Shown here piece after piece: positions 1-64,000 of a DNA stretch of 64,000 nucleotides (its first letter is position 1; each line of letters opens with the position of its first letter). The stretch covers positions 62,001 through 126,000 of the forward strand of contig JABDFW010000001.1 of the NCBI GenBank assembly GCA_013286305.1, given 5' to 3'. Made by a program: the position numbers and the translations under genes. The notes beneath the pieces are model-generated. The model saw nothing but the letters and a program-made list of their open reading frames with translations, was not told the DNA's origin and searched no databases. This DNA comes from Bacteroidota bacterium (lineage in GTDB: Bacteria > Bacteroidota > Bacteroidia > Chitinophagales > Chitinophagaceae).

Positions 1-1903
1 TGATCTGCCTTGATATTACAAGCCCCAATCCAAATGACTGCTCGCCGGCAGTGCCCTTTCGCTTGGCTTTTTGTGATAAGGAGAAAATTTCACCCTGTAA
101 TTTTTCGGGTATGCCGATGCCATTGTCCTGCACCGATACGCAGACAGAATGATTGAGTGTTTGCAGGCTAACGCTTATCACTGCATTTTCGGGGCTGAAT
201 TTTATTGCATTGCTTATAAGGTTGCTGAATACCCGCCACAATTTTTCCCTGTTACCCGGGATAACAGTGTGTGGCGCATGCAAAACAATTTGCTGCCTTT
301 TTTCTGATGCTTTATGCTGCAGTAATGTTACACAATAATGCAGCAGCTCGCCAATATCAAGCGGCTCAGTTGAAAATACAGATATGGTCGGTTGAATGTG
401 CAGCAGGTCGTTGATAAGATCGAGTGAGTTGTTACCTGAACGGTACATAAGCTGAAGCATCTGGTAGTCGGGATGATCTTTTTGCTCATCAAGTATAATG
501 CCTATATAACTTGTTATGGCGCCAATTGGGTTACGCAGGTCGTGGGCAACTACTTTCATAAGCCGGCTGTTTTCTTCCTGGCTTTTTTCAAGCGCTTCTA
601 AAGTCTGGGTAAGGGCTTTAATATGGCGCCTGGACTGTTTGCTGTTTTTTAAAATAAGCAGGATTATTGCAGCACCCATTAAACAACCTAATACGAGTAT
701 GATAAGATATATTGTTTGCAGCCTCGTTTTTTGCTCTAACAATTGCAGTTTGCTTTTACGGTCAATATTCTCAAATTCATTGTGGATGTCGGTTGCAGGA
801 ACAGCATCGGCAGCTAAAGAATCTTTTATTTTCATATACCGTACAACAGCATAGTATGCCTGCAACGGCTTGTTGGTGGCTATATAATAACGGGACTGTA
901 ATCGGTATAGAGTGGCGCTTAGGTCTGCATTGCGAATAGTGTCCATCGCAATGCCGCAAACCTGCAGAAGCGTGTTTGTTTCAGGCAGGCGTGATTGATC
1001 TAAATAAAGCTTTATCAATTTTATACGGCTATATACAGCATCTTCAGGCGCATGCTTTGGTTGTTCTGTCATCGCAATGCTTTCTTTTAAAAGCTGTTCG
1101 GCTAAACTGTAATTTCGCCTCTCTATTTCCATATCCGCTTTGTTACCCTGTATTACCGCCCTGGCAAGTGCAACAAAATCGGCCCGTTGTGGAAATTCTT
1201 TTTCATGTTCGCTTATATATCCCAGGGCTTTATCAAAATATAATTGTGCACTATCAGCCATGCCCTTCCTGCTGTAGCATATAGCAATATTATCAAGTGT
1301 GCCCTGTGTATTTACAAAAAGATCAAATGGGCTGCGGGCGGTGCATTGCGATTGTTCTGCAAGCCCCAATTTAAAGTACCCGGCAGCGTCAATATATTTT
1401 TCCTGGCGGTAACTTACATTAGCCAGCCTTGTGGTATATTCGCTGAAATAGCAGCTATCGGCGGTTTGAAAAATAATTTCCCGCGCCTGGTAATACCAGT
1501 CAAAGGCTTCATCATAGTGATGTTGCCCAAGCAAAATGTCACCACGAAGAAAGAGGGATTTTGCATAGTTAACAGTGTCGCTCATAGCTCTTCCTGCGCC
1601 CCTGCTAACGCTTAATAGGGTATCAGTGTATAATAATGCCTTAGGAAAATTTTTGGTTTTGTAATAAAAATATCTCCATGCAATAAAATATTTATCCCAC
1701 TGGTCGTTGGTACCGGGGTTTTTAATAGACTTATATGCAGCATTCAAAACAGTAAAATAGTGGCTGCTATCCCACAGGCCGGCCTGTGCGCGTATCATTA
1801 CAGAATCTAAATACCCGGGATGGTTAATGTTGGTATTGGTAAATGATTTGCATGCCAGTATAAACAGTAACGGCAAAACAATCAGAAATAATTTACCATT
1901 CAT
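1..1903 (-). CDS. TPR-containing sensor histidine kinase (C-terminus cut off by window edge)
   Basis: The frame is open from the ATG at 1903 to the window edge, so about 634 residues are visible and the C-terminus is missing. The N-terminus is lipoprotein-like, with a hydrophobic stretch ending in ILAC near residue 19. Residues about 40-340 are helical and TPR-like. One membrane helix lies near residues 396-417 and is followed by a coiled linker. The HisKA motif VAHDLRNPIGA has the phospho-acceptor His454. The HATPase domain shows an N-box-like NLISNAIKFSP, the G1 box DNGIGIP and the G2 box FGLGLVIS just before the edge. This is the architecture of Bacteroidota TPR histidine kinases that sense an envelope signal and phosphorylate a response regulator. 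No partner regulator is visible. The signal is unknown. Confidence 0.93.
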   Translation of the reverse strand, partial: MNGKLFLIVLPLLFILACKSFTNTNINHPGYLDSVMIRAQAGLWDSSHYFTVLNAAYKSIKNPGTNDQWDKYFIAWRYFYYKTKNFPKALLYTDTLLSVSRGAGRAMSDTVNYAKSLFLRGDILLGQHHYDEAFDWYYQAREIIFQTADSCYFSEYTTRLANVSYRQEKYIDAAGYFKLGLAEQSQCTARSPFDLFVNTQGTLDNIAICYSRKGMADSAQLYFDKALGYISEHEKEFPQRADFVALARAVIQGNKADMEIERRNYSLAEQLLKESIAMTEQPKHAPEDAVYSRIKLIKLYLDQSRLPETNTLLQVCGIAMDTIRNADLSATLYRLQSRYYIATNKPLQAYYAVVRYMKIKDSLAADAVPATDIHNEFENIDRKSKLQLLEQKTRLQTIYLIILVLGCLMGAAIILLILKNSKQSRRHIKALTQTLEALEKSQEENSRLMKVVAHDLRNPIGAITSYIGIILDEQKDHPDYQMLQLMYRSGNNSLDLINDLLHIQPTISVFSTEPLDIGELLHYCVTLLQHKASEKRQQIVLHAPHTVIPGNREKLWRVFSNLISNAIKFSPENAVISVSLQTLNHSVCVSVQDNGIGIPEKLQGEIFSLSQKAKRKGTAGEQSFGLGLVISRQI

Positions 1904-2042
1904 AGTACGGAAGTATGGGATGCAATAATACGATTAAGGAATAAATAATGCCGGGCAAATTCGCCTGAAGTTTGCACCTTTTCACCTAAACAAACCACGT
2001 TATTTTCGCAGCAGCGGGGTGCAGCCTTTAATTTGCTTGTGC

Positions 2043-3179
2043 TCAATTTAAAAAACTAAACAACCTTTCTATATCGTCCTCGTCATTGTAAAGGTGCGGG
2101 GCTATTCTCATGCTTGTTCCCCTAAAGCTTATATAAACCTTATTTTCAAACAATGTTTTGCTGAGGCTTGCTGCCTGTTCAGCAGAAAATTTAACCCCCG
2201 TCAAATGTCCTGCATGGGCGCCTTTTGCAGGAGTTTCGAGCCCCAGCTTTTTTGCCCTTTTTTCAATATCATCGGTTAATATGGCCAGGGTTTCCTGTAT
2301 GTTTACCACTCCCCACTCAAGTACCTGTTTTAATGCGGCAATTGCCATGGAAATATTAGTAAAACTGGGAAATTCCCCCGCATCAAACCTTCTTGCCCCT
2401 TCTTTAAATTCATCCACATAATCAACTAAACTTGTAAAATCTTCGCTGCCTTTTTTATTTAACCACGAAAACTCAATGGGCCTGCCTGTTTTGCAATATT
2501 CAGGCGCCGCATATAAATAGCCCAATCCATAAGGGCCTAAAAGCCATTTATAACCAACAGTAACAAGAAAATCGGGCTTTATAATGTTTATGTCTAAGGG
2601 GTACGCTCCCAACGATTGGCTTGCATCAATAACAAGTTTTGCATTTACAGCTTTTACTTTGCTGCTTACCTGTTCAAGGCCAACTAAGCTTCCATCCGTC
2701 CAGTGGCAATTGGGTATGGCAACAAGGCCGGTATTGTTATCTATCTTTTCAAGGATGGCCTCTGCCCATGATTGTTCATATTCCCGTTTTATGGTAATGA
2801 TCTTAGCGCCGCTTTCTTTTGAAAGTTCACGCCACGCATAAATATTCGACGGGTATTGCTGGTCCAACACAATAATTTTTTGGTGCGGCTTTAATGAAAT
2901 ATTTTTTGCCGCAATGGCTATACCATAACTGGCCGAGGGAATTAGTGCAATATTTTCTTTTGTGGATTTAATAAGTTGTGCGAACAAATCCCTGAGTTCT
3001 TCGGCGGGGCTAAACCAATCGTCAATAGTAATTTCCCATGGCGTGCTGCGTTTATTTATTGCATCCATGCCGGCTATGTTAACCTTTTTAAGCAATGGCG
3101 ACATGTTAGCACAATTAAGAAATGTAACCCCTGAAGGTATGCTGAACAGCGATTTTTGGTTTGATAAGATCATAATCAA
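2043..3179 (-). CDS. Class V aminotransferase-fold PLP enzyme
   Basis: The protein has 378 residues, a full-length fold type I PLP enzyme of the cysteine desulfurase / kynureninase-like class V group. The cofactor pocket is visible: VIDASQS carries Asp185 (pyridine nitrogen) and Gln188, and VGYKWLLGP carries Lys211, the expected Schiff-base lysine. The C-terminal small domain ends in a helix (DDIERLFSFLN). No cysteine sits where a desulfurase loop cysteine would be obvious, so sulfur transfer is not supported. The true substrate cannot be read from sequence. ATG at 3179 is used; a second ATG lies two codons inside. It stands alone, transcribed away from the gene at 3580. A hairpin at 3327-3355 lies upstream and could form in its leader. 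Confidence 0.9.
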   Translation of the reverse strand: MIMILSNQKSLFSIPSGVTFLNCANMSPLLKKVNIAGMDAINKRSTPWEITIDDWFSPAEELRDLFAQLIKSTKENIALIPSASYGIAIAAKNISLKPHQKIIVLDQQYPSNIYAWRELSKESGAKIITIKREYEQSWAEAILEKIDNNTGLVAIPNCHWTDGSLVGLEQVSSKVKAVNAKLVIDASQSLGAYPLDINIIKPDFLVTVGYKWLLGPYGLGYLYAAPEYCKTGRPIEFSWLNKKGSEDFTSLVDYVDEFKEGARRFDAGEFPSFTNISMAIAALKQVLEWGVVNIQETLAILTDDIEKRAKKLGLETPAKGAHAGHLTGVKFSAEQAASLSKTLFENKVYISFRGTSMRIAPHLYNDEDDIERLFSFLN

Positions 3180-3326
3180 TCATAATAATGGTACCCAATA
3201 TACAAAACTCATCCCTAAATGAAATTTTGCGGGCCGCGTGAATTGAAGAATAGATTTAGAAAATTTGGTTGAATGGGAGCGCAGTCATTTACCCGATTTT
3301 AGGGATCAAAAGCCTGCAAAAAAAGT

Positions 3327-3355
3327 AAACCCCGATAAGACTACCGGGGTTTTTT
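3327..3355. terminator. Orphan terminator-like hairpin
   Basis: AAACCCCG (3327-3334) pairs with CGGGGTTT (3345-3352) around a 10-base loop, and the plus strand then continues with a T run. No plus-strand gene ends here. The hairpin sits between two divergent genes, so it either ends a small unannotated plus-strand transcript or forms in the leader of the aminotransferase gene on the minus strand. The rest of 3180-3579 holds no coding sequence that I can support. Confidence 0.5.
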
Positions 3356-3579
3356 CAACCCTAAACCCTTAAAAAGTGCAAATTAGAAAAAAAAAAGTGG
3401 TATTAAAAAACGTTTTTCCAAATTTTATTTTTTCATAGGTAAAAAATTTCTTCTTGCGAAAGAAAGTTGCTGTACAAATTAATTATAAATACACAAAAGC
3501 ACTTAAGTGTTGGTATTACATATTACTAAAACTTAATTAAGTGCTGTACCTTTATTTACGGTACGAAAAATCGCCAAAA

Positions 3580-4254
3580 ATGGCTTTACGGGTTGCCATA
3601 AAAAAAATGCTTGCTGTAACTGTAAGTATGTGTGTTTTGCAGTTGGGCGCATACAGCCAGGAAACCGCTGTGCAGGCACAAGGCCTGTACAGCAGTGATT
3701 TTGTTATTGATGGCATACCACGAAATATTACCTTTTATATACCTTCCGGCTTTGGCAAAAAAGACACTTATCCCCTGGTGATATTTTTGCACGAAGAAGG
3801 CGAAAGCAGCAAAGGAGCCCTAAAAAAATACGGAGATAAATTACAACAGCTCGCCGATTCTTCCGCCTCCATTGTTTTATTCCCCGATGCTGTTAAAGGC
3901 CATTGGAACAGCAGAATGGCCAATGCTGCAACCGATACTATTAATGATGTTGGCTTTGTTGATATTATGATTGATTATTTTGTGCAGCAATACCACTGCG
4001 ACCCCGAAAGGGTTTATGCGGCAGGGTTATATAGCGGCGGCGAAATGGCCTGGCGCCTGGGTTGTGACAGGCCGGCAAAAATTGCGGCGATAGCACCATT
4101 TATACCGTCTCAAACCGAGGCTGCTAAAAAATGCACTCCTTCTTCAGGCGTGGCCATTTTCAATACCGAAAAAATCACCCTGCAACCGGGCAAAAAAATT
4201 GCCGGCAGTATCTTAACAGACGCCTGGAACTTTTTGTTAGCGCACAGGAAATAA
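3580..4254 (+). CDS. Secreted PHB-depolymerase/LpqC-like alpha/beta-hydrolase fold protein, probable pseudoenzyme
   Basis: From ATG 3580 the protein has 224 residues with an N-terminal signal peptide. An upstream in-frame GTG at 3541 is possible but less convincing. The LpqC/PHB depolymerase fold is recognisable: YPLVIFLH, then NDVGFVDIMIDYF, then the nucleophile elbow region DPERVYAAGLYSGGEMAWRL. The family elbow is G-x-S-N-G-G; here it is G149-L-Y151-S-G-G, with Tyr where the nucleophilic Ser should be. The oxyanion motif HGG/HGC reads HEEG. The segment that normally carries the acid Asp is missing, and the family HTWPG near the C-terminus is replaced by ITLQPG. The frame is intact, so this looks like a non-catalytic secreted descendant. 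It is convergent with an intact esterase gene. Confidence 0.82.
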   Translation: MALRVAIKKMLAVTVSMCVLQLGAYSQETAVQAQGLYSSDFVIDGIPRNITFYIPSGFGKKDTYPLVIFLHEEGESSKGALKKYGDKLQQLADSSASIVLFPDAVKGHWNSRMANAATDTINDVGFVDIMIDYFVQQYHCDPERVYAAGLYSGGEMAWRLGCDRPAKIAAIAPFIPSQTEAAKKCTPSSGVAIFNTEKITLQPGKKIAGSILTDAWNFLLAHRK

Positions 4255-4391
4255 GGCAGGTAGGGATTAAGGTATAAGGTGTAGGGTTTAAGGTATGGTT
4301 CCGTAATTATTTCTCATTCCTTCTATATAATCTTCTTCCCCCCTTTAGGCCCGCCCGTGCCGGTTCGGACGGGGGATGGGGGCTCACCTTC

Positions 4392-5255
4392 TCAATACTG
4401 GTGAAACCCCTGCGATATAAATGCCAGTACTACCGGAAGCGATTCACGCCAATAAGTCCAGTTATGTGCACCATCGCGAATGCGAAACTCGTGCGGTATC
4501 TCTCTTTTACGCATGGCAATATGCACCAAACAATTGCCTTCATATAAAAAATCATCATCCCCGTCATCAATATACCAGCGCACAGATTTTTTAAGGCTGT
4601 CAGGCATATTGTTTACAAGGGATACTACATTCTGGTCTTTAAAATATTTTTCTACCAGGGTGTCAGCAATGCCAGGGGTTTCTTTTTGTAAACGTGTTTT
4701 CGCTTCATCAAGGGTCGCAGGGCCTGTTGCTGCGCTTAAAGGGCATGCAGAAGAAAACAATTCAGGGTGGTGCAGGGCATAAGTAAATGTTCCGCCGCCG
4801 CCCATAGATAATCCGGACACTGCACGGTATCTTTTTTCCGCTTTTATGCGGTACGTTTTTTCAATATATGGCATAAACTCCTGGAAGAAAAAGTCTTCAT
4901 AACGCCATTTGCCTGTAGCATCGTTGCTATAGCCGCGCTTACCTGTATTAGCATCAGGCATAACAATGATCATTGCAGTAGCCGAACCGTCGCTTATTGC
5001 CTTGTCAGTAATGTTTTGTACTTCGCCAAACTGCACCCATCCGGTTTGGTCGTCGCCCGCGCCATGCAGCAGGTATAATACGGGGTAACTGCGTTCAGAA
5101 GTTTCATAACCGGGCGGCAGGTAAACAGCATATTTCCTCTCCATCCCAAGAATTTTACTCTTCATTGAAAGATCATCAAACACTTTGCTTGTTTGGGCCA
5201 TAGCAATTGTGCGGGCCATAATAAATAAAAACATCAGCAGCAACAGTTTTTTCAT
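4392..5255 (-). CDS. Secreted esterase, esterase D / feruloyl-esterase-like
   Basis: The protein has 287 residues from ATG 5255, which starts directly with a signal peptide (MKKLLLLMFLF...AMAQ); the longer frame upstream adds only a non-signal extension. It is an alpha/beta hydrolase of the putative esterase (PF00756) type. LYLLHGAGDD forms the oxyanion region, SGLSMGGGG holds the nucleophile Ser150, Asp residues in YIDDGDDDF (about 233-237) supply the acid, and DGAHNWTYW holds the catalytic His264. The catalytic triad is therefore complete, unlike the neighbouring hydrolase-like gene. Such enzymes deacylate carbohydrate esters in the periplasm or outside the cell. The substrate is not determined. 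Spacing suggests a single-gene transcript. Confidence 0.92.
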   Translation of the reverse strand: MKKLLLLMFLFIMARTIAMAQTSKVFDDLSMKSKILGMERKYAVYLPPGYETSERSYPVLYLLHGAGDDQTGWVQFGEVQNITDKAISDGSATAMIIVMPDANTGKRGYSNDATGKWRYEDFFFQEFMPYIEKTYRIKAEKRYRAVSGLSMGGGGTFTYALHHPELFSSACPLSAATGPATLDEAKTRLQKETPGIADTLVEKYFKDQNVVSLVNNMPDSLKKSVRWYIDDGDDDFLYEGNCLVHIAMRKREIPHEFRIRDGAHNWTYWRESLPVVLAFISQGFHQY

Positions 5256-5394
5256 ATCGCAATTGTTTGTAATAAAGATAGGTGTAAAATAAATAAGTAG
5301 GTTTGTGTACTTAGCTGAATAATCGCTATTTTGCTGTAGTGGCCTGCCCGAATGCACCATTCAGGCGGGCGTCGTACACTTATACAACGGCAAT

Positions 5395-5553
5395 ATGCTG
5401 AGCTTTTTAAAACACATTTCGTCAATGAATACTCTGGCAATAATTTGGCCTGAAAAATTTAAACCTTCCAACGCTCCTGTAGTCGTACATAACGAAATAG
5501 TTATAGTGCAACACCGGGGTGCTATTGCTGGTTTTGAGATTGAGGGATTTTGA
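5395..5553 (+). pseudogene. Possible N-terminal fragment of an SRPBCC (polyketide cyclase-like) gene
   Basis: A 52-codon plus-strand frame opens at ATG 5395. Its middle part (IIWPEKFKPSNAPVVVHNE) resembles, from memory, the first strand region of SRPBCC proteins (pattern WPxxYxPxxxxVxVxNEIxI). The resemblance stops where the tandem repeat array begins near 5530, and the frame then ends inside the first repeat. If the homology is real, repeat expansion or deletion removed the rest of the gene. This is a weak call and a homology search would decide it. Confidence 0.3.
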
Positions 5554-6095
5554 GATTTATATGATGTGTTACTAAAAATCACCCAATCCCAATATCCCGC
5601 AATCAGCAATTGTATTTTTATGGCTGATTTTGAGATTGAGGGATTTTGAGATTTATACGATGCATTTCTTAAAATCACCAGATCCCAATATGCCGCAATC
5701 AGCAATTGTATTTTTATAGCTGATTTTGAGATTGAGGGAATTTTGAGATTTATACGATGCATTTCTTAAAATCACCAGATCCCAATATGCCGCAATCAGC
5801 AATTGTATTTTTATAGCTGATTTTGAGATTGAGGGAATTTTGAGATTTATACGATGCATTTCTTAAAATCACCAGATCCCAATATGCCGCAATCAGCAAT
5901 TGTATTTTTATAGCTGATTTTGAGATTGAGGGATCTGGAGATTTATATAATGCTATTTTAAAAATCACCGAATCCCAATATCCCGCAATCAGCAATTGTA
6001 TTTTTATAGCTGATTTTGAGATTGAGGGATCTGGAGATTTATATAATGCTATTTTAAAAATCACCAAATCACAATATCACTTAATCAGCAATCAC
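5530..6095. repeat. Tandem array, six units of 96/97 bp, degenerate dyad
   Basis: The motif TTTTGAGATTGAGG recurs at 5532, 5628, 5724, 5821, 5918 and 6014, giving spacings of 96, 96, 97, 97 and 96. Each unit opens with a left arm (GCTGATTTTGAGATTGAGGG), then a variable centre, then a right arm ending CCGCAATCAGC. The arms are imperfect inverted repeats, and an AT-rich linker joins units. Units 2-4 are nearly identical while units 1, 5 and 6 differ in the centre, which fits stepwise tandem duplication. The array fills the divergent region between the esterase and the YXWGXW gene. Minus-strand reading frames through it are artefacts of the near-multiple-of-three period. Confidence 0.95.
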
Positions 6096-6199
6096 TTTTT
6101 TATGTACCTTTAAAATATTAACTATTAATATTTATAACGATATATATTTTAATTGTAATCTTTGTACCTAAAACTTTTTCATAAACAAAACTTCATAGT

Positions 6200-6970
6200 A
6201 TGAAAAAAATAATTTTCGCCTGTTTGCTGTTTTTCATTGGTGCATGTTTTATTAATGCCAGCCATGCACAAATAAGTTTTTCCATTAAAGTGGTACCCCC
6301 TGAGCCTTTTTATGAGCGGCCCGAGCAACCCTCTGTAAACCATGTTTGGATAGAAGGAGAATGGGCTTGGAGAAACAATAATTACGTATGGCAGCCAGGT
6401 TACTGGACAGTGCCGGAAAGAGACCATGTTTGGGAAAGAGGCGAGTGGGTTAGAAACGCCGATGGTACCTCGTATTGGCGCCAGGGCTATTGGCGACAAA
6501 TACCACACGTTGGTGTACGCGCCTATCTTCCTGAGCCAAACTATTTACGGCCTCCTGCACCATCGCCAAGACATATCTGGGTTAACGGCGAATGGGTATG
6601 GCAGAACAATAATTATATTTATCAAACCGGTTACTGGACAATCCCCGAAAGAGACCATATATGGATGAAAGGGCATTGGGCGCAATGGCCTAATGGCGAA
6701 TGGTATTGGGTAAAAGGATATTGGAGAAGAATTCCGGAAGAGGTTTTTGTAAGGTCAGTGCCGCCCGAACCTGTTGTTGCAAGGCCACCTGCACCATCAG
6801 CCAACCATGAGTGGATAGAAGGCGAATGGGTTTGGAGGAATAATACTTATACCTGGCAAACAGGTTACTGGAGGTTGCACGATCCTCACAAGGTATGGGT
6901 TAGAGGATATTGGCACCAAAGAGCAAATGGCGGATGGTTTTGGATTGGCGGCCATTGGAATTTGGTATAA
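6200..6970 (+). CDS. Secreted YXWGXW-repeat protein
   Basis: The protein has 256 residues with a signal peptide (MKKIIFACLLFF...SHA). The mature part is three consecutive units of about 74-78 residues. Each begins with (V/L)PPEP or LPEP and RPPAPS, and continues with an aromatic-rich pattern: HxWIxGEWxWxNNxYxWQxGYW, a D-H-x-W-x-x-G element, and YWxxGYW. These are the YXWGXW motifs seen in small secreted proteins of many Gram-negatives. The function is unknown. The regular W/Y/G spacing suggests short beta strands with stacked aromatics, possibly binding polysaccharide or another surface polymer (inference). A 5'-TAATCTTTG element at 6156-6164 resembles the Bacteroidota -7 box with one extra spacer base. 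A strong hairpin follows the stop codon. Confidence 0.9.
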   Translation: MKKIIFACLLFFIGACFINASHAQISFSIKVVPPEPFYERPEQPSVNHVWIEGEWAWRNNNYVWQPGYWTVPERDHVWERGEWVRNADGTSYWRQGYWRQIPHVGVRAYLPEPNYLRPPAPSPRHIWVNGEWVWQNNNYIYQTGYWTIPERDHIWMKGHWAQWPNGEWYWVKGYWRRIPEEVFVRSVPPEPVVARPPAPSANHEWIEGEWVWRNNTYTWQTGYWRLHDPHKVWVRGYWHQRANGGWFWIGGHWNLV

Positions 6971-6999
6971 CTGTAATAAAAAGATTTACAGATATTAAT

Positions 7000-7042
7000 A
7001 ATAGAAAGAGGTAAAGCTCCGCGGGCTTTACCTCTTTCTATT
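7000..7042. terminator. 18-bp perfect-stem hairpin, likely bidirectional terminator
   Basis: The arms at 7000-7017 (AATAGAAAGAGGTAAAGC) and 7025-7042 are perfect reverse complements around a 7-base loop. The hairpin lies 30 bases after the YXWGXW stop codon. There is no long T run, so it may act as an mRNA 3'-end stabiliser as much as a terminator. Confidence 0.75.
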
Positions 7043-7201
7043 GTATATAACAAGGGTAAACAATTTCACAGGGAAGCATAAAACAAATGTCTTAATCCTT
7101 ACATGGCATTCGGCAAAAAAAATCATTACTCATTCCTCCCTGAAAAAAACATCGCTTTTCTTGCGTGTAAATTAAAAACGGATTATCTTGTTTGGTATTC
7201 A

Positions 7202-8155
7202 ATGCCTTCAGACGAAAACATACCCAACGAAAATTCCAAAGAGCAAATACCCAATTTGGAAGACGAAACTGTAAATGAAAATATTTTGCAGGAACCGCCA
7301 TTTATACAAACTGAATATCCGGGCACTGAACAATCAACAACATCAAACACAGAACAACAAACTGCTGATATGGAAGTACATCACCACCCCAACCTGCATC
7401 ATAAACCTAAGCCATGGAAAGAATATATTCTTGAGTTTATCATGATATTCCTGGCGGTTACACTGGGATTTTTCGCCGAGAGTTACCGCGAGTACCTGGG
7501 CGACCAGGCAAAAGAAACAGGGATTGTACGGTCTCTTCTTGAAGACCTGGCAAGCGATACCTCTGTTATTGATACTTCCATAAGCCAGAATTACCGGGAT
7601 GCACTTTCTTATGATACCATGGTAAATTTACTTAGAAATTACAAACCGGTTGACAGCATAAACCACAGCCTTTACAACCTTTATACGGTTACCACCGCAG
7701 ACGCGCCCTTTATTCCTTCCGAGAGAACGCTGATCCAGTTAAAAAATTCAGGCACCATGCATTTAATTACAAATAAAGCAGTTGCTGATGAAATAGTTAA
7801 CTATGATAACTATATAATAAACCTGAAAGATTTTTTAAAGATATATGAATCGTACAGCCAACAAAGCGTTAACGAAGCAGAAGATATATTTAATTTAAGC
7901 TATTTAAAATATTATGCCGGCAGGGACGGATTTGATTCGGCTGCTAATAGTGATACTGATTTTGTGATTGACCCAGTTTACAGGCACCGGCCAATGCCAT
8001 TGCTGGATACTAATCCAAAACTGCTGGCAAAATATGCAAACAGTGTTTGGAACGAACAATTAGTAGTACTTAATTACCGCCAGCTTTTGCTTGACTTTAA
8101 AAAAGAAGAAATAGATTTTATAAAACTGTTGAAAAAGGAATACAAGATTAAATAA
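7202..8155 (+). CDS. Single-pass membrane protein of unknown function (MEVHHHP-type Bacteroidota family)
   Basis: From ATG 7202 the protein has 317 residues. An in-frame ATG at 7103 would add a stretch that does not look like a conserved N-terminus, and an internal ATG at 7370 begins the conserved core MEVHHHPNLHHKPKPWKEY. The order is: an acidic, Gln-rich disordered N-terminus, a His-rich motif, one membrane helix (FIMIFLAVTLGFFAESYRE), then about 220 residues of mostly helical sequence. I recognise the arrangement from uncharacterised Bacteroidota proteins but cannot name a function. The His cluster before the membrane could bind metal (inference). TTG (7160 region) and TATCTTG about 20 bases later could be its promoter, giving a very short leader. 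Confidence 0.78.
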   Translation: MPSDENIPNENSKEQIPNLEDETVNENILQEPPFIQTEYPGTEQSTTSNTEQQTADMEVHHHPNLHHKPKPWKEYILEFIMIFLAVTLGFFAESYREYLGDQAKETGIVRSLLEDLASDTSVIDTSISQNYRDALSYDTMVNLLRNYKPVDSINHSLYNLYTVTTADAPFIPSERTLIQLKNSGTMHLITNKAVADEIVNYDNYIINLKDFLKIYESYSQQSVNEAEDIFNLSYLKYYAGRDGFDSAANSDTDFVIDPVYRHRPMPLLDTNPKLLAKYANSVWNEQLVVLNYRQLLLDFKKEEIDFIKLLKKEYKIK

Positions 8156-8213
8156 AATAAGCCGGGCTTTAAAGCCGTGGTTAATGCAGTATAATTGGAT
8201 ATGTACTAAAATC

Positions 8214-9362
8214 TTATTTTTTTTGTCCCGTTAGTTTCTTCCATTTATGTACCAGTATTTCCTTTAATTCAGCGAATATTCTTTTCGTTAGCTTTTTATC
8301 ATAAAAAGGCAAGTAACGCCAATACCCTTTATAATTAAACACCCAGCGCAAAATGCCCTTTAGTTCATTTTGCCATAATGCACGCATGATGTCTTTGTAA
8401 AATAAAGCAACTTCTACAAACGGCTTTTTCATAGGCATCTCTTTATATCCTGCAGTATAATCACCGCTTACAATACGTTTAACGCCTTCCGAAAAATCAT
8501 GCCCGGTAAACCTGCCATAAGCCATCCATGAATTAGGCCTTGCATCGGCCTCAAGCAGGTAATATTTATCTGTTTCAGGGCTGTACACATAAGTAATATT
8601 CACAAAACTGTTAAGGCCGAGTTTTTTACCCAGTTCAACCAGCAGCGGCTGTATCGCTTTATCATCATAGTAAAGCCGCCTTGTTGAATAAGTAAAGGGG
8701 CCTTTATCAAATTGAAGTATTTTAGAAGTGTTGTATGCCATTAGCTCCCCCTGGTAAAACAACGCCTCAACCGGTATTTCATTCCCCCTAATAAACTCCT
8801 GGATCATTACATTTTCATTCCGTGGTATTTTATGCAGGTTCACAAGGAATTCTTCGTAGCTATTAGTAACAAACATATTAACGCCTCCCCAGCTAAAATC
8901 CACCTTATTGATCACCGGAAACCGGAGCCCGGTTTTTATCCTGTCAAGATCCTCTTCGCCATTATAAGTTGTATAACCGGGTGCGCCTATTGCATTAGCT
9001 ATGCAAAAATCAGCGAATGCTCTTTTTGAGCTCAGCGCCTGCCTGTGCTGCATTTTTATGACAGGCATTATTTTTATAAACATTTCTTCTGAATCTATTT
9101 CTTCATTCATGTATTTTATCAAAGGTTCATCCGCAAGAATTATCCATTGATAGGTTCCGCTTTTCATTAGCCCAATTAATTCATCTGCATATGTTTTTTT
9201 ATCTGCATTGCTTTCAATCCATTTATCATAATAACTGTTTGACAAAAGCCATGACTTTGCCGAGCAATACACGGTTACATTACAACCGCCTTTTTTTAGT
9301 ATAAAAGGTATTTCAGCAGTGGTGTTCCAGTTATCTAAACAAGCAATTAAAACATTAAACAT
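8214..9362 (-). CDS. ATP-grasp domain protein
   Basis: The protein has 382 residues from ATG 9362. The N-terminus (MFNVLIACLDNWNTTAEIPF) is a Rossmann-like pre-ATP-grasp domain. The central part has ATP-grasp hallmarks: FPVINKVDFSWGGVNMFV (ATP-binding lysine and glycine-rich strand), VMIQEFIRGNEIPVEALF (hinge and acidic residues), and YLLEADARPNSWMAYGR, where Glu/Asp and Asn/Arg would hold Mg-ATP. The C-terminal region of about 100 basic residues is not part of the fold. These enzymes join a carboxylate to an amine or thiol via an acyl phosphate. The pair joined here is unknown. It is monocistronic and convergent with the gene at 7202. Confidence 0.88.
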   Translation of the reverse strand: MFNVLIACLDNWNTTAEIPFILKKGGCNVTVYCSAKSWLLSNSYYDKWIESNADKKTYADELIGLMKSGTYQWIILADEPLIKYMNEEIDSEEMFIKIMPVIKMQHRQALSSKRAFADFCIANAIGAPGYTTYNGEEDLDRIKTGLRFPVINKVDFSWGGVNMFVTNSYEEFLVNLHKIPRNENVMIQEFIRGNEIPVEALFYQGELMAYNTSKILQFDKGPFTYSTRRLYYDDKAIQPLLVELGKKLGLNSFVNITYVYSPETDKYYLLEADARPNSWMAYGRFTGHDFSEGVKRIVSGDYTAGYKEMPMKKPFVEVALFYKDIMRALWQNELKGILRWVFNYKGYWRYLPFYDKKLTKRIFAELKEILVHKWKKLTGQKK

Positions 9363-10245
9363 TAAGTTATTTTTATAAGCTGAACGAACCGGGTTTCTTT
9401 TTTAGCAACACCTCTCCCCCGGCCGTTGTATTTTGGATAAAGGATATTGCGTTGTATATGGTTATACAATTAAATAAATATACTTAATTTATAAAGCTAA
9501 CCAAAATTGCAGGCAGTTTATTTTTATTTATCTAACACACATTTCACTACCAGCCTCCTCCTAAAATTCTTCAAAAAATAGTGTCCCACTTTTACAAAAA
9601 AGCCAATTATTTTTTGTATATTACAAACAATGTTTCAGCATAAAAAATTGGTTACGCTGTTTGCTTTGCGCGATCAAGCGCCTGGCGAATGGCATAAAGC
9701 ATTCAACCCTCACAATCCCCGCCTGAATGTACAGTCGTGCAGGCTATAAATCTGCCCTTTGCAGGAGTCCATTGGACTAATCATAGTTCAGACAATACTT
9801 CCGTACAAAAACTCTTTCATTCGCGTAAAGTTGTACGGGTTAGTGAAGAGATGATTGGTAGATGAATCAAGACCTATAAGGTTTTTGAAACCTTACAGAC
9901 CTTATCAACAGGTGAAAAAACACCGCTCATGCGTAATCCCGCCAAATGCAGGATAACGTACCTGCGTCGCCTGGCTTTTTATTGCCATAACTGATCGGGA
10001 AAGTAAATTCCAGGATTTAAATTCCAAACTCCGAAATTTCGTAGCAAAACAAAAACATACACACAAAACTCTGTGAATACCAAGCTGGGTATTCGTAAAC
10101 TGGAAGCTGGAAACTGTATAGGGCGTTTGGCTACTTGGTTTTAATTCGTGTGTCGCCCTAATTCGTGTTGGCAGAAGATTTCTATTCGTGTTACTTTGTA
10201 TATTCGTTCCGCTTTTAGCAACTCAACTTCAAAACAAATTGCCAG
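9363..10245. other. Long intergenic region with dispersed repeat fragments
   Basis: Nearly 900 bases without a supportable gene. An imperfect palindrome at about 9871-9904 is centred on AAGGTTT-TTG-AAACCTT (9878-9894). There are short copies of motifs seen elsewhere in the window: GGAGTCCATTGG near 9765, also near 57762, and a CATTCGCGTAAAGTTGTACGG-like stretch near 9820, related to motifs near 58660 and 59335. The end carries three ATTCGTG copies before bglX. A 39-codon frame from 9631 has no recognisable product. Confidence 0.7.
10168..10198 (+). promoter_or_regulatory. Candidate Bacteroidota-type promoter for the GH3 beta-glucosidase
   Basis: TTG at 10168-10170 and TTACTTTG at 10191-10198 are separated by 20 bases. 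They match the phylum's -33 TTG / -7 TAnnTTTG pattern with one mismatch. Transcription would begin near 10205, leaving a leader of about 40 bases before ATG 10246. Confidence 0.35.
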
Positions 10246-12513
10246 ATGAAAAAAATATTATTTCCCGCACTATTAATTATTGTAAGTGTTTACTCCCGCG
10301 CGCAGGATGCAAAGATGGATGCCTTTATAAACAGCCTGATGAGCAAAATGACCGTGGACGAAAAGATTGGCCAGCTAAACTTAGTAACACCGGGGGGCGC
10401 CGTTACAGGATCCGTGGTTAGTAAAGATGTGGATGATAAAATTCGCAAAGGGCAGGTGGGCGGCCTGTTTGGTATAACCGGCCCCGATAAAGTGCGCCAG
10501 GCGCAGGACATAGCCGTTAAAAATTCGCGCCTGCATATACCACTCATATTTGGGCTTGATGTTATACATGGTCACAGAACAATATTCCCTATTCCGCTGG
10601 GATTATCATGCAGCTGGGATACTGCTTTAATAAGAAGAAGTGCAGGCATTGCCGCTGATGAGGCCACCGCCGATGGGCTTAACTGGGCATTTTCACCTAT
10701 GGTTGATATAGCCCGCGACCCGCGCTGGGGAAGGATATCAGAAGGCTCGGGTGAAGACCCGTTCCTGGGTTCGCAAATAGCGGCATCTATGGTTAAAGGT
10801 TACCAGGGCAGCGATTATAAAAGCACACATACGTTAATGGCATGTGTAAAACATTTTGCGTTATACGGCGCCGCCGAAGCCGGCCGCGATTATAATACGG
10901 TTGATATGAGCCGGATAAGAATGTATGAATATTACCTGCCGCCCTATAAAGCAGCTGTTGACGCCGGAGTGGGTAGTGTAATGAGCTCCTTCAACGAGAT
11001 TGACGCCGTGCCTGCAACAGGCAACAAATGGCTGCTTACTGACCTGCTGCGCAAGCAATGGGGCTTTAAAGGACTTGTGGTATCAGATTATACAAGCGTA
11101 AGCGAAATGATCAATCATGGTATGGGTGATATACAAACTGTATCCACACTCGCATTAAATGCGGGGCTGGATATGGATATGGTAAGCGAAGGCATGTTAA
11201 ATACGGTAAAGAAATCATTGGCAGAAGGCAAAACTACCCAAAAGCAAATTGACGATGCCTGCAGGAGAATACTTGAGGCCAAATATAAACTTGGTTTGTT
11301 TGACGATCCGTATCGTTACATGGATAACTCAAGGCCGGGAAAAGAAATATTAACCGCAAGTACCAGGAAAGCCGCACGTGAAATTGCCGTGCATGCTTTT
11401 GTGCTGCTCAAAAATGATAACCAGTTACTGCCCCTGAAAAGATCCGGCACCATTGCGTTGGTAGGGCCGCTTGCCGACAGCAAAAGAAACATGCTGGGCA
11501 CATGGAGTGTTTCGGGTGACCCTGATAAATCTGTAAGCCTTAGGGAAGGGATTGGAAATGTAGCCGGGGATGTAAATATAATTTACGCAAAAGGCGCTAA
11601 TATATCTGATGATCCGATGCTGGTAAAAAGAACCAATGTTTTTGGCCCCGAGATAACAGTGGACACAAGAACACCTTCAGACATGATAAAGGAAGCGGTG
11701 GATGCGGCTAACAAAGCAGACGTGGTGGTTGCGGCTTTGGGCGAAGCGGCAGATATGACGGGCGAGGCTTCCAGCAGGTCGGACATAAGCATTCCAGAAA
11801 GCCAGGAAAATTTGTTAAAGGCATTGCTGCAAACAGGCAAGCCGGTGGTACTGGTTTTATTCAACGGAAGGCCGCTAACCTTAACGTATGAAGATGGGCA
11901 CGTGCCTGCCATTCTTGATGCATGGTTTGCAGGCACCGAAGCGGGTAATGCTATTGCCGATGTACTGTTTGGCAATTATAACCCTTCGGGGAAAATAACT
12001 GCATCGTTCCCGCGTAGCGTAGGTCAAATACCGGTGTATTATAACCATAAGCATACCGGCCGCCCATACAACGGCGAAGATAATGCGAAGTTCAAGTCAG
12101 ATTATCTTGATGTGGCGAACGATCCTTTGTATCCTTTTGGTTATGGCTTAAGCTATACAAATTTCAGCTACAGCGATGTTAAGCTTAATAAAACCAGTTT
12201 GAAAGGTAATGAGCCCTTAATGGCAACTGTTACAGTTACCAATACCGGTAAATATGCAGGCGAAGAAACTGTGCAATTATACATCAGCGACCCTGTGGCA
12301 AGCGTTACAAGAAGCGTTGAAGACCTTAAAGGGTTTCAAAAAGTTATGCTGCAACCTGGCCAAAGCAAGGATGTTACATTTACGATAACCACAAACGAGT
12401 TGAAATTTTATAATAGCGATCTTAAATACGATTGGGAAGCAGGGCAGTTCTTTGTCCGCATCGGAACAAATTCAAGGGATGTAAAATCTGCTGAAATTAA
12501 TTGGGCTAAATAG
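10246..12513 (+). CDS. bglX: Periplasmic beta-glucosidase, glycoside hydrolase family 3
   Basis: The protein has 755 residues, close to the E. coli BglX length, with a signal peptide (MKKILFPALLIIVSVYSRAQ). The GH3 N-terminal barrel spans about 25-345: VKHFALYG carries the substrate-contact Lys-His (202-203), and GLVVSDYTSVSEM carries the nucleophile Asp281. The GH3 C-terminal alpha/beta domain covers about 385-610 and should supply the acid/base Glu. A C-terminal fibronectin-III-like domain (FSYSDVKLNKT to the end) is typical of BglX. The enzyme removes terminal beta-glucose from oligosaccharides taken into the periplasm. It stands alone with no SusCD pair nearby. A candidate promoter lies at 10168-10198 and a terminator follows the stop. 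Confidence 0.95.
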   Translation: MKKILFPALLIIVSVYSRAQDAKMDAFINSLMSKMTVDEKIGQLNLVTPGGAVTGSVVSKDVDDKIRKGQVGGLFGITGPDKVRQAQDIAVKNSRLHIPLIFGLDVIHGHRTIFPIPLGLSCSWDTALIRRSAGIAADEATADGLNWAFSPMVDIARDPRWGRISEGSGEDPFLGSQIAASMVKGYQGSDYKSTHTLMACVKHFALYGAAEAGRDYNTVDMSRIRMYEYYLPPYKAAVDAGVGSVMSSFNEIDAVPATGNKWLLTDLLRKQWGFKGLVVSDYTSVSEMINHGMGDIQTVSTLALNAGLDMDMVSEGMLNTVKKSLAEGKTTQKQIDDACRRILEAKYKLGLFDDPYRYMDNSRPGKEILTASTRKAAREIAVHAFVLLKNDNQLLPLKRSGTIALVGPLADSKRNMLGTWSVSGDPDKSVSLREGIGNVAGDVNIIYAKGANISDDPMLVKRTNVFGPEITVDTRTPSDMIKEAVDAANKADVVVAALGEAADMTGEASSRSDISIPESQENLLKALLQTGKPVVLVLFNGRPLTLTYEDGHVPAILDAWFAGTEAGNAIADVLFGNYNPSGKITASFPRSVGQIPVYYNHKHTGRPYNGEDNAKFKSDYLDVANDPLYPFGYGLSYTNFSYSDVKLNKTSLKGNEPLMATVTVTNTGKYAGEETVQLYISDPVASVTRSVEDLKGFQKVMLQPGQSKDVTFTITTNELKFYNSDLKYDWEAGQFFVRIGTNSRDVKSAEINWAK

Positions 12514-12515
12514 TG

Positions 12516-12580
12516 AATTGCCCCGCCCTAAAGGCGCGGGGCAATTAAAAAAATAAAGCCCCGGTTTTAGCGGGGCTTTT
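12516..12580 (+). terminator. Double hairpin terminator after bglX
   Basis: First stem: AATTGCCCCGC (12516-12526) with GCGGGGCAATT (12536-12546). Second stem: AAAGCCCCG (12555-12563) with CGGGGCTTTT (12571-12580). The second, with its T run, is the likely terminator. The first belongs to the AATTGCCCCG-type palindromes found again at 32155-32190. Confidence 0.8.
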
Positions 12581-12604
12581 CAATATCAGTTTTGTAAGTT
12601 TTAC

Positions 12605-12811
12605 CTATTTACTTGCAACAGCCTTTTGCTTTATAAAAGTAACAACCAATAAAAAAGCAAAAACAGCAATTGCAACAGAAGCTAAAATTACCCGCCAAAT
12701 TTCATTCTGCGAAATACCTTTTATTATTGAATTGATGCCAACAATAATAAAACCTGCAAATATTACCCGGGGAATAAATAGCTTTTTGTTCACACCATTA
12801 ATTTGCCACAA
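12605..12811 (-). CDS. Small two-helix membrane protein, uncharacterised
   Basis: The frame codes for 68 residues with two hydrophobic segments (VIFAGFIIVGINSII and VILASVAIAVFAFLLVVTF) separated by a short polar turn, and a basic C-terminus (KQKAVASK). The composition is right for a small inner-membrane protein and it does not overlap another gene, so it is probably real, but I recognise no family. It is convergent with bglX and shares the terminator region. Confidence 0.5.
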   Translation of the reverse strand: MWQINGVNKKLFIPRVIFAGFIIVGINSIIKGISQNEIWRVILASVAIAVFAFLLVVTFIKQKAVASK

Positions 12812-12988
12812 GATAGGGATATACTGGTAATAATCCTCTCCTCGCGACGAGGAGACGTAGAAGATAAGTTAGAAGAACCTATTACAAAATATCATTAAAC
12901 CTCGTAGAGGCGAAACGTTAGAATAGGATGCAGTTTTTGTATTAGAGCGCCGTGGGTGCGAAACATCAATACTTTCATTATCCCCAAC

Positions 12989-13019
12989 AAAAAAGCCCCG
13001 CCAAAAATGTGCGGAGCTT
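12989..13019 (-). terminator. Rho-independent terminator for the DoxX-like gene
   Basis: Read on the minus strand, AAGCTCCGC pairs with GCGGGGCTT (one U-G pair) around a 9-base loop and is followed by a T run. It lies about 35 bases after the stop codon of the gene at 13055-13423. Confidence 0.75.
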
Positions 13020-13054
13020 ACTTTAACACCTATAGGTAGTTAAAATATAAAAGA

Positions 13055-13423
13055 TCAGGATGCTTTACTGGCAATGAAAAAAGCAGCGGCGGCAAGGCCG
13101 GTATCTTTAAGAAGGCCTGCGTAAAACATACTGTTTGGATCGGTTCCATTCAATACCGGCGGCAGTTGGACGGTTAATGCAATAATCAGCAGCATGGTAC
13201 CCAATAAATACCCCGCAAGTTTAACCTGCATGTTGATAATAAAGGCTAAGCCTGCAAGTGCAAGCCCGGCCCCAACCAAATAGACCAAAACAGTATGCGC
13301 GGGCATATATGAAGGTACAGCGCCTGCCATACCGGCGCCATAGCGAAAATGATTGATGCTAAACGCGATCATTACTAAGCCGTAAATGATCATGGCGATA
13401 CGTGAAACAGGATTTTTGTTCAT
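13055..13423 (-). CDS. DoxX-like four-helix membrane protein
   Basis: From ATG 13423 (MNKNPVSRIAM) the protein has 122 residues. The open frame runs 44 codons further upstream, but that part passes into the repeat array and is not coding-like. Four hydrophobic helices are visible: IAMIIYGLVMIAFSINHF, TVLVYLVGAGLALAGLAFII, VKLAGYLLGTMLLIIALTV and a last one in KDTGLAAAAFFIAS. Length, helix count and the N-terminal FSINHFRYG pattern suit the DoxX-like superfamily of membrane proteins. The precise role is unknown, and members have been linked to sulfur or redox stress. It ends at a clear terminator. Confidence 0.72.
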   Translation of the reverse strand: MNKNPVSRIAMIIYGLVMIAFSINHFRYGAGMAGAVPSYMPAHTVLVYLVGAGLALAGLAFIINMQVKLAGYLLGTMLLIIALTVQLPPVLNGTDPNSMFYAGLLKDTGLAAAAFFIASKAS

Positions 13424-13502
13424 ATGGGAGAAGGTTTTAGAAGGAAAAGGTAGATAAATTATTTTAGCATGCATGCAGATTTTATGCACACAAACTGGAA
13501 TT

Positions 13503-13740
13503 GCTGACCTTGGGATTGCGGGATTTAGAGATTTGAGAGTAAACCCCAATATCACTGAATCTCAAAATCACAAATCAATGGCACGCTGATTTTAGGATTT
13601 CGGAATTTGGAGATTTGAAAATAAATCTCAAAATCACTAAATCTCAAAATCAGAGATCAACAGCATGTTGATTTTGGGATTGCGGAATTTGGAGATTTGA
13701 AATAAATCCCAATATCGCCAAATCTCGAAATCAGAAATCC
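13503..13740. repeat. Tandem array, three units of 82 bp, degenerate dyad
   Basis: The left arm GCTGA(C/T)/GTTGAT starts at 13503, 13585 and 13667, exactly 82 bases apart. Each unit is an imperfect hairpin: a left arm of type GATTTTGGGATTGCGGAATT then GGAGATTT, a short turn, then a right arm ending CCAAATCTCGAAATC or CTAAATCTCAAAATC. The arms share wording with the arrays at 5530-6095 and 33100-33563. The array lies between the end of lysS and the DoxX-like gene. Confidence 0.93.
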
Positions 13741-13746
13741 ATTGTT

Positions 13747-15271
13747 TTACTGCTCATTACTATTTTTCTCCGGCCTCATTTGCGGGAAAAGCAACACATC
13801 CTGTATGGACGGCTGGTTTGTCATAAGCATGCATAAACGGTCAATGCCAATACCAATGCCGCTTGTGGGGGGCATGCCATATTCAAGCGCTCTTAAAAAA
13901 TCGTAGTCTATAAACATCGCTTCATCATCCCCTCTTTCCATTAGCCGTGCCTGTTCTTCAAAACGCTCGCGCTGGTCAATAGGGTCGTTTAATTCAGTAT
14001 AGGCGTTGGCAATTTCTTTGCCATTGATGAACAGTTCAAAACGCTCAACCAATCCCGCTTTGCTGCGGTGCTTTTTGGTAAGTGGGCTCATTTCAACCGG
14101 ATGGTCGGTAATAAAAGTTGGCTGAATATAGTTATCTTCTTTCGCGCTGAATATTTCATCAATCAGTTTGCCTTTGCCCATGGTAGCATCGGTTTCAATA
14201 TGCAATTGCCTGCATACGCCTCGCAGTGCTTCCTCATCCATTGCGCTCACATCAATACCGGTGCTTTCTGTAATAGCATCGTACATGGAGATACGCCTGT
14301 AAGGCGCTTTAAAGTTGATGACCTTATCGCCAAACTGCACATCGGTAGTGCCATGCAGGGCAATAGCAATACGCTCAAATAATTGCTCGGTGGTATCCAT
14401 CATCCAGAAATAATCTTTGTATGCAGTGTACCATTCCAGCACGGTAAATTCAGGGTTATGCGTTCTGTCCATTCCCTCATTCCTGAAATTGCGGCTAAAC
14501 TCATACACCCAGTCAAACCCTCCAACTATTAGCCTTTTTAAATAAAGCTCATTGGCTATACGCAGGTAAAAAGGCATATCCAGCGTGTTGTGATGCGTAA
14601 CAAAAGGCTTTGCCGCCGCTCCACCGGGAATAGCCTGCAATACCGGCGTATCAACTTCCAGCGCACCCTTCTCATTTAAGAATTCGCGCATGGTATTTAT
14701 CAGCCTGGTACGTTTAATGAATGCGTCTTTTACACCGGGGTTAATGATGAGGTCGGCATAACGCTGCCGGTAGCGGAATTCAGGGTCGGTTACCGCATCA
14801 AACACATGGCCCTCCTCGTCACGCTTAACAACCGGTAAAGGCTTTAGCGATTTGGTTAATAAGGTTATGGTTTGCGTATGTATAGATGTTTCACCGGTTT
14901 TAGTTACAAATACGTAGCCGGTTACACCAATAATATCTCCGTAATCAAGCGGCTTTATTACAACATCCCAAAATGATTTGTCGTCGCCGGGGCAAAGGTC
15001 ATCGCGTTTTACATATACTTGTATAATGCCTTTGCTGTCCTGTATCTTAATAAAAAAAAACTTTACCCCTGTCGTTAATGCTCATTACCCTGCCTGCCAC
15101 ACAAACGCTGGCAAAATTGTCTTTTGTTTCTTCTGTGTATTGTTGTTTTATATCGGTTGAGTAGTGCGTAACGGGATAAAGCGGTGCAGGAAAAGGATCA
15201 ATACCCGCAGCCTGTAGCTTTGCTAATTTTTCACGGCGAATGATCTCCTGCTCTGATAAATGCTGGCTCAT
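13747..15271 (-). CDS. lysS: Lysyl-tRNA synthetase, class II, with a one-base frameshift as read
   Basis: Residues 1-73 from ATG 15271 (MSQHLSEQEIIRREKLAKL) are the N-terminus, and the frame from about 15050 down to 13747 gives the rest. The anticodon-binding OB fold is followed by the class II catalytic core: motif 2 region FSRNFRNEGMDRTHNPEF and motif 3 region GIGIGIDRLCMLM. The two frames join at nine T in the coding strand (nine A at 15052-15060). With eight, the text would read GKVFFIKIQDS, the family sequence, whereas nine gives FFY and a stop. The enzyme charges tRNA-Lys and is normally essential. A sequencing error, transcriptional slippage on A9 or a second lysS are all possible. Confidence 0.93.
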
Positions 15272-15388
15272 TATCTATAGACTTTATTTGAAAGGATGGC
15301 AAAGGTAAAGAAGATGCCGTGAAAGGGGAACAGGAAGTTTATTTCCTGAATTTTAACTAAATTTGATCAGCTTTTTTAAAAACATGGT

Positions 15389-15592
15389 ATGACAGATTAC
15401 CAATTATATACAGAAATTTCGACATTGCCCGATGAATTAAAGGTTGAGGTATCAGATTTTGTTGCTTTTTTGAAGCAAAAAACAAAAACCGGGGAGGCTA
15501 TTAAAGAACGTAAGTTTGGTTGTGCCAGGGGATTGATTGAAATATCGCCCGACTTTGACGAGCCGCTGGAAGATTTTAAAGAATACATGTAA
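15389..15592 (+). CDS. Type II antitoxin, DUF2281-like
   Basis: The protein has 67 residues. LYTEISTLPDELKVEVSDFV is the typical helix of DUF2281/VapB-like antitoxins, followed by a Lys-rich linker and a toxin-binding tail (GCARGLIEISPDFDEPLEDF) that ends DFKEYM. Its stop codon overlaps the next ATG (TAATG), as expected of an antitoxin-toxin operon. The toxin gene that follows is truncated, so this antitoxin has no intact local partner. It would originally have bound and repressed a PIN-domain RNase. Confidence 0.85.
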   Translation: MTDYQLYTEISTLPDELKVEVSDFVAFLKQKTKTGEAIKERKFGCARGLIEISPDFDEPLEDFKEYM

Positions 15593-15717
15593 TGCAATAT
15601 TTATTAGATACCCATGTACTTCTATGGTTTCTTGAGGGCGATGAACAATTGCCCGAAAAGGTGGGGCGGGAGTGCAATTATTTTTTATGCGATATCATGC
15701 CCTGTTTGCGTACATAA
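15592..15717 (+). pseudogene. Truncated PIN-domain (VapC-type) toxin
   Basis: The frame begins MQYLLDTHVLLWFLEGDEQL, which is the first strand and helix of PIN-domain RNases including the first metal-binding Asp (LLDTH). Homology ends after about 26 residues (around PEKVGRE). The remaining frame to the TAA at 15715 runs into the opposite-strand gene at 15678. The other catalytic acidic residues are absent, so no active toxin can be made here. Confidence 0.8.
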
Positions 15718-15938
15718 ATTGCCCTGTTAGCACTAACATTTTTCAGTCCATTTTTTTTGAAGTAAGCCTGCATTTTCTCTACATCGATATGAAAATCCTC
15801 TACTTCAAAATCATTTACTAGGCCGCTTTTAGCCTTAATATATTGTACAAGCCAGTCCTGCCAATGATCATTCAGCTTTTTACGGTCATTCGCATACTTT
15901 AGTAAAAGTTCATATTGCTCGAGTGTATAATATGCCAT
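15678..15938 (-). CDS. Hypothetical protein adjoining the truncated toxin
   Basis: From ATG 15938 (MAYYTLEQYELLLKYAN) the protein has 86 residues; an upstream ATG at 15959 adds seven. It is a charged, predicted mixed alpha/beta protein with no signal peptide or membrane helix, and I recognise no family. Its 3' end overlaps the tail of the truncated PIN toxin frame on the other strand. Arrival of the DNA carrying this gene may have removed the rest of the toxin (inference). Confidence 0.5.
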   Translation of the reverse strand: MAYYTLEQYELLLKYANDRKKLNDHWQDWLVQYIKAKSGLVNDFEVEDFHIDVEKMQAYFKKNGLKNVSANRAIYVRKQGMISHKK

Positions 15939-16023
15939 GAATATAATCATGCTTAACATTCATTAACTATAGTAAGTAATGCCTGCTTCTTTACTCCCCT
16001 TTAGGGGGCGGGGGCTTCAAATC

Positions 16024-17538
16024 TTACGCTATCACTTCCTCAATCACCTTCCCTTTTACATCCGTCAACCTGAACGGCCGGCCCTGGAAGTTATAAGTGA
16101 ATTTTTCGTGGTCAAAGCCAAGGCGGTTTAGTACAGTGGCCTGTACATCAAAAGGGTCAACCCTGCCGCTTATAGTGCTGTAGCCTATTTCGTCTGTTTC
16201 TCCGTAAGAAAAGCCTTTTTTTATGCCTGCGCCGGCCATCCAAATGGTAAATGCATCGGTGTGATGATCCCTGCCCTTAAAAGGATTCTGTTTTCCTTCG
16301 CGGTTTTCCATCATGGGTGTTCTGCCGAATTCTCCTCCCCATATCACCAGCGTTTCATCTAATAACCCGCGTTGTTTAAGGTCGAGTATCAACGCCGTTA
16401 CAGCCTTATCGCTTTCGCGGCATTTGTTTATGAAGCCGATATCAATAGCAAGGCTCGCATCGGTGCCATGGCTATCCCATCCCCAGTCAAATAACTGCAC
16501 AAAACGTACCCCTTTCTCCACCAGTTTTCTTGCCAGCAATATATTATTGGCCAAAGATGCCTGGCCGGGTTTAGTGCCATACATATCATGAATATATTGC
16601 GGCTCATCATTAATATTCATTACCTCAGGAACGGATATCTGCATTTTATACGCCATCTCGTATTGCGAAATGCGTGACAATATTTCAGGATCATTATAAT
16701 TCTTATACTCTTCCTCATTCACCTGGTTAATGGCATCAATAGAAGCTTTGCGCAGGTCCCGGTTCATGCCGTCCGGGTCTTTGATAAAGAGTACCGGATC
16801 GCCCTCGCTCCTGCATTGCACTCCCTGGTAAACGCTGGGCAAAAATCCGCTGCCCCAAACGCTTTTACCCGCATCAGGGTTTTTACCCCCTGAAGTAAGT
16901 ACTACAAAGCCGGGCAGGTTTTGATTTTCTGTACCTAATCCGTAAGTCACCCAGCTACCCATACTCGGCCTGCCTAAGCGTGCGCTGCCGGTATGCACCA
17001 TCAATTGGGCGGGCCCATGGTTAAACTGGTCGGTAGTAACTGCTTTTAAAAAACTCAATTCATCAACAATGGTGGCAAGGTGTGGCATGTTATCGCTAAC
17101 CCATGCGCCGCTCTGCCCATACTGCGCAAACTTTGCCTGCGGGCCAAGCATTTTTGGTACGCCGCGGATAAAAGCAAAACGCTTGCCTTCCAGCAACGAT
17201 GGCGGGCAAAGCTGCCCATCCATTTTAGCAAGCTCAGGCTTAAAATCAAACAGCTCTAATTGCGATGGTGCACCTGCCATGTGCAGGTAAATAATACTTT
17301 TTGCCTTGCCCGGAAATGGCGGCAGCTTAGGAGCCAGTGGATGCGCAGGGTCAAAGGCAATTTGGGACGACATATCGCCTTTGCTGCCGCAACCCATTAA
17401 TGCGCCCAACGCCAATGCGCCTAAACCCATGGCGCTTTCTTTTATAAAGTGGCGGCGGGTGTGCATTTGTATCACCCTTTGCTCCGCCTCTTTTAATAAG
17501 CGCTGGTTATATAATTCTTTCCGTGTCATTTTCAGCAA
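16024..17538 (-). CDS. DUF1501 family secreted protein with Tat signal
   Basis: The protein has 504 residues, full length for DUF1501 (sulfatase/alkaline-phosphatase-like fold). The twin-arginine signal is MHTRRHFIKESAMGLGALAL, with Arg-Arg near residues 27-28, so the protein is exported folded. Conserved blocks include YLHMAGAPSQLELFDFKP, FNHGPAQLMVHTGSARLGRP, DWGWDSHG, VIWGGEFGRTP and GRDHHTDAFTIWMAGAG, which supply Asp/His residues expected at a metal centre. In many bacteria the gene is paired with a DUF1549/DUF1553 cytochrome-type protein; no such partner is present. It lies 93 bases downstream of the GH95 gene on the same strand, so a sugar-degradation role is possible. The substrate is unknown. 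Confidence 0.93.
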   Translation of the reverse strand: MLKMTRKELYNQRLLKEAEQRVIQMHTRRHFIKESAMGLGALALGALMGCGSKGDMSSQIAFDPAHPLAPKLPPFPGKAKSIIYLHMAGAPSQLELFDFKPELAKMDGQLCPPSLLEGKRFAFIRGVPKMLGPQAKFAQYGQSGAWVSDNMPHLATIVDELSFLKAVTTDQFNHGPAQLMVHTGSARLGRPSMGSWVTYGLGTENQNLPGFVVLTSGGKNPDAGKSVWGSGFLPSVYQGVQCRSEGDPVLFIKDPDGMNRDLRKASIDAINQVNEEEYKNYNDPEILSRISQYEMAYKMQISVPEVMNINDEPQYIHDMYGTKPGQASLANNILLARKLVEKGVRFVQLFDWGWDSHGTDASLAIDIGFINKCRESDKAVTALILDLKQRGLLDETLVIWGGEFGRTPMMENREGKQNPFKGRDHHTDAFTIWMAGAGIKKGFSYGETDEIGYSTISGRVDPFDVQATVLNRLGFDHEKFTYNFQGRPFRLTDVKGKVIEEVIA

Positions 17539-17631
17539 TTTACTAATTATCTACCCAACATTTTTTCTTTGTTCAACTTTTGTTGCGTCGCCCTCTTGTA
17601 CGGTTAGTTCAATATTCAGCTCGGGCGATCA

Positions 17632-20100
17632 TCACATTCCCAACAATTCGTATACTTTCCCCTTCTCTGCTGCAAAAGAAAGGGTGTACCCAATAGTTGA
17701 TTTTTTTGAAACTATTGCTGTGCCTTTTAAAATAACTGCACTATTGGTGCGCACACTGCAAACATTTCTGTTTAACGCTAAAATAGTAGCTTTTTTAATA
17801 TTACCCTTTTCCCATTCTATACTTACCTCAAAACCGCCCCTGGCCCGCAACCCTTTAACCATACCGCTTTGCCATTTTGAAGGGAGAGCAGGCAGCAAAT
17901 ACAATTCATTGTTTTGGCTTTGTAAAAGCATTTCCGCAACGCCCGCTGTGCCACCAAAGTTGCCATCAATCTGGAAAGGCGGATGTGCGTCAAACATATT
18001 GGGATAAGCGCCGCCCCCATTGCTCATATTATAGCCGTTCTCTCTTGTTAAACGAAAAAGGTTGCGGTAAAGTTTATAGGCGTGGTCGCCATCGAGTAGG
18101 CGCGCCCAAAAATTAACTTTCCATGCAAGGCTCCAGCCTGTGCCATCATCACCGCGCAACTCCAGTGTACGTTTTGCAGCATTTGCCAATTCCGGCGTGG
18201 TGAGGGGTGATATTTGATTGCCGGGATGTAACCCATACAAATGCGACGTGTGCCGGTGATTCGGTTCTACATCATCATAATCCTCAAACCATTCCTGCAG
18301 GTTGCCTTTGTGGCCTACTTTAAAGGGGTAAAGTTTTTCCCGCACTTTAATAAGGGTATCGCGAAAGGAGGGGTCAATCCCCAAAATTTCAGATGCCTTA
18401 ATAAGATTGCCAAATAGGTCGCGCAGAATGCTCATGTCCATGGTGGAGGCAATGGATACAACAGCCCGTTTTTTTCCATCATAAAAATATTCATTCTCTG
18501 GCGAGGTTGAAGGTGCGGTAACCCAGTAGCCGCTGCTGTCTTTCACGAGCCATGCGAGCGAGAACTGCGCTGCGCCTTTCATCAAAGGGTAAGCGGTATT
18601 TTTTAGAAATGCCGTATTACCAGAAAAAAGGTAATGCTCCCATAAGTTGCGCACCAGCCAGTTGCCACCCATAGGCCAGTTTGCCCAGCGGGGATCACCT
18701 TCACCAACATTGCCCACAGGATTTGATAATGCCCATATATCTGAATTGTGATGCGCCACCCAACCCGGCATGCCATAAAATTCTTTCGCTGTTGTTTTGC
18801 CTGTTATAGAAAGATCTTTGATCAGATCATATAAAGGCTGATGCATCTCCGGCAGGTTGGTTACTTCCGCAGGCCAGTAATTCATTTCCGTGTTGATGTT
18901 GATGGTATAATTGGAACTCCATGGCGGCCTCAGGTCTTTGTTCCAAATACCCTGCAGGCTGGCAGGCACCCCGGGTGTGCGTGACGAAGAGATGAGCAAA
19001 TACCTGCCAAACTGAAAATACAATGCTTCAAGCCCGTCATCGTCACCCCCTTTTGTATAAGCGTCCAGCCTGTCATCGGTTGGTAAAGATGTTTTGCTGC
19101 TTTTATTATTGTTGAATGAAAGCGATACGCGGTTAAAGTATTTATGATAGTCGGCCAGGTGTTCATCCAGCAAAGCGTTATATGACTTGCCCGATGCCTT
19201 GGTTAAATAATTTATGGCAAGCACGTGTTCATCTTTTCCATCCTTATCGGGGCATTTATCAAAACCATTAAAACTGGTTGCGGCAGAAAGTAAAAGCACT
19301 ACTTCAGTAGCATTATTTACATGAATGCCGGATGTATCGGTTGTTACACTGCCATCTTTTGTAATAGCCTTTACCAATAATTCAAAACGCATTCCGTTGC
19401 AACTGCTGCCATCATCATAAATAACCGGATCTTTTTTTACATCAACATAGCTGGGTTCAATATGCGCGGGCGCTTTGCCTGTTAAAGATATTTCGCTGTT
19501 ACTGATCACCGCATTTTTAAAATGAACAAGGCTGCTGGTAGTTATAACCGCGTTGATCATTTTCGCCTTGCTGCTTGTAAGCTTTATTACAATTACCTGT
19601 GAAGGCGCCGAAACAAAAACTTCGCGGGTATATTCAACACCGTCAACGGTAAAGCGGGTAGTGGCGACCGCATTAGCAATATCAAGATCGCGGTAATAAG
19701 CAGATGGCGCATCGCCAGGCAACTGCTGGTGTATATGAAGGTCTGCAAGGGGTAAATAGCTTTGCGAATACAGCCCCTGCATGTGTTTGGTTAACTCCAC
19801 CGCGGCCTGGTAATCGCCGGCAAATAAGGCTTCCCTTACTTTAGGGAGATAGTCTTTTGCAGATGGGTTTACATTTGTTTTTACAGGGCCGCCGGTCCAT
19901 AAGGTTGCTTCATTCAATTGCAATAATTCATTATTCACATTTCCAAATACCATCGCCCCCAGCCTGCCATTGCCAACCGGCAATGCTTCCGTCCAAACGG
20001 CGGCGGGTTGTTTATACCAAAGCTTTAGGTCTTGCTGGGCTGATGCGTGTAGAAAAGTGATGAGTGTGATAAGGAAAACATAAAAATGTTTATATGGCAT
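17632..20100 (-). CDS. Secreted glycoside hydrolase family 95 (alpha-L-fucosidase type)
   Basis: The protein has 822 residues, the normal GH95 length, with a signal peptide ([23 protein letters not shown]). The N-terminal beta domain starts [27 protein letters not shown]. The (alpha/alpha)6 catalytic domain holds [16 protein letters not shown] (conserved Asn pair), [19 protein letters not shown], and [20 protein letters not shown] with the conserved Asp. The C-terminal beta domain follows. GH95 enzymes cleave terminal alpha-1,2-fucose (some alpha-galactose) by inversion. It is probably co-transcribed with the DUF1501 gene downstream, and two bases separate it from the upstream MazF-like toxin gene, which looks incidental. 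Confidence 0.94.
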
Positions 20101-20101
20101 T

Positions 20102-20422
20102 TTAATTAAGTTGTAAAAGCTTTTTTAGTTTTAGGTTCAATTCAGCTATTTCATGCTTTTGAAGCTCACCTAATTTTCCAACGGACAATGATTTGTCCAC
20201 TGTGGCAATTTTAGATAGCCGAATTAAAGACGGCTTTTTGATCCCGTTATGTATTGATGGAAAAAGCTCAATATCAGTCGCTTCTTTCCATTTAATTTGG
20301 GTCGTGATAAAACAAACAGTCAAGTCGTAACCGGTTTCAATTAAAACTACAGCAGGCCTTAGTTTATTTCCCGTTAAATCGGTAAAAGGAAATGGGATGA
20401 GGATAATATCGCCTTTATTCAT
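20102..20422 (-). CDS. MazF/PemK-type mRNA interferase toxin
   Basis: The protein has 106 residues. The N-terminus [25 protein letters not shown] is the MazF/PemK/CcdB-like beta barrel, including the G-D-I-x-L-x-x-F and R-P-A-V-V-L motifs. [16 protein letters not shown] and [15 protein letters not shown] hold the second conserved strand and the Ser/Thr-rich RNA-contact region. The family cleaves mRNA. It overlaps the upstream antitoxin gene by four bases (ATGA). All expected core elements are intact, so this is the only apparently complete toxin-antitoxin pair in the window. Confidence 0.9.
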
Positions 20423-20667
20423 TTGTACCTTTCTTTCAGGTCAGTCAATGTATAAAGGTCTTCTTCGTCATTTAAAAAACTAAAAGCGGTGCTTTCTATT
20501 ACTAATTGTTGAATATTGTCGGTCAATAACTGTTCGTCATATCTTTTTATAATAAAATCGGCAAAATCAGCTATCTCAGAAGCTTTTTCTTCAGGCAGTT
20601 GGTTTATTACCTTAACTGTACGTTCTATAATAGCTTGTCTTGTCATTGGAAATGTTTTAATGTTCAA
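20419..20667 (-). CDS. Antitoxin partner of the MazF-like toxin
   Basis: The protein has 82 residues from ATG 20667, or 75 from ATG 20646 (MTRQAIIER). The helix pattern VKVINQLPEEKASEIADFADFIIKRYDE is the dimerisation/DNA-binding type helix seen in DUF2281-like and related antitoxins. The acidic tail ([21 protein letters not shown]) should thread onto the toxin. It overlaps the toxin start by four bases and lies first in the operon, as is usual for autoregulation by an antitoxin-toxin complex. Confidence 0.85.
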   Translation of the reverse strand: MNIKTFPMTRQAIIERTVKVINQLPEEKASEIADFADFIIKRYDEQLLTDNIQQLVIESTAFSFLNDEEDLYTLTDLKERYK

Positions 20668-20862
20668 ATTTACAATTTATTTCGCTTGTTTTTCTTGCGT
20701 TGCCTGTTTTTACGGTGCCCAAACAATTCATTTTTCAACTCGTTTTCAAAGACTTCTCTCCTTCAGCCCCACGCTTACCAATATGTATGCCTATCATAGT
20801 CTTAAGTGGAACTGTTTTTAATAGCTTGTTCATATTCTTTACTTTGTCAGACAGAAACAGCA

Positions 20863-21167
20863 TCAGAACTTGATTTCTTTTTTTCTAAATTCCTTGCTTA
20901 ATTTTATATCAGCGATTATTTCTTCCGCAGGCTTTTTAGAGGCAAATGCACCGAATGATTTATAAAAATTGTCGTCTTTCAAAGCCGTTTCAAGAACCGC
21001 AATAGCCTGTTCTTTTGTGACTGTGGGAAAGTCATCTAAAAAATCATCAAGCGAAACACCTGCTTCTAAATGGTCAAACAGGCTCTCCACCGCACGCGCG
21101 TTCCGGTAAATACGGGCTGGCCACCTAAAATATCATTATCAATAGTAATGAGGTTTTTAATATCCAT
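20863..21167 (-). pseudogene. DUF433 protein with a one-base frameshift and an antitoxin-like C-terminal tail
   Basis: From ATG 21167 the frame reads MDIKNLITIDNDILGGQPVF then TGTRV, the DUF433 start. It is lost at 21091-21092, where one base is missing from GTG-xCG-GTG. The next frame continues ESLFDHLEAGVSLDDFLDDF, exactly the following DUF433 helix. The tail after about residue 75 (SFGAFASKKPAEEIIADIKL) goes beyond the usual DUF433 end and resembles the toxin-binding tail of type II antitoxins (inference). DUF433 proteins are usually antitoxins of DUF5615 PIN-like toxins; none is found downstream. Whether the frameshift is biological or a read error is unknown. Confidence 0.72.
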
Positions 21168-21354
21168 GTTCTAAAATTAAGAAATTTTTGCTGAATGTTA
21201 GCCCCTTAGTATCGCAGAGGATTATGGTCAATGAAATGAAGAGACTTTGTGACAAAGCCCTTCATTGTAAAGTTTCTATAATTTGTTTTTTAGTAAGTTA
21301 CATTTAATACAAGGTGGCCGATGGTCAGAAAAGGAAGTGAGGTCTTTATTTTTT
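21168..21354. other. Intergenic stretch with possible antitoxin remnant
   Basis: No intact gene. On the minus strand, just past the RelE-like fragment, a frame beginning near 21360 reads MKNEKNKDLTSFSDH and is lost after about 29 codons. It might be the degraded start of an HTH antitoxin, but the evidence is weak. Confidence 0.3.
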
Positions 21355-21459
21355 TCATTTTTCATTGAAATACTCCTTTTTCATTTTCTTAGCTAATTCA
21401 AGTTCATTTTGTGGGGTCTTTTGCGATTTCTTCTGAAAGCAGGAGGTAACAAATGGCAT
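21355..21459 (-). pseudogene. C-terminal remnant of a RelE/HigB (phage Gp49-like) toxin
   Basis: A 34-codon frame reads FQKKSQKTPQNELELAKKMK followed by KEYFNEK. This is the characteristic C-terminal end of HigB/Gp49-type toxins (pattern GFxKKTQKTPxxEIExAxxxxxEY). The N-terminal two thirds of the toxin are absent; the sequence upstream belongs to the membrane protein gene at 21467. It is one of several decayed toxin-antitoxin pieces nearby. Confidence 0.65.
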
Positions 21460-21466
21460 AAAGGCA

Positions 21467-21922
21467 TCAACCATTATCCGTAAAAATCGAAGGCTCATTA
21501 TCTCCTAACCTGCTGTTGTTACGAAGGTTAATGATCTCGTTTTTATTCTCATTTACTTTAACCCAGTGGGCAATCCACAAAACAAAGCTTACGATTCCGC
21601 CGAAAGGGATAAAAATGCTGCATATCTGAACTATTGCCATTGCAAGGCCTAAATTGTAGGTCGGTTTGTCGCCGGGGAATACCCCAAATTTTTCATATTC
21701 CAGTTTAAACGATGATCCAATGGCTTCAACAACGATGAATATATAAATGATATTAAAAACAGGAATAAATAACAGCCAAACATTGCCGGGAGGCATCCTT
21801 CGGTTGCCGGGTGAAACGGCATATAAAGCATTCTGCAGAGTTAGCAAATAAAAAATGGCCGGGATAATAGCAATGGCAAAAACAATAAGGAAAAACAAGC
21901 CCGAAAAGCCAAAGTAGGTCAT
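21467..21922 (-). CDS. Uncharacterised membrane protein with four hydrophobic segments
   Basis: The protein has 151 residues. Hydrophobic segments lie at about 6-28 (LFFLIVFAIAIIPAIFYLLT), 48-68 (VWLLFIPVFNIIYIFIVVEA), 92-108 and 108-122. Between the first two is a polar loop with SPGNRRMPPG. The C-terminus is hydrophilic (VKVNENKNEIINLRNNSRLG). This pattern is common in small Bacteroidota membrane proteins of unknown function, and no catalytic motif is visible. It is separate from its neighbours. Confidence 0.75.
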   Translation of the reverse strand: MTYFGFSGLFFLIVFAIAIIPAIFYLLTLQNALYAVSPGNRRMPPGNVWLLFIPVFNIIYIFIVVEAIGSSFKLEYEKFGVFPGDKPTYNLGLAMAIVQICSIFIPFGGIVSFVLWIAHWVKVNENKNEIINLRNNSRLGDNEPSIFTDNG

Positions 21923-21988
21923 AACATTTAATTTTAATAAATGTATGATTTATTTAAGAATTAATGATAAGCCTTCCCATCCAATGTG

Positions 21989-22231
21989 CTAAACACTTTG
22001 GTAAACTTCTTCAATAAATTTTCCCACTGCCTGTGTTAGTTCATCGGGGCGTTGCTCATCCACAACCCATGTTATATTATTCTGCGATACATTGCCAAAC
22101 ATCACACCGTTTAAAACAACGTGGTACGATCCCGGCATGCCATTATCTTTTTTTAAACCATTCGGTGTTGCCCAGCCTTTGTAATACTTGCCGTCGTGAT
22201 CAAATTCAACTTCAAAAGTTTTGTTTTCCAT
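21989..22231 (-). CDS. Hypothetical small soluble protein
   Basis: The protein has 80 residues, with an acidic, Gly-rich sequence (FEVEFDHDGKYYKGWATPNG), a likely beta sheet, and a C-terminal helix (ELTQAVGKFIEEVYQSV). There is no signal or membrane segment. The alternation of polar and hydrophobic residues and its isolation between clear neighbours support a real gene. I recognise no family. Two GC-rich hairpins with a shared core lie just upstream (22258-22400). Confidence 0.65.
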   Translation of the reverse strand: MENKTFEVEFDHDGKYYKGWATPNGLKKDNGMPGSYHVVLNGVMFGNVSQNNITWVVDEQRPDELTQAVGKFIEEVYQSV

Positions 22232-22257
22232 ATAGTTACTTTAATGCGAAAATAATG

Positions 22258-22300
22258 CCGGGATACCGGTCTGACGGTCTCCGTCTGACCGGTATCCCGG
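22258..22300. repeat. Hairpin with conserved core, copy 1
   Basis: The 14-base arms CCGGGATACCGGTC and GACCGGTATCCCGG are perfect complements. They enclose TGACGGTCTCCGTCT, which itself folds as GACGG-TCT-CCGTC. The core is identical to that of the copy at 22360-22400, but the outer arms differ. Confidence 0.93.
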
Positions 22301-22359
22301 TACTGAATATGTTTGCAAATACATCCCAAATCACTACGCCGAAGGTCGGGTCATCTTTT

Positions 22360-22400
22360 GGAATAACCTGTCTGACGGTCTCCGTCTGACAGGTTATTCC
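22360..22400. repeat. Hairpin with conserved core, copy 2
   Basis: The 13-base arms GGAATAACCTGTC and GACAGGTTATTCC are perfect complements around the same 15-base core as copy 1. It ends 16 bases before the 3' end of the amidohydrolase gene, so on the minus strand it could help form that transcript's 3' end. Confidence 0.93.
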
Positions 22401-22415
22401 GGGAACATACTTTTA

Positions 22416-23534
22416 TCAATGCCAGGAATAATGCGCAATGCATTTTTTGTAATAGATCTTTTTTAAAACATCGTCGGGCAGCCCCAAACCATACATGCGC
22501 CAAAAGGCATGGTATTTTTTATGATAGGGAAAATATTCATCTTCCGTTTCCAGCACGCGAAAATACGTCGTGTATTCTTCAGGCACCCAACTGTCTTTGC
22601 CAAAACAGATCCTGTCCTGGTATTTTATAAAAAATGCTTTCGCGGCGCGCGGTTGCCTGCCTAATTCGGCAATTACAGCCCCAAACTCTACCATCACGTT
22701 GGGCATATCGTCCAGCAATTTTGATAAGGTGCCAAGATCATTTGCATACCAACCAAAATGCGCCGCGAAAAAAGTAGTGTTGGGATGCCTTTTAAAAACG
22801 CGGTGTTGCTCCGCTATTAAAGTATCCCACGGCGCGGGGTTGGTATTGCTTCTTTTACGGTCAGGGTGGGTTGCAAGCTCCAGCCAGCGTTCGTTGTTGG
22901 CATCCATCGGTTGCCAAAATGGTTTGGGGTCGGCTGTATGTATCAGTACAGGTATCTTTAACTCTGCGCATTTATCCCAAATAGGGTCAAGGCGCGGATC
23001 ATCAACCCGTATTATTTTGCCTTTGTTATCCTTGTAATAAAGGCCGAGGTCTTTATAAATTTTAAGCCCCTTTGCTCCAGCCTTTACATCAAGTTCAAGT
23101 TCTTTTAATGTCTTGTCAATCCAGCCCGGTTCACCAAAGCCGGTGAAGGAAAGATTGGTAAAAAGTATCACACGTCCTGCGCCCTCGGCTTTTATTTTAT
23201 TTAGTGAACGAACAAGGTAATCATGATCATTCACATCAAGCTGCCCATTGAAATCTTTATAACCTTTTCCGCTAAGGTTTACCATTACTTTCATATTCAA
23301 TGCGTCCATTTGTGAAACCAGTAAATGAACATCCTGTCCCGGCATATCCCACTGGTGGTTATGCACGTCAATAAAAGGGTATTTTGCCCTCGTTAGTTTA
23401 TGTTCAGGAACTACTAATGTTGATGGCGGGTTGTACGTTTCAAAATCCATTTTTGGTGTGGAAGATGTTTGCGCTTTACATGCCTGTGCAATAAACAGTA
23501 AGGCCATACAAAACCGAATTAACCTGTTTGTCAT
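22416..23534 (-). CDS. Secreted amidohydrolase-family (TIM-barrel) protein
   Basis: The protein has 372 residues with a signal peptide (MTNRLIRFCMALLFIAQACKA). It is an amidohydrolase_2-type barrel. FIDVHNHQWDM has the HxH metal pair at the end of strand 1, VLIHTADP and TTFFAAHFGWYANDLG carry later metal-binding histidines, and ICFGKDSWVPEEYTTYF carries the catalytic Asp of strand 8. AGAKGLKIYKDLGLYY holds a Lys in the position often used in the family. Substrates of secreted members are mostly unknown; decarboxylation or hydrolysis of a small acid is possible. It is a single gene. Confidence 0.88.
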   Translation of the reverse strand: MTNRLIRFCMALLFIAQACKAQTSSTPKMDFETYNPPSTLVVPEHKLTRAKYPFIDVHNHQWDMPGQDVHLLVSQMDALNMKVMVNLSGKGYKDFNGQLDVNDHDYLVRSLNKIKAEGAGRVILFTNLSFTGFGEPGWIDKTLKELELDVKAGAKGLKIYKDLGLYYKDNKGKIIRVDDPRLDPIWDKCAELKIPVLIHTADPKPFWQPMDANNERWLELATHPDRKRSNTNPAPWDTLIAEQHRVFKRHPNTTFFAAHFGWYANDLGTLSKLLDDMPNVMVEFGAVIAELGRQPRAAKAFFIKYQDRICFGKDSWVPEEYTTYFRVLETEDEYFPYHKKYHAFWRMYGLGLPDDVLKKIYYKKCIAHYSWH

Positions 23535-23964
23535 ATTTAGGTTGCTTTGTGTAAAGATAACAGCAGCGTTGTAAACCAGCCTTACCGTTTATCAGGTAGT
23601 GCCTGTCGAAAAAGGGAAGAAAAGATATTTTGCCTGCCGGTAAGAAAGTTTGAGAAGCACCTGCCAATATGGTAATTTTAAAATAAAGTATTTGAGTATC
23701 CGCACACAGCAACCAAGATAACCCATGGGCCCTTTGTGTTGCATTTTCTTAGTGGCCTTCGTGGTTCTGTTCCTTTTTTAACACAAAGTACCCGTCCGGC
23801 CAGTTATCCGGGCGGGCACAAAGGAAGAGCACAAAGGACGCAAAGGTTGTTTACAAAATCATTGAGGTTTATATATGCGGATAGTCAATCTAAAATAAAG
23901 TATATTTCTGCTGCTTTACTAAACAACAGGAATAAAACACATCATTCACAAATATTATTTGAAA
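23535..23964. other. Intergenic region with repeat-like wording
   Basis: No supportable gene. 23740-23850 carries a stretch with CTTTGTG/CACAAAG words and an inverted pair CCCGTCCGG / CCGGGCGGG around 23790-23815, typical of dispersed intergenic repeats. A plus-strand frame across 23736-24080 shows no protein-like composition and its end overlaps the real gene in a different frame. Confidence 0.6.
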
Positions 23965-24679
23965 GTGAAGATCATCACATGGAATTGCAATATGGCTTAC
24001 AGAAAAAAAAGCCGCCTTTATTCTGGCACATAAGCCGGATATTGTTATCGTTCCGGAATGTGAGCACCCCGATAAATTAAAATTTGACGAAAGCATAATT
24101 TCTCCAAACAACATTGTATGGCATGGCGCAAATGAAAACAAAGGGCTGGCGGTTTTTTCTTACAATAATTATAAGCTTCAATTGCTTGATGTTCATAAAC
24201 CGCGGTTAAAAACAATATTGCCTATAGCGGTAACCGGCGGCCAAAAAGAATTCACACTTTTTGCTGTCTGGGCAAATAATCCGCGGGATAAACAAAACCA
24301 ATATGTAGGGCAGGTATGGAAGGCTATTCACCAATATAAAAACCTGCTTTCCGGCACATCCGCAATACTTGCGGGCGATTTTAACAGCAACACTATTTGG
24401 GACAGGCCCCGCAGAAAAGGTAATCATTCAAACGTAGTGGCATATTTGGAGAAGAAAGGTATTTACAGCACATACCATCATCATTTTAGCCAGGTGCAGG
24501 GGAGGGAAGCACACCCAACACTATATATGTACCGCCATGAAGATAAACCCTATCATATTGATTATTGCTTTGCATCAAAAGATATATTGGATAAATTAGA
24601 AACTGTAGAAGTTGGCGCGTACAAAGAATGGAAACAGCTTAGCGACCATAAACCGTTAATAGCAACTTTTAGAGATTGA
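23965..24679 (+). CDS. Endonuclease/exonuclease/phosphatase family protein, frameshifted as read
   Basis: The conserved N-terminus is VKIITWNCNMAYRKK from GTG 23965 (or TTG 23959). At 24003-24010 there are eight A; with seven the frame continues AAFILAHKPDIVIVPECEHP into the long frame that ends at 24679. The joined protein of about 237 residues has the family's WN (metal and phosphate site), the Glu of VPECEHP, AGDFNSN, and the terminal LSDHKPLI. These enzymes hydrolyse phosphodiesters or phosphate esters with Mg. There is no signal peptide, so it is probably cytoplasmic. The extra A may be a homopolymer read error or slippage-tolerant, as in lysS. Confidence 0.85.
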
Positions 24680-24792
24680 ATGAACCTTAGCGATTGCCAC
24701 AACTTGCCACTCTAAATTTTAAGCAGCTTTTTTACTCAAGGGGTTTTGCATTTCCGCTAATTATTATTATCATTATATTCTAAACCTTTTTT

Positions 24793-25179
24793 ATGCCTAA
24801 CAAAGAAAAAACTTTGCTTTTTCGGTGGTACAACGAAGTATGGAATAACGGTAACGAAAACGCCATACATGAAATGATGGATGAAGAACATGTTGCCCAC
24901 GGTATTGGAGAAGAAAATAAACTGCACGGTATTGAAGCCTTTAAATCATTCTACAAAAGCTTTCGCGAACAATTCAAAGATATATATGTGGATGTAGAGG
25001 AAACGGTTAGCGAGGCTGATTATGAGGTTGCCAGGTGCCATGTTACAGCCACACACATTCCTACAGGCAGGAAGGTTGATTTTAATGGCCTGGGAATGGC
25101 AAAAATAAAAGACGGGAAAATAGTATTGGGATGGAACCACTTTGATTTCGATACAATGAATAAACAGTGGGCTGGTTAA
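24793..25179 (+). CDS. SnoaL-like / NTF2-fold protein
   Basis: The protein has 128 residues, the size of a single NTF2-fold domain. The ester-cyclase/SnoaL pattern is visible: LLFRWYNEVWNNGNENAIHE, DEEHVAHGIG, HGIEAFKSFYKSFREQFKDI, then strands VARCHVTATHIPTG and FNGLGMAKIKDGKIVLGWNH. His and Asp residues line the expected cavity. Such proteins act as cyclases, isomerases or binding proteins for small molecules. No biosynthetic genes are near, so the ligand is unknown. Confidence 0.88.
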   Translation: MPNKEKTLLFRWYNEVWNNGNENAIHEMMDEEHVAHGIGEENKLHGIEAFKSFYKSFREQFKDIYVDVEETVSEADYEVARCHVTATHIPTGRKVDFNGLGMAKIKDGKIVLGWNHFDFDTMNKQWAG

Positions 25180-25222
25180 ATAATTAAATACACTGCTACT
25201 TTTGTTGTATAAAATAACACAA

Positions 25223-25253
25223 GTGCCCGCGATACATAACATATCGCGGGCAC
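25223..25253. terminator. 12-bp perfect hairpin between convergent genes
   Basis: GTGCCCGCGATA (25223-25234) pairs with TATCGCGGGCAC (25242-25253) around a 7-base loop, between the convergent SnoaL-like and alcohol dehydrogenase genes. There is no T run, but position and strength suit a bidirectional 3' end. Confidence 0.7.
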
Positions 25254-25302
25254 GATCATTCAAACACATCTTCAATTATACGGCAGGCTTATCTTTAATA
25301 CA

Positions 25303-26343
25303 TTATTCATTTGTAAGTATTACTTTCAATGCCTTTTCACGCGCAGCATGCTGAAAAGTATCGTATGCGTTTATAATATCATTAAGTGCAAAGTGGTGCG
25401 TGATCAGCTTCGCAGGCTCCAGTTTATTTGAAAGGACTGTTTTCAGCAGCATAGGCGTTGTTACCGTATCTACAAGGCGTGTGGTAATGGTAATGTTTCT
25501 TGACCATAACGTTTCCAAGTGAAGGTCAACAGGCTTTCCATGTACACCTATATTTGCTATACGGCCACCAGCCGCTATTACCGATGCACATAACTCAAAT
25601 GTAGCGGGTACGCCCACGGCTTCAATGGCAACATCTGCGCCCCTGTTTTCAGTAAGGGCAAACACTTTTTTTACTGCATCTTCTTCCACGCTGTTAATGG
25701 TGTGTGTAGCACCAAAAGCCTTTGATGCCTGCAACCTGTTGTTATCCACATCTATCATTATCAATGCTGCGGGCGTATAAAATTGTGCGGTAAGCAATGC
25801 CGCTAAACCTATAGGCCCTGCGCCCACTATAACCACTGAATCCCCCGGCTTTACCTGGCCATTTAAAACGCCGCATTCAAAACCGGTGGGCAATATATCA
25901 CTCAACATTACAACCGCATCGCTGTCGGCATTTTCGGGTATATGGTAAAGGCTGTTATCTGCAAAAGGTATCCTTACATATTCTGCCTGCGTTCCATCAA
26001 TCAGGTGGCCCAATATCCATCCCCCTTTTTCGCAGTGGGAATACATTCCTTTTTTGCAATAATCACATTTACCGCAGGACGATATGCAGGAAATTAAAAC
26101 CTTGTCTCCTTTTTTAAAGCTTGTTACAGCAGTGCCTGTTTCTTCAATAACTCCCATCCCTTCGTGCCCAAGTATCCTTCCATCGGTTACTTCGGGTACA
26201 TCGCCTTTTAGAATATGCAGGTCTGTCCCGCAGATGGTTGTCTTATATATTTTCACAATGGCGTCTGTAGCTTCAAGCAAAACCGGTTTGGGCTTTTCTT
26301 CCCACGCTTTGTTTCCGGGCCCGTGATATACCAGGGCTTTCAT
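25303..26343 (-). CDS. Zinc-dependent alcohol dehydrogenase (MDR family)
   Basis: From ATG 26343 (MKALVYHGPGNKAWEEKPKP) the protein has 346 residues; the open frame extends 27 codons further but without family sequence. Catalytic zinc ligands are Cys38 in TTICGTDLH and the GHE motif His60-Glu61. The structural zinc site is Cys90, Cys93, Cys96 and Cys104 (CGKCDYCKKGMYSHC). The Rossmann motif is VVIVGAGPIGLAA, and MIDVDNNRL with Asp after the second strand suggests NAD(H). It resembles the bacterial secondary alcohol / threonine-dehydrogenase-like branch. The substrate is unknown. It is a single gene. Confidence 0.93.
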   Translation of the reverse strand: MKALVYHGPGNKAWEEKPKPVLLEATDAIVKIYKTTICGTDLHILKGDVPEVTDGRILGHEGMGVIEETGTAVTSFKKGDKVLISCISSCGKCDYCKKGMYSHCEKGGWILGHLIDGTQAEYVRIPFADNSLYHIPENADSDAVVMLSDILPTGFECGVLNGQVKPGDSVVIVGAGPIGLAALLTAQFYTPAALIMIDVDNNRLQASKAFGATHTINSVEEDAVKKVFALTENRGADVAIEAVGVPATFELCASVIAAGGRIANIGVHGKPVDLHLETLWSRNITITTRLVDTVTTPMLLKTVLSNKLEPAKLITHHFALNDIINAYDTFQHAAREKALKVILTNE

Positions 26344-26489
26344 ATTTCTTATTTTAATGTAGTTAACGATTGAGCTGTAAAGTTGGAAAGAAAAAAATGC
26401 TGTATCAATGACCTGCGTCACCAATTATACTGACCTTGGTTAAGTTGGGCTAACAAATTTGCGCAACGTTAATCCACGCGAATACAGGC

Positions 26490-26520
26490 AAAAAAGAAGC
26501 CACGCTTCAAAAGGCGGCTT
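26490..26520 (-). terminator. Rho-independent terminator
   Basis: On the minus strand, AAGCCGC pairs with GTGGCTT (one G-U pair) over a 10-base loop and is followed by TCTTTTTT. It lies about 27 bases after the stop codon of the gene at 26548-27771. Confidence 0.72.
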
Positions 26521-26547
26521 TTCTTAAAATGAACAATAAAACTGTTG

Positions 26548-27771
26548 TTATTTTTTACCCTTGTTGGCGGCTAAAATGTTTATGCCAAAATAAATATCGG
26601 CGCTCCACGCGTTGCCGTCAAATGCTGTACCACCGGGGTTTTGATAAGAAAGCCAGCTATATTTGCCTGACACGCCTATATAAGTGTATTTTGTAAAAAA
26701 GTAATTCATTCTTAGCCCTGCGGTTACGCTGCCGGACGTTAACTGGGTGCTTTTTGCCCCGCCAAAATCTTTAAGCTGTATATCTTCCGCCGCCGCACCG
26801 CCTATTATGCCGGTTTCAAAGTGGGGCGTACTTATTATGTAGCGGGTATATTCAAAGGCAAAATAATCGCTGTAAAATCTTGTGCCGTTATACAATGTAT
26901 CATTAGCCACGAAGCCGTATGTGGTGGGAGATTTTATAAAGCGCGAAGCAAAATAAACATCATACTCATTCCACCTGTCCCTTAACCCAATCACATTATA
27001 GCCAATACTGGCATGGTTGCCCATGTTTTTTAAATTGCCGGTGGGTGCCCAAACACCTGCCGATACAAGAAAGTTCACAAAAAAACCGGTACGCCTGTCA
27101 AATCTATAATTATTAACCACCAGGCTGTCAAAAGCCGGGTAAGTTGCTTTATCGGCAAGAATAGTGTTGACCGGGTACATTATTTCGCCGGCAAATGTTT
27201 TACATAAAAAAGTTTCATTCGGAGTAAGCTGCCTGGTCGCCAAAAGGTCTTTAGCCCAATTACGCACAAAGGTCATAAAGTGGTCAGTAAAGCCGTCATA
27301 ATCATACAGCCCCTTGGTTGTTAAATAACGTGAATATCCGCGCCTGTTCATTTGCCGCATAATATGTGCAAAATCTGCGAGTGAGTGCCTAAAACCTGGA
27401 TCACTATAACGGGCCATATCAAAATGGCCTGTTTCTATCGCAAGTAATGTTTGCACACAAAATATATGGGGTGCCAGTTCGTACCGCCAGTAACTCCAGA
27501 AACCTGCGGATTTTTGCATAACACTATCTAAATATTTTTGCATACCTGCAAAATCTTTTGCCGCATGAAGCTTTGGCAATACTTTCGCTTCATCCGCAAA
27601 CAAAGCACCCATGTAAGCAGCCGATGGCCTGTTTGGGTTATAATAAATATATGTTTGGCGGTAAGGCAACTGGCGTACCAGCAATGCACTGTCAGTTTGT
27701 TTTAGTTCTGTTTGCGAAAAGCAGTTTGTGGCCACTAACAGTATGCTAATTAGGGGTAAAAAGGTTTTCAT
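26548..27771 (-). CDS. Secreted protein with predicted C-terminal outer-membrane barrel, unknown function
   Basis: The protein has 407 residues with a signal peptide (MKTFLPLISILLVATNCFSQ). The N-terminal half is helical (EAKVLPKLHAAKDFAGMQKY, HSLADFAHIMRQMNRRGYSR). The C-terminal half alternates hydrophobic and polar residues with many aromatics and Gly turns (YYFAFEYTRYIIS-type strands, SGSVTAGLRMNYFFTKYTYI, ADIYFGINILAANKGKK), which looks like a small beta barrel, although the last residues are not an aromatic C-terminus. I recognise no named family. It is a single gene with its own terminator. Confidence 0.75.
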   Translation of the reverse strand: MKTFLPLISILLVATNCFSQTELKQTDSALLVRQLPYRQTYIYYNPNRPSAAYMGALFADEAKVLPKLHAAKDFAGMQKYLDSVMQKSAGFWSYWRYELAPHIFCVQTLLAIETGHFDMARYSDPGFRHSLADFAHIMRQMNRRGYSRYLTTKGLYDYDGFTDHFMTFVRNWAKDLLATRQLTPNETFLCKTFAGEIMYPVNTILADKATYPAFDSLVVNNYRFDRRTGFFVNFLVSAGVWAPTGNLKNMGNHASIGYNVIGLRDRWNEYDVYFASRFIKSPTTYGFVANDTLYNGTRFYSDYFAFEYTRYIISTPHFETGIIGGAAAEDIQLKDFGGAKSTQLTSGSVTAGLRMNYFFTKYTYIGVSGKYSWLSYQNPGGTAFDGNAWSADIYFGINILAANKGKK

Positions 27772-27950
27772 GCACTAAAAGTAGAACGTTGTTTAAACAG
27801 CATGATAAATGGTTAAGTTATAAATTTCTTAAACTGGATAAGATGCCTGAATGATATGTTAAAGAAGATATAACTGCGATTACTTGTATAATATTTATAA
27901 AATATATGGATTGCTTATTATTGTATCCTGTAATACTTAAATCAACAAAC

Positions 27951-28970
27951 ATGAAGCGGCTGCTTTTAATTTGCATTAGCCTTGTTTTAATAACAAGCGG
28001 TAAAACACAAAATATTGTTTCAGCCGCCAATCGTTTTATCGGTACGCTTGATCCAAACCAAAAATTGCTTGCGCTTTACCCTTTTGATATTGATAACCGG
28101 TACGACTTTCATTTTTTCCCCATTGATAACAGAAAGGGCATCACTTTTAACCAACTGAGCCATGCACAACAACAGGCTGGCATAGCATTAATGAAAACCT
28201 GCCTTAGTGATGAAGCGATGAAAAAGATAAATCAAATAATGAAACTGGAGAATGTTTTGAAGAAGCTTGAAAACAGGCCGCCCAACGATCATTACCGTGA
28301 TTCGGGCAATTATTATTTTACCATTTACGGCATACCGGCCGACAGTACCATTTGGGGATGGCGTTTTGAAGGGCATCATGTTTCTTTTAATTTTTCCACC
28401 GATAAAAATGTTTTGGTAGCCGGTACACCCGGTTTTTTGGGTTCTAACCCCGGTATTGTAACCGATGGCCCTAACAAAGGCGAGCAGGTTTTGAAAGATG
28501 AGGCCGATATGGCCTTTGGACTGCTGCATGCATTATCAAAAGAACAACTAAAAACTGCACTGATAGATACCACCGCGCCAAAAGAGATTATCACTTTTGT
28601 TAGCCGTAAGGCAATGCTGCAGCACCCTGTGGGAATTACCTATGCAAGCATGACCGCAAAACAACAGGAACAACTTTTGCAATTAGTACGTTTGTATGTA
28701 AACCGTTATACGCATCTTTTTGCCGACAAAATGCTTAAAGAAATAGAGCAGGCCGGATTAAACAATCTTTCCTTTGCATGGGCGGGATTTACTGAACCGG
28801 TTTTTGGCAAACCACATTACTACCGCATACAGGGCCCGACAATAATTATTGAATACGATAATACGCAGAACAACGCCAACCACGTGCACACCGTAGTGCG
28901 CGATCTGCTGCACGATTTTGGCGGCGACCCGTTGCTGCAACATTACAAGGAAAGCCATAGCACCAATTAA
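27951..28970 (+). CDS. Secreted DUF3500 protein
   Basis: From ATG 27951 (MKRLLLICISLVLITSGKTQ) the protein has 339 residues and starts with a signal peptide; an upstream in-frame ATG adds only 15 residues. Conserved DUF3500 features are FHFFPIDNRKGITFNQLSHA, WGWRFEGHHVSFNFS, FLGSNPGIVTDGPNKGEQVL and, near the end, HYYRIQGPTIIIEYDN followed by NHVHTVVRDL. The HH pair and the terminal His/Asp cluster could bind metal (inference). The function is unknown. Its leader is AT-rich, divergent from the gene at 26548. Confidence 0.92.
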   Translation: MKRLLLICISLVLITSGKTQNIVSAANRFIGTLDPNQKLLALYPFDIDNRYDFHFFPIDNRKGITFNQLSHAQQQAGIALMKTCLSDEAMKKINQIMKLENVLKKLENRPPNDHYRDSGNYYFTIYGIPADSTIWGWRFEGHHVSFNFSTDKNVLVAGTPGFLGSNPGIVTDGPNKGEQVLKDEADMAFGLLHALSKEQLKTALIDTTAPKEIITFVSRKAMLQHPVGITYASMTAKQQEQLLQLVRLYVNRYTHLFADKMLKEIEQAGLNNLSFAWAGFTEPVFGKPHYYRIQGPTIIIEYDNTQNNANHVHTVVRDLLHDFGGDPLLQHYKESHSTN

Positions 28971-29208
28971 ACTCAAAATTTTGAATTTATTAATCAATTC
29001 TTTTAATTTATAACGTATTGATAAGCTGATCAAAACGGTAGTTTAGGCTACAAAAAAACTAATTACGCCACCGTGGCCAAAATAAAAACGACTACGAATA
29101 TGCAGTATCACGCAACCTGATAAAAAGTAAAACAAAATGCAGTTACACAGGGGGAGGCGAGGGCATCGGCAATCGTGCTGTGCGTTTCGATTGCCCTTGA
29201 ACTTTTTG

Positions 29209-29236
29209 TTACTTTTTGGTTCAAGCCAAAAAGTAA
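29209..29236. repeat. CAAG-loop hairpin, copy 1
   Basis: TTACTTTTTGG (29209-29219) pairs with CCAAAAAGTAA (29226-29236) around loop TTCAAG, preceded by CCTTGAACTTTTTG. A close relative stands at 47627-47656. The rest of 28971-29380 contains no supportable gene. Confidence 0.85.
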
Positions 29237-29380
29237 ATGAATAAAACTGGAGTTGATAAAGTTGACAGGTGCTTTATCGCAAAAAATATTTTCGTTAACT
29301 AATACTGGTGAATAATATCTTTCCTGCACAAAAAATAAATCCCTAATTTTCTCCCTCATTAACAACCAAAACATCCTGCT

Positions 29381-30730
29381 ATGATATTTATCCAGTTAAT
29401 TATTTTGTTGGGTGCAATACTCATCGGTGTCCGGATGAAGGGGATAGGCCTGGGTGTTATGGGTATGATGGGCCTGTTAATATTTATACTCGTATTTGGC
29501 ATGCGGCCTACCGAGCCACCGCTTGATGTAATGCTTATCATCATGGCAATAGTTACAACCGGCGCGGCATTACAGGCAGCGGGCGGAATGGATTACTTAG
29601 TTGGTGTTGCAGAACGCATCATCCGCAGCAACCCCTCACGCATTACTTTTTATGCGCCCTTCACTGTTTATTTCCTTTGCCTGTTTGCAGGCACATCACA
29701 TATCGTGTATTCAGTGCTGCCAATTATTGCCGAGGTATCAGCAAAAAAAAGAATAAGGCCCGAAAGGCCCATCAGTATCTCTATCATCGCTTCACATATC
29801 GCGCTTACCGGCAGCCCTATGAGCGCTGCAACGGTTGCATTAGCGGCTATAATGGGTTATGCAGGCGCTGCAGCCGATATTATGAAAATATGCATCCCTG
29901 CATGTATGATAGGTGTGCTCGCCGGCGCTATTTCTGTTTGGAAAATGGGCAAAGAATTGCATGATGACCCTGAATTTTTAGAGAAAATGAAAGACCCGCA
30001 TTTTGCAGCCTCGGTTGATGCAAGCGAAGCAGGTATAAAAACATCATCAAAACCGGGTGCAAAAACATCGGTGATCATTTTTGGAATCACTATTTTGCTG
30101 GTAGTTATGTTTGGCGCATTTCCATCACTTATACCTCATCTTGCCAAGGGTGCTGGCAACGTTATTATAAATGCCGACGGTACTTTAAAAATGGCAACAT
30201 TAATTATTTTGCTTACACTTTCCGCTTCCGGCTTGATCATCATCATTACCAAAACCAGTGCTGTTGAGGTAACTAAATCCAGCCTCTTCACAGCTATGGG
30301 CACAGCAGTTATTTCTGTTTTTGGGGTGGTATGGATGAGCTCTACTTTTATTGACAACAACAACGCCGTTATAAAGCAGGTATTTGGTGGCATCACAAGC
30401 CAATACCCGTGGACATTTGCCATTGCTATTTTTATTGTAGGTGCATTTATTTTCAGCCAGGCAGGTACTACCAGAACCATGATGCCGCTTGCCATAACCC
30501 TTGGCATTGCTAACCCTGCATTAATAGCCATGTTCCCTGCGGTGAACAGTGACTTTGTACTGCCCGGCTATCCAACTTTACAGGCAGGTGTTAACTATGA
30601 CAGAACAGGCACTACTAAAATAGGCAAATACATTTTAAACCATAGCTTTTTACGGCCTGGCGTAATAGCGGTTACCGTTGCAATAGCGGTCGGGTTCCTG
30701 CTGGAACAATTTATACCGTTACGCCATTAA
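29381..30730 (+). CDS. Anaerobic C4-dicarboxylate transporter, DcuA/DcuB family
   Basis: The protein has 449 residues with about ten to twelve membrane helices throughout (MIFIQLIILLGAILIGVRMK at the start, VIAVTVAIAVGFLLEQFI at the end). Family marks are FGMRPTEPPLDVMLIIMAIV, AGGMDYLVGVAERIIR, FAGTSHIVYSVLPIIAEV, RPERPISISIIASHIALTGS with PMSAATVA, and the QAGTTRTMMPLAITLG block. Dcu proteins exchange or take up fumarate, malate, aspartate and succinate. The DcuA and DcuB branches cannot be separated safely by eye. No fumarate reductase, aspartase or asparaginase gene adjoins it. Confidence 0.93.
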   Translation: MIFIQLIILLGAILIGVRMKGIGLGVMGMMGLLIFILVFGMRPTEPPLDVMLIIMAIVTTGAALQAAGGMDYLVGVAERIIRSNPSRITFYAPFTVYFLCLFAGTSHIVYSVLPIIAEVSAKKRIRPERPISISIIASHIALTGSPMSAATVALAAIMGYAGAAADIMKICIPACMIGVLAGAISVWKMGKELHDDPEFLEKMKDPHFAASVDASEAGIKTSSKPGAKTSVIIFGITILLVVMFGAFPSLIPHLAKGAGNVIINADGTLKMATLIILLTLSASGLIIIITKTSAVEVTKSSLFTAMGTAVISVFGVVWMSSTFIDNNNAVIKQVFGGITSQYPWTFAIAIFIVGAFIFSQAGTTRTMMPLAITLGIANPALIAMFPAVNSDFVLPGYPTLQAGVNYDRTGTTKIGKYILNHSFLRPGVIAVTVAIAVGFLLEQFIPLRH

Positions 30731-30789
30731 ATAAACAACCAGGTAAGACAAATTCAATCATACCCCCTTACAAAAAATATTAAAATTAT

Positions 30790-31401
30790 ATGGATAAAAT
30801 TTCGCAATTCTGGAACTGGTTTGCAGCTAATAATAAGGCATATACATTTTTAGAGGATGTTGATGAAGAGATGAAAGAAAGCTTGCTGAATGGTCTTGTT
30901 GAACAATTACACGAGTATTGCGAAAATTTATATTTTGAAATAGGCGGCATGCCGGGAGAAGACGTCGAGTTGATTATTACAGCCGAAGGGGACACTGACT
31001 ATTTTGATAAAGTGGAAGAATTAATTAGCAATGCGCCATCTATATCTGGTTGGCAATTGATAGCATTTAAACCAGCCATGCCTGATGATTTTGTGAGCAG
31101 TTGGGATGATCTTGAATTGAATACGGAAGACATGTGGTTTCGGCCCATTAAAAATAATAGTACCACTAAGCTTGAGATAACAATATATCTAAAGAATTAT
31201 GACTTAATAAAGGACAATGAAATACTTGATCCGCTAATATTTAAAATGCTGGATACAATTCTTGGTGAAAAATCATTTGCAAAGGATATTGGATCTGTTG
31301 ATTTTGATCTGCAACCTGATGAACCGGGAGAAAATGGGCTTTATCCTATAATTCAACTGCCTGAATATATAAAGAAATACAAAAGCCAGTTACGCCATTA
31401 A
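30790..31401 (+). CDS. Hypothetical acidic cytoplasmic protein
   Basis: The protein has 203 residues, strongly acidic (LEDVDEEMKESLLNGLVEQL), with a WNWFAANN start and no signal or membrane segment. The central stretch (GWQLIAFKPAMPDDFVSSWD) alternates strands and loops and is followed by helices. I have a faint memory of similar uncharacterised Bacteroidota proteins but cannot name a domain. It lies 60 bases after the transporter and only 8 bases before the glycosylase gene, so it is likely co-transcribed with the latter. Base composition is rather AT-rich. Confidence 0.72.
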   Translation: MDKISQFWNWFAANNKAYTFLEDVDEEMKESLLNGLVEQLHEYCENLYFEIGGMPGEDVELIITAEGDTDYFDKVEELISNAPSISGWQLIAFKPAMPDDFVSSWDDLELNTEDMWFRPIKNNSTTKLEITIYLKNYDLIKDNEILDPLIFKMLDTILGEKSFAKDIGSVDFDLQPDEPGENGLYPIIQLPEYIKKYKSQLRH

Positions 31402-31409
31402 AGGATTGT

Positions 31410-32042
31410 ATGATGCTAACTTTTGATGAGACCAATTTTCATTCATTCTGCGATAAAGTTGCCGCAAAGGACAAACATCTACGACAGGTAATTGATGCGC
31501 ACGGTTACCCGCCGTTCTGGAGCCGTACCCCCAGTTTTGCCACCCTTATCAATATCATTTTAGAACAACAGGTTTCGCTTGCTTCTGCTAAGGCGGCTTT
31601 TTTAAAATTGCAGGAGAAAATCGGGCATATTCTGCCTGAAAAAATATTGTCACTAACGGATGAAGAAATGAAAGCTTGCTACTTCAGCAGGCAGAAGATA
31701 ATATATGCAAGACACCTGGCCTCTGCGATAATAAATGGCGAATTAGTTGTGGAAAGCCTTTCTGAAATGGACAATGATGATATAAGAACAACACTTAAAA
31801 AACTTAAAGGCATTGGCGACTGGACGGTAGATGTATTCCTGATGATGGTTCTTCACCGGGCAGATATTTTCGCACCGGGCGATATTGCCCTGCTTACAAG
31901 TATTAAAGAAATAAAAAACCTGCCTGCGGACACCCCGAAAGACAAGCTGCTGCAAATAGCCGCAAAATGGAAACCTTACCGCACCATAGCCGCTTACCTT
32001 TTATGGCATGCTTATATTAAAAAGAGAAATCTAAAGTTTTAG
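31410..32042 (+). CDS. HhH-GPD DNA glycosylase (AlkA-like 3-methyladenine glycosylase II)
   Basis: The protein has 210 residues from ATG 31410 (a second ATG follows directly). The helix-hairpin-helix is LKKLKGIGDWTVDVFLMM (about 129-146). Trp138 of GDWT and Asp158 in FAPGDIAL are in the positions of the AlkA substrate Trp and catalytic Asp. LINIILEQQVSLASAKAAFL is the family's early helix, and WKPYRTIAAYLLWHAYI is the typical end. There is no iron-sulfur Cys cluster, so it is not an EndoIII/MutY type. It excises alkylated bases such as 3-methyladenine. At 210 residues it lacks the N-terminal domain of E. coli AlkA. Confidence 0.92.
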   Translation: MMLTFDETNFHSFCDKVAAKDKHLRQVIDAHGYPPFWSRTPSFATLINIILEQQVSLASAKAAFLKLQEKIGHILPEKILSLTDEEMKACYFSRQKIIYARHLASAIINGELVVESLSEMDNDDIRTTLKKLKGIGDWTVDVFLMMVLHRADIFAPGDIALLTSIKEIKNLPADTPKDKLLQIAAKWKPYRTIAAYLLWHAYIKKRNLKF

Positions 32043-32301
32043 AAAGCTTGCTGAATTAATGTGGGCTAAAGCCCATAAAGAGTATATATTATCTTTATCC
32101 CTGCCCTAAAGGTGCAGGGCAATTAATAACATGTTATATTGATATTGGGAGATGATGAATTGCCCCGTCCTTCAGGACGGGGATAACAATTCCAGCATTC
32201 AGTTAAGGGCTTTAGCCCAATACAAGAACGTGGTTAAAGCCGAAGGTTCGCTTTGTTAATTTATCCAGCTTTAAAGGCAAGGGCAATTGAAAAAGTAACC
32301 C
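32043..32301. repeat. Cluster of short palindromes between convergent genes
   Basis: Several small palindromes lie here: GTGGGCTAAAGCCCAT near 32060-32075, CTGCCCTAAAGGTGCAGGGC near 32101-32120, CCCCGTCCTTCAGGACGGGG near 32163-32182, and AAGGGCTTTAGCCCAA near 32205-32220. They share words with hairpins at 12516-12546 and 8161-8185. They are typical dispersed Bacteroidota intergenic palindromes. No gene is visible. Confidence 0.85.
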
Positions 32302-33057
32302 TTATATATTTAATCCGCCGCAGGCGCTTATCACCTGCCCTGTAATATAACTGCTCATACCGCTTGCTAAAAACAGCGCGGTATCTGCAATTTCTTCTGC
32401 TCCCCCGAAGCGCCCTAATGGAATTTTCTTTAAAAAATCTTCCCCTGCACTGCCTTCTTTTAAATAATGTGTCATATCAGTTTCCACAAAGCCCGGTGCA
32501 ATGGCATTGCAACGAATATTCCTGCTGCCCAGCTCTTTTGCTACCGATTTTGTAAAACCAATGATACCTGCCTTACTGGCTGCATAGCTCGACTGGCCTG
32601 CATTGCCGCCAATACCCACTATTGAGCTCATATTTATGATACTGCCTGCTTTGGCCTTCATCATTGGGCGTATAACCTGTTTCGTCATATTAAAAACGCT
32701 TTTCAGGTTGGTGGTCATTACATCATCCCATTGTTCTGCGGTAAGGCGCAGCAACAAATTATCTTTGCTTATACCGGCGTTATTTACACATACATCCACT
32801 GTACCAAACTCTTTCAGCACATCACTCACAAAACTTTCGCATTGCGCAAAATCGCCCGCATTGCTCTTGTAGGCTTTTGCTTTAACTCCCATTGCCTGCA
32901 TCTGTGCTTCAAGGGCGCTTGCTTTTTCTGCACTGCTGTCGCTAACATACGTAAATGCAACATGGCTGCCATGTTCCGCCAGTTTCAGCGCAATTGCAGC
33001 GCCAATACCACGTGCGGCACCGGTAACAATAGAAACTTTTCCTTCCAATAATTTCAT
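32302..33057 (-). CDS. fabG: 3-oxoacyl-[acyl-carrier-protein] reductase
   Basis: The protein has 251 residues, the standard FabG length. The SDR cofactor motif is VTGAARGIGAAIA (TGxxxGIG, residues 12-19), and VNNAG (92-96) stabilises the core. The catalytic residues are Asn117 (TTNLKS), Ser144/145 (INMSSIVG), Tyr158 and Lys162 (YAASK). The C-terminus PLGRFGGAEEIADTALFLAS with ITGQVISACGGLNI is diagnostic for FabG. It reduces 3-oxoacyl-ACP with NADPH in each round of fatty-acid elongation. No other fab genes are next to it. The 105-bp repeat array lies just upstream of its start. Confidence 0.94.
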   Translation of the reverse strand: MKLLEGKVSIVTGAARGIGAAIALKLAEHGSHVAFTYVSDSSAEKASALEAQMQAMGVKAKAYKSNAGDFAQCESFVSDVLKEFGTVDVCVNNAGISKDNLLLRLTAEQWDDVMTTNLKSVFNMTKQVIRPMMKAKAGSIINMSSIVGIGGNAGQSSYAASKAGIIGFTKSVAKELGSRNIRCNAIAPGFVETDMTHYLKEGSAGEDFLKKIPLGRFGGAEEIADTALFLASGMSSYITGQVISACGGLNI

Positions 33058-33099
33058 GATGTTGGTTATTGAGTGAGCAAATGTATAAAAATTGAACTT

Positions 33100-33563
33100 C
33101 CTGCTTGATGAATATTTCTGATTTTGGGATATTCAGATATTGGGATTGTATGGCGAATGCTTTTAATAAAAAAATCACAAGATACCTCAATCACAAAATC
33201 AGCAATCATTAAATCAATATTTCTGATTTGGGGATTTTGAGATATTGGGATTGTATGGCGAATGCTTTTAATAAAAAAATCACAAGATACCTCAATCACA
33301 AAATCAGCAATCATTTAACCGGTATTGCTGATTTGGGGATTTTGAGATATTGGGATTGTATGGCGAATGCTTTTAATAAAAAAATCACAAGATACCTCAA
33401 TCACAAAATCAGCAATCATTTAACCGGTATTGCTGATTTGGGGATTTTGAGATATTGGGATTGTATGGCGAATGCTTTTAATAAAAAAATCACAAGATAC
33501 CTCAATCACAAAATCAGCAATCATTAAATCAATATTTCTGATTTAGGGATTTTGAGATATTGG
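33100..33563. repeat. Tandem array, four near-identical 105-bp units plus a partial
   Basis: TGGCGAATGC recurs at 33151, 33256, 33361 and 33466, exactly 105 bases apart. Each unit has GATTTGGGGATTTTGAGATA, then TTGGGATTGTATGGCGAATG, an A7 run, and CACAAGATACCTCAATCACA followed by AAATCAGCAATCATT. The ends form an imperfect inverted pair (CTGATTT... / ...AAATCAG). The spacer alternates between two versions (TTAAATCAATATTTCTG and TTTAACCGGTATTGCTG). Because 105 is a multiple of three, long repetitive reading frames appear on both strands; they are not genes. It is the most homogeneous of the three arrays, so probably the most recent. Confidence 0.95.
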
Positions 33564-33668
33564 CATCTATTCCAATCTTTCAAAAAAATTCAAAAGAAAA
33601 AAATAAACACGGGCGGGGTTAATAAGTTTTTATAAATTAATGTGAGTTCGGGATTAGTAGTCATATTC

Positions 33669-33814
33669 TTTAGTTCCAGAGGAACCTAAATATTGGTAGA
33701 AAAAAATCCAACCAAATAACAGCATGCCGGAGGTATGCAATATTGTGTACCTCCGGCACACTTTATATCTGACATTATTCGTCGTTACCAATATTTTGTC
33801 CTTAACAGGACAAG
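33669..33814. repeat. Three-hairpin palindromic element, copy 1
   Basis: Left hairpin TTAGTTCC-AGA-GGAACCTAA then ATATTGGTAG. The central hairpin has arms TGCCGGAGGTA (33725-33735) and TACCTCCGGCA (33748-33758). The right end is GTTACCAATATT (33785-33796) followed by TTGTCCTTAACAGGACAA. The TAxxTTGGTAG / GTTACCAATATT words pair the two ends, so the whole 146 bp is a dyad with three stem-loops. The same design occurs at 42738-42858 with different arm sequences. Confidence 0.85.
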
Positions 33815-33922
33815 ATCTTTTTCTTATCCCGAACCCATGTGAAGTATTTAATGATGCCTGATCAAAGAATGTCCTCAATCACTCAAAGTATTTTGCAATA
33901 TTTGTTGAAGACCGGTGAAATT

Positions 33923-35428
33923 TTAGATAAAAGACTTTATCTCTTCAATTATTTTCCTGTCATTACTCAGGCGGGGTATTTTATGCTGGCCTCCCAGGCT
34001 TCCTTTCCTGCGCAGCCATTCGGTAAATATACCTTTTGGAATAGAATGGACTACAGGCATGCGCAAAGCAATGTCCTTATGGCGTTTCGCCTCGTAATCG
34101 CTGTTCACTGATTTTAATGCGCAATCTAATTCGTACGCAAACTGTTGTATATTTTCGGGTGCTTCTTCAAATTCTACCAGCCATTCATGTGCGCCATTGC
34201 TGTTATCGCTAAAATAAACCGGCGCGGCTGTATAATCATTCACAATGGTATTTGTTTTTTCGCAGGCAATAGCAATGGCCTTATCGCTGTTATCCACTAT
34301 TACTTCTTCGCCAAAGGCATTCATAAAATGCTTTATTCTGCCGCTTACTTTTACCCTGAACGGGTATAACGTGGTAAATTGTATGGTGTCTCCCAAAAGA
34401 TACCGCCATAACCCCCCGTTGGTTGAAATTACAGGGGCATAATTTTTACCCGTCTCCACTTTATTCAGGCCAACCGTTTTTGGGTTAGGCTTACCGTATT
34501 CTTCCACAGGCATAAATTCATAAAAAATGCCATGTTGCAAATAAAGTAACATGCCGTCGGCATCAGGGCTATCCTGCGCCGCGAAAAAACCTTCACTGGC
34601 ATTATATATTTCAAGGTAATGTATGGGGGCGCCAACCAGTTTTTTAAACTGTTCCCTGTAAGGCACAAACGAAACGCCGCCATGAATATACACTTCCAGG
34701 TTTGGCCAAACTTCTTTTAGCGTGTCTTTACCTGTTAATTCCAATATTCTTTTAATAAGAACCAGCGTCCAGGTAGGCACGCCGCTGATAGAAGTTACAT
34801 TCTCCTCTATAGTTGACCGTGCCAGCCTTTCAATCTTATCTTCCCACTCGTCCAGTAATGCTATAGAAAGCTCTGGTGTGCGTATCCACTGGCCCCAAAA
34901 AGGTGCGTTCTCCAACAAAATTGCACTAAGGTCGCCATAAAAAGCATCTTCATTTATTGCGCTTACCTGGTGGCTGCCGCCTATAACTAAGCCTTTGCCC
35001 GTAAGCAGGTCGCTGTCAGGGTTAAAGTTATAGTACATGGAAACTGCGTCTTTCGCGCCCTGGTAGTGGCAATCGTGAAGGCTTTCTTCGGTTACAGGTA
35101 TAAATTTGCTTTTATCACTTGTTGTGCCGCTGCTTTTGGCAAACCAGTTAACAGGGGTGTTCCATAACAGGTATTGCTCGCCCTGCATAAGGCGTTCAAT
35201 AGCGGGTTTCAGATCGTTATACTCATGAATGGGCACACGCTCTTTAAATGCGCGTATATTAAAAAGTTCATGAAAACCGTATTTGCGGCCTATTTCAGTG
35301 TTTTGGGCGTGTGTAACAAGATCCTGCAATACTTCGCGCTGGGCTGCAATGGGGTCTTGAACCCACAGTTCAATCGGCCCAAGACGGAGGCGGGCTAATT
35401 TTGATATGGCAGGCGAGAGGATTTTCAT
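33923..35428 (-). CDS. GH3 auxin-responsive-promoter family protein (acyl-adenylate-forming fold)
   Basis: The protein has 501 residues, the normal bacterial length. KSSGTTSDKSKFIPVTEES (about 93-111) is the phosphate-binding loop of the adenylating fold. LEVYIHGGVSFVPYREQFKK, YLEIYNASEGFFAAQDSP and GLWRYLLGDTIQFTTLYPFR with VKVSGRIKHFMNAFGEE follow the order of GH3 enzymes, which join an acyl group to an amino acid via an acyl adenylate. In bacteria, substrates are unknown and auxin conjugation should not be assumed. It has no signal peptide and is a single gene. Confidence 0.92.
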   Translation of the reverse strand: MKILSPAISKLARLRLGPIELWVQDPIAAQREVLQDLVTHAQNTEIGRKYGFHELFNIRAFKERVPIHEYNDLKPAIERLMQGEQYLLWNTPVNWFAKSSGTTSDKSKFIPVTEESLHDCHYQGAKDAVSMYYNFNPDSDLLTGKGLVIGGSHQVSAINEDAFYGDLSAILLENAPFWGQWIRTPELSIALLDEWEDKIERLARSTIEENVTSISGVPTWTLVLIKRILELTGKDTLKEVWPNLEVYIHGGVSFVPYREQFKKLVGAPIHYLEIYNASEGFFAAQDSPDADGMLLYLQHGIFYEFMPVEEYGKPNPKTVGLNKVETGKNYAPVISTNGGLWRYLLGDTIQFTTLYPFRVKVSGRIKHFMNAFGEEVIVDNSDKAIAIACEKTNTIVNDYTAAPVYFSDNSNGAHEWLVEFEEAPENIQQFAYELDCALKSVNSDYEAKRHKDIALRMPVVHSIPKGIFTEWLRRKGSLGGQHKIPRLSNDRKIIEEIKSFI

Positions 35429-35603
35429 GCTGTTCCGGGCAATATAAACAATGATTTTGAAAAATGGTAAGTTAGTTTAATTTTTATTACACGAAAATGA
35501 CAAAAATCATACTCCCGTTTAAAACGCGGCTTCATCAATAAGGAAAAGTTTTATAAAGGTTACCTCTACGTTATAGGGATATGCTAAAATACCCCGGCGC
35601 CTG

Positions 35604-36713
35604 CTATTTAATATTAGCATTATGTAATTGTAAAAAACTGATCATATTGTTTAAAGCAGACCTTGTGTCTGTTTCAGTTTTAAACATACCTTCTGCTTCT
35701 TCTATTATTTTAGGGTCTTTTTTTTGTTTTCCGTATTCTATAATGGATTCTCTTATTTCAACCAGGTACTTTTTATATTCATCTATCTGCAGGTCGGCTT
35801 CATCTAAAGAGCCGCTGCCATATACCACCCCGAACGACCTTTCATTTTCGTTCATCTCCAGTTCTTTATTTTCATATTCAATTACAGCCCTTTCTAAAAC
35901 ACTTATCAGCCTTTCAAAAGATATTTCTTCTTTATCCTTCATCCCCATCTCTATTATCCAGTCCTTCCTTTTCAATTCAAAATTGGTTCCCAGGTATAAG
36001 CGCCGTACCTGGTCGTCGTCGGCTAACTGCGCAGCCGTACCGTGTTTAAATATACTGCCGTCTATTAATAAATAAGCGCGGTCGCAGATGGAGAGCGTTT
36101 CATTTACATTATGGTCAGTAATTAAAATGCCAATATTTTTATATTTCAGCCTTGCCACAACTGTTTGAATATCTTCAACGGCAATGGGGTCAACGCCGGC
36201 AAAAGGCTCGTCCAGCAAAATAAATTTTGGGTCAACTGAAAGGGCACGGGCAATTTCGGTTCTCCGCCTTTCGCCACCGCTCAGGCTGTCGCCGTTATTC
36301 TTTCTAACATGGTGCAGGTTAAATTCAGTTAGCAGCGATTCTACTTTTTCTTTTCGTTGCTGCCTCGTTAAATTGGTCATTTCCAAAACTGCCATAAGAT
36401 TATCCTCCACACTAAGCTTACGAAAAACGCTTGCTTCCTGGGGCAGGTAGCCAATGCCCATTTGAGCTCTTTTATACATGGGTAATTTTGTAATTTCCTC
36501 TGTATTCAAAAAAACTTCCCCCTCATCGGGTTTTATTAATCCTACTACCATATAAAAAGTAGTGGTTTTACCAGCTCCGTTGGGGCCAAGCAATCCAACA
36601 ATTTCTCCCTGTTTTACCTGTATCGAAACATGGTTAACCACTTTACGGCTGCCATACATTTTAACCAGGTTTGTAGTACTTATAGAAAGGCTCAATGTTA
36701 TGTGTTTGGGCAA
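35604..36713 (-). CDS. lptB: LPS export ABC transporter ATPase LptB with C-terminal extension
   Basis: The protein has 369 residues. Residues 1-245 are LptB: Walker [10 protein letters not shown] (43-51), Q-loop [13 protein letters not shown] (89-101), signature [15 protein letters not shown] (144-158), Walker [11 protein letters not shown] (164-173) and H-loop [10 protein letters not shown] (His201). [20 protein letters not shown] and [10 protein letters not shown] are typical of LptB rather than other ABC ATPases. It powers LPS extraction from the inner membrane with LptFG. Residues about 246-369 are an added, highly charged helical region ([40 protein letters not shown]). LptFGC genes are not nearby. 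Confidence 0.93.
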
Positions 36714-36940
36714 AAATAGAGGAAGAAATACAATATATGGCTTTAAGCTTGTGTCTTAACAGATGTTTTATTGGGAAAAGGTCATTGGGTCATTAGTCAT
36801 TAAGTAAGAAGTTGACAGATGATAGATGACCGTTGACAGAAATAAATCATTGGGTCATCAATCAATAAACTCTCCTGTAAATTGCTCATTGCCTTTATTT
36901 ATTAGCCTTGCTTATGTATATTGCAGGCATTTATTAAAAG
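36714..36940. other. Intergenic region with short repeated words
   Basis: 36781-36870 holds repeated GTCATTGGGTCATTAGTCAT-like and TTGACAGATGATAGATGACC-like words; the second type recurs near 62935. It contains the promoter region of metF but no clear riboswitch fold or second gene. Confidence 0.6.
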
Positions 36941-37894
36941 ATGAAAGTAACCGATCATATTAGCGAAGCGGGTAAAACACTTGTTTCATTCGAAATACTC
37001 CCCCCTTTAAAAGGCCGGGATATTACTTCTATTTACAATCATTTGAACCCGTTGATGGAATTTAAACCTTCGTGGATAAATGTAACCTACCACCGGAGTG
37101 AAACTGCTTTTAAAAAGAAAAAAGATGGCAGCTTTGAAAAAGTAGAAGTTCGCAAACGCCCCGGTACTGTTGGCATTTGCGCTGCCATAATGAACCATTA
37201 CAAGGTTGATGCCGTGCCGCACATTATTTGCGGAGGCTTTAGTGTGCGCGAGACCGAAGATGCATTGATAGACCTGAATTTTTTGGGGATTGATAATGTA
37301 TTGGTATTACGCGGTGATGCCGGAAAAAACGAGGCTTCATTTGAACCTGAGGTGGATGGAAACCAGTACGCGATTGACCTGTTAAAACAAGTAGTAAACC
37401 TTAACAACGGTATTTATATTGATGAAGACATACGCGATGGCGGCAAAACAAAATTTTGTATTGGTGTTGCCGGTTATCCTGAAAAGCATTTTGAGGCGCC
37501 TAACCTGGAAATAGATATGAAGAGGCTGAAAGAAAAAGTAGCTGCAGGCGCTGAGTATATTATGACCCAAATGTTTTTTGACAATCAAAAATTTTTCAAT
37601 TATGTGCAGTTGTGCAGGGATAATGGTATTAATGTACCCATTATACCCGGCCTGAAGCCTATTACCAGTAAAAAACAATTGTCAGTATTACCAAGGATAT
37701 TTCATGTAGATATACCTACAGACCTCTCAAACGAAATTATGAAATGCAGGACCGATGAGGACTGCGAAAAAGTGGGCGCCGAATGGCTGGTACAGCAAAG
37801 CAAAGAGCTGCAAAAATTTGGCATACCCGTATTGCATTATTACACGCTTGGCAAGCCCAAAGTAATATGGAATGTGGTTAAAGAGATCGTGTGA
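36941..37894 (+). CDS. metF: Methylenetetrahydrofolate reductase
   Basis: The protein has 317 residues, a single-domain bacterial MetF. SFEILPPLKGRD carries the conserved Glu of the FE(F/I)xPP motif, WINVTYHRS and VPHIICGGFSVRETEDALID are the folate/FAD pocket strands, and NVLVLRGDAGKNEASFEPE carries the LxLRGD motif. IGVAGYPEKHFEAPNLEIDM and EYIMTQMFFDNQKFFNYV complete the pattern. It reduces 5,10-methylene-THF to 5-methyl-THF for methionine synthesis using FAD. The gene stands alone; no metH or metE is adjacent. The repeat cluster at 37901 begins six bases after its stop. Confidence 0.95.
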   Translation: MKVTDHISEAGKTLVSFEILPPLKGRDITSIYNHLNPLMEFKPSWINVTYHRSETAFKKKKDGSFEKVEVRKRPGTVGICAAIMNHYKVDAVPHIICGGFSVRETEDALIDLNFLGIDNVLVLRGDAGKNEASFEPEVDGNQYAIDLLKQVVNLNNGIYIDEDIRDGGKTKFCIGVAGYPEKHFEAPNLEIDMKRLKEKVAAGAEYIMTQMFFDNQKFFNYVQLCRDNGINVPIIPGLKPITSKKQLSVLPRIFHVDIPTDLSNEIMKCRTDEDCEKVGAEWLVQQSKELQKFGIPVLHYYTLGKPKVIWNVVKEIV

Positions 37895-37900
37895 TTGCAG

Positions 37901-38117
37901 ATTTTTAAGTACGATTTACGAAGTTAGAAGTACGATGCACTTTTTTAAGTACGATTTACGAAGTTAGAAGCACGATGCACTTTTTTAAGTACGATTTACG
38001 AAGTTAGAAGTACGATGTGTACTTCCGGCCTCATACATTGTATTTCGTACTTCCAACCTCACACCTCGTATTTCGTACTTCTAACTTCGTACCTCGTACT
38101 TCTAACCTCGTACTTCG
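37901..38117. repeat. Direct plus inverted repeat cluster (GAAGTTAGAAGTACGA family)
   Basis: Three direct units of 40 bp (37901, 37941, 37981) contain AAGTACGATTTACGAAGTTA and GAAGTACGATGCAC. They are followed by several reverse-complement copies (TCGTACTTCTAACTTCGTAC and variants) to 38117. The two halves could form a long cruciform or RNA hairpin at the shared 3' ends of metF and the convergent gene at 38121. A fragment with the same words is read in frame inside cysS at 50041-50075. Confidence 0.92.
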
Positions 38118-38120
38118 TTT

Positions 38121-39227
38121 TTACTTCCAGCTAACATCTGCAACTACCGGAAAATGGTCTGATAAATACAATTGGGGAACGGTGCATTGCAATACTTTAA
38201 GTTTTTTATCGGGTAAACAAACGTCAATTCTAAGGGTATATAAAAGTTTATAAAAAGTAACGCCTATACCTGAGCCCTTTTCAAGAAAAGCATCCTGCAG
38301 GTTGGTTTTTAGCGTATTGTATGTATAAGATGCCGGGGTGGAATTTATATCGCCGCAATAAATTACCGGGTAAGGGCTTTTAGCAATTACATTACGTATA
38401 ATAGCAACTTCTTTTTCATGTACTATTTCTGTTTCGCGTATTTTATATTCTACATTGTGTTTTCGTTTATAAGTCATTTCGTAAATGTTGCCAGGTTCGT
38501 TTGTGGTATCTGCGTAAAGGCTATACGACCTTAAATGTGCGGTAAATATCCTTATAGGTTGATTGTTTAAACGTATATCGCCATATAGCAGATTTTCATT
38601 CAGTTCGGTGTTTGAAATATTTATTCTCCCGCTGTCTGTTAACGGAATGCGTGAAAAAATGGCTGACCCGGTTGTTACCACCGCCCTTTTATAGTGCACA
38701 ACAGAATCATTTGAAATAAATGAATATATATATCCCAGCGAATCCAGTTCTCTTTTTACAGAAATAAAAAAGCTGGCATTTTCAATATCTTTAAATTCCT
38801 GCAGGCATAATATATCCGGGCTATATAAATGCAGGGCATTAAGCATTTTTACTCTTGGTTCCGCCTGCGCCAAATTTTGCGGGAAGGAGTTTATAAAATC
38901 TTCGCAGTTCCACGTCATTACTCTTAATGCATTGCTGCTTTTAGGCATATTCCACTTTGACACATTGAATGCCACTGAATTACCAATATTTTTTAAACCG
39001 GCCAATATAATAACCAGTGCGAGCACCATTGCCACTTTTTTTTGTATAAAAAAAACTGTAATGCAGCAAAACGAGGTTACAATAAACAGGTATGGGAACA
39101 GGATAGCAAAAAGGCTTGTAAAAGAAAATTTTTCGGGCGGAATATAGGGCGTAAAACAAGATAACAGGTAAACCAGGATAATAACGCAGCAGATAATTAT
39201 CCAAACACCCTTCAGTATTTTTTTCAT
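38121..39227 (-). CDS. Membrane-anchored endonuclease/exonuclease/phosphatase family protein
   Basis: The protein has 368 residues. Three N-terminal hydrophobic helices (about 8-24, 38-60, 66-85) anchor a catalytic domain with all family marks: ALRVMTWNCEDF (Asn), DILCLQEFKD (metal Glu), IFTAHLRSYS, VIYCGDINSTPASY (Asp/Asn) and YLSDHFPVVADV (terminal Asp-His). It is about the size of, and similar in layout to, the protein at 47746-48849, so they are probably paralogs. The substrate (nucleic acid, phosphoinositide-like or lipid phosphodiester) is unknown. It is the last gene of a run rlmD-rhomboid-rhomboid, five bases after the second rhomboid. Confidence 0.9.
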   Translation of the reverse strand: MKKILKGVWIIICCVIILVYLLSCFTPYIPPEKFSFTSLFAILFPYLFIVTSFCCITVFFIQKKVAMVLALVIILAGLKNIGNSVAFNVSKWNMPKSSNALRVMTWNCEDFINSFPQNLAQAEPRVKMLNALHLYSPDILCLQEFKDIENASFFISVKRELDSLGYIYSFISNDSVVHYKRAVVTTGSAIFSRIPLTDSGRINISNTELNENLLYGDIRLNNQPIRIFTAHLRSYSLYADTTNEPGNIYEMTYKRKHNVEYKIRETEIVHEKEVAIIRNVIAKSPYPVIYCGDINSTPASYTYNTLKTNLQDAFLEKGSGIGVTFYKLLYTLRIDVCLPDKKLKVLQCTVPQLYLSDHFPVVADVSWK

Positions 39228-39232
39228 ATTTT

Positions 39233-40168
39233 TTAAAGGTCTTGTTCGCTTGCTTTCTTCAAGAATTCTTTTTCTTCGTCAGTTAAAAGATGATACCCTT
39301 TCTGGTTTATTTTATCTAATACTTCATCAATTTTTTGTTGGGTAATAACCGCTTTTTTCACAAAAGGCTTTTTAACGGCTTTGTAAAATAATTTTTGCTT
39401 TTCACCGTCTTCAGCATATTTTTTCTCCGGGTTGAAAAGATTGTCCACCCAGTTCGTAAAGCTTATCATCCAGCCACTCCAGTCATGCCCCCTGCGCAAT
39501 TGGTGAATAAAAATAAAACCAATAAGGCCACCGCCCAAATGGCCAACGGCGTATGCGCCATTTGTACTAGCAATAGTAGCATAATCCACAATAACAAATA
39601 CAAGGGTAAGCACCCAAAGCGGTATGCCGCCATTAAGCATCGGGAATATCCTGTACCCCGGCGATACGGTTGTTGTTGCCACTGCAACAGCCATAATAGA
39701 AGCGCCGCCGCCAATAAAAGGCTGCATTGTTGTAATCTCCGCTCTTAGGCCCGGGAATACATGCACAGCAAGTAAAAAGAAAAGGCCGCCTGCAACACCG
39801 CCATATAAATAAATAGGTATAAGCTTGTTATTGCCTGCAAGATCCTGCAAAATATAACCAAAACCCCACAACCACAAAGCTGTGCCTATTAAAGGAAAAA
39901 CGCCATCGTGCGTGAACATATAGGTTATAAGCGTCCACGGCCTGGAACCTAATTTGTCAAAACTGGATGGTAACGTAAGCCAGTCAAGTATATGGGTTTG
40001 AAAAAGCAGCTCGGGGTTAGCGGCTTTATCGTAAGAAAGTAAATAAATGACCTTAATAAAATAGATACCTGCAAATACTACTGCATTTATGATGATAAGC
40101 CATGTTAGTGCATTATTATTTTGACCCAGCAGGATGTTGTTTTTCCGGTTTTGTTGCATTACAGACAT
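39233..40168 (-). CDS. Rhomboid-family intramembrane protease with C-terminal helical tail
   Basis: From ATG 40168 (MSVMQQNRKNN) the protein has 311 residues; starts at 40213 and 40159 are also possible. It has six or so membrane helices. The rhomboid nucleophile is Ser157 in IGGGASIMA; the usual G-x-S-G has Ile instead of the last Gly. His210 in VGHLGGGLIG is the second dyad residue. TYMFTHDGVFPLIGTALWLWGFG is the family's loop-1/helix-2 region. The hydrophilic tail (KIDEVLDKINQKGYHLLTDE) is the short domain often fused to Bacteroidota rhomboids. It is adjacent to a second rhomboid in the same operon. Confidence 0.88.
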   Translation of the reverse strand: MSVMQQNRKNNILLGQNNNALTWLIIINAVVFAGIYFIKVIYLLSYDKAANPELLFQTHILDWLTLPSSFDKLGSRPWTLITYMFTHDGVFPLIGTALWLWGFGYILQDLAGNNKLIPIYLYGGVAGGLFFLLAVHVFPGLRAEITTMQPFIGGGASIMAVAVATTTVSPGYRIFPMLNGGIPLWVLTLVFVIVDYATIASTNGAYAVGHLGGGLIGFIFIHQLRRGHDWSGWMISFTNWVDNLFNPEKKYAEDGEKQKLFYKAVKKPFVKKAVITQQKIDEVLDKINQKGYHLLTDEEKEFLKKASEQDL

Positions 40169-40231
40169 AACTGATAACTTGATGTTTTTCTTAACAAAGC
40201 AAAATTGCTGCAAAAAAAGTTTTACAATTTG

Positions 40232-40984
40232 TTAATAAACTCTTCGCCTGTTATTCTTATTCCAAAAATATGCCAATAAAAATCCAATCAAGGCGCCGCC
40301 TAAATGCGCCAGGTGAGCTATATTGTCTCCTGGTGAACTTTTAATTTGTAAAAATAATTCGACGCCTATGTAACCTAATACCACCCATTTTGCTTTGACA
40401 GGAATAGAAAAATAAAGGTAGATATAGTCGTTTGGAAATAAATAACCAAACGCCGCGAGGCATCCAAAAACTGCACCTGACGCTCCAAGAGTACCGGTAT
40501 TTAAATTGTAGGCTAAAGCGGTTCTGGCTCCATCTAAAGTAAAAGGAAGTTCTGGATAATGATTGTATTTATCCATAAAAGCCCGCAAAGCACTTTCCGA
40601 TGTTATAGTGTCAAATTGCGACAACATTGCCTGGGTTTGAATATAGACAACCAACATGTTGCATAATGCTGCACCCAAACCACACGCGATATAAAAAGTA
40701 AGAAAGCGCTTGGGCCCCCAAAGGTTTTCAAGCGTGGAACCAAACATCCATAAGGCAAGCATATTAAAAATAATATGAGGCCAGTTAGCATGAAGGAACA
40801 TGTAAGTAAAAAACTGCCAGATTCTAAAATAGGGGCTTTGCCAGGTGTGTAAAGCAAACCTGGTTTCAAAATTAAAACTATCGCCAACGGCCAGCTGCGC
40901 CAAAAAAACCAGCACATTAATAATAATAAGGTTCTTGATAACTGTCGGTAATATCTGAAACCGTCCGGGCCTGAATTCTGTCAT
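40232..40984 (-). CDS. Rhomboid-family intramembrane serine protease
   Basis: The protein has 250 residues with about six helices. FFTYMFLHANWPHIIFNMLA contains the His/Asn of helix 2 (HIxFNM), LGASGAVFG has nucleophile Ser169 in a full G-x-S-G, and IAHLAHLGGALIGF has the dyad His227. All active-site residues are therefore present. It should cut membrane proteins within or near their helices; substrates are unknown. It lies 25 bases downstream of rlmD and upstream of the second rhomboid on the same strand. Confidence 0.92.
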   Translation of the reverse strand: MTEFRPGRFQILPTVIKNLIIINVLVFLAQLAVGDSFNFETRFALHTWQSPYFRIWQFFTYMFLHANWPHIIFNMLALWMFGSTLENLWGPKRFLTFYIACGLGAALCNMLVVYIQTQAMLSQFDTITSESALRAFMDKYNHYPELPFTLDGARTALAYNLNTGTLGASGAVFGCLAAFGYLFPNDYIYLYFSIPVKAKWVVLGYIGVELFLQIKSSPGDNIAHLAHLGGALIGFLLAYFWNKNNRRRVY

Positions 40985-41009
40985 CTTAGATAATTAAACT
41001 TTTAAATAA

Positions 41010-42437
41010 TCAATCTTTTAGTTTTAGCTGCACCACATTTTCAATATGGTGCGTATGCGGAAACATGTCAACCGGCTGAATTTTTTCTACTGAATATTTT
41101 TCTCCCAGTAAAGATAAGTCCCTCGCCTGCGTTGCAGGGTTACAGCTTACATAAACTATTACAGGTGAGGCCATTTCTATTAATTTTACAACAAGCTTTT
41201 CATGCATGCCGGCACGGGGAGGGTCTGTTATTATTACATCCGGTTTCCCGTTTTGAGTAAAAAAATCATCATTGCAAACATTTATTACATCGCCGGCAAA
41301 AAAACCGGCATGCTGTATATTATTTAAGGCTGCATTTTCTTTTGCATCAGCAATAGCTTCTTCAACCATTTCAACGCCGACTATCTTTTTTGCGTTCCGG
41401 CTGGCAAAAATACCAATACTGCCGGTGCCGCAATAAAGGTCGTATAGTGTTTGGGCGCCGGTAAGCTCCGCATAATCTCTTGCAACCTGGTATAATTTTT
41501 CTGCCTGCAGGCTGTTGGTTTGAAAAAAAGATTTTGGGCTTATCTTAAACTCAAAGTCTTCCAGCTTCTCCAAAATATACCCTTTTCCGTAATATATATG
41601 TGGTTCCAGCTCAAAAAGGCTATCGTTCCACTTGGTATTAATGGTATAAAGAAGAGTAGTTATAAGGGGAAATTGCTGCATCATTGTATCCAGCAGTTCT
41701 TTCCGGTATTTTTCATCTTCATATCCCAAAACAATATTAACCATCAGTTCGCCGGTAGTTGTCATCCTTATCATCACATTCCTTAGCCAGCCGGTATGCG
41801 AACGGGCATCGTAAAATTGCAAATTATTTTTTATGGCGAACCCGGAAATTGCTTTTCTTATTTGATTGGTAGGTTCCTTTTGTAAATGGCAAATATCTAT
41901 TTCAACTACCTTATCAAATACGCCTTTTGCATGAAAGCCGGCAAAACCCTGCTGCGGCATTGGCGTGTTAGGCGGGTTTTGCCGGCTTTCCCTGAATTCT
42001 TCTGCAGGAATAAATTTTTTATTGCTGAAGGTGTATTCCATTTTATTGCGGTACCCGGTGGTAACCCCGCAACCAATAATAGGCGATATGTGGGGCAGCG
42101 GTACTTTGCCAATGCGCTGCAGATTATCAGCAACCTGCTTTTGCTTGTACAAAAGCTGCTTTTCATAAGGCAGCATTTGCCATTGGCAGCCGCCGCATAC
42201 TCCAAAATGTTTGCAAAAGGGCTGAACCCTGTCTTTTGAGTAGGAATGAAAATGCAGGGCCACCCCCTCCGCCCAGTCTTTTTTGTTTTTGTGCAGTTGC
42301 ACATCCACCACGTCGCCGGGCACGGCGTTTTCAATAAATATTACTTTACCATCTGCTCTTGCTAACGATTTTCCTTCCGCGGCATAATCCTCCACAATAA
42401 TTTTTTCCAGTATTACGGGCTTTTTCCTGTTTTTCAC
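41010..42437 (-). CDS. rlmD: 23S rRNA (uracil-5-)-methyltransferase, RlmD type
   Basis: The protein has 475 residues. An N-terminal TRAM domain (VEDYAAEGKSLARADGKVIF with IENAVPGD) is followed by the iron-sulfur cysteines PFCKHFGVCGGCQW. The SAM-binding methyltransferase domain has LYDLYCGTGSIGIFASRNAK, VDIITDPPRAG-like VIITDPPRAGM and the catalytic-loop VYVSCNPATQARDL, where the Cys attacks uracil C6. This fits the TrmA/RlmD superfamily with a [4Fe-4S] cluster. RlmD, RlmC and related members are hard to separate by eye in this phylum, so the precise target base is inferred. It heads the operon with both rhomboids and the nuclease-like gene. Confidence 0.9.
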   Translation of the reverse strand: MKNRKKPVILEKIIVEDYAAEGKSLARADGKVIFIENAVPGDVVDVQLHKNKKDWAEGVALHFHSYSKDRVQPFCKHFGVCGGCQWQMLPYEKQLLYKQKQVADNLQRIGKVPLPHISPIIGCGVTTGYRNKMEYTFSNKKFIPAEEFRESRQNPPNTPMPQQGFAGFHAKGVFDKVVEIDICHLQKEPTNQIRKAISGFAIKNNLQFYDARSHTGWLRNVMIRMTTTGELMVNIVLGYEDEKYRKELLDTMMQQFPLITTLLYTINTKWNDSLFELEPHIYYGKGYILEKLEDFEFKISPKSFFQTNSLQAEKLYQVARDYAELTGAQTLYDLYCGTGSIGIFASRNAKKIVGVEMVEEAIADAKENAALNNIQHAGFFAGDVINVCNDDFFTQNGKPDVIITDPPRAGMHEKLVVKLIEMASPVIVYVSCNPATQARDLSLLGEKYSVEKIQPVDMFPHTHHIENVVQLKLKD

Positions 42438-42737
42438 GGTGCAAAGGTAAACGGGTTGGCTTCATTTCACAACCATTGCACAGTTTTAAAATTTGTGGTG
42501 TATCAGGAAAGGGATTTGGAGAATTGAAGCGAAAAGGGAGAAACACCAATTAAAACTCAAAACTAAGGTCCAGCAAAACAGATCTAAATTTTCCTTCGTC
42601 TTCATAAACTGTTTCAATCGCGTCCATCACCTATTCTTTTAATAAAGGTACAAATGCTTACATTATTTTTCTAAACCCTAACCTGGGCGCTCAGGGCAAA
42701 TGCATTATAAATTTTAGAAAAATTAAAAATTATGTTA

Positions 42738-42858
42738 CATGTCCCGTTAGGGACATTTTGTGGGTAGTCTGAATAAAGTAAGCACAAGGCGTTCCGATAG
42801 GAACGCTTGGTGCTTATTTCATAATTGTTCTACCTACAAAATGTACCTACCGGCACAT
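42738..42858. repeat. Three-hairpin palindromic element, copy 2
   Basis: Left hairpin ATGTCCC-GTTA-GGGACAT (42739-42756), then TTTGTGGGTAG. The central hairpin has arms TAAGCACAAGGCGTTCC (42779-42795) and GGAACGCTTGGTGCTTA (42800-42816), with two mismatches. The right end, CTACCTACAAAATGTACCTA followed by CCGGCACAT, is the imperfect reverse complement of the left end. It lies in the 630-base gap between rlmD and the TlpA-like gene, which otherwise holds no clear gene. Confidence 0.92.
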
Positions 42859-43068
42859 AAAAGCCCCGAACAGCCTGCTAATATTTATAATGCGTTTGCC
42901 CTGTCTTCTCCCCGAAAACTCTATAAATAATGTCTAAAAAAGCGGTGAGAAGCTTTAAACTAAGCGCCCGGTCAATTAATTCTCCTTTAAAACAGGCTTC
43001 TTTTTGCAGATGATTAACAACCGTAATACCCAATTGAGTTAAATTTACGGCTTAATCAATGTAAACTA

Positions 43069-44562
43069 ATGAACAGGATATTTTTAGCAACTGCATTTAC
43101 CCTTTTGTATTTTTCGTCATTTGCCCAAACTGCCGCCAAAAAAACTACCCAGGGCAGCACCGGCGAACAGAGTGGCTATTATATACAAACCACGCTTACG
43201 CCCTACAAAAATTGCTGGATATATCTTGCCAGTTATTATGGAAAAAATAAAGTACTGGTTGATTCTGCTTATATGAATGCCAACAGCCAGTGCGTATTTA
43301 AAGGAAAGACAAAACTGGCGCAGGGCATATATATTTATGTTTCCCCGTCACGAACCCAGTTATTTGATATTTTGATGGACAGGGAGCAACATTTTTCTGT
43401 GGTTGCAGACAGCGCCAACCCCTCAAACCTATCTATAAACGGGTCACCGGAAAACACACTATTTATTGATTATACGAGGTATTTGGCAGGTATCGCCCCA
43501 AAGATGGATGAAAGGCAGGTGAAACTTAAAAACCCGAACCTTACAAAAGAAGCATCCGATAGTTTACAAGCCCAACTGGCAGCATTGAATGCACAATTGA
43601 CCACCTACCGGGAAAATATTATTAAAACGCACCCGCAGTCTATGCTCGCGATGCTTTTTAACGCGATGAAAATGCCAGAGATGCCAAAAATGCCTAAGCT
43701 TGCTAATGGCAAACTTGATTCAACCTACCCTGGCAGGTATGTTAAAGAGCATTATTGGGATAATATGGCTTTTAACGATGAACGTTTGCTGCGCACGCCT
43801 ATTTTTGACCCCAAGCTGGAAAATTATTTTAAATACTATGTTTCGCCCGACCCAGATTCCATTATCGCGGAAGTAAACTACATGCTGCTTTATTCAAGAA
43901 CCGCCAAAGATATGCACCAATACCTTTTAGGCAGGTTTACTGATAAATATATTAACCCTGAAATAATGGGCCAGGATAAAGTGTTTATCTTCCTGTTCAA
44001 TAATTACTTTTCGAAAGGAGACACGCTGTGGCTGAATACAACACAGAAAAAATACATTTTTGACCGGGCGTATAGTTTGATCACCAATCAAATAGGTGAA
44101 GTGGCGCCTCCGCTTGACCTTGTTGATACATCCGGCAAGCCTGTAAGTTTATATGAAGTGAAAGCGCCGTTTACCTTTGTGCTTTTTTGGGACCCCACCT
44201 GTAGCCATTGCAAAGAGCAGGTACCCGAGGTTGACTCAATATACATCGCTAAATGGAAGGCGGAGGGCGTAGCGGTATTTGCGGTTAATGTAAATGAAGC
44301 AACCATGAATGATTGGAAAAGCTTTATTACTGACCACCACCTGAACGGGTGGCGCCACGCCTACCAAACGAAAGAAGACCACGAATCTGAAACCAAAGAA
44401 GGCAAGGCAAATTTCCGCCAGTTATACGATGTGTTTCAAACGCCTACCATGTATTTGCTTGATATGAATAAACACATTATTGCAAAACGTTTAAGCTTAT
44501 TGCAATTCGACGGTCTTATTGACGCTAAAATAAAACAACAGGCTTCTTCTTCAACCCGATAG
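43069..44562 (+). CDS. Secreted TlpA-like thioredoxin-fold protein (DUF4369/DUF5106 type)
   Basis: The protein has 497 residues with a signal peptide (MNRIFLATAFTLLYFSSFAQ). Residues about 35-130 are a beta domain of the DUF4369 type (CWIYLASYYGKNKVLVDSAY). The middle (about 150-345) is helical, DUF5106-like, with a Met/Pro/Lys-rich stretch (MPEMPKMPKLANGK). The C-terminal thioredoxin-like domain (about 345-490) has FVLFWDPTCSHCKEQVPEVD, with redox Cys378 and Cys381, and FQTPTMYLLD with the cis-Pro. It should reduce or rearrange disulfides in the periplasm. The parvulin gene starts two bases after its stop, so the two are translated as an operon. Confidence 0.92.
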   Translation: MNRIFLATAFTLLYFSSFAQTAAKKTTQGSTGEQSGYYIQTTLTPYKNCWIYLASYYGKNKVLVDSAYMNANSQCVFKGKTKLAQGIYIYVSPSRTQLFDILMDREQHFSVVADSANPSNLSINGSPENTLFIDYTRYLAGIAPKMDERQVKLKNPNLTKEASDSLQAQLAALNAQLTTYRENIIKTHPQSMLAMLFNAMKMPEMPKMPKLANGKLDSTYPGRYVKEHYWDNMAFNDERLLRTPIFDPKLENYFKYYVSPDPDSIIAEVNYMLLYSRTAKDMHQYLLGRFTDKYINPEIMGQDKVFIFLFNNYFSKGDTLWLNTTQKKYIFDRAYSLITNQIGEVAPPLDLVDTSGKPVSLYEVKAPFTFVLFWDPTCSHCKEQVPEVDSIYIAKWKAEGVAVFAVNVNEATMNDWKSFITDHHLNGWRHAYQTKEDHESETKEGKANFRQLYDVFQTPTMYLLDMNKHIIAKRLSLLQFDGLIDAKIKQQASSSTR

Positions 44563-44564
44563 AT

Positions 44565-46475
44565 ATGTATAAAAAAAGTTTGCTGGCAATTTTGTTATTT
44601 ACAGTTATTGCTGCTAAAAGCCAAACATTGTTTACCTATAACGCAATACCGGTAAGCAAAGAAGAGTTTTTGAAAGCCTTTAATAAAAACCCTGACACTA
44701 CAGGCAGCCATGCTCAAAAGCTTAAAGAGTATTTGAACATGTATATTAATTTTAAACTTAAGCTGCAGGAAGCCTATGATGAAAAGCTGGAAACAAAAGA
44801 TGAATATAAAGATGAGGCTGACAATTTTAAAAAGCAGCTTACTGAAAATTATATTAATGAGCAGGCAAATATTAATCAACTTGTACACGAGGCGTTTGTT
44901 CGTGGCCAAAAAGATATTTTATTAGCAGAAGTGTTTGTTGCCGTGCCACCGGATGGAGATACATTAAATGCCCGCAAACAAATTCAGGAAGCATTAAATG
45001 CGCTTAATGCAGGCAAAAATTTTGAGGAGGTAACCGTTGCTTTTTCAACAGACGAAACTATAAAGCAACAGAACGGAAGTATGGGTTATATAACAGTTTT
45101 CTCCCTTCCTTATGAAGTGGAAAATATGGTGTATGGCTTAAAACCCGGCGCATATTCGGGTATTTACCACAGCAGTATTGGGTATCATATATTTAAAAAT
45201 GTAAGTGAGCGGCCTGCTGCAGGCAAAAGAAAAATTCAGCAGGTGCTGTTCCCATTTGGCGCTACTTTCAGCGACGAAGAAAAAACAGCGGTTAAACGCA
45301 AAGCCGATTCGGTATATAAGCTTATACAAAACGGGGCTTTATTTGATGATGTTGCAAGAAACTTTGCAAGCACAAACCAGCAAACCAATGGTATTACTAC
45401 CGTAGGCACCGGCATGTATAGCAGCGATTTTGAAAAGCAGGTATATGCCCTGCAAAAACCGGGGGATATTAGCGCTCCCTTTGCCACTGCTTATGGCTAT
45501 CATATTATAAAGCTGCTTGAAGTGGTGCCAATACCTGTAAAAGAGGATGATGTGGTAAGCTTTGCGGATATGCAGCAAAAGGTACAGGGTGATGACCGCC
45601 TGTCAATCGCTAAAAATAACCTCATTCAAAAATGGATGGTGCTTACTAAGTATAAAAAAGGGGTTTATAACGAGGATGATCTATGGAAATATACTGACAC
45701 CGCCTTAGCCGGAAAAAATGAAAAGGCTTTTAAAAATATTAACGGCGGTACAATAGTGTTTTCTTTTGCCAAACAAAATATCACCGTTGCTGACTGGATA
45801 AAATATGTTAAATCGGTAAGGCAATTGGGTGGCGTACAAAAACAATATTATGCTCTTCTGCAGGATCTGATAAAGGAAAGCTGCAATGATTACTATCGCA
45901 GCCATATTGAAGATTATAACACATCTATCAGCGACCAGGTAAAGGAATTTAATGAAGCCAATATGCTGTTTGCTGTAATGGACAAGCATGTTTGGAGCAA
46001 AGCCTCACAGGATTCAACTGCTTTACTGCAATATTATCTTACCCATAAAGATAAATATATATGGGCCCCGGGTTTAAGCGCTTTGGTAGTTACAGCATCG
46101 AATAAAACTATTATTGACAGTATCGCACTTAACGTTAAAGCCGCCCCTGCCAACTGGCGAAACATTACGGGCGCATACACAAACATGGTTTCGGCAGACA
46201 GTAACCGGTACGAGAACGGCCAATTGCCCGTAAAACAAGCTGTACCCATGCAACAGGGCTTTGCATCAATGCCTGAAAAAAATGAAACAGGTGATAGCTA
46301 CACTTTTGTATATGTTTTTAATACCTACCCCCAGCCGGCGCCAAGAAGTTTTGACGATGCAAAAGGCATGGCGATAAACGATTACCAGCAGGTGCTGGAG
46401 GATGAATGGGTTGCAGGCTTAAAGAAAAAATACCCGGTAAAAGTAAATGAAGAGGTATTTAAAAGCATACCGTAA
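44565..46475 (+). CDS. Periplasmic parvulin-type peptidyl-prolyl isomerase (SurA/PpiD-like)
   Basis: The protein has 636 residues with a signal peptide (MYKKSLLAILLFTVIAAKSQ). The N-terminal helical part (AQKLKEYLNMYINFKLKLQE) is SurA-N-like. Two parvulin domains follow at about 125-225 (SMGYITVFSLPYEVENMVYG, IGYHIFKN) and 230-330 (GMYSSDFEKQVYALQKPGDI, AYGYHIIKL). The remaining 300 residues resemble no domain I can name but keep a SurA-like helical pattern. It would assist folding and membrane insertion of outer-membrane proteins. It is co-transcribed with the upstream TlpA-like gene and probably with the barrel gene 117 bases downstream. Confidence 0.92.
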   Translation: MYKKSLLAILLFTVIAAKSQTLFTYNAIPVSKEEFLKAFNKNPDTTGSHAQKLKEYLNMYINFKLKLQEAYDEKLETKDEYKDEADNFKKQLTENYINEQANINQLVHEAFVRGQKDILLAEVFVAVPPDGDTLNARKQIQEALNALNAGKNFEEVTVAFSTDETIKQQNGSMGYITVFSLPYEVENMVYGLKPGAYSGIYHSSIGYHIFKNVSERPAAGKRKIQQVLFPFGATFSDEEKTAVKRKADSVYKLIQNGALFDDVARNFASTNQQTNGITTVGTGMYSSDFEKQVYALQKPGDISAPFATAYGYHIIKLLEVVPIPVKEDDVVSFADMQQKVQGDDRLSIAKNNLIQKWMVLTKYKKGVYNEDDLWKYTDTALAGKNEKAFKNINGGTIVFSFAKQNITVADWIKYVKSVRQLGGVQKQYYALLQDLIKESCNDYYRSHIEDYNTSISDQVKEFNEANMLFAVMDKHVWSKASQDSTALLQYYLTHKDKYIWAPGLSALVVTASNKTIIDSIALNVKAAPANWRNITGAYTNMVSADSNRYENGQLPVKQAVPMQQGFASMPEKNETGDSYTFVYVFNTYPQPAPRSFDDAKGMAINDYQQVLEDEWVAGLKKKYPVKVNEEVFKSIP

Positions 46476-46592
46476 AAACGCAAGGTTATTTTCAGCAAAG
46501 GCAATTAAATAATACAGAAGCCCATTTTTAACTTTATTAACACATCATTTTATTGATATTCGCCTGCAAATTATTCCTTAATGTAATTGCTC

Positions 46593-47309
46593 ATGAAAAA
46601 ATACATTTCGCTTTTTTTACTTACAGTACTTGTTTCATCATCCGTTATTGCGCAAAGCAAAGCAAAACCAAAGCAATTAGACCCCTTTACCGTTATATTC
46701 AGGGCGGCCATTAACACGTCTATTTTTTCTAATCCATCTGCCACAAACACCGCATTTACCCATGCAAGGCAAATAGGTGGCTTTAGCTTTGGTATATCCG
46801 GCAATTGGCCATTAACACCCGTTCTTTCTTTTCAGCCCGGTATTAAAATTACGTCCAAGGGCAGCTATGCTGATGCAGATACTGCTTACTATCATGTAAG
46901 TGCTGCTGTAAAACCGGTGTATCTTGAAGTACCGCTTAACCTGGTTGCCAAATATCAGCTTCAGCATAATGTTTATATTTATGTGGGAGCAGGCCCTTAT
47001 GTAGCAAAAGGTGTAGGAGGAAAAAATAATTATACCGGTACCAGTGGGGTGTTGGGCTCAGATGCGCCTTTTTCGGGCAGCGACAAAATAATTTATGGTA
47101 ACCACGGAACTCCCACTTACGCAGAAACATTCGGAAATATGCAGTCGTTCGATTTTGGGGCAAACGCTTTAGTAGGAATTCAATATTGGAAATTTTCGCT
47201 TTCGCTGGACTTTGACATGGGATTGACAAATATTTCGTACGGCGGCCTTACGCCAAACTCAGGTTCCCAAAACAGGTCCCTTAGCCTCAGTTTGGGATTT
47301 CATTTATAA
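46593..47309 (+). CDS. Outer-membrane beta-barrel (PorT-like) protein
   Basis: From ATG 46593 (MKKYISLFLLTVLVSSSVIA) the protein has 238 residues; a TTG two codons earlier is not needed. After the signal peptide come alternating amphipathic strands with aromatic girdles (QIGGFSFGISGNWPLTPVLS, VYLEVPLNLVAKYQLQHNVY, LVGIQYWKFSLSLDFDMGLT), and it ends SLSLGFHL, a suitable Bam-recognised last strand. The length suits an eight-stranded barrel. The function is unknown. Its position after the foldase gene suggests a shared envelope-maturation context. Confidence 0.87.
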   Translation: MKKYISLFLLTVLVSSSVIAQSKAKPKQLDPFTVIFRAAINTSIFSNPSATNTAFTHARQIGGFSFGISGNWPLTPVLSFQPGIKITSKGSYADADTAYYHVSAAVKPVYLEVPLNLVAKYQLQHNVYIYVGAGPYVAKGVGGKNNYTGTSGVLGSDAPFSGSDKIIYGNHGTPTYAETFGNMQSFDFGANALVGIQYWKFSLSLDFDMGLTNISYGGLTPNSGSQNRSLSLSLGFHL

Positions 47310-47626
47310 ATAGCCTATTTTTAAACCTTAGTAATTTTGGCTCATCGCAAAAAATGCGTGCCTCAAGTATATAAGCGTAATTGTTCAAACCGGAACAAGC
47401 CTGACGGCATCAGAAAAAATGCCCGTCCGAACCGTGCAGCCGGGCGGACGTTAAGAAAATTTGCTTTTTTGGCGTTAAAAAATGAAACAAATGTTATAGC
47501 TGTCTGGAAATATTCTTTGCCCGTAAGTCGCACCGTTGCTTGGTTTTATTCAAAAGATTGAGCTTGTTTCATTTTAGCCAAAAAAACAAATTTTTAGCAT
47601 TTTTTCTGCAGCCTTGACTTTTTTTG

Positions 47627-47656
47627 TTACTTTTTTGTGTCAAGACAAAAAAGTAA
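47627..47656. repeat. CAAG-loop hairpin, copy 2
   Basis: TTACTTTTTTGT (47627-47638) pairs with ACAAAAAAGTAA (47645-47656) around loop GTCAAG, preceded by CCTTGACTTTTTTTG. Compare 29209-29236. The rest of 47310-47745 holds inverted words (GAAACAA / TTGTTTC) and a GC-rich CCCGTCCGAACCG stretch, but no gene that I can support. Confidence 0.85.
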
Positions 47657-47745
47657 AAATAACTATAACGTGTTTGAAATTATTTGAGCAGGTATGCATT
47701 TTTACGATGAACCGAAGTTTATATCAAAAGGTTAACTGCAGGCAA

Positions 47746-48849
47746 ATGATACGAACTTTTTTTAGAAGATTTTTTATTACACTAAGCATTCTTGTTTGTA
47801 TTATATACCTGCTTGCATGCCTTGCACCTTTTCTAAATCCCCATCCCTGGTATATTTTTGGGTTTCTTAGCCTTGTATTTCCTTATTTGGTTATCCTCCT
47901 TATCTTCTCTATTTTCTTTTGGCTAATCGCTAAGCCAAGATGGGCATTATTGCCTTTTATTGTTTTGTTATTAGGATGGAAACAGCTAAGCGTACTGTTC
48001 GGATTTCATTTCGCGTCAAAATTCACTTCCTCAAAACCTGCACCTCATATTCGCCTGGTTGACTGGAACGTAGGCAATATGTATGGATTAAGCAACAACA
48101 CCGATAAAAAAAAGCACAACCGCACCGAAATTGCAGAAGCCATACTAAAACTGCAACCTGATATTATTTGCCTGCAGGAGTTTAACCACTCCACCACACA
48201 GGGGCCGGAGGCTGATAACATTGGCCTTTTCTCAGCTACCTACCGCTATTATTATTTTTCAAAGGATGTAAATAAGGAGAATGGGTTTTACCAATATGGC
48301 AGTATTATTTTCTCCAAACTGCCTATCATAGATTCAGGCAGAATACAATACCCTGGCCGGCCTGAAAGCCTTATTTATGCAGATATATTGAGCGGAAAAG
48401 ACACCATACGCATTTACACATCGCACCTGCAATCATTTAAGTTTGGCAAGAAAGATTATTCGGATATTGACAAGATAGAGCAGGACAAACAAACACTGAT
48501 AGCATCAAAAAACATCTTTCAAAAAATGAAAATGGCTTTTATCGAAAGAGGCAAACAGGCAGATGTAGTGCGTACTGAGCTGGATAGTTGCCAGCACCCG
48601 AGTATTATTTGCGGCGACTTTAACGATGTGCCTGGCTCTTATACTTATTTTCATATACGCAATAAACGGCAGGATGCTTTTCTTACAAAAGATTTTGGCA
48701 TTGGCCGCAGTTTTATATCGCTGGCGCCAACGCTGCGTATTGATTATATTTTACCCGATAATAATTTTACCATCCATCAATTTGATATGGACGATGAGGA
48801 TTTAAGCGACCATATAATGCTGGTAAGCGATGTAAGTTTAAAAAAATAA
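47746..48849 (+). CDS. Membrane-anchored endonuclease/exonuclease/phosphatase family protein, paralog
   Basis: From ATG 47746 (MIRTFFRRFFITLSILVCII) the protein has 367 residues; an ATG at 47707 is the alternative. It has the same plan as the protein at 38121-39227: three N-terminal helices (LACLAPFL, FLSLVFPYLVILLIFSIFFW, LLPFIVLLLGWKQLSVLF) and an EEP domain with IRLVDWNVGNM, IICLQEFNHS, RIYTSHLQSFKFG, IICGDFNDVPGSY and DLSDHIMLVSDV. All metal and catalytic residues are present. Active-site side and substrate are unknown; the three helices would place the domain in the periplasm if the N-terminus is cytoplasmic. Confidence 0.9.
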   Translation: MIRTFFRRFFITLSILVCIIYLLACLAPFLNPHPWYIFGFLSLVFPYLVILLIFSIFFWLIAKPRWALLPFIVLLLGWKQLSVLFGFHFASKFTSSKPAPHIRLVDWNVGNMYGLSNNTDKKKHNRTEIAEAILKLQPDIICLQEFNHSTTQGPEADNIGLFSATYRYYYFSKDVNKENGFYQYGSIIFSKLPIIDSGRIQYPGRPESLIYADILSGKDTIRIYTSHLQSFKFGKKDYSDIDKIEQDKQTLIASKNIFQKMKMAFIERGKQADVVRTELDSCQHPSIICGDFNDVPGSYTYFHIRNKRQDAFLTKDFGIGRSFISLAPTLRIDYILPDNNFTIHQFDMDDEDLSDHIMLVSDVSLKK

Positions 48850-48972
48850 AATATCTTCGCATTTCATGATGCCGTTTTATACATATTGCTGTTGTTGCTG
48901 CTGCTGATGTGTCAGCGCGTTATCGCCCCGTTTTTACATAAATACTCAAATCAAAAAAATCTTGTTTTCTCC

Positions 48973-50487
48973 ATGTCGCAACTAAAAGTATATAATTCGC
49001 TAACCCGTAAAAAAGAAGTATTTGAGTCTATTACAAAAGGCAGGATAGGCATGTATGTGTGTGGCCCAACCGTTAGCGGCGAAAGCCATCTTGGGCATGC
49101 ACGCCCTTTTATAACATTCGATATTATATACCGTTATCTTACCCATCTTGGTTACACGGTAAGGTATGTGCGTAATATTACCGATGCAGGCCATTTTGAA
49201 GAAGAGGGCCGTGAAGCAGAAGATAAAATAAGCAAAAAAGCCGTGCTCGAAATGCTTGAACCGATGGAACTGGTGCAGAAATATACCAACCTTTTTCACT
49301 GGGCCATGCGCCAGTTTAATAATCTTGACCCTGTTATTGAGCCCACTGCCACTGGCCATATTGTTGAACAGATTGGAATGATAGAAACCATTATACAGGA
49401 TGGTTATGCATATGTAGCAAACGAGTCAGTTTATTTTGATGTTGAAAAGTATAATGAGGATTTTGCAAAAAAAGGAATGCCCTACGGCATACTAAGCGGA
49501 AGGGTTTTAGATGAAATGCTTGAAACCACCCGCGAACTGGATAACCAGGAAGAAAAAAGAAATAAAGCGGATTTTGCTTTATGGAAAAAGGCGCCGCCCG
49601 AACACATCATGCGCTGGAAAAGCCCCTGGGGTGAAGGTTTTCCGGGTTGGCATATTGAATGCTCTGCAATGAGTACCAAGTATCTCGGCAAGCAATTCGA
49701 TATTCACGGCGGGGGGATGGACCTTCAGTTCCCGCACCACGAATGCGAGATAGCACAAAGCGCGGTTTGCAACCATGCTATACCTGCCCGCTATTGGCTG
49801 CACAATAATATGATAACCATTAACGGCAGAAAAATGGGCAAAAGCTATAACAATGTAATTAAGCTGACTGAGCTTTTTACCGGTAACCATCCCGCGCTGG
49901 AGCAGGCTTATTCACCCATGGTTATCCGCTTCTTTATTTTGCAAACACATTACCGTTCAACGCTCGATTTTAGCAACGAGGCATTACAGGCATCAGAACG
50001 CGGGTTAAAACGTTTGTGGGAAAGCTATGAGAGTTTAAAAAAGTTAGAGGTACGGGGTACGAAGTACGAAGAGGGGGATGATATAGAATTAAATGCAAAA
50101 GTTAACACCCTGCTTGCGGAGTTTGATGATTTTATGAACGACGATTTTAATACTGCAAAAGTTCTCGCAAATATGTTTGAGCTTGTGCCTGTAATTAATG
50201 GCATAAAAGATAAGCATATTGCAGCCGGGGCTTTAAGCAGCGCGACATTTGAATTACTACAAACCAAATTAAAAATATACCTGGAAGATATTTTTGGTTT
50301 AAAGGATGAGCAGCAATTGAACGACAGTAAACTGGATGGCGTGCTGCAGTTGCTCATCAATATCCGCAAAGATGCCCGCGCCAAAAGGGATTATGTAACA
50401 AGTGATAAAATACGCAACGAACTTGCAGGCATTGGCATACAGATAAAAGATGACAAAGAGGGTAATATGAGTTACTCGCTGGGTTGA
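48973..50487 (+). CDS. cysS: Cysteinyl-tRNA synthetase
   Basis: From ATG 48973 (MSQLKVYNSLTRKKEVFE) the protein has 504 residues; the frame upstream to 48886 is not conserved. Class I signatures are HLGH (39-42) in GESHLGHARPF and KMGKS (287-291, for KMSKS). Zinc ligands include Cys30 (MYVCGPTV), WHIECSAMS and PHHECE. The C-terminal helical DALR-like domain ends KDDKEGNMSYSLG. The enzyme charges tRNA-Cys and is essential. Residues 357-368 (KLEVRGTKYEEG) are encoded by a fragment of the GTACGAAGTACGAAG repeat family, an in-frame insertion in the linker before the helical domain. Confidence 0.95.
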   Translation: MSQLKVYNSLTRKKEVFESITKGRIGMYVCGPTVSGESHLGHARPFITFDIIYRYLTHLGYTVRYVRNITDAGHFEEEGREAEDKISKKAVLEMLEPMELVQKYTNLFHWAMRQFNNLDPVIEPTATGHIVEQIGMIETIIQDGYAYVANESVYFDVEKYNEDFAKKGMPYGILSGRVLDEMLETTRELDNQEEKRNKADFALWKKAPPEHIMRWKSPWGEGFPGWHIECSAMSTKYLGKQFDIHGGGMDLQFPHHECEIAQSAVCNHAIPARYWLHNNMITINGRKMGKSYNNVIKLTELFTGNHPALEQAYSPMVIRFFILQTHYRSTLDFSNEALQASERGLKRLWESYESLKKLEVRGTKYEEGDDIELNAKVNTLLAEFDDFMNDDFNTAKVLANMFELVPVINGIKDKHIAAGALSSATFELLQTKLKIYLEDIFGLKDEQQLNDSKLDGVLQLLINIRKDARAKRDYVTSDKIRNELAGIGIQIKDDKEGNMSYSLG

Positions 50488-50528
50488 TTCATACATGACT
50501 GTTAAACAACCCAACGGTTCTTAAAAGC

Positions 50529-50566
50529 AAAAGAGGTGTACATCGTAAAACATGTACACCTCTTTT
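50529..50566. terminator. Bidirectional terminator between cysS and the giant T9SS gene
   Basis: AAAAGAGGTGTACAT (50529-50543) and ATGTACACCTCTTTT (50552-50566) are perfect 15-base complements around an 8-base loop, with an A run before and a T run after. It serves both convergent transcripts. Confidence 0.9.
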
Positions 50567-50594
50567 ATATTTACATCAATCCAAAAAACTTCTC

Positions 50595-53500
50595 TTATTT
50601 TTCTTTTATCATCTTTATCGTTTTAATGTTTTTACCCTGCATCACTTCGGCTATATACATGCCTTGTGCAAAGTTTTCGCCAAAAGTATATTGCTGGTTT
50701 GCGGCGCCTTTTGCATGATGTACAACCCTGCCATACATATCCATCACCCTTATTTCAACACCCTCATTTTCATTCCCGTTCACTATTAAAGTAAAGTTTG
50801 TTTTAGTTGGGTTGGGCAACACTTTTACCGTCAATAAACCTGCTGCTGCCTGCTGCAACTCCTGTTTCGCATTAAATGCAAAACCAGGCGTAAACTCAAA
50901 GCCATCTAATTGTGCTGTGCCTTCCGGTGTTGTAACACTTATACTTCCGCTTGCCCCTGTGCCAACTACAGCAGTAATTTCCGTATTCAACAGTACATGG
51001 AACGATGATGCCGGTACACCGCCAAAGCTAACTGCCGTTGCACCAGTAAAATTGCTGCCGGTTATGGTAACTGTTTCGCCCGCCGCAGCGATTGCGGGGC
51101 TAAAGGATGTTATTGCCGGTACAGGATGTTCAGGCAGAATAACTGTATAATCCTGCGTTTGGCCATAATCAGTGGTACCGCATGGGGAGGTGATGTCGTA
51201 ACGCTGGCTGGTGAGCCTTATCCTCATCCTTGTGGCACCGCCCGCAGCAGTAACCGGGACCTGGATATCGAAAATAAAATGGCTTACAGGGTTTGGAGAA
51301 ATATAAACTGTTTCGCCATCACCATCAAAATTACCATCCTGGTTATAATCAATATATACTGCAAGTTGCGCATAATTAGGTCCATTGGTTATAGGTATAT
51401 CCACAGCATTAGCCCCTGTATGCAGGTGTGTGGCAATATTGCTGAAATTTACATAACTGTCCCCGTAATAACTTTCAGTATTATTATTAATTGTTCCAAT
51501 AGTGACCCTTGATATTTTTTCATAGTAAGGGGAGTAATAATGTGTGCCTTCAGCTGCGCAATAACTAAGATAGGTAAAACCATTTGCCGTTGCTGAATTG
51601 CTATATGTTATTACCGTAACATCCCCGGAAGTGCCCTCACCCACAACAGCGGTTATATGGGTAGGCGAATTAATGGTAAAAGATGCGGCAGGCATACCGC
51701 CAAAGCTAACGCCGGTTGCCCAGTTAAAGCCTGTGCCGGTTATTTGCACAACCGCCCCGCTACCAGCCCTGGCCGGTAAAAACGAAGTTATAACAGGTTG
51801 CGGCAAAGGAATAAACGTAAAGCCGGCAAGCGTAGCAGTTGCTGATGCTGTAACACTTACATCACCTGTAGCGCCTATACCAACTACGGCTTCAATTTCA
51901 GTTGTTGAATGAACCTTAAATGATTTTGCCGGCACACCTCCAAAGCTCACTTGTGTTACGCCAAAAAAGCCTGTGCCATGTATGATCACTGTAGAATCGC
52001 CTGTGGCATGGGTTGGGCTAAACGAAGTAATAACAGGGGATGGCACATACGGCATAATAACCGTATAATCCTGCACCTGGCCAAATGCCGAAGTTCCGCA
52101 TGGCGTGTTAACGCCGCTCATGGCGTTGGCAAGCCTCACCCTCATTCTTGTGGGGCCGCCTAAAATGGTAACAGGAATATTAATACTGAAGTTAAAATTT
52201 TCAACAGATTGCGGCGATATATATACTCTTTCGCCGGCATCATCAAAATCACCATCCTGGTTTAAATCAATATATACAACCAGCTGCGCATAATTTGGCC
52301 CGCCCCTTATCTGCACATTCATCGCGTTGTCGCCTACCTGAAGATGGGTTGAAATATTACTAAAGTTAATATAGCCCATGCCATAATAATTAGCGGTGGC
52401 GGTATTGTTATTTATAGAGCCTATTGCTACATTCTGTATCTTTTCATAGTACGTAGAAGGGCTGTTGGTACCCGAAGCAGCGCAGTAATCAAGATAAGTA
52501 AAGCCAGCCATTGTGGCTGTTCCGCCAAAGGTTACTACAGAAACACTCCCTGTAGAGCCTTCACCAACCACTGCTGTAATGGTATGCCGGGAATTAATTG
52601 TAAACCAGCTTACCGGTGTGCCGCCAAAATAAACATTTGTTGCCCAGTTAAAGTTGGTACCCGTTATTACAACAGTATCGCCTTTAGCGGCCCGCATGCG
52701 CGACACAGATATAATGGTTGGTTCGGGCAACGGTGTATAGGTAAACCCTGCTATACTTCCTGTGCCTGCGGCTGTAACACTTATATCTCCTGTTGCGCCG
52801 GGCCCCAAAATCGCTGTGATCTCAGTTGGGGAATGCACTACAAATGATTTTGCAGGTACACCGCCAAAAGTAACATTTGATGCTTCGAAAAAACCGGTAC
52901 CAAGTATAGTTACCGTAGAATCGCCGGATGAACTGGATGGATTGAATGAAGTAATAACAGGCGGTGGCACCACGGGCATGATAACCGTATAATCCTGCAC
53001 CTGGCCGATATTGGAAGTACCACATGGGGTTTGCTGTGAAAGAAGGCGTTGTGTAAGCTTTATCCTTATTCTTGTAGCGCCGCTTATAACGGTAGCGGGC
53101 ACATGGATATTAAAGTTAAAACTATCGGCAGCAATTGGTGATGCATATACTTTTTCGCCAACGCCATCAAAATTGCCGTCCTGGTTAAAGTCAACATACA
53201 CAAAAAGCTGCGTATTATTCTGGCCGCTTGTTATTTGCACATTAACTGCATTGTCGCCAACATGCAGGTATGCGGCCATGTTACTGAAATTTATATAGCC
53301 CATGCCATAATAAGTATTACCGGATGTATTGTTAGTAAGGGCCCCGATGCTTACGCTTTTTATTTTCTGGTAATATGGGTCCGGGTTATTGGTGCCCGAA
53401 GCAGCACAGTAATTAAGATAAGTAAAGCCATTTATAGTTGCAGTGCCGCCATGGCTTATAACAGAAATATCTCCGCTGGCGCCGTCACCAACAATAGCGG

Positions 53501-56500
53501 TTATACTTGTTGGAGAATTTATGGCAAAAGATGCAGCGGGGGTACCACCAAAATTAACATTAGTTGCCCAGTTAAGGCCGCTTCCGGTTATTTGCACCAG
53601 GGCTCCTTTACCAGCCCTCAAAGGTGAAGCAGAGTTTATAACCGGCTTAGGCAGTGCTATAAACGTAAAGCCCAGCAACTTAGCCGTAGCCGCCGCTGTT
53701 ACACTTACATCGCCCGTTGCACCCGGCCCTACTACCGCCCGAATTTCGCTTGCCGAATAAACACGGAACGATTTTGCAGGCACACCGCCAAAGGTTACCG
53801 AGGTTGTGCCTGTAAAACCTGTACCCAGTATAGTTACTGTAGAATCCCCTGTGGCGCTGGTTGGGCTGAAGGATGTGATAACCGGCGGAGGTATTACAGG
53901 TATGATAACCGTATAATCTTCCACCTGGTCTTGTATAAGGTCACAGGCACGCACACCGTAATTGTTGGTATTGCCATACAGTTCAACACGCAGGCGTGTA
54001 TTGCCGGCCACCGCCGTAGCGGGTACAGCAATATTAAAGTTAAAAGGCCCTTTACCTTTAGGCGAAATATAAGCGGCCTCCCCTGCATCAGCAAAATCTC
54101 CATCTTTATTAAAATCAACAAAAACAGCTACGCGGTCTGAATCTTCAGCTTTGTCTGTTGATACACTCATAGCATTTTCACCAACATGCAGTTGCGCAGA
54201 CAGATTGAGAAAGTTTTCATAACCCTGCGTGCCGCTGCTTGCATTGCTGAAGGCGTCAATCGTAACATTGCTTATTTTTACGGTGTTTGTATTTGAGCCA
54301 CCACCTGCAAAACAATAATTATTAAATGTAAACCCGCTTGCAAATACAGTAAGCCCTGCGCTTGTTACAGCAACATCGCCTGAAAAGCCATAGCCCGATT
54401 GTGTGCCTGCTTTGTAGCCAACCACAGCATTAATAATACTATCAGAAACGAATTGGAATGATTGTGCAGGCACACCGCCAAAGCTAACGGCAGTAATATG
54501 CCTGAAATTAATACCCTTTATAGTTACCATTGTGCCCGCAGTACCAACAGTTGGGCTGAAAGATTTGATAGCGGGCGTTGGCACAAAAGTAAACCCGCCA
54601 AGTTTTCCCGTTACCCCTCCTGTAGTTACAGCTATCTCGCCGGTGCTGCCTTTGTCAACAATGGCTTCGATCAATGTGTCGGTGCGCATTTTGAATGACT
54701 TTGCTGCTATACCGCCAAAACTAACTGCCGAAGCATAGCTTCCGTCGCCCGCTATAAAATTCCTGCCTTTTATAATAATTGTTGACCCATCCGCACCAAC
54801 GGGCGGATCAAAAGATGTAATAATTGGGGCGGCATATTTAAATCCCGCAAATTTTGCAGTTCCGCCAGGGGTTGTTACCGAAATATCCCCCGAGGCCCCT
54901 GGCCCTACTACCGCATAAATTGTGAGATTGTTTGTTAATACTTCAAAAGACCTTGCAGGTACCCCGCCAAAGCTCACAGCGGTAGCCCCGAGAAGGTTTG
55001 AGCCATTTATTGTTAATCTTGTACCGGCTTTTGCTTCTAAAGCGGAAACAGAACTTATAACAGGCGCCAAATACGTAAACCCGTTTTTAAGTACGCCCGT
55101 ACCCCCCGGGGTTTTAACCACTACATCCCCGGTTGCCCCCGCGCCAACTTTTGCAAAAAGGTGCCCCCCGCCTCCGTTTATAGATGTAATTGTGCCCGGT
55201 ACGCCACCAAAGCTTATAAAAGTTGCACCTAAAAGATTCTTGCCAAAAACCTGTATTGTTCTCCCTACAACACCGCTTGTATAGTCGAGGCTTTCAACAA
55301 CGGGAGGAGGTATTTCAATATAAAGGCCAAAATCCTGCACCTGGCCGGTAGCTGAGCTGCCACAGGCTGTTGTATTACTGCCTGTTGAACTGTTGGTTAA
55401 CCTTACACGCATTAGGTTAATTCCGCTGTCTGCAGTTGCCGGAAGATCAAAATTTATATTTAAATAGTTTTGATTTGTAGAACCCTGGGAAGTATAAACA
55501 TTTTCACCCGGGTCATCAAAACTGCCATTTTTATTAAGGTCAATAAAAATAGCAACCTGGTCACTGTTTAAAGGCGCTTTAAAATACACAGACAGCCTGT
55601 TAAGACCGGGTTTTACAGTAACGCGTTGGTTAAAATAGCTGGCATACGCGGATGAAGTTTCTGTATTTTTATACGTAAGACTGTTTAATATTAAATAACC
55701 TATTTTATTTGCAACAGCATCGGCCCCCGCAGCGCAATAAGGCGTAAAAGTAAAACCGTCTTTAAACCCGGTTCCTGAAGCGGTGGTAACAGTTATTTTT
55801 CCTGATGCAACATTGCCAGGTACGGCAACTATTGTATTGGGGGATGATACCGTAAACCAGCTAACCGGCGACCCGCCAATAGTTACCGCAGTAACATCTG
55901 TAAAATTTGCGCCCGTAATGGTAATTTTTGTAACAGGGTTACCGGTAGTTGGGGTAAACGACGTAACGGAAGGGCTGTTTATTTGATTTTTTAATACTGA
56001 AAATGCATTGCCGTTTTCATCGGAAACAATCAAATCAGGCTTGCCATCTGCATCCATATCAGTTAATGCTGCTGATCCTGCGTAGGAACCGCCATTATAA
56101 TCAACCTTACCGTCAAAAGACAAAGACCTGTTAGCTGTTGTATTACGAAAAACAGCGATATTGCCACCACCACCACTTGCAACAAATAGATCTGGCCTGT
56201 TATCACCGTTAATATCGCCTATATATACATTACCGGGCAATCCGCCTAAGCTGAGATCAACTTTTGGTTCAAAAGAGATGCTTCCCGCACTGTTATTTTT
56301 TAATACTGAAATATTACCCGAAAATACATTGGAGGTTACTATATCAGGTTTACCATCCTCATTTATATCGCCAATTGTTATCCCCTGCGGCCAGTTGCCG
56401 GCCCCAAAATCCGCTTTTCCGGCAAAAGAAATATTATCCCCTGCGCTGGTATTTTTAAGTACGGATACAGAATTGCCTATGGTATTTGCCGTGGCAATAT

Positions 56501-57428
56501 CTGTTTTGCCATCGCCATCCATATCTGCTGCCGCTATGCCAAATGGGCCGCCGCCTGTAGCAAATGTAACCGCGTTATCAAATGATATTACGCCAACAGC
56601 TTTATTTTTAAAAACAGAAATGGAGGCTGCCCCATAATTAGCCACTACAATATCGGGCCGTCCGTCAAGGTTAATATCGGTTACAACTATATCCTTTGGG
56701 CCGTTGGGTGTTGCATAGTCTATTTTTCCCTGGAAACTGATGTTGCCCGGCGTACTGGTATTTTTTAAAACAGATATGGTGTTTGATCCGCTGTTTGTTA
56801 CTACAATGTCAAGTTTACCATCCCCGTCAAGGTCAGCGCCTGTAATATACCATGGGTTTACACCGGTGGCAATCGTTGTTTTAGGGCCAAAACTTATAAC
56901 ACCATTTGCGCTGGTATTCCTGAATACGGAAATACTGCCTGCCGAAAAATTGGCCACCACAACATCCGGCTTTCCGTCGTCATCAATATCTGCAGTAAAA
57001 ACATCCGTTGGGTTTGTGCCCCCGCCCGTTGCAAACGTGGCTTTGGGGCCAAATGAATTTGCGTTAAATGCATTGTTGCCGCCATTATTAAATGTAAGGT
57101 TAAACGGGCTTGCAGAAAAAGCAGACAAGCCCCCAACTACAGTTACTGATACAGGCCCGTATGTAGCTGCAGCAGGCGCTTTAACCGTTATACGGGTATC
57201 GCTTCTGTCAATTATTTCAGCTACGGCATTGCCAAAACGCACCACATTTTTACCTGCTGTGCTAAATTGCCTTCCCATAATGGTAACAACGGTTCCGGCA
57301 GGGCCGTATGCAGGGCTAACCGAGGTGATGGCAGGTTGTGCAAACGCTGTGTTTGCTATACACAGCAGCAGCAACACCGGGAACAAATAAAAAACAAATG
57401 GCAAGCGGTTACGTAAAGTTTTGGTCAT
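50595..57428 (-). CDS. Giant secreted multidomain protein with T9SS C-terminal sorting domain
   Basis: The protein has 2277 residues. Order read from sequence: signal peptide (1-31); IPT/TIG domain; seven VCBS/FG-GAP repeats (about 120-485), each with a calcium-type loop such as DIDDDGKPD or DLDGDGKLD, predicting a seven-bladed propeller; IPT; GEVED domain (loop DLNKNGSFDD); four IPT; GEVED (DFNKDGDFAD); then a module IPT-IPT-GEVED three times (loops DFNQDGNFDG, DLNQDGDFDD, DYNQDGNFDG); a last IPT; and a type A T9SS tail (VKVLPNPTKTNFTLIVNG to IKTIKMIKEK). It is exported by Sec, then by T9SS, and probably anchored or released at the surface. Calcium-stabilised adhesion or glycan binding is inferred. 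No catalytic domain is visible. Confidence 0.95.
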   Translation of the reverse strand: MTKTLRNRLPFVFYLFPVLLLLCIANTAFAQPAITSVSPAYGPAGTVVTIMGRQFSTAGKNVVRFGNAVAEIIDRSDTRITVKAPAAATYGPVSVTVVGGLSAFSASPFNLTFNNGGNNAFNANSFGPKATFATGGGTNPTDVFTADIDDDGKPDVVVANFSAGSISVFRNTSANGVISFGPKTTIATGVNPWYITGADLDGDGKLDIVVTNSGSNTISVLKNTSTPGNISFQGKIDYATPNGPKDIVVTDINLDGRPDIVVANYGAASISVFKNKAVGVISFDNAVTFATGGGPFGIAAADMDGDGKTDIATANTIGNSVSVLKNTSAGDNISFAGKADFGAGNWPQGITIGDINEDGKPDIVTSNVFSGNISVLKNNSAGSISFEPKVDLSLGGLPGNVYIGDINGDNRPDLFVASGGGGNIAVFRNTTANRSLSFDGKVDYNGGSYAGSAALTDMDADGKPDLIVSDENGNAFSVLKNQINSPSVTSFTPTTGNPVTKITITGANFTDVTAVTIGGSPVSWFTVSSPNTIVAVPGNVASGKITVTTASGTGFKDGFTFTPYCAAGADAVANKIGYLILNSLTYKNTETSSAYASYFNQRVTVKPGLNRLSVYFKAPLNSDQVAIFIDLNKNGSFDDPGENVYTSQGSTNQNYLNINFDLPATADSGINLMRVRLTNSSTGSNTTACGSSATGQVQDFGLYIEIPPPVVESLDYTSGVVGRTIQVFGKNLLGATFISFGGVPGTITSINGGGGHLFAKVGAGATGDVVVKTPGGTGVLKNGFTYLAPVISSVSALEAKAGTRLTINGSNLLGATAVSFGGVPARSFEVLTNNLTIYAVVGPGASGDISVTTPGGTAKFAGFKYAAPIITSFDPPVGADGSTIIIKGRNFIAGDGSYASAVSFGGIAAKSFKMRTDTLIEAIVDKGSTGEIAVTTGGVTGKLGGFTFVPTPAIKSFSPTVGTAGTMVTIKGINFRHITAVSFGGVPAQSFQFVSDSIINAVVGYKAGTQSGYGFSGDVAVTSAGLTVFASGFTFNNYCFAGGGSNTNTVKISNVTIDAFSNASSGTQGYENFLNLSAQLHVGENAMSVSTDKAEDSDRVAVFVDFNKDGDFADAGEAAYISPKGKGPFNFNIAVPATAVAGNTRLRVELYGNTNNYGVRACDLIQDQVEDYTVIIPVIPPPVITSFSPTSATGDSTVTILGTGFTGTTSVTFGGVPAKSFRVYSASEIRAVVGPGATGDVSVTAAATAKLLGFTFIALPKPVINSASPLRAGKGALVQITGSGLNWATNVNFGGTPAASFAINSPTSITAIVGDGASGDISVISHGGTATINGFTYLNYCAASGTNNPDPYYQKIKSVSIGALTNNTSGNTYYGMGYINFSNMAAYLHVGDNAVNVQITSGQNNTQLFVYVDFNQDGNFDGVGEKVYASPIAADSFNFNIHVPATVISGATRIRIKLTQRLLSQQTPCGTSNIGQVQDYTVIMPVVPPPVITSFNPSSSSGDSTVTILGTGFFEASNVTFGGVPAKSFVVHSPTEITAILGPGATGDISVTAAGTGSIAGFTYTPLPEPTIISVSRMRAAKGDTVVITGTNFNWATNVYFGGTPVSWFTINSRHTITAVVGEGSTGSVSVVTFGGTATMAGFTYLDYCAASGTNSPSTYYEKIQNVAIGSINNNTATANYYGMGYINFSNISTHLQVGDNAMNVQIRGGPNYAQLVVYIDLNQDGDFDDAGERVYISPQSVENFNFSINIPVTILGGPTRMRVRLANAMSGVNTPCGTSAFGQVQDYTVIMPYVPSPVITSFSPTHATGDSTVIIHGTGFFGVTQVSFGGVPAKSFKVHSTTEIEAVVGIGATGDVSVTASATATLAGFTFIPLPQPVITSFLPARAGSGAVVQITGTGFNWATGVSFGGMPAASFTINSPTHITAVVGEGTSGDVTVITYSNSATANGFTYLSYCAAEGTHYYSPYYEKISRVTIGTINNNTESYYGDSYVNFSNIATHLHTGANAVDIPITNGPNYAQLAVYIDYNQDGNFDGDGETVYISPNPVSHFIFDIQVPVTAAGGATRMRIRLTSQRYDITSPCGTTDYGQTQDYTVILPEHPVPAITSFSPAIAAAGETVTITGSNFTGATAVSFGGVPASSFHVLLNTEITAVVGTGASGSISVTTPEGTAQLDGFEFTPGFAFNAKQELQQAAAGLLTVKVLPNPTKTNFTLIVNGNENEGVEIRVMDMYGRVVHHAKGAANQQYTFGENFAQGMYIAEVMQGKNIKTIKMIKEK
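51130..53930. repeat. Three tandem coding repeats of about 920 bp inside the giant gene
   Basis: The word ATAACCGTATAATC or a one-base variant recurs at about 51139, 52057, 52981 and 53907, spacings of 918, 924 and 926. Each unit encodes two IPT domains and one GEVED domain, and long stretches are similar at DNA level (for example the AGTTAAGATAAGTAAA-type and GTGCCxGAAGCAGC segments). Such repeats can recombine and change protein length. Confidence 0.85.
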
Positions 57429-57857
57429 TTTCCTTATTTTTTAAAGGGGAGATAATGCAAAAGACTACATAAATCTAAAATATTAATATTTAATATAATA
57501 TTATTTAATGTCTTGCCGTCGTGAGCCAGTTAAACGGGACTAACTATTTGTGCACTGTAATTTAACCCATAGTTACAAAGTTGCGGTGCGTTTGTAAGTG
57601 AACAGCAGAATTTTGTATGTAAACAACAGGTAATATGTCGTAAAGGTATTTGATGAAGAGGGCAGGGCAGTGCGCAAAGGTGTTGGCAGAGCGCTTCAAT
57701 GGTTTTTAAGGGTAATCCAGCAACCCCAAATCCTCCCAATCCAATTGATCTTTCCTCCATAGGAGTCCATTGGGAAAAATCCCCTTTCAGATATTTCTTC
57801 ACAAACAAATTTGGATATTACTAAAATATTTAGTAAATTACTTATAAATATTCAAAC
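57429..57857. other. Intergenic region between divergent genes
   Basis: The first 60 bases are very AT-rich and form the upstream region of the giant gene. 57530-57800 has a GC-richer stretch with AGGAGTCCATTGG near 57762, a word also present near 9765. A 92-codon minus-strand frame here has no protein-like features. A short AT-rich leader (57810-57857) precedes the HTH gene. Confidence 0.6.
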
Positions 57858-58346
57858 ATGATGGAAGATATAAGCGTGGGCAACCTATTGCTGCAAAACG
57901 ATACCCGCACCAAGAAAGAAAAGCAGCAAGATTTTTTTAACAGGCTTGGCGAACTGGTTTCTATTACCGAAGCGGCAAGCGCCGCAGGCATTAGCCGGCA
58001 AACGGTGTATAAATGGCTGAAAGACGGTGATTTTAGGAACATATATGATAAAACCATGGAGGTTGCTGCCTACAAACTGGAAGAAGAAGCGCTTCGCCGG
58101 GCGCTTGATGGCGTTATTAAACCAATAATATACCGCGGCGAGCAGGTAGGCGAGCTAAAACAGGTTTCGGATAAGTTGCTTGTTACGGTGCTTAAAGCAA
58201 GGCTGCCCGCAAGGTACGGGCTGCATACCAATGCGATAAAATACGAGCCACCGGAAGAGAGTATATTCGAAATGACTCCTGAAGAAATAAGGCAAATGAA
58301 CAGGGAGATTCTTGCGGAGTATGGAGATGAGGATGATGATACATGA
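57858..58346 (+). CDS. Small phage-type HTH protein (terminase-small-subunit-like, phBC6A51-like), copy A
   Basis: The protein has 162 residues (two ATGs at the start). LVSITEAASAAGISRQTVYK with WLKDGDF is a helix-turn-helix. It is followed by the region typical of phBC6A51-like and terminase small subunits (DKTMEVAAYKLEEEALRRAL, DGVIKPIIYRGEQVGELKQV, SDKLLVTVLKARLPARYG), and an acidic tail (TPEEIRQMNREILAEYGDED). In phages the small subunit recognises packaging DNA; here no large terminase, portal or capsid gene follows, so it is an orphan. The stop codon lies inside a leader repeat shared with the next two copies. Confidence 0.87.
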   Translation: MMEDISVGNLLLQNDTRTKKEKQQDFFNRLGELVSITEAASAAGISRQTVYKWLKDGDFRNIYDKTMEVAAYKLEEEALRRALDGVIKPIIYRGEQVGELKQVSDKLLVTVLKARLPARYGLHTNAIKYEPPEESIFEMTPEEIRQMNREILAEYGDEDDDT

Positions 58347-58456
58347 GCGAAAGCTGCATGCTTTATGCTTCCGGCCACACGCTTTTCCGCGTGTAGCTTG
58401 AAGCGTATAGCTTATAGCCCTTTGATCTTATAAATTATTTAATAAAACAAAAAAAA
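58344..58456 (+). repeat. Duplicated leader, copy before HTH gene B
   Basis: It starts TGAGCGAAAGCTGCATGCTT, contains AGCGTATAGCTTATAGCC and ends ATCTTATAAATTATTTAATA then AAACAAA just before ATG 58457. The same sequence, slightly shortened, precedes gene C at 58755-58844. The duplicated unit therefore includes both leader and gene. Confidence 0.9.
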
Positions 58457-58690
58457 ATGAGCACAGACAATACGCAGCCAAAGGTTGACAACCGCACCGA
58501 AACGGAAAAACAGGACGAATTTCTTAAACAGCTTATACAACTGGCGCCCCTTAATGCAACGGCCTTAGCCCGCGGCATTTTATACCTAAAGCAAATTCAA
58601 TATTGGGTAAACCACCGGCATTGGCGAAAACAAATCTTACAAAAACATCGCCATTGGCGTAAACCTGTAAGAATGGAAAAGAATACATGA
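58457..58690 (+). pseudogene. Degenerate HTH gene, copy B
   Basis: The first codons (MSTDNTQPKVDNRTETEKQDEF) match the start of copy C (MSTDNTPPKPGSRTKAEKQE). Similarity weakens across the HTH (NATALARGILYLKQIQYWVN) and ends at a small direct repeat, after which no family sequence follows. The frame of 77 codons lacks the whole C-terminal domain (KARxPARYG), so it is a relic. It might still make a short HTH peptide that competes with A and C (speculation). Confidence 0.75.
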
Positions 58691-58741
58691 ACAAAAACAA
58701 ATCTTACAAAAACATCGCCATTGGCGTAAACCTGTAAGAAT
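58627..58741. repeat. Short direct repeat, two copies 67 bp apart
   Basis: ACAAATCTTACAAAAACATC then GCCATTGGCGTAAACCTGTA is present at about 58630-58674 and again at 58697-58741, with an ATGGAAAAGAATACATG spacer. A diverged relative (CATTGGTGTAAAAGTGTACG) occurs near 59338. The copy interrupts HTH gene B. Confidence 0.88.
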
Positions 58742-58754
58742 AGAGAAGGATATA

Positions 58755-58844
58755 TGAGCGAAAGCTGCATGCTTCCGCGTATAGCTTGCAGCGTATAGCC
58801 TATACCCCTTTTATCTTATAAATTATTTAATAAAACAAACAAGT
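58755..58844 (+). repeat. Duplicated leader, copy before HTH gene C
   Basis: Starts TGAGCGAAAGCTGCATGCTT and ends ATCTTATAAATTATTTAATA then AAACAAACAAGT before ATG 58845. Compared with 58344-58456 it lacks about 20 bases in the middle. Confidence 0.9.
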
Positions 58845-59300
58845 ATGAGCACAGACAATACACCGCCAAAGCCTGGCAGCCGGACAAAAGCAGAAAAACA
58901 GGAAGAATTTCTTAAATGCTTTGCCGACTTGGTATCTATTACCGGGGCAGCTAAAGCCACCGGCATTGTCCGGCAAACAGTGTATGACTGGCTGAAAGAT
59001 GAGGAATTTAGGGAAAAATATGACGAAACGATGGATATTGCCGCTTACAGGCTGGAAGAAATAGCCCTTCGCCGTGCCTTTGAAGGCATCATTAAACCGA
59101 TCATATATAAAGGCAGGCCTCTGGGCGAAATAAGGCATTTTTCAGATAAGCTGCTTATTACGCTGCTTAAAGCAAGAATGCCTGCGAGGTATGGTACCAA
59201 CACCAATGCCGATAAGCCTAAGCCCCGGCCGGAATATGATTCTGAAAGAGAGAAGGCAGAAGATAAATATTTTACAGACGCCATCAACGGCCTTATATAA
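58845..59300 (+). CDS. Small phage-type HTH protein, copy C
   Basis: The protein has 151 residues, a paralog of copy A: LVSITGAAKATGIVRQTVYD with WLKDEEF (HTH), then DETMDIAAYRLEEIALRRAF, EGIIKPIIYKGRPLGEIRHF and SDKLLITLLKARMPARYG. The N-terminal arm differs from A and matches B. The charged C-terminus (SEREKAEDKYFTDAINGLI) also differs from A, so the copies share core but not tail. It is complete and probably expressed from the duplicated leader. The function is as uncertain as for copy A. Confidence 0.87.
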   Translation: MSTDNTPPKPGSRTKAEKQEEFLKCFADLVSITGAAKATGIVRQTVYDWLKDEEFREKYDETMDIAAYRLEEIALRRAFEGIIKPIIYKGRPLGEIRHFSDKLLITLLKARMPARYGTNTNADKPKPRPEYDSEREKAEDKYFTDAINGLI

Positions 59301-59750
59301 AACCTGCCCGCAAGGCAGACCGTACATAAACGATGTCATTGGTGTAAAAGTGTACGGATTTAATAATGAATAAGGAATTATGATTTGTGAAGTTAAAGAC
59401 ACTTGTTCGGAAGATCATGTGTCTAAGTTCTGCCAAAACTGTCAGGTGCCGTCATGCCTTCGCAGGAAGGCATCTCATAAGTTTAAACAGGCATATTTGT
59501 AATCGTGTATAAAAGAGTGATAAATGATCTCGTTCCAACAAACCGTCCTATTTGTTGCGATGCCGTCCCGCGAAGGCATGACGATCCGGCGCTTAATTTT
59601 TAAATAATTTTAGCAACGCGAAGAACCCTTTTGCTTCTGCCTCCCTAACACTTAAGGTGAAAACACCGGCATTCGCGATGCTTATGATCGCTCAATCCCA
59701 CAACGCTTCGTATATTTACTCACTCATCCTCAGTAATCAAAACTAATTGT
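59301..59750. other. Intergenic region with dispersed repeat words
   Basis: No gene. It contains a CATTGGTGTAAAAGTGTACG word (59338), a CCGTCATGCCTTCGCAGGAA and TGCCGTCCCGCGAAGGCATG inverted pair near 59450 and 59565, and the leader of the metalloprotease gene. Confidence 0.65.
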
Positions 59751-62174
59751 ATGCAACGCTGGCTCATCATTTTCCTTCTCATACCAATTTTTGCAAACGC
59801 GCAAATAAGATCCATTGAAGAAAAAACAAAAGGCATGAAAGCATTTCATGGCTTTTTTAATTTTTATTGGGATGAAGCAGATGGCAAAGTGTTTCTTGAG
59901 ATAAACAGGCTTGATTCAGAAATATTATACCAAACATCATTGCCGGCAGGCCTGGGCTCAAACGACATAGGGCTTGACAAAGGAACACTGGGCGCCACAA
60001 CCATTGTTAAATTTGCGCGCACCGGCAATAAAGTATTGATGATACAGCCCAATTACGCTTACCGCGCAGTAACAAATGATATGGCTGAAAAAAGGGACGT
60101 TGAGCAGTCATTCGCGCAATCGGTACTGTGGGGCTTTACTGTTGAGGCAGAAACAAATGGTGTGGTTTTAGTTGATGCTAGTAATTTTTTATTAAGGGAT
60201 GCAATAGGTGTTTCAAACCGTTTAAGCGGCAGCGGCCAGGGTAATTACAGTATAGATGCATCGCGCTGCGCCATGTACCTGCCACGCACAAAAGACTTTC
60301 CGTTAAACACGGAACTTGAGGCCACTATAACATTTGTAAACAATGGCCAGGCGGGTAATTATGTGTCTTCTGTAACGCCGTCGCCTGATGCGGTTACGCT
60401 GCGCATGCATCATTCATTCGCTCAGCTACCCGATAACAATTACAAGCCGCGTGTATTCGATCCCCGCTCCGGATTTTTTGCCAATACCTATTACGATTTT
60501 GCAACACCCGTTACTGAACCTATTCAAAAATATTTTATTTGCCGCCACCGGCTTGAAAAGAAAGACCCCACTGCTGCGATAAGCGAACCGGTAACCCCAA
60601 TCGTGTATTATCTCGACAATGGCACACCTGAACCCATACGCAGCGCATTGCTTGATGGAGCCCGCTGGTGGAACCAGGCATTTGAAGCGGCCGGGTATAA
60701 AAATGCATTCCAGGTAAAAGTATTGCCCGATACCGCCGACCCCATGGATATACGGTATAATATGATCAACTGGGTACACCGTTCAACAAGGGGATGGTCT
60801 TTTGGCAGCGCTGTAACAGACCCGCGTACGGGAGAGATCATTAAAGGCAATGTAACGCTTGGCTCGCTACGCGTGAGGCAGGATTATTTAATTGCACAGG
60901 GCCTGCTTGCTCCATTTGAAAATGGATTGCCAGTTGATAACAAAATGCTTAAAATGGCATTGCAGCGTTTACGGCAATTAGCTGCCCACGAAGTTGGGCA
61001 TACGCTTGGCTTAATACACAACTATATTTCCAGCGCACAAAACAGGGCAAGTGTGATGGATTATCCGCCTCCGCTGGTAAAACTTACTGGCAATGGAGAA
61101 ATTAATCTTTCAGATGCTTATACAAATGAAATTGGTGACTGGGATAAAGTTACTATTGCCTATGGCTATGAAGATTTTCCGGCAGGAACGGATGAAGCTG
61201 CAGCGCTTAATAAAATTATAAATGATGCCGCGGCAAAGGGTTTAACGCTTATTTCTGACAGGGATGCCCGCGACCCCGGTGGGCTGCACCCCAATGCGCA
61301 TTTATGGGATAATGGTAAAGACCCCGTAGCAGAGTTAAAGAATGTAATGAAGGTACGTGCCAAAGCACTGTCGCAATTTGGTGAGAATAACATACGCACA
61401 GGCACGCCCATGGCCATGCTGGAAGATGTATTGGTGCCGGTATATCTTTTTCACCGCTACCAGTTAGAAGCTGTTACCAAAGAAGTTGGCGGTATGTATT
61501 ACAACTATGCGCTACGTGGCGACGGGCAAGTGGTTACACGAACACTCAGTAAAGAAGATCAGTTAAAAGCACTTAATGCCGTTGTGGATTGCATGGACCC
61601 AAAAGTATTATTGCTGCCGGAGAGCATCATCAAATTAATTCCGCCAAGGCCCGAAGGATATGATTACAACCGCGAACTTTTTAACCGCAGAACAGGGCTT
61701 GCTTTTGACCCGCTGGCTGCCGCAGAAACCGCTGCAGATCTTCCATTGTCATTTTTATTCAACACTTCCCGTTTGAACAGGATGATAGAATACAAAACAG
61801 AGAATAACGGCTTGGGTGTTGATGAAATGATAGCCGTATTAATGAACAAAACATGGAAAGCGCCGCGGCTAACGGGCATGGAAGGTTTGATACAACAACA
61901 AAATGAGCAATTATTACTTACTTATCTCCTGGCAGTTTCAGTTAACAACGATGCATCGTTTGCAACAAAGGCGGCGATCTTGAATGCTGTAAACGACATT
62001 AAAACTTACACAGAAGCGCAGCTTAAAATAATTAAAGATGAAACGTATAAAGGGTATTTATTGTTAACGCTGGAAAGAATAAAATCGCCCGATAAAGCAA
62101 AACCAACATTACATTTAGCACAGCCGCCCGGTTCGCCAATTGGGGATGAGGAGGAGGGAGAAGAAACCCCGTGA
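59751..62174 (+). CDS. Secreted zinc metalloprotease, DUF5117/DUF4953 type
   Basis: The protein has 807 residues with a signal peptide (MQRWLIIFLLIPIFANAQI). The DUF5117-like N-terminal beta region (FNFYWDEADGKVFLEINRLD, YQTSLPAGLGSNDIGLDKG) precedes the metzincin-like core. HEVGHTLGLIHNY has zinc ligands His413, His417 and His423 and catalytic Glu414, and a Met-turn candidate follows in ASVMDYPPPLV. The C-terminal helical region (about 480-790) is usual for the family. The signal predicts periplasmic or outer-surface location, and no T9SS tail is seen. Substrates are unknown. It is a single gene after a 450-base gap. Confidence 0.93.
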   Translation: MQRWLIIFLLIPIFANAQIRSIEEKTKGMKAFHGFFNFYWDEADGKVFLEINRLDSEILYQTSLPAGLGSNDIGLDKGTLGATTIVKFARTGNKVLMIQPNYAYRAVTNDMAEKRDVEQSFAQSVLWGFTVEAETNGVVLVDASNFLLRDAIGVSNRLSGSGQGNYSIDASRCAMYLPRTKDFPLNTELEATITFVNNGQAGNYVSSVTPSPDAVTLRMHHSFAQLPDNNYKPRVFDPRSGFFANTYYDFATPVTEPIQKYFICRHRLEKKDPTAAISEPVTPIVYYLDNGTPEPIRSALLDGARWWNQAFEAAGYKNAFQVKVLPDTADPMDIRYNMINWVHRSTRGWSFGSAVTDPRTGEIIKGNVTLGSLRVRQDYLIAQGLLAPFENGLPVDNKMLKMALQRLRQLAAHEVGHTLGLIHNYISSAQNRASVMDYPPPLVKLTGNGEINLSDAYTNEIGDWDKVTIAYGYEDFPAGTDEAAALNKIINDAAAKGLTLISDRDARDPGGLHPNAHLWDNGKDPVAELKNVMKVRAKALSQFGENNIRTGTPMAMLEDVLVPVYLFHRYQLEAVTKEVGGMYYNYALRGDGQVVTRTLSKEDQLKALNAVVDCMDPKVLLLPESIIKLIPPRPEGYDYNRELFNRRTGLAFDPLAAAETAADLPLSFLFNTSRLNRMIEYKTENNGLGVDEMIAVLMNKTWKAPRLTGMEGLIQQQNEQLLLTYLLAVSVNNDASFATKAAILNAVNDIKTYTEAQLKIIKDETYKGYLLLTLERIKSPDKAKPTLHLAQPPGSPIGDEEEGEETP

Positions 62175-62242
62175 TAGCGGTCTTAACCTTATTAGCTTGC
62201 TACGGCGAGCACGGGCATTAGAAAATATCACTTATAAATATT

Positions 62243-62701
62243 ATGGCAAGAAGAAAAGAGGGTGCATTTATTGAAATACCACTGCCAAATGGAAAATATT
62301 CATATGGCATAATTTTGGAAAAAGCGAGTTTTGCATTTTACAATCTCTATGCTGATAATAAGGTCTCAGATATTAATATTATACAGAAAAATCAAGTTCT
62401 ATTTATTATTTCTGTCTATAAATATGCGATAAGCAAAAATAGATGGAAAATTATTGGTGTTTTAGATATTGAGCCAAAACTGAAAATATTGCCAATGGAA
62501 TTTATTCAAGATCATTTTGATAGTAATCATTTCGAGATATATAACCCCAATACAGGTATTATGAGGCTCGCTGTAAAGGCAGAGTGCATTGGTTTGGAAA
62601 GGGCTGCTGTTTGGGAACCAGAGCATGTTGAAAGCAGGATTATAGATTATTTTGAAGGAAGGCCCAACAAGTGGGTGGAGTCGTTAAAAATAAAGGAATA
62701 A
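62243..62701 (+). CDS. Imm26-like immunity protein (orphan)
   Basis: The protein has 152 residues. The opening RRKEGAFIEIPLPNGKYSYG then IILEKASFAFYNLY follows the Imm26 pattern (K/R-rich start, G-D/A-x-F-x-I-P-L-x-x-G-x-Y-x-x-G). Later strands and the VWEPEHVESRIIDYFEGRPN end also fit. Imm26 proteins neutralise toxins of polymorphic or contact-dependent systems. No toxin, Rhs/YD or effector gene is visible next to it. One 60-base line within it (62281-62340) has only 18 G/C, lower than most of the window, consistent with separate acquisition. Confidence 0.7.
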   Translation: MARRKEGAFIEIPLPNGKYSYGIILEKASFAFYNLYADNKVSDINIIQKNQVLFIISVYKYAISKNRWKIIGVLDIEPKLKILPMEFIQDHFDSNHFEIYNPNTGIMRLAVKAECIGLERAAVWEPEHVESRIIDYFEGRPNKWVESLKIKE

Positions 62702-62711
62702 TTAAACCTTA

Positions 62712-62921
62712 GCCCAGCTCCCCCTGCTCGCCTTAGCATGCAAATAAAACAAAAGCTGTGGCCGCTATCCGTATGGCTCCGCCTACGGATTTATATAAAA
62801 AGCCTGCCTCTGGCGGGCGTTCAAAGTTCCAAAGCCAAACCTACCCCAGCAGCAGATTGCCACAAAAATCCCCGCCCACAAACCCGCGCAGATTTTTTCG
62901 CAATAACGATGCCTGTTCTTC
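62712..62921. repeat. Direct repeat flanking the S51 peptidase gene, left copy
   Basis: Begins GCCCAGCT, contains GCAAATAAAACAAAAGCTGT, GCCGCTATCCG, CTACGGATTTATATAAAAAG and CCTGCCTCTGGC, and ends GATGCCTGTTCTTC. The same order of words, in the same orientation, is found at 63804-64000. Small indels separate the copies. Confidence 0.92.
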
Positions 62922-62965
62922 CTGTCAGCTATCAACGGTCATCTGTCAACTATTACCCGGCTATG

Positions 62966-63709
62966 TCAAGCCGGCTTACTGAAAAACTTCCACTGTCCCT
63001 CCGAAACGATTTCGACCTGACCGGCAACAACCTTGATCGCGGTTTGTTCATCAATGGCATAAACGGCTGCTGGAATTTTTGCAGCCCATTTTTCCGCATT
63101 TAGCCCGCAAGCCTCCTGGAAATTAGGGTTATTAAAGTGTGGAATGACCGCGAAGTCGGTCAGCCCCGCACCCTTACCTGTAAAGAACGTCCTGCTGATT
63201 TCGCTCTCTGCTGTATTAAATACCACATTTTCCATAGTCAGCGGCGTCCCGCTGCCGGCCCTCGGGTTACTTTCGGTCTCGCCGAAGATAGCGTTTACAG
63301 CCATACTGCCCGCGCTCACGCCAACATATACCAGGTCTTTGTTTAGAGAAGTCAATACCTCTGTAAGTCCTGATTGTTCGAACCAGTATGCCAGGTACAG
63401 CGGATCGCCGCCCCAAACCAACAGCGCGTCGGCGTCCTCAAATGAAGATACCCAGATATCTTTTTTAATACTGGGAAGTGCGGTGAGCTCAAGGAGACCC
63501 ATTGTTTTCCAGCCCAGGTCAACGAGGGCGCCTTTCATCTTTCCCGCAATCGGCCACCAGGCATAATTCGGGCCGCCCAGGAATGGGTAAACGCCTGTGG
63601 GAACGAACAGCGCATTCGACTCACTGATGGGCTTGGCCAGAAGCTGTTCGAGCGTATCCCGGATACTTTTATTGGAAATACCGGAAGAAGTCAAAAGCAG
63701 TTTGATCAT
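62966..63709 (-). CDS. Peptidase S51 family protein (dipeptidase E / cyanophycinase-like)
   Basis: The protein has 247 residues. The class I glutamine-amidotransferase-like fold of S51 is clear: KLLLTSSGISN at the start, ADALLVWGGDPLYLAYWF, the nucleophile Ser132 in YVGVSAGSMAVN, and DFAVIPHFNNPNF with His191. S51 members cleave Asp-X dipeptides, cyanophycin or related peptides; this one is nearer to the uncharacterised Type 1 amidotransferase-like branch. It is cytoplasmic. GC content is higher than in the neighbours (30 of 60 bases in 63001-63060) and the gene sits between two direct repeats, which suggests insertion as a unit (inference). Confidence 0.9.
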   Translation of the reverse strand: MIKLLLTSSGISNKSIRDTLEQLLAKPISESNALFVPTGVYPFLGGPNYAWWPIAGKMKGALVDLGWKTMGLLELTALPSIKKDIWVSSFEDADALLVWGGDPLYLAYWFEQSGLTEVLTSLNKDLVYVGVSAGSMAVNAIFGETESNPRAGSGTPLTMENVVFNTAESEISRTFFTGKGAGLTDFAVIPHFNNPNFQEACGLNAEKWAAKIPAAVYAIDEQTAIKVVAGQVEIVSEGQWKFFSKPA

Positions 63710-63803
63710 GAGAACAAAAATAATTGTTGATATCGAATAAATTAAGGGAAATCAAGACAAAAACAGGGAAGTTGGGGGTGGGGCAGTACAGTGTTCAAAA
63801 TTT

Positions 63804-64000
63804 GCCCAGCTAGCCCTGCGTGCAAATAAAACAAAAGCTGTAGCCGCTATCCGATTTCTGCCTACGGATTTATATAAAAAGCCTGCCTCTGGCAGATATC
63901 CAAAGCTACAAGCCAAATAAAACCTACCTCAGGAGATTGCCACAAAAATCCCGCCCACAAACCCACGCTGATTTTTTCGCAATGACGATGCCTGTTCTTC
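63804..64000. repeat. Direct repeat flanking the S51 peptidase gene, right copy (cut by window end)
   Basis: Same word order and orientation as 62712-62921, from GCCCAGCT to GATGCCTGTTCTTC at the last base. It may continue beyond the window. 63710-63803 between the gene start and this repeat holds no other feature. Confidence 0.92.

Follow-up and report, generated by a model that had tools for sequence, protein, structure and literature searches.

A truncated relative of PHB depolymerases

The window, that is the whole 64-kb stretch of DNA that was analysed, contains an open reading frame encoding a putative exported pseudo-esterase (Table 1). An in-frame GTG is present at 3541, upstream of the ATG and, judging from the reading of the sequence, Met10 (3607) may serve as an alternative start, which would bring the length of the leader nearer to that of the shortest orthologues. 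The Pfam profile PF10503 covers residues 51-171 (profile positions 4-125 of 219; 24.8 bits for a cut-off of 23) and the NCBIfam profile NF050058 residues 48-176 (E 1.5e-24; 86.9 bits, far under its 150-bit cut-off). The window protein thus has no more than the N-terminal half of this family. Five orthologues with the same short C-terminus were found, referred to below, together with the window protein, as the short forms. NF050058 was matched by all six at E <= 0.01; PF10503 matched three of the five orthologues, always under its cut-off, and gave no match with the two others. Among solved structures, feruloyl/acetyl xylan esterases and a PHB depolymerase come nearest to it in sequence. Every short form has a comparable leader, and this leader and a pair of cysteines suggest an exported, disulfide-bearing protein.

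Table 1. Features of the pseudo-esterase gene; coordinates are those of the window.
Feature	Position	Strand	Basis and remarks
Pseudo-esterase ORF	3580..4254	+	ATG at 3580, stop ending at 4254 (ORF reading of the window); 224 aa plus stop; profile matches, five orthologues
Putative signal peptide, from residue 1 to about 26-27	3580..3660	+	Basic start, hydrophobic run, AYSQE junction (sequence reading)
Glu72 codon, at the oxyanion-hole Gly of LHG	3793..3795	+	Alignment
Tyr151 codon, at the nucleophile Ser	4030..4032	+	Alignment
Cys162 codon	4063..4065	+	Alignment
Cys185 codon	4132..4134	+	Alignment
Short C-terminal tail (186-224) with the remainder of beta7 and the last helix	4135..4251	+	Alignment; helix 209-221 in the model

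The convergent neighbour (4392-5360, minus strand) encodes an esterase of PF00756, another esterase family than that of the pseudo-esterase; its nucleophile motif, GLSMGG, is intact. Three tandem arrays were observed in the window, at 5523-6092, 13513-13739 and 33111-33563, with periods of 96/193, 82 and 105 bp respectively; their units have similar phrases in common, such as GATTTTGAGAT or its like. The ORFs listed at 5361-6067 are probably not genes and mostly correspond to the translated first array. Overlapping short tandem repeats with periods of 7 to 40 bp are clustered at 37902-38118.

Loss of the catalytic elements and conservation of the core

Longer homologues (69) were gathered from the fetched best-match loci, a subset of all matches. 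A regular expression located the Ser of GxSxG in 67 of them; L029 gave no match and the match in L069 does not read as the motif. After omission of 14 distant or odd sequences (L022, L024-L031 and L067-L071), the remaining 55 intact relatives were aligned with the six short forms, and all residue counts refer to this alignment.

The nucleophile position (151) is Ser in 55/55 intact relatives and Y/N/Y/G/G/G in the six short forms, none of which has the catalytic Ser of G-x-S-x-G. At the oxyanion position (72), the Gly found in 55/55 intact relatives is replaced by E/A/A/D/D/D, so that the window protein reads LHE where intact relatives have LHG. The acid loop and the GHxWPG segment with its His are deleted in all six short forms, and beta8 is missing along with them; a vestige of beta7 and the last helix are left of the C-terminal part, reading VAIFN and DAWNFLLAHRK, respectively, in the window protein. 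Counted from Cys185, the tail has 33-41 aa in the six short forms versus 112-291 in 54 of the 55 intact relatives, the locus of the remaining one (L012) being cut by a contig end. The window protein lacks about 80 C-terminal residues of the enzymes, a third of their length. Because the five orthologues have the same losses, chance or sequencing error is excluded as their source.

These data bear out the earlier note, which had described an open frame at this place for a hydrolase-fold protein deprived of its catalytic elements, with Tyr151 for the nucleophile Ser and HE for the oxyanion HG. The note was also right that the acid segment is absent, but the GHTWPG motif that it took to be replaced lies in the deleted segment. 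Of the two features whose conservation in orthologues it proposed to test, the shortened C-terminus is kept and Tyr151 is not, since Asn or Gly occupies this position in four of the six short forms and only the absence of Ser is kept.

Core motifs are retained (R48, P55, H71, P102, W109, D123, G149, G153 and the Cys162/Cys185 pair). No short form lacks either cysteine, and among the 55 intact relatives Cys162 is kept in 50 and Cys185 in 49; the two probably form a disulfide inherited from the enzyme ancestor. Asp103 and Asp123 are invariant, and Tyr37, Pro47, Ala104, Ile129, Phe134 and Gln136 are constant across the short clade and vary among the enzymes. His71, invariant in the intact enzymes too, is the only His invariant among the short forms. 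Because there is no other, the classical hydrolase mechanism should not be able to operate in these proteins, and no shared substitute is apparent in the alignment.

Predicted structure of the window protein

An AlphaFold2 model built from three sequences only (pLDDT 75.3, pTM 0.76; 2/5 models above pLDDT 70) has the central sheet of alpha/beta-hydrolases with its flanking helices in canonical order, and lacks the beta8 stretch of the enzymes. In VIA-align, all 1000 aligned chains had Z >= 8 (best 20.2), with S-formylglutathione hydrolases at about 20 and the PHB depolymerase 9byu at 18.4, these matches extending over residues 24-224. Foldseek TM-scores were lower, about 0.5-0.6. The core alpha/beta-hydrolase fold is therefore predicted to be retained, in agreement with the earlier note, which had seen that core strands remain and had called for a structural comparison with PHB depolymerases. 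The G002 orthologue yielded a poor model (pLDDT 61), so that the predicted edge of the sheet after the deletion is tentative.

The short forms are a rare clade of one family

The five orthologues are spread over three genera of a single family, most likely the Chitinophagaceae. Two are from the same genus as the window protein (60 and 51% identity) and three, from G164, G082 and G088, belong to two other genera (37-43% identity). Matches in the family are separated by a wide E-value gap: short forms score 1e-43 or better and correspond to frames of 212-292 aa (292 reflecting an upstream extension), and the next matches start at 3e-27 with about 300 aa or more. In the more careful of two trees, which included 38 intact relatives, the six short forms make up one clade with 100/100 support; a quick tree with 63 intact relatives gave this clade a support of 89.

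The short form is present in 6/394 genomes of the family and is therefore dispensable in most relatives, which speaks against the explanation that we favour below. RodA sequences place five of the six carrier genomes in a subgroup of 91 of the 394 genomes (28 of 101 genera); no RodA was found at E <= 1e-60 in the assembly of the sixth, G000, which contains the window and is about 70% complete. The short form is rare within this subgroup and has therefore been frequently lost, or else passed sideways. Outside the family, a search at E <= 1e-20 in 396 genomes from the order yielded no short form, nor did one at E <= 1e-30 in 395 genomes from the class; both sets are samples of the larger group and overlap earlier samples. 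A contig scan returned nothing beyond the two same-genus orthologues, and the one protein that came up among plasmids, annotated as a PHB depolymerase family esterase, has 34% identity over 43% of the query. The short forms are thus a small lineage-restricted family of bacterial pseudo-esterases. As far as our searches show this family is new, although its kind is already known; among the mostly freely accessible papers that our literature search covered, none described a family of PHB depolymerases in Bacteroidota that lacks the triad.

The short forms are under purifying selection

A codon model on the six-sequence tree gave an omega of 0.14 overall, 0.09 for the core, 0.31 for the tail and 0.18 for the signal region. 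Setting omega to 1 costs 2 delta lnL of 331, 317, 24 and 16, respectively; constraint on the tail is only moderate. Six intact comparators are held more tightly, with an omega of 0.03. In 15/15 pairs of short forms pN (0.26-0.47) is below pS (0.66-0.87). Since pairwise dS is saturated in most pairs, the tree-based omega is the better estimate, yet a rough one given the long branches. The six short forms contain no internal stop where neutral simulation at similar divergence leaves 5-9, and the G082 protein stops a few residues before the end of the profile. With an omega of 0.14 (against 0.03 for intact enzymes) and no stops, the pseudo-esterase is therefore neither a pseudogene nor a fully constrained enzyme: its job has changed.

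Between G164 and G082 the pseudo-esterase changes far faster than its neighbours (dN 0.48 versus 0.02-0.17). In two g80 genomes (L090 9631-10266 and L092 9623-10261), the pseudo-esterases are 46% identical and four neighbour genes 73-98% identical, an unusually quick change for a gene retained in place.

Gene neighbourhoods

The neighbourhood is conserved only within two pairs of genomes, G164/G082 and G001/G088, and therefore indicates no pathway. The G002 orthologue has as a neighbour a minus-strand gene (L094 3640-9429) whose product, of 1929 aa, combines alpha-2-macroglobulin, CarboxypepD_reg-like and TonB plug domains.

Alternative explanations

It is extremely improbable that the short forms are decaying genes whose frames are open by chance. 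Their constraint is indeed relaxed relative to the intact enzymes and their presence is patchy, but the losses are common to five orthologues, omega is far under one in every section and the stops that neutral drift would leave are absent; at 37-60% identity, six very recent and independent decays would be needed, which is implausible. A pseudogene was rejected on the shared losses, the absence of stops and omega. The earlier note would have read a lack of orthologues sharing the changes, with dN/dS near one, as decay, and what was found is the reverse. Persistence of an enzyme whose catalytic residues have migrated or are different is unlikely as well. Some alpha/beta-hydrolases function without Ser (review PMC11878206); His71 and Asp103/Asp123 are invariant, and Ser152 directly follows Tyr151 in the window protein. 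However, only two of the six short forms have Ser at position 152, three having Asn and one Gln, a count on which a shifted Ser152 nucleophile was rejected; the sole invariant His is one that the enzymes also conserve; and all six are devoid of the oxyanion Gly and of the entire acid/His segment. A Tyr nucleophile or another special role of Tyr151 was likewise rejected, given the residues found at this position in the orthologues.

No likelier than a surviving enzyme is a regulatory or stabilising subunit of an intact paralogous esterase. This is a known fate of pseudoenzymes (PMC10211241), and G000 and G088 do encode other homologues; G002, G164 and G082, which are 99-100% complete, have none at E <= 1e-3 with a short-form query or profile, a search that leaves more distant alpha/beta-hydrolases possible as partners. 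With three nearly complete genomes devoid of another detectable homologue, the helper role cannot be general and was rejected as a general explanation. We regard as quite improbable that the protein serves as a structural component of the machinery for envelope elongation, a role suggested by its place beside rodA/PBP2: the short form of G088 ends 334 bp from rodA and that of G001 also points towards rodA, with a GH9 gene between. In both cases the genes are convergent and hence share no operon, rodA is elsewhere in G164, G082 and G002, and no remnant of the short form was seen beside the other rodA loci examined.

The explanation that we consider likely is an exported pseudo-esterase that lost catalysis once, whose remainder is under purifying selection, and whose cleft would bind an extracytoplasmic ligand without hydrolysing it. 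The ancestor would have been a type-1 PHB-depolymerase/feruloyl-esterase-like alpha/beta-hydrolase. Nucleophile, oxyanion hole, acid and histidine would have been lost once, with beta8 and the His loop, in the ancestor of a few Chitinophagaceae genera, and purifying selection has maintained the remaining domain since. Most likely, the opened former substrate cleft would bind a ligand outside the cytoplasm; polymers that bear esters, polysaccharides and partners in the envelope are candidates. Besides the dispensability noted above, the points that weigh against this explanation are a gene neighbourhood that indicates no pathway, evolution much faster than that of the neighbouring genes, the moderate constraint on the tail and the poor model of the G002 orthologue. 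The losses, the common ancestry, the purifying selection and, in a predicted model, the core fold have been shown here. A coherent loss with a retained non-enzymatic role, as the earlier note had supposed, is thus well supported; the binding or structural nature of this role, like export and non-catalysis, we infer.

Comparison with known systems

The N-terminal two thirds of the window protein are homologous to the type-1 short-chain-length PHA depolymerase/PHB depolymerase family esterases (NF050058, TIGR01840, PF10503; structures 8daj and 9byu), with which it has in common a signal peptide, the core fold, the WN and ND-x-x-F motifs and the Cys pair. It differs from them by the absence of Ser, oxyanion Gly, acid and His and by an NCBIfam score under the cut-off. 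A compact protein from this group of esterases is the C-terminal esterase domain of LC-Est1 (3wyd; 191-193 aa), which matched with Z 17.6 over 158 residues and a phmmer E of 1.2e-5; unlike the window pseudo-esterase, it is annotated as an esterase.

Two other bacterial families of triad-less alpha/beta-hydrolases, DUF3530 (PF12048) and DUF687 (PF05095), are described in PMC11878206. In the model given there, DUF3530 is a minimal domain whose cleft is shallow, and its role, too, is only presumed; for DUF687, non-hydrolytic binding is supposed. They are other sequence families, hosted by Pseudomonas and Chlamydia, and the window protein does not match them in Pfam. MPT51/FbpC1 of Mycobacterium tuberculosis is a secreted alpha/beta-hydrolase relative called non-catalytic, with a binding role (Wilson 2004, as cited in PMC4232451). 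It belongs to another branch of the fold than the window protein; the fold search matched antigen 85 chains (Z about 16), and MPT51 is not among the matches listed. MPT51 is not known to have a C-terminal deletion as large as that of the window protein. By analogy with the proposal made for MPT51, non-hydrolytic extracytoplasmic binding would be the best inference for the short forms.

More tentatively, and in our opinion doubtfully, a secreted ester-polymer hydrolase, reduced to a minimal domain when its entire active site and C-terminal third were lost in a single event, may have turned into a receptor or capture protein that is dedicated, outside the cytoplasm, to its former substrate class. 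Plant hormone receptors arose from the same alpha/beta-hydrolase fold, and such a putative bacterial capture protein would be their counterpart. Automatic annotation would label the protein a PHB depolymerase and thereby credit the genome with a polyester degradation that is probably impossible for it. If the binding role is true, the short forms would provide a small, phylogenetically clean case of the passage from enzyme to binding protein in bacteria, with intact relatives available for comparison.
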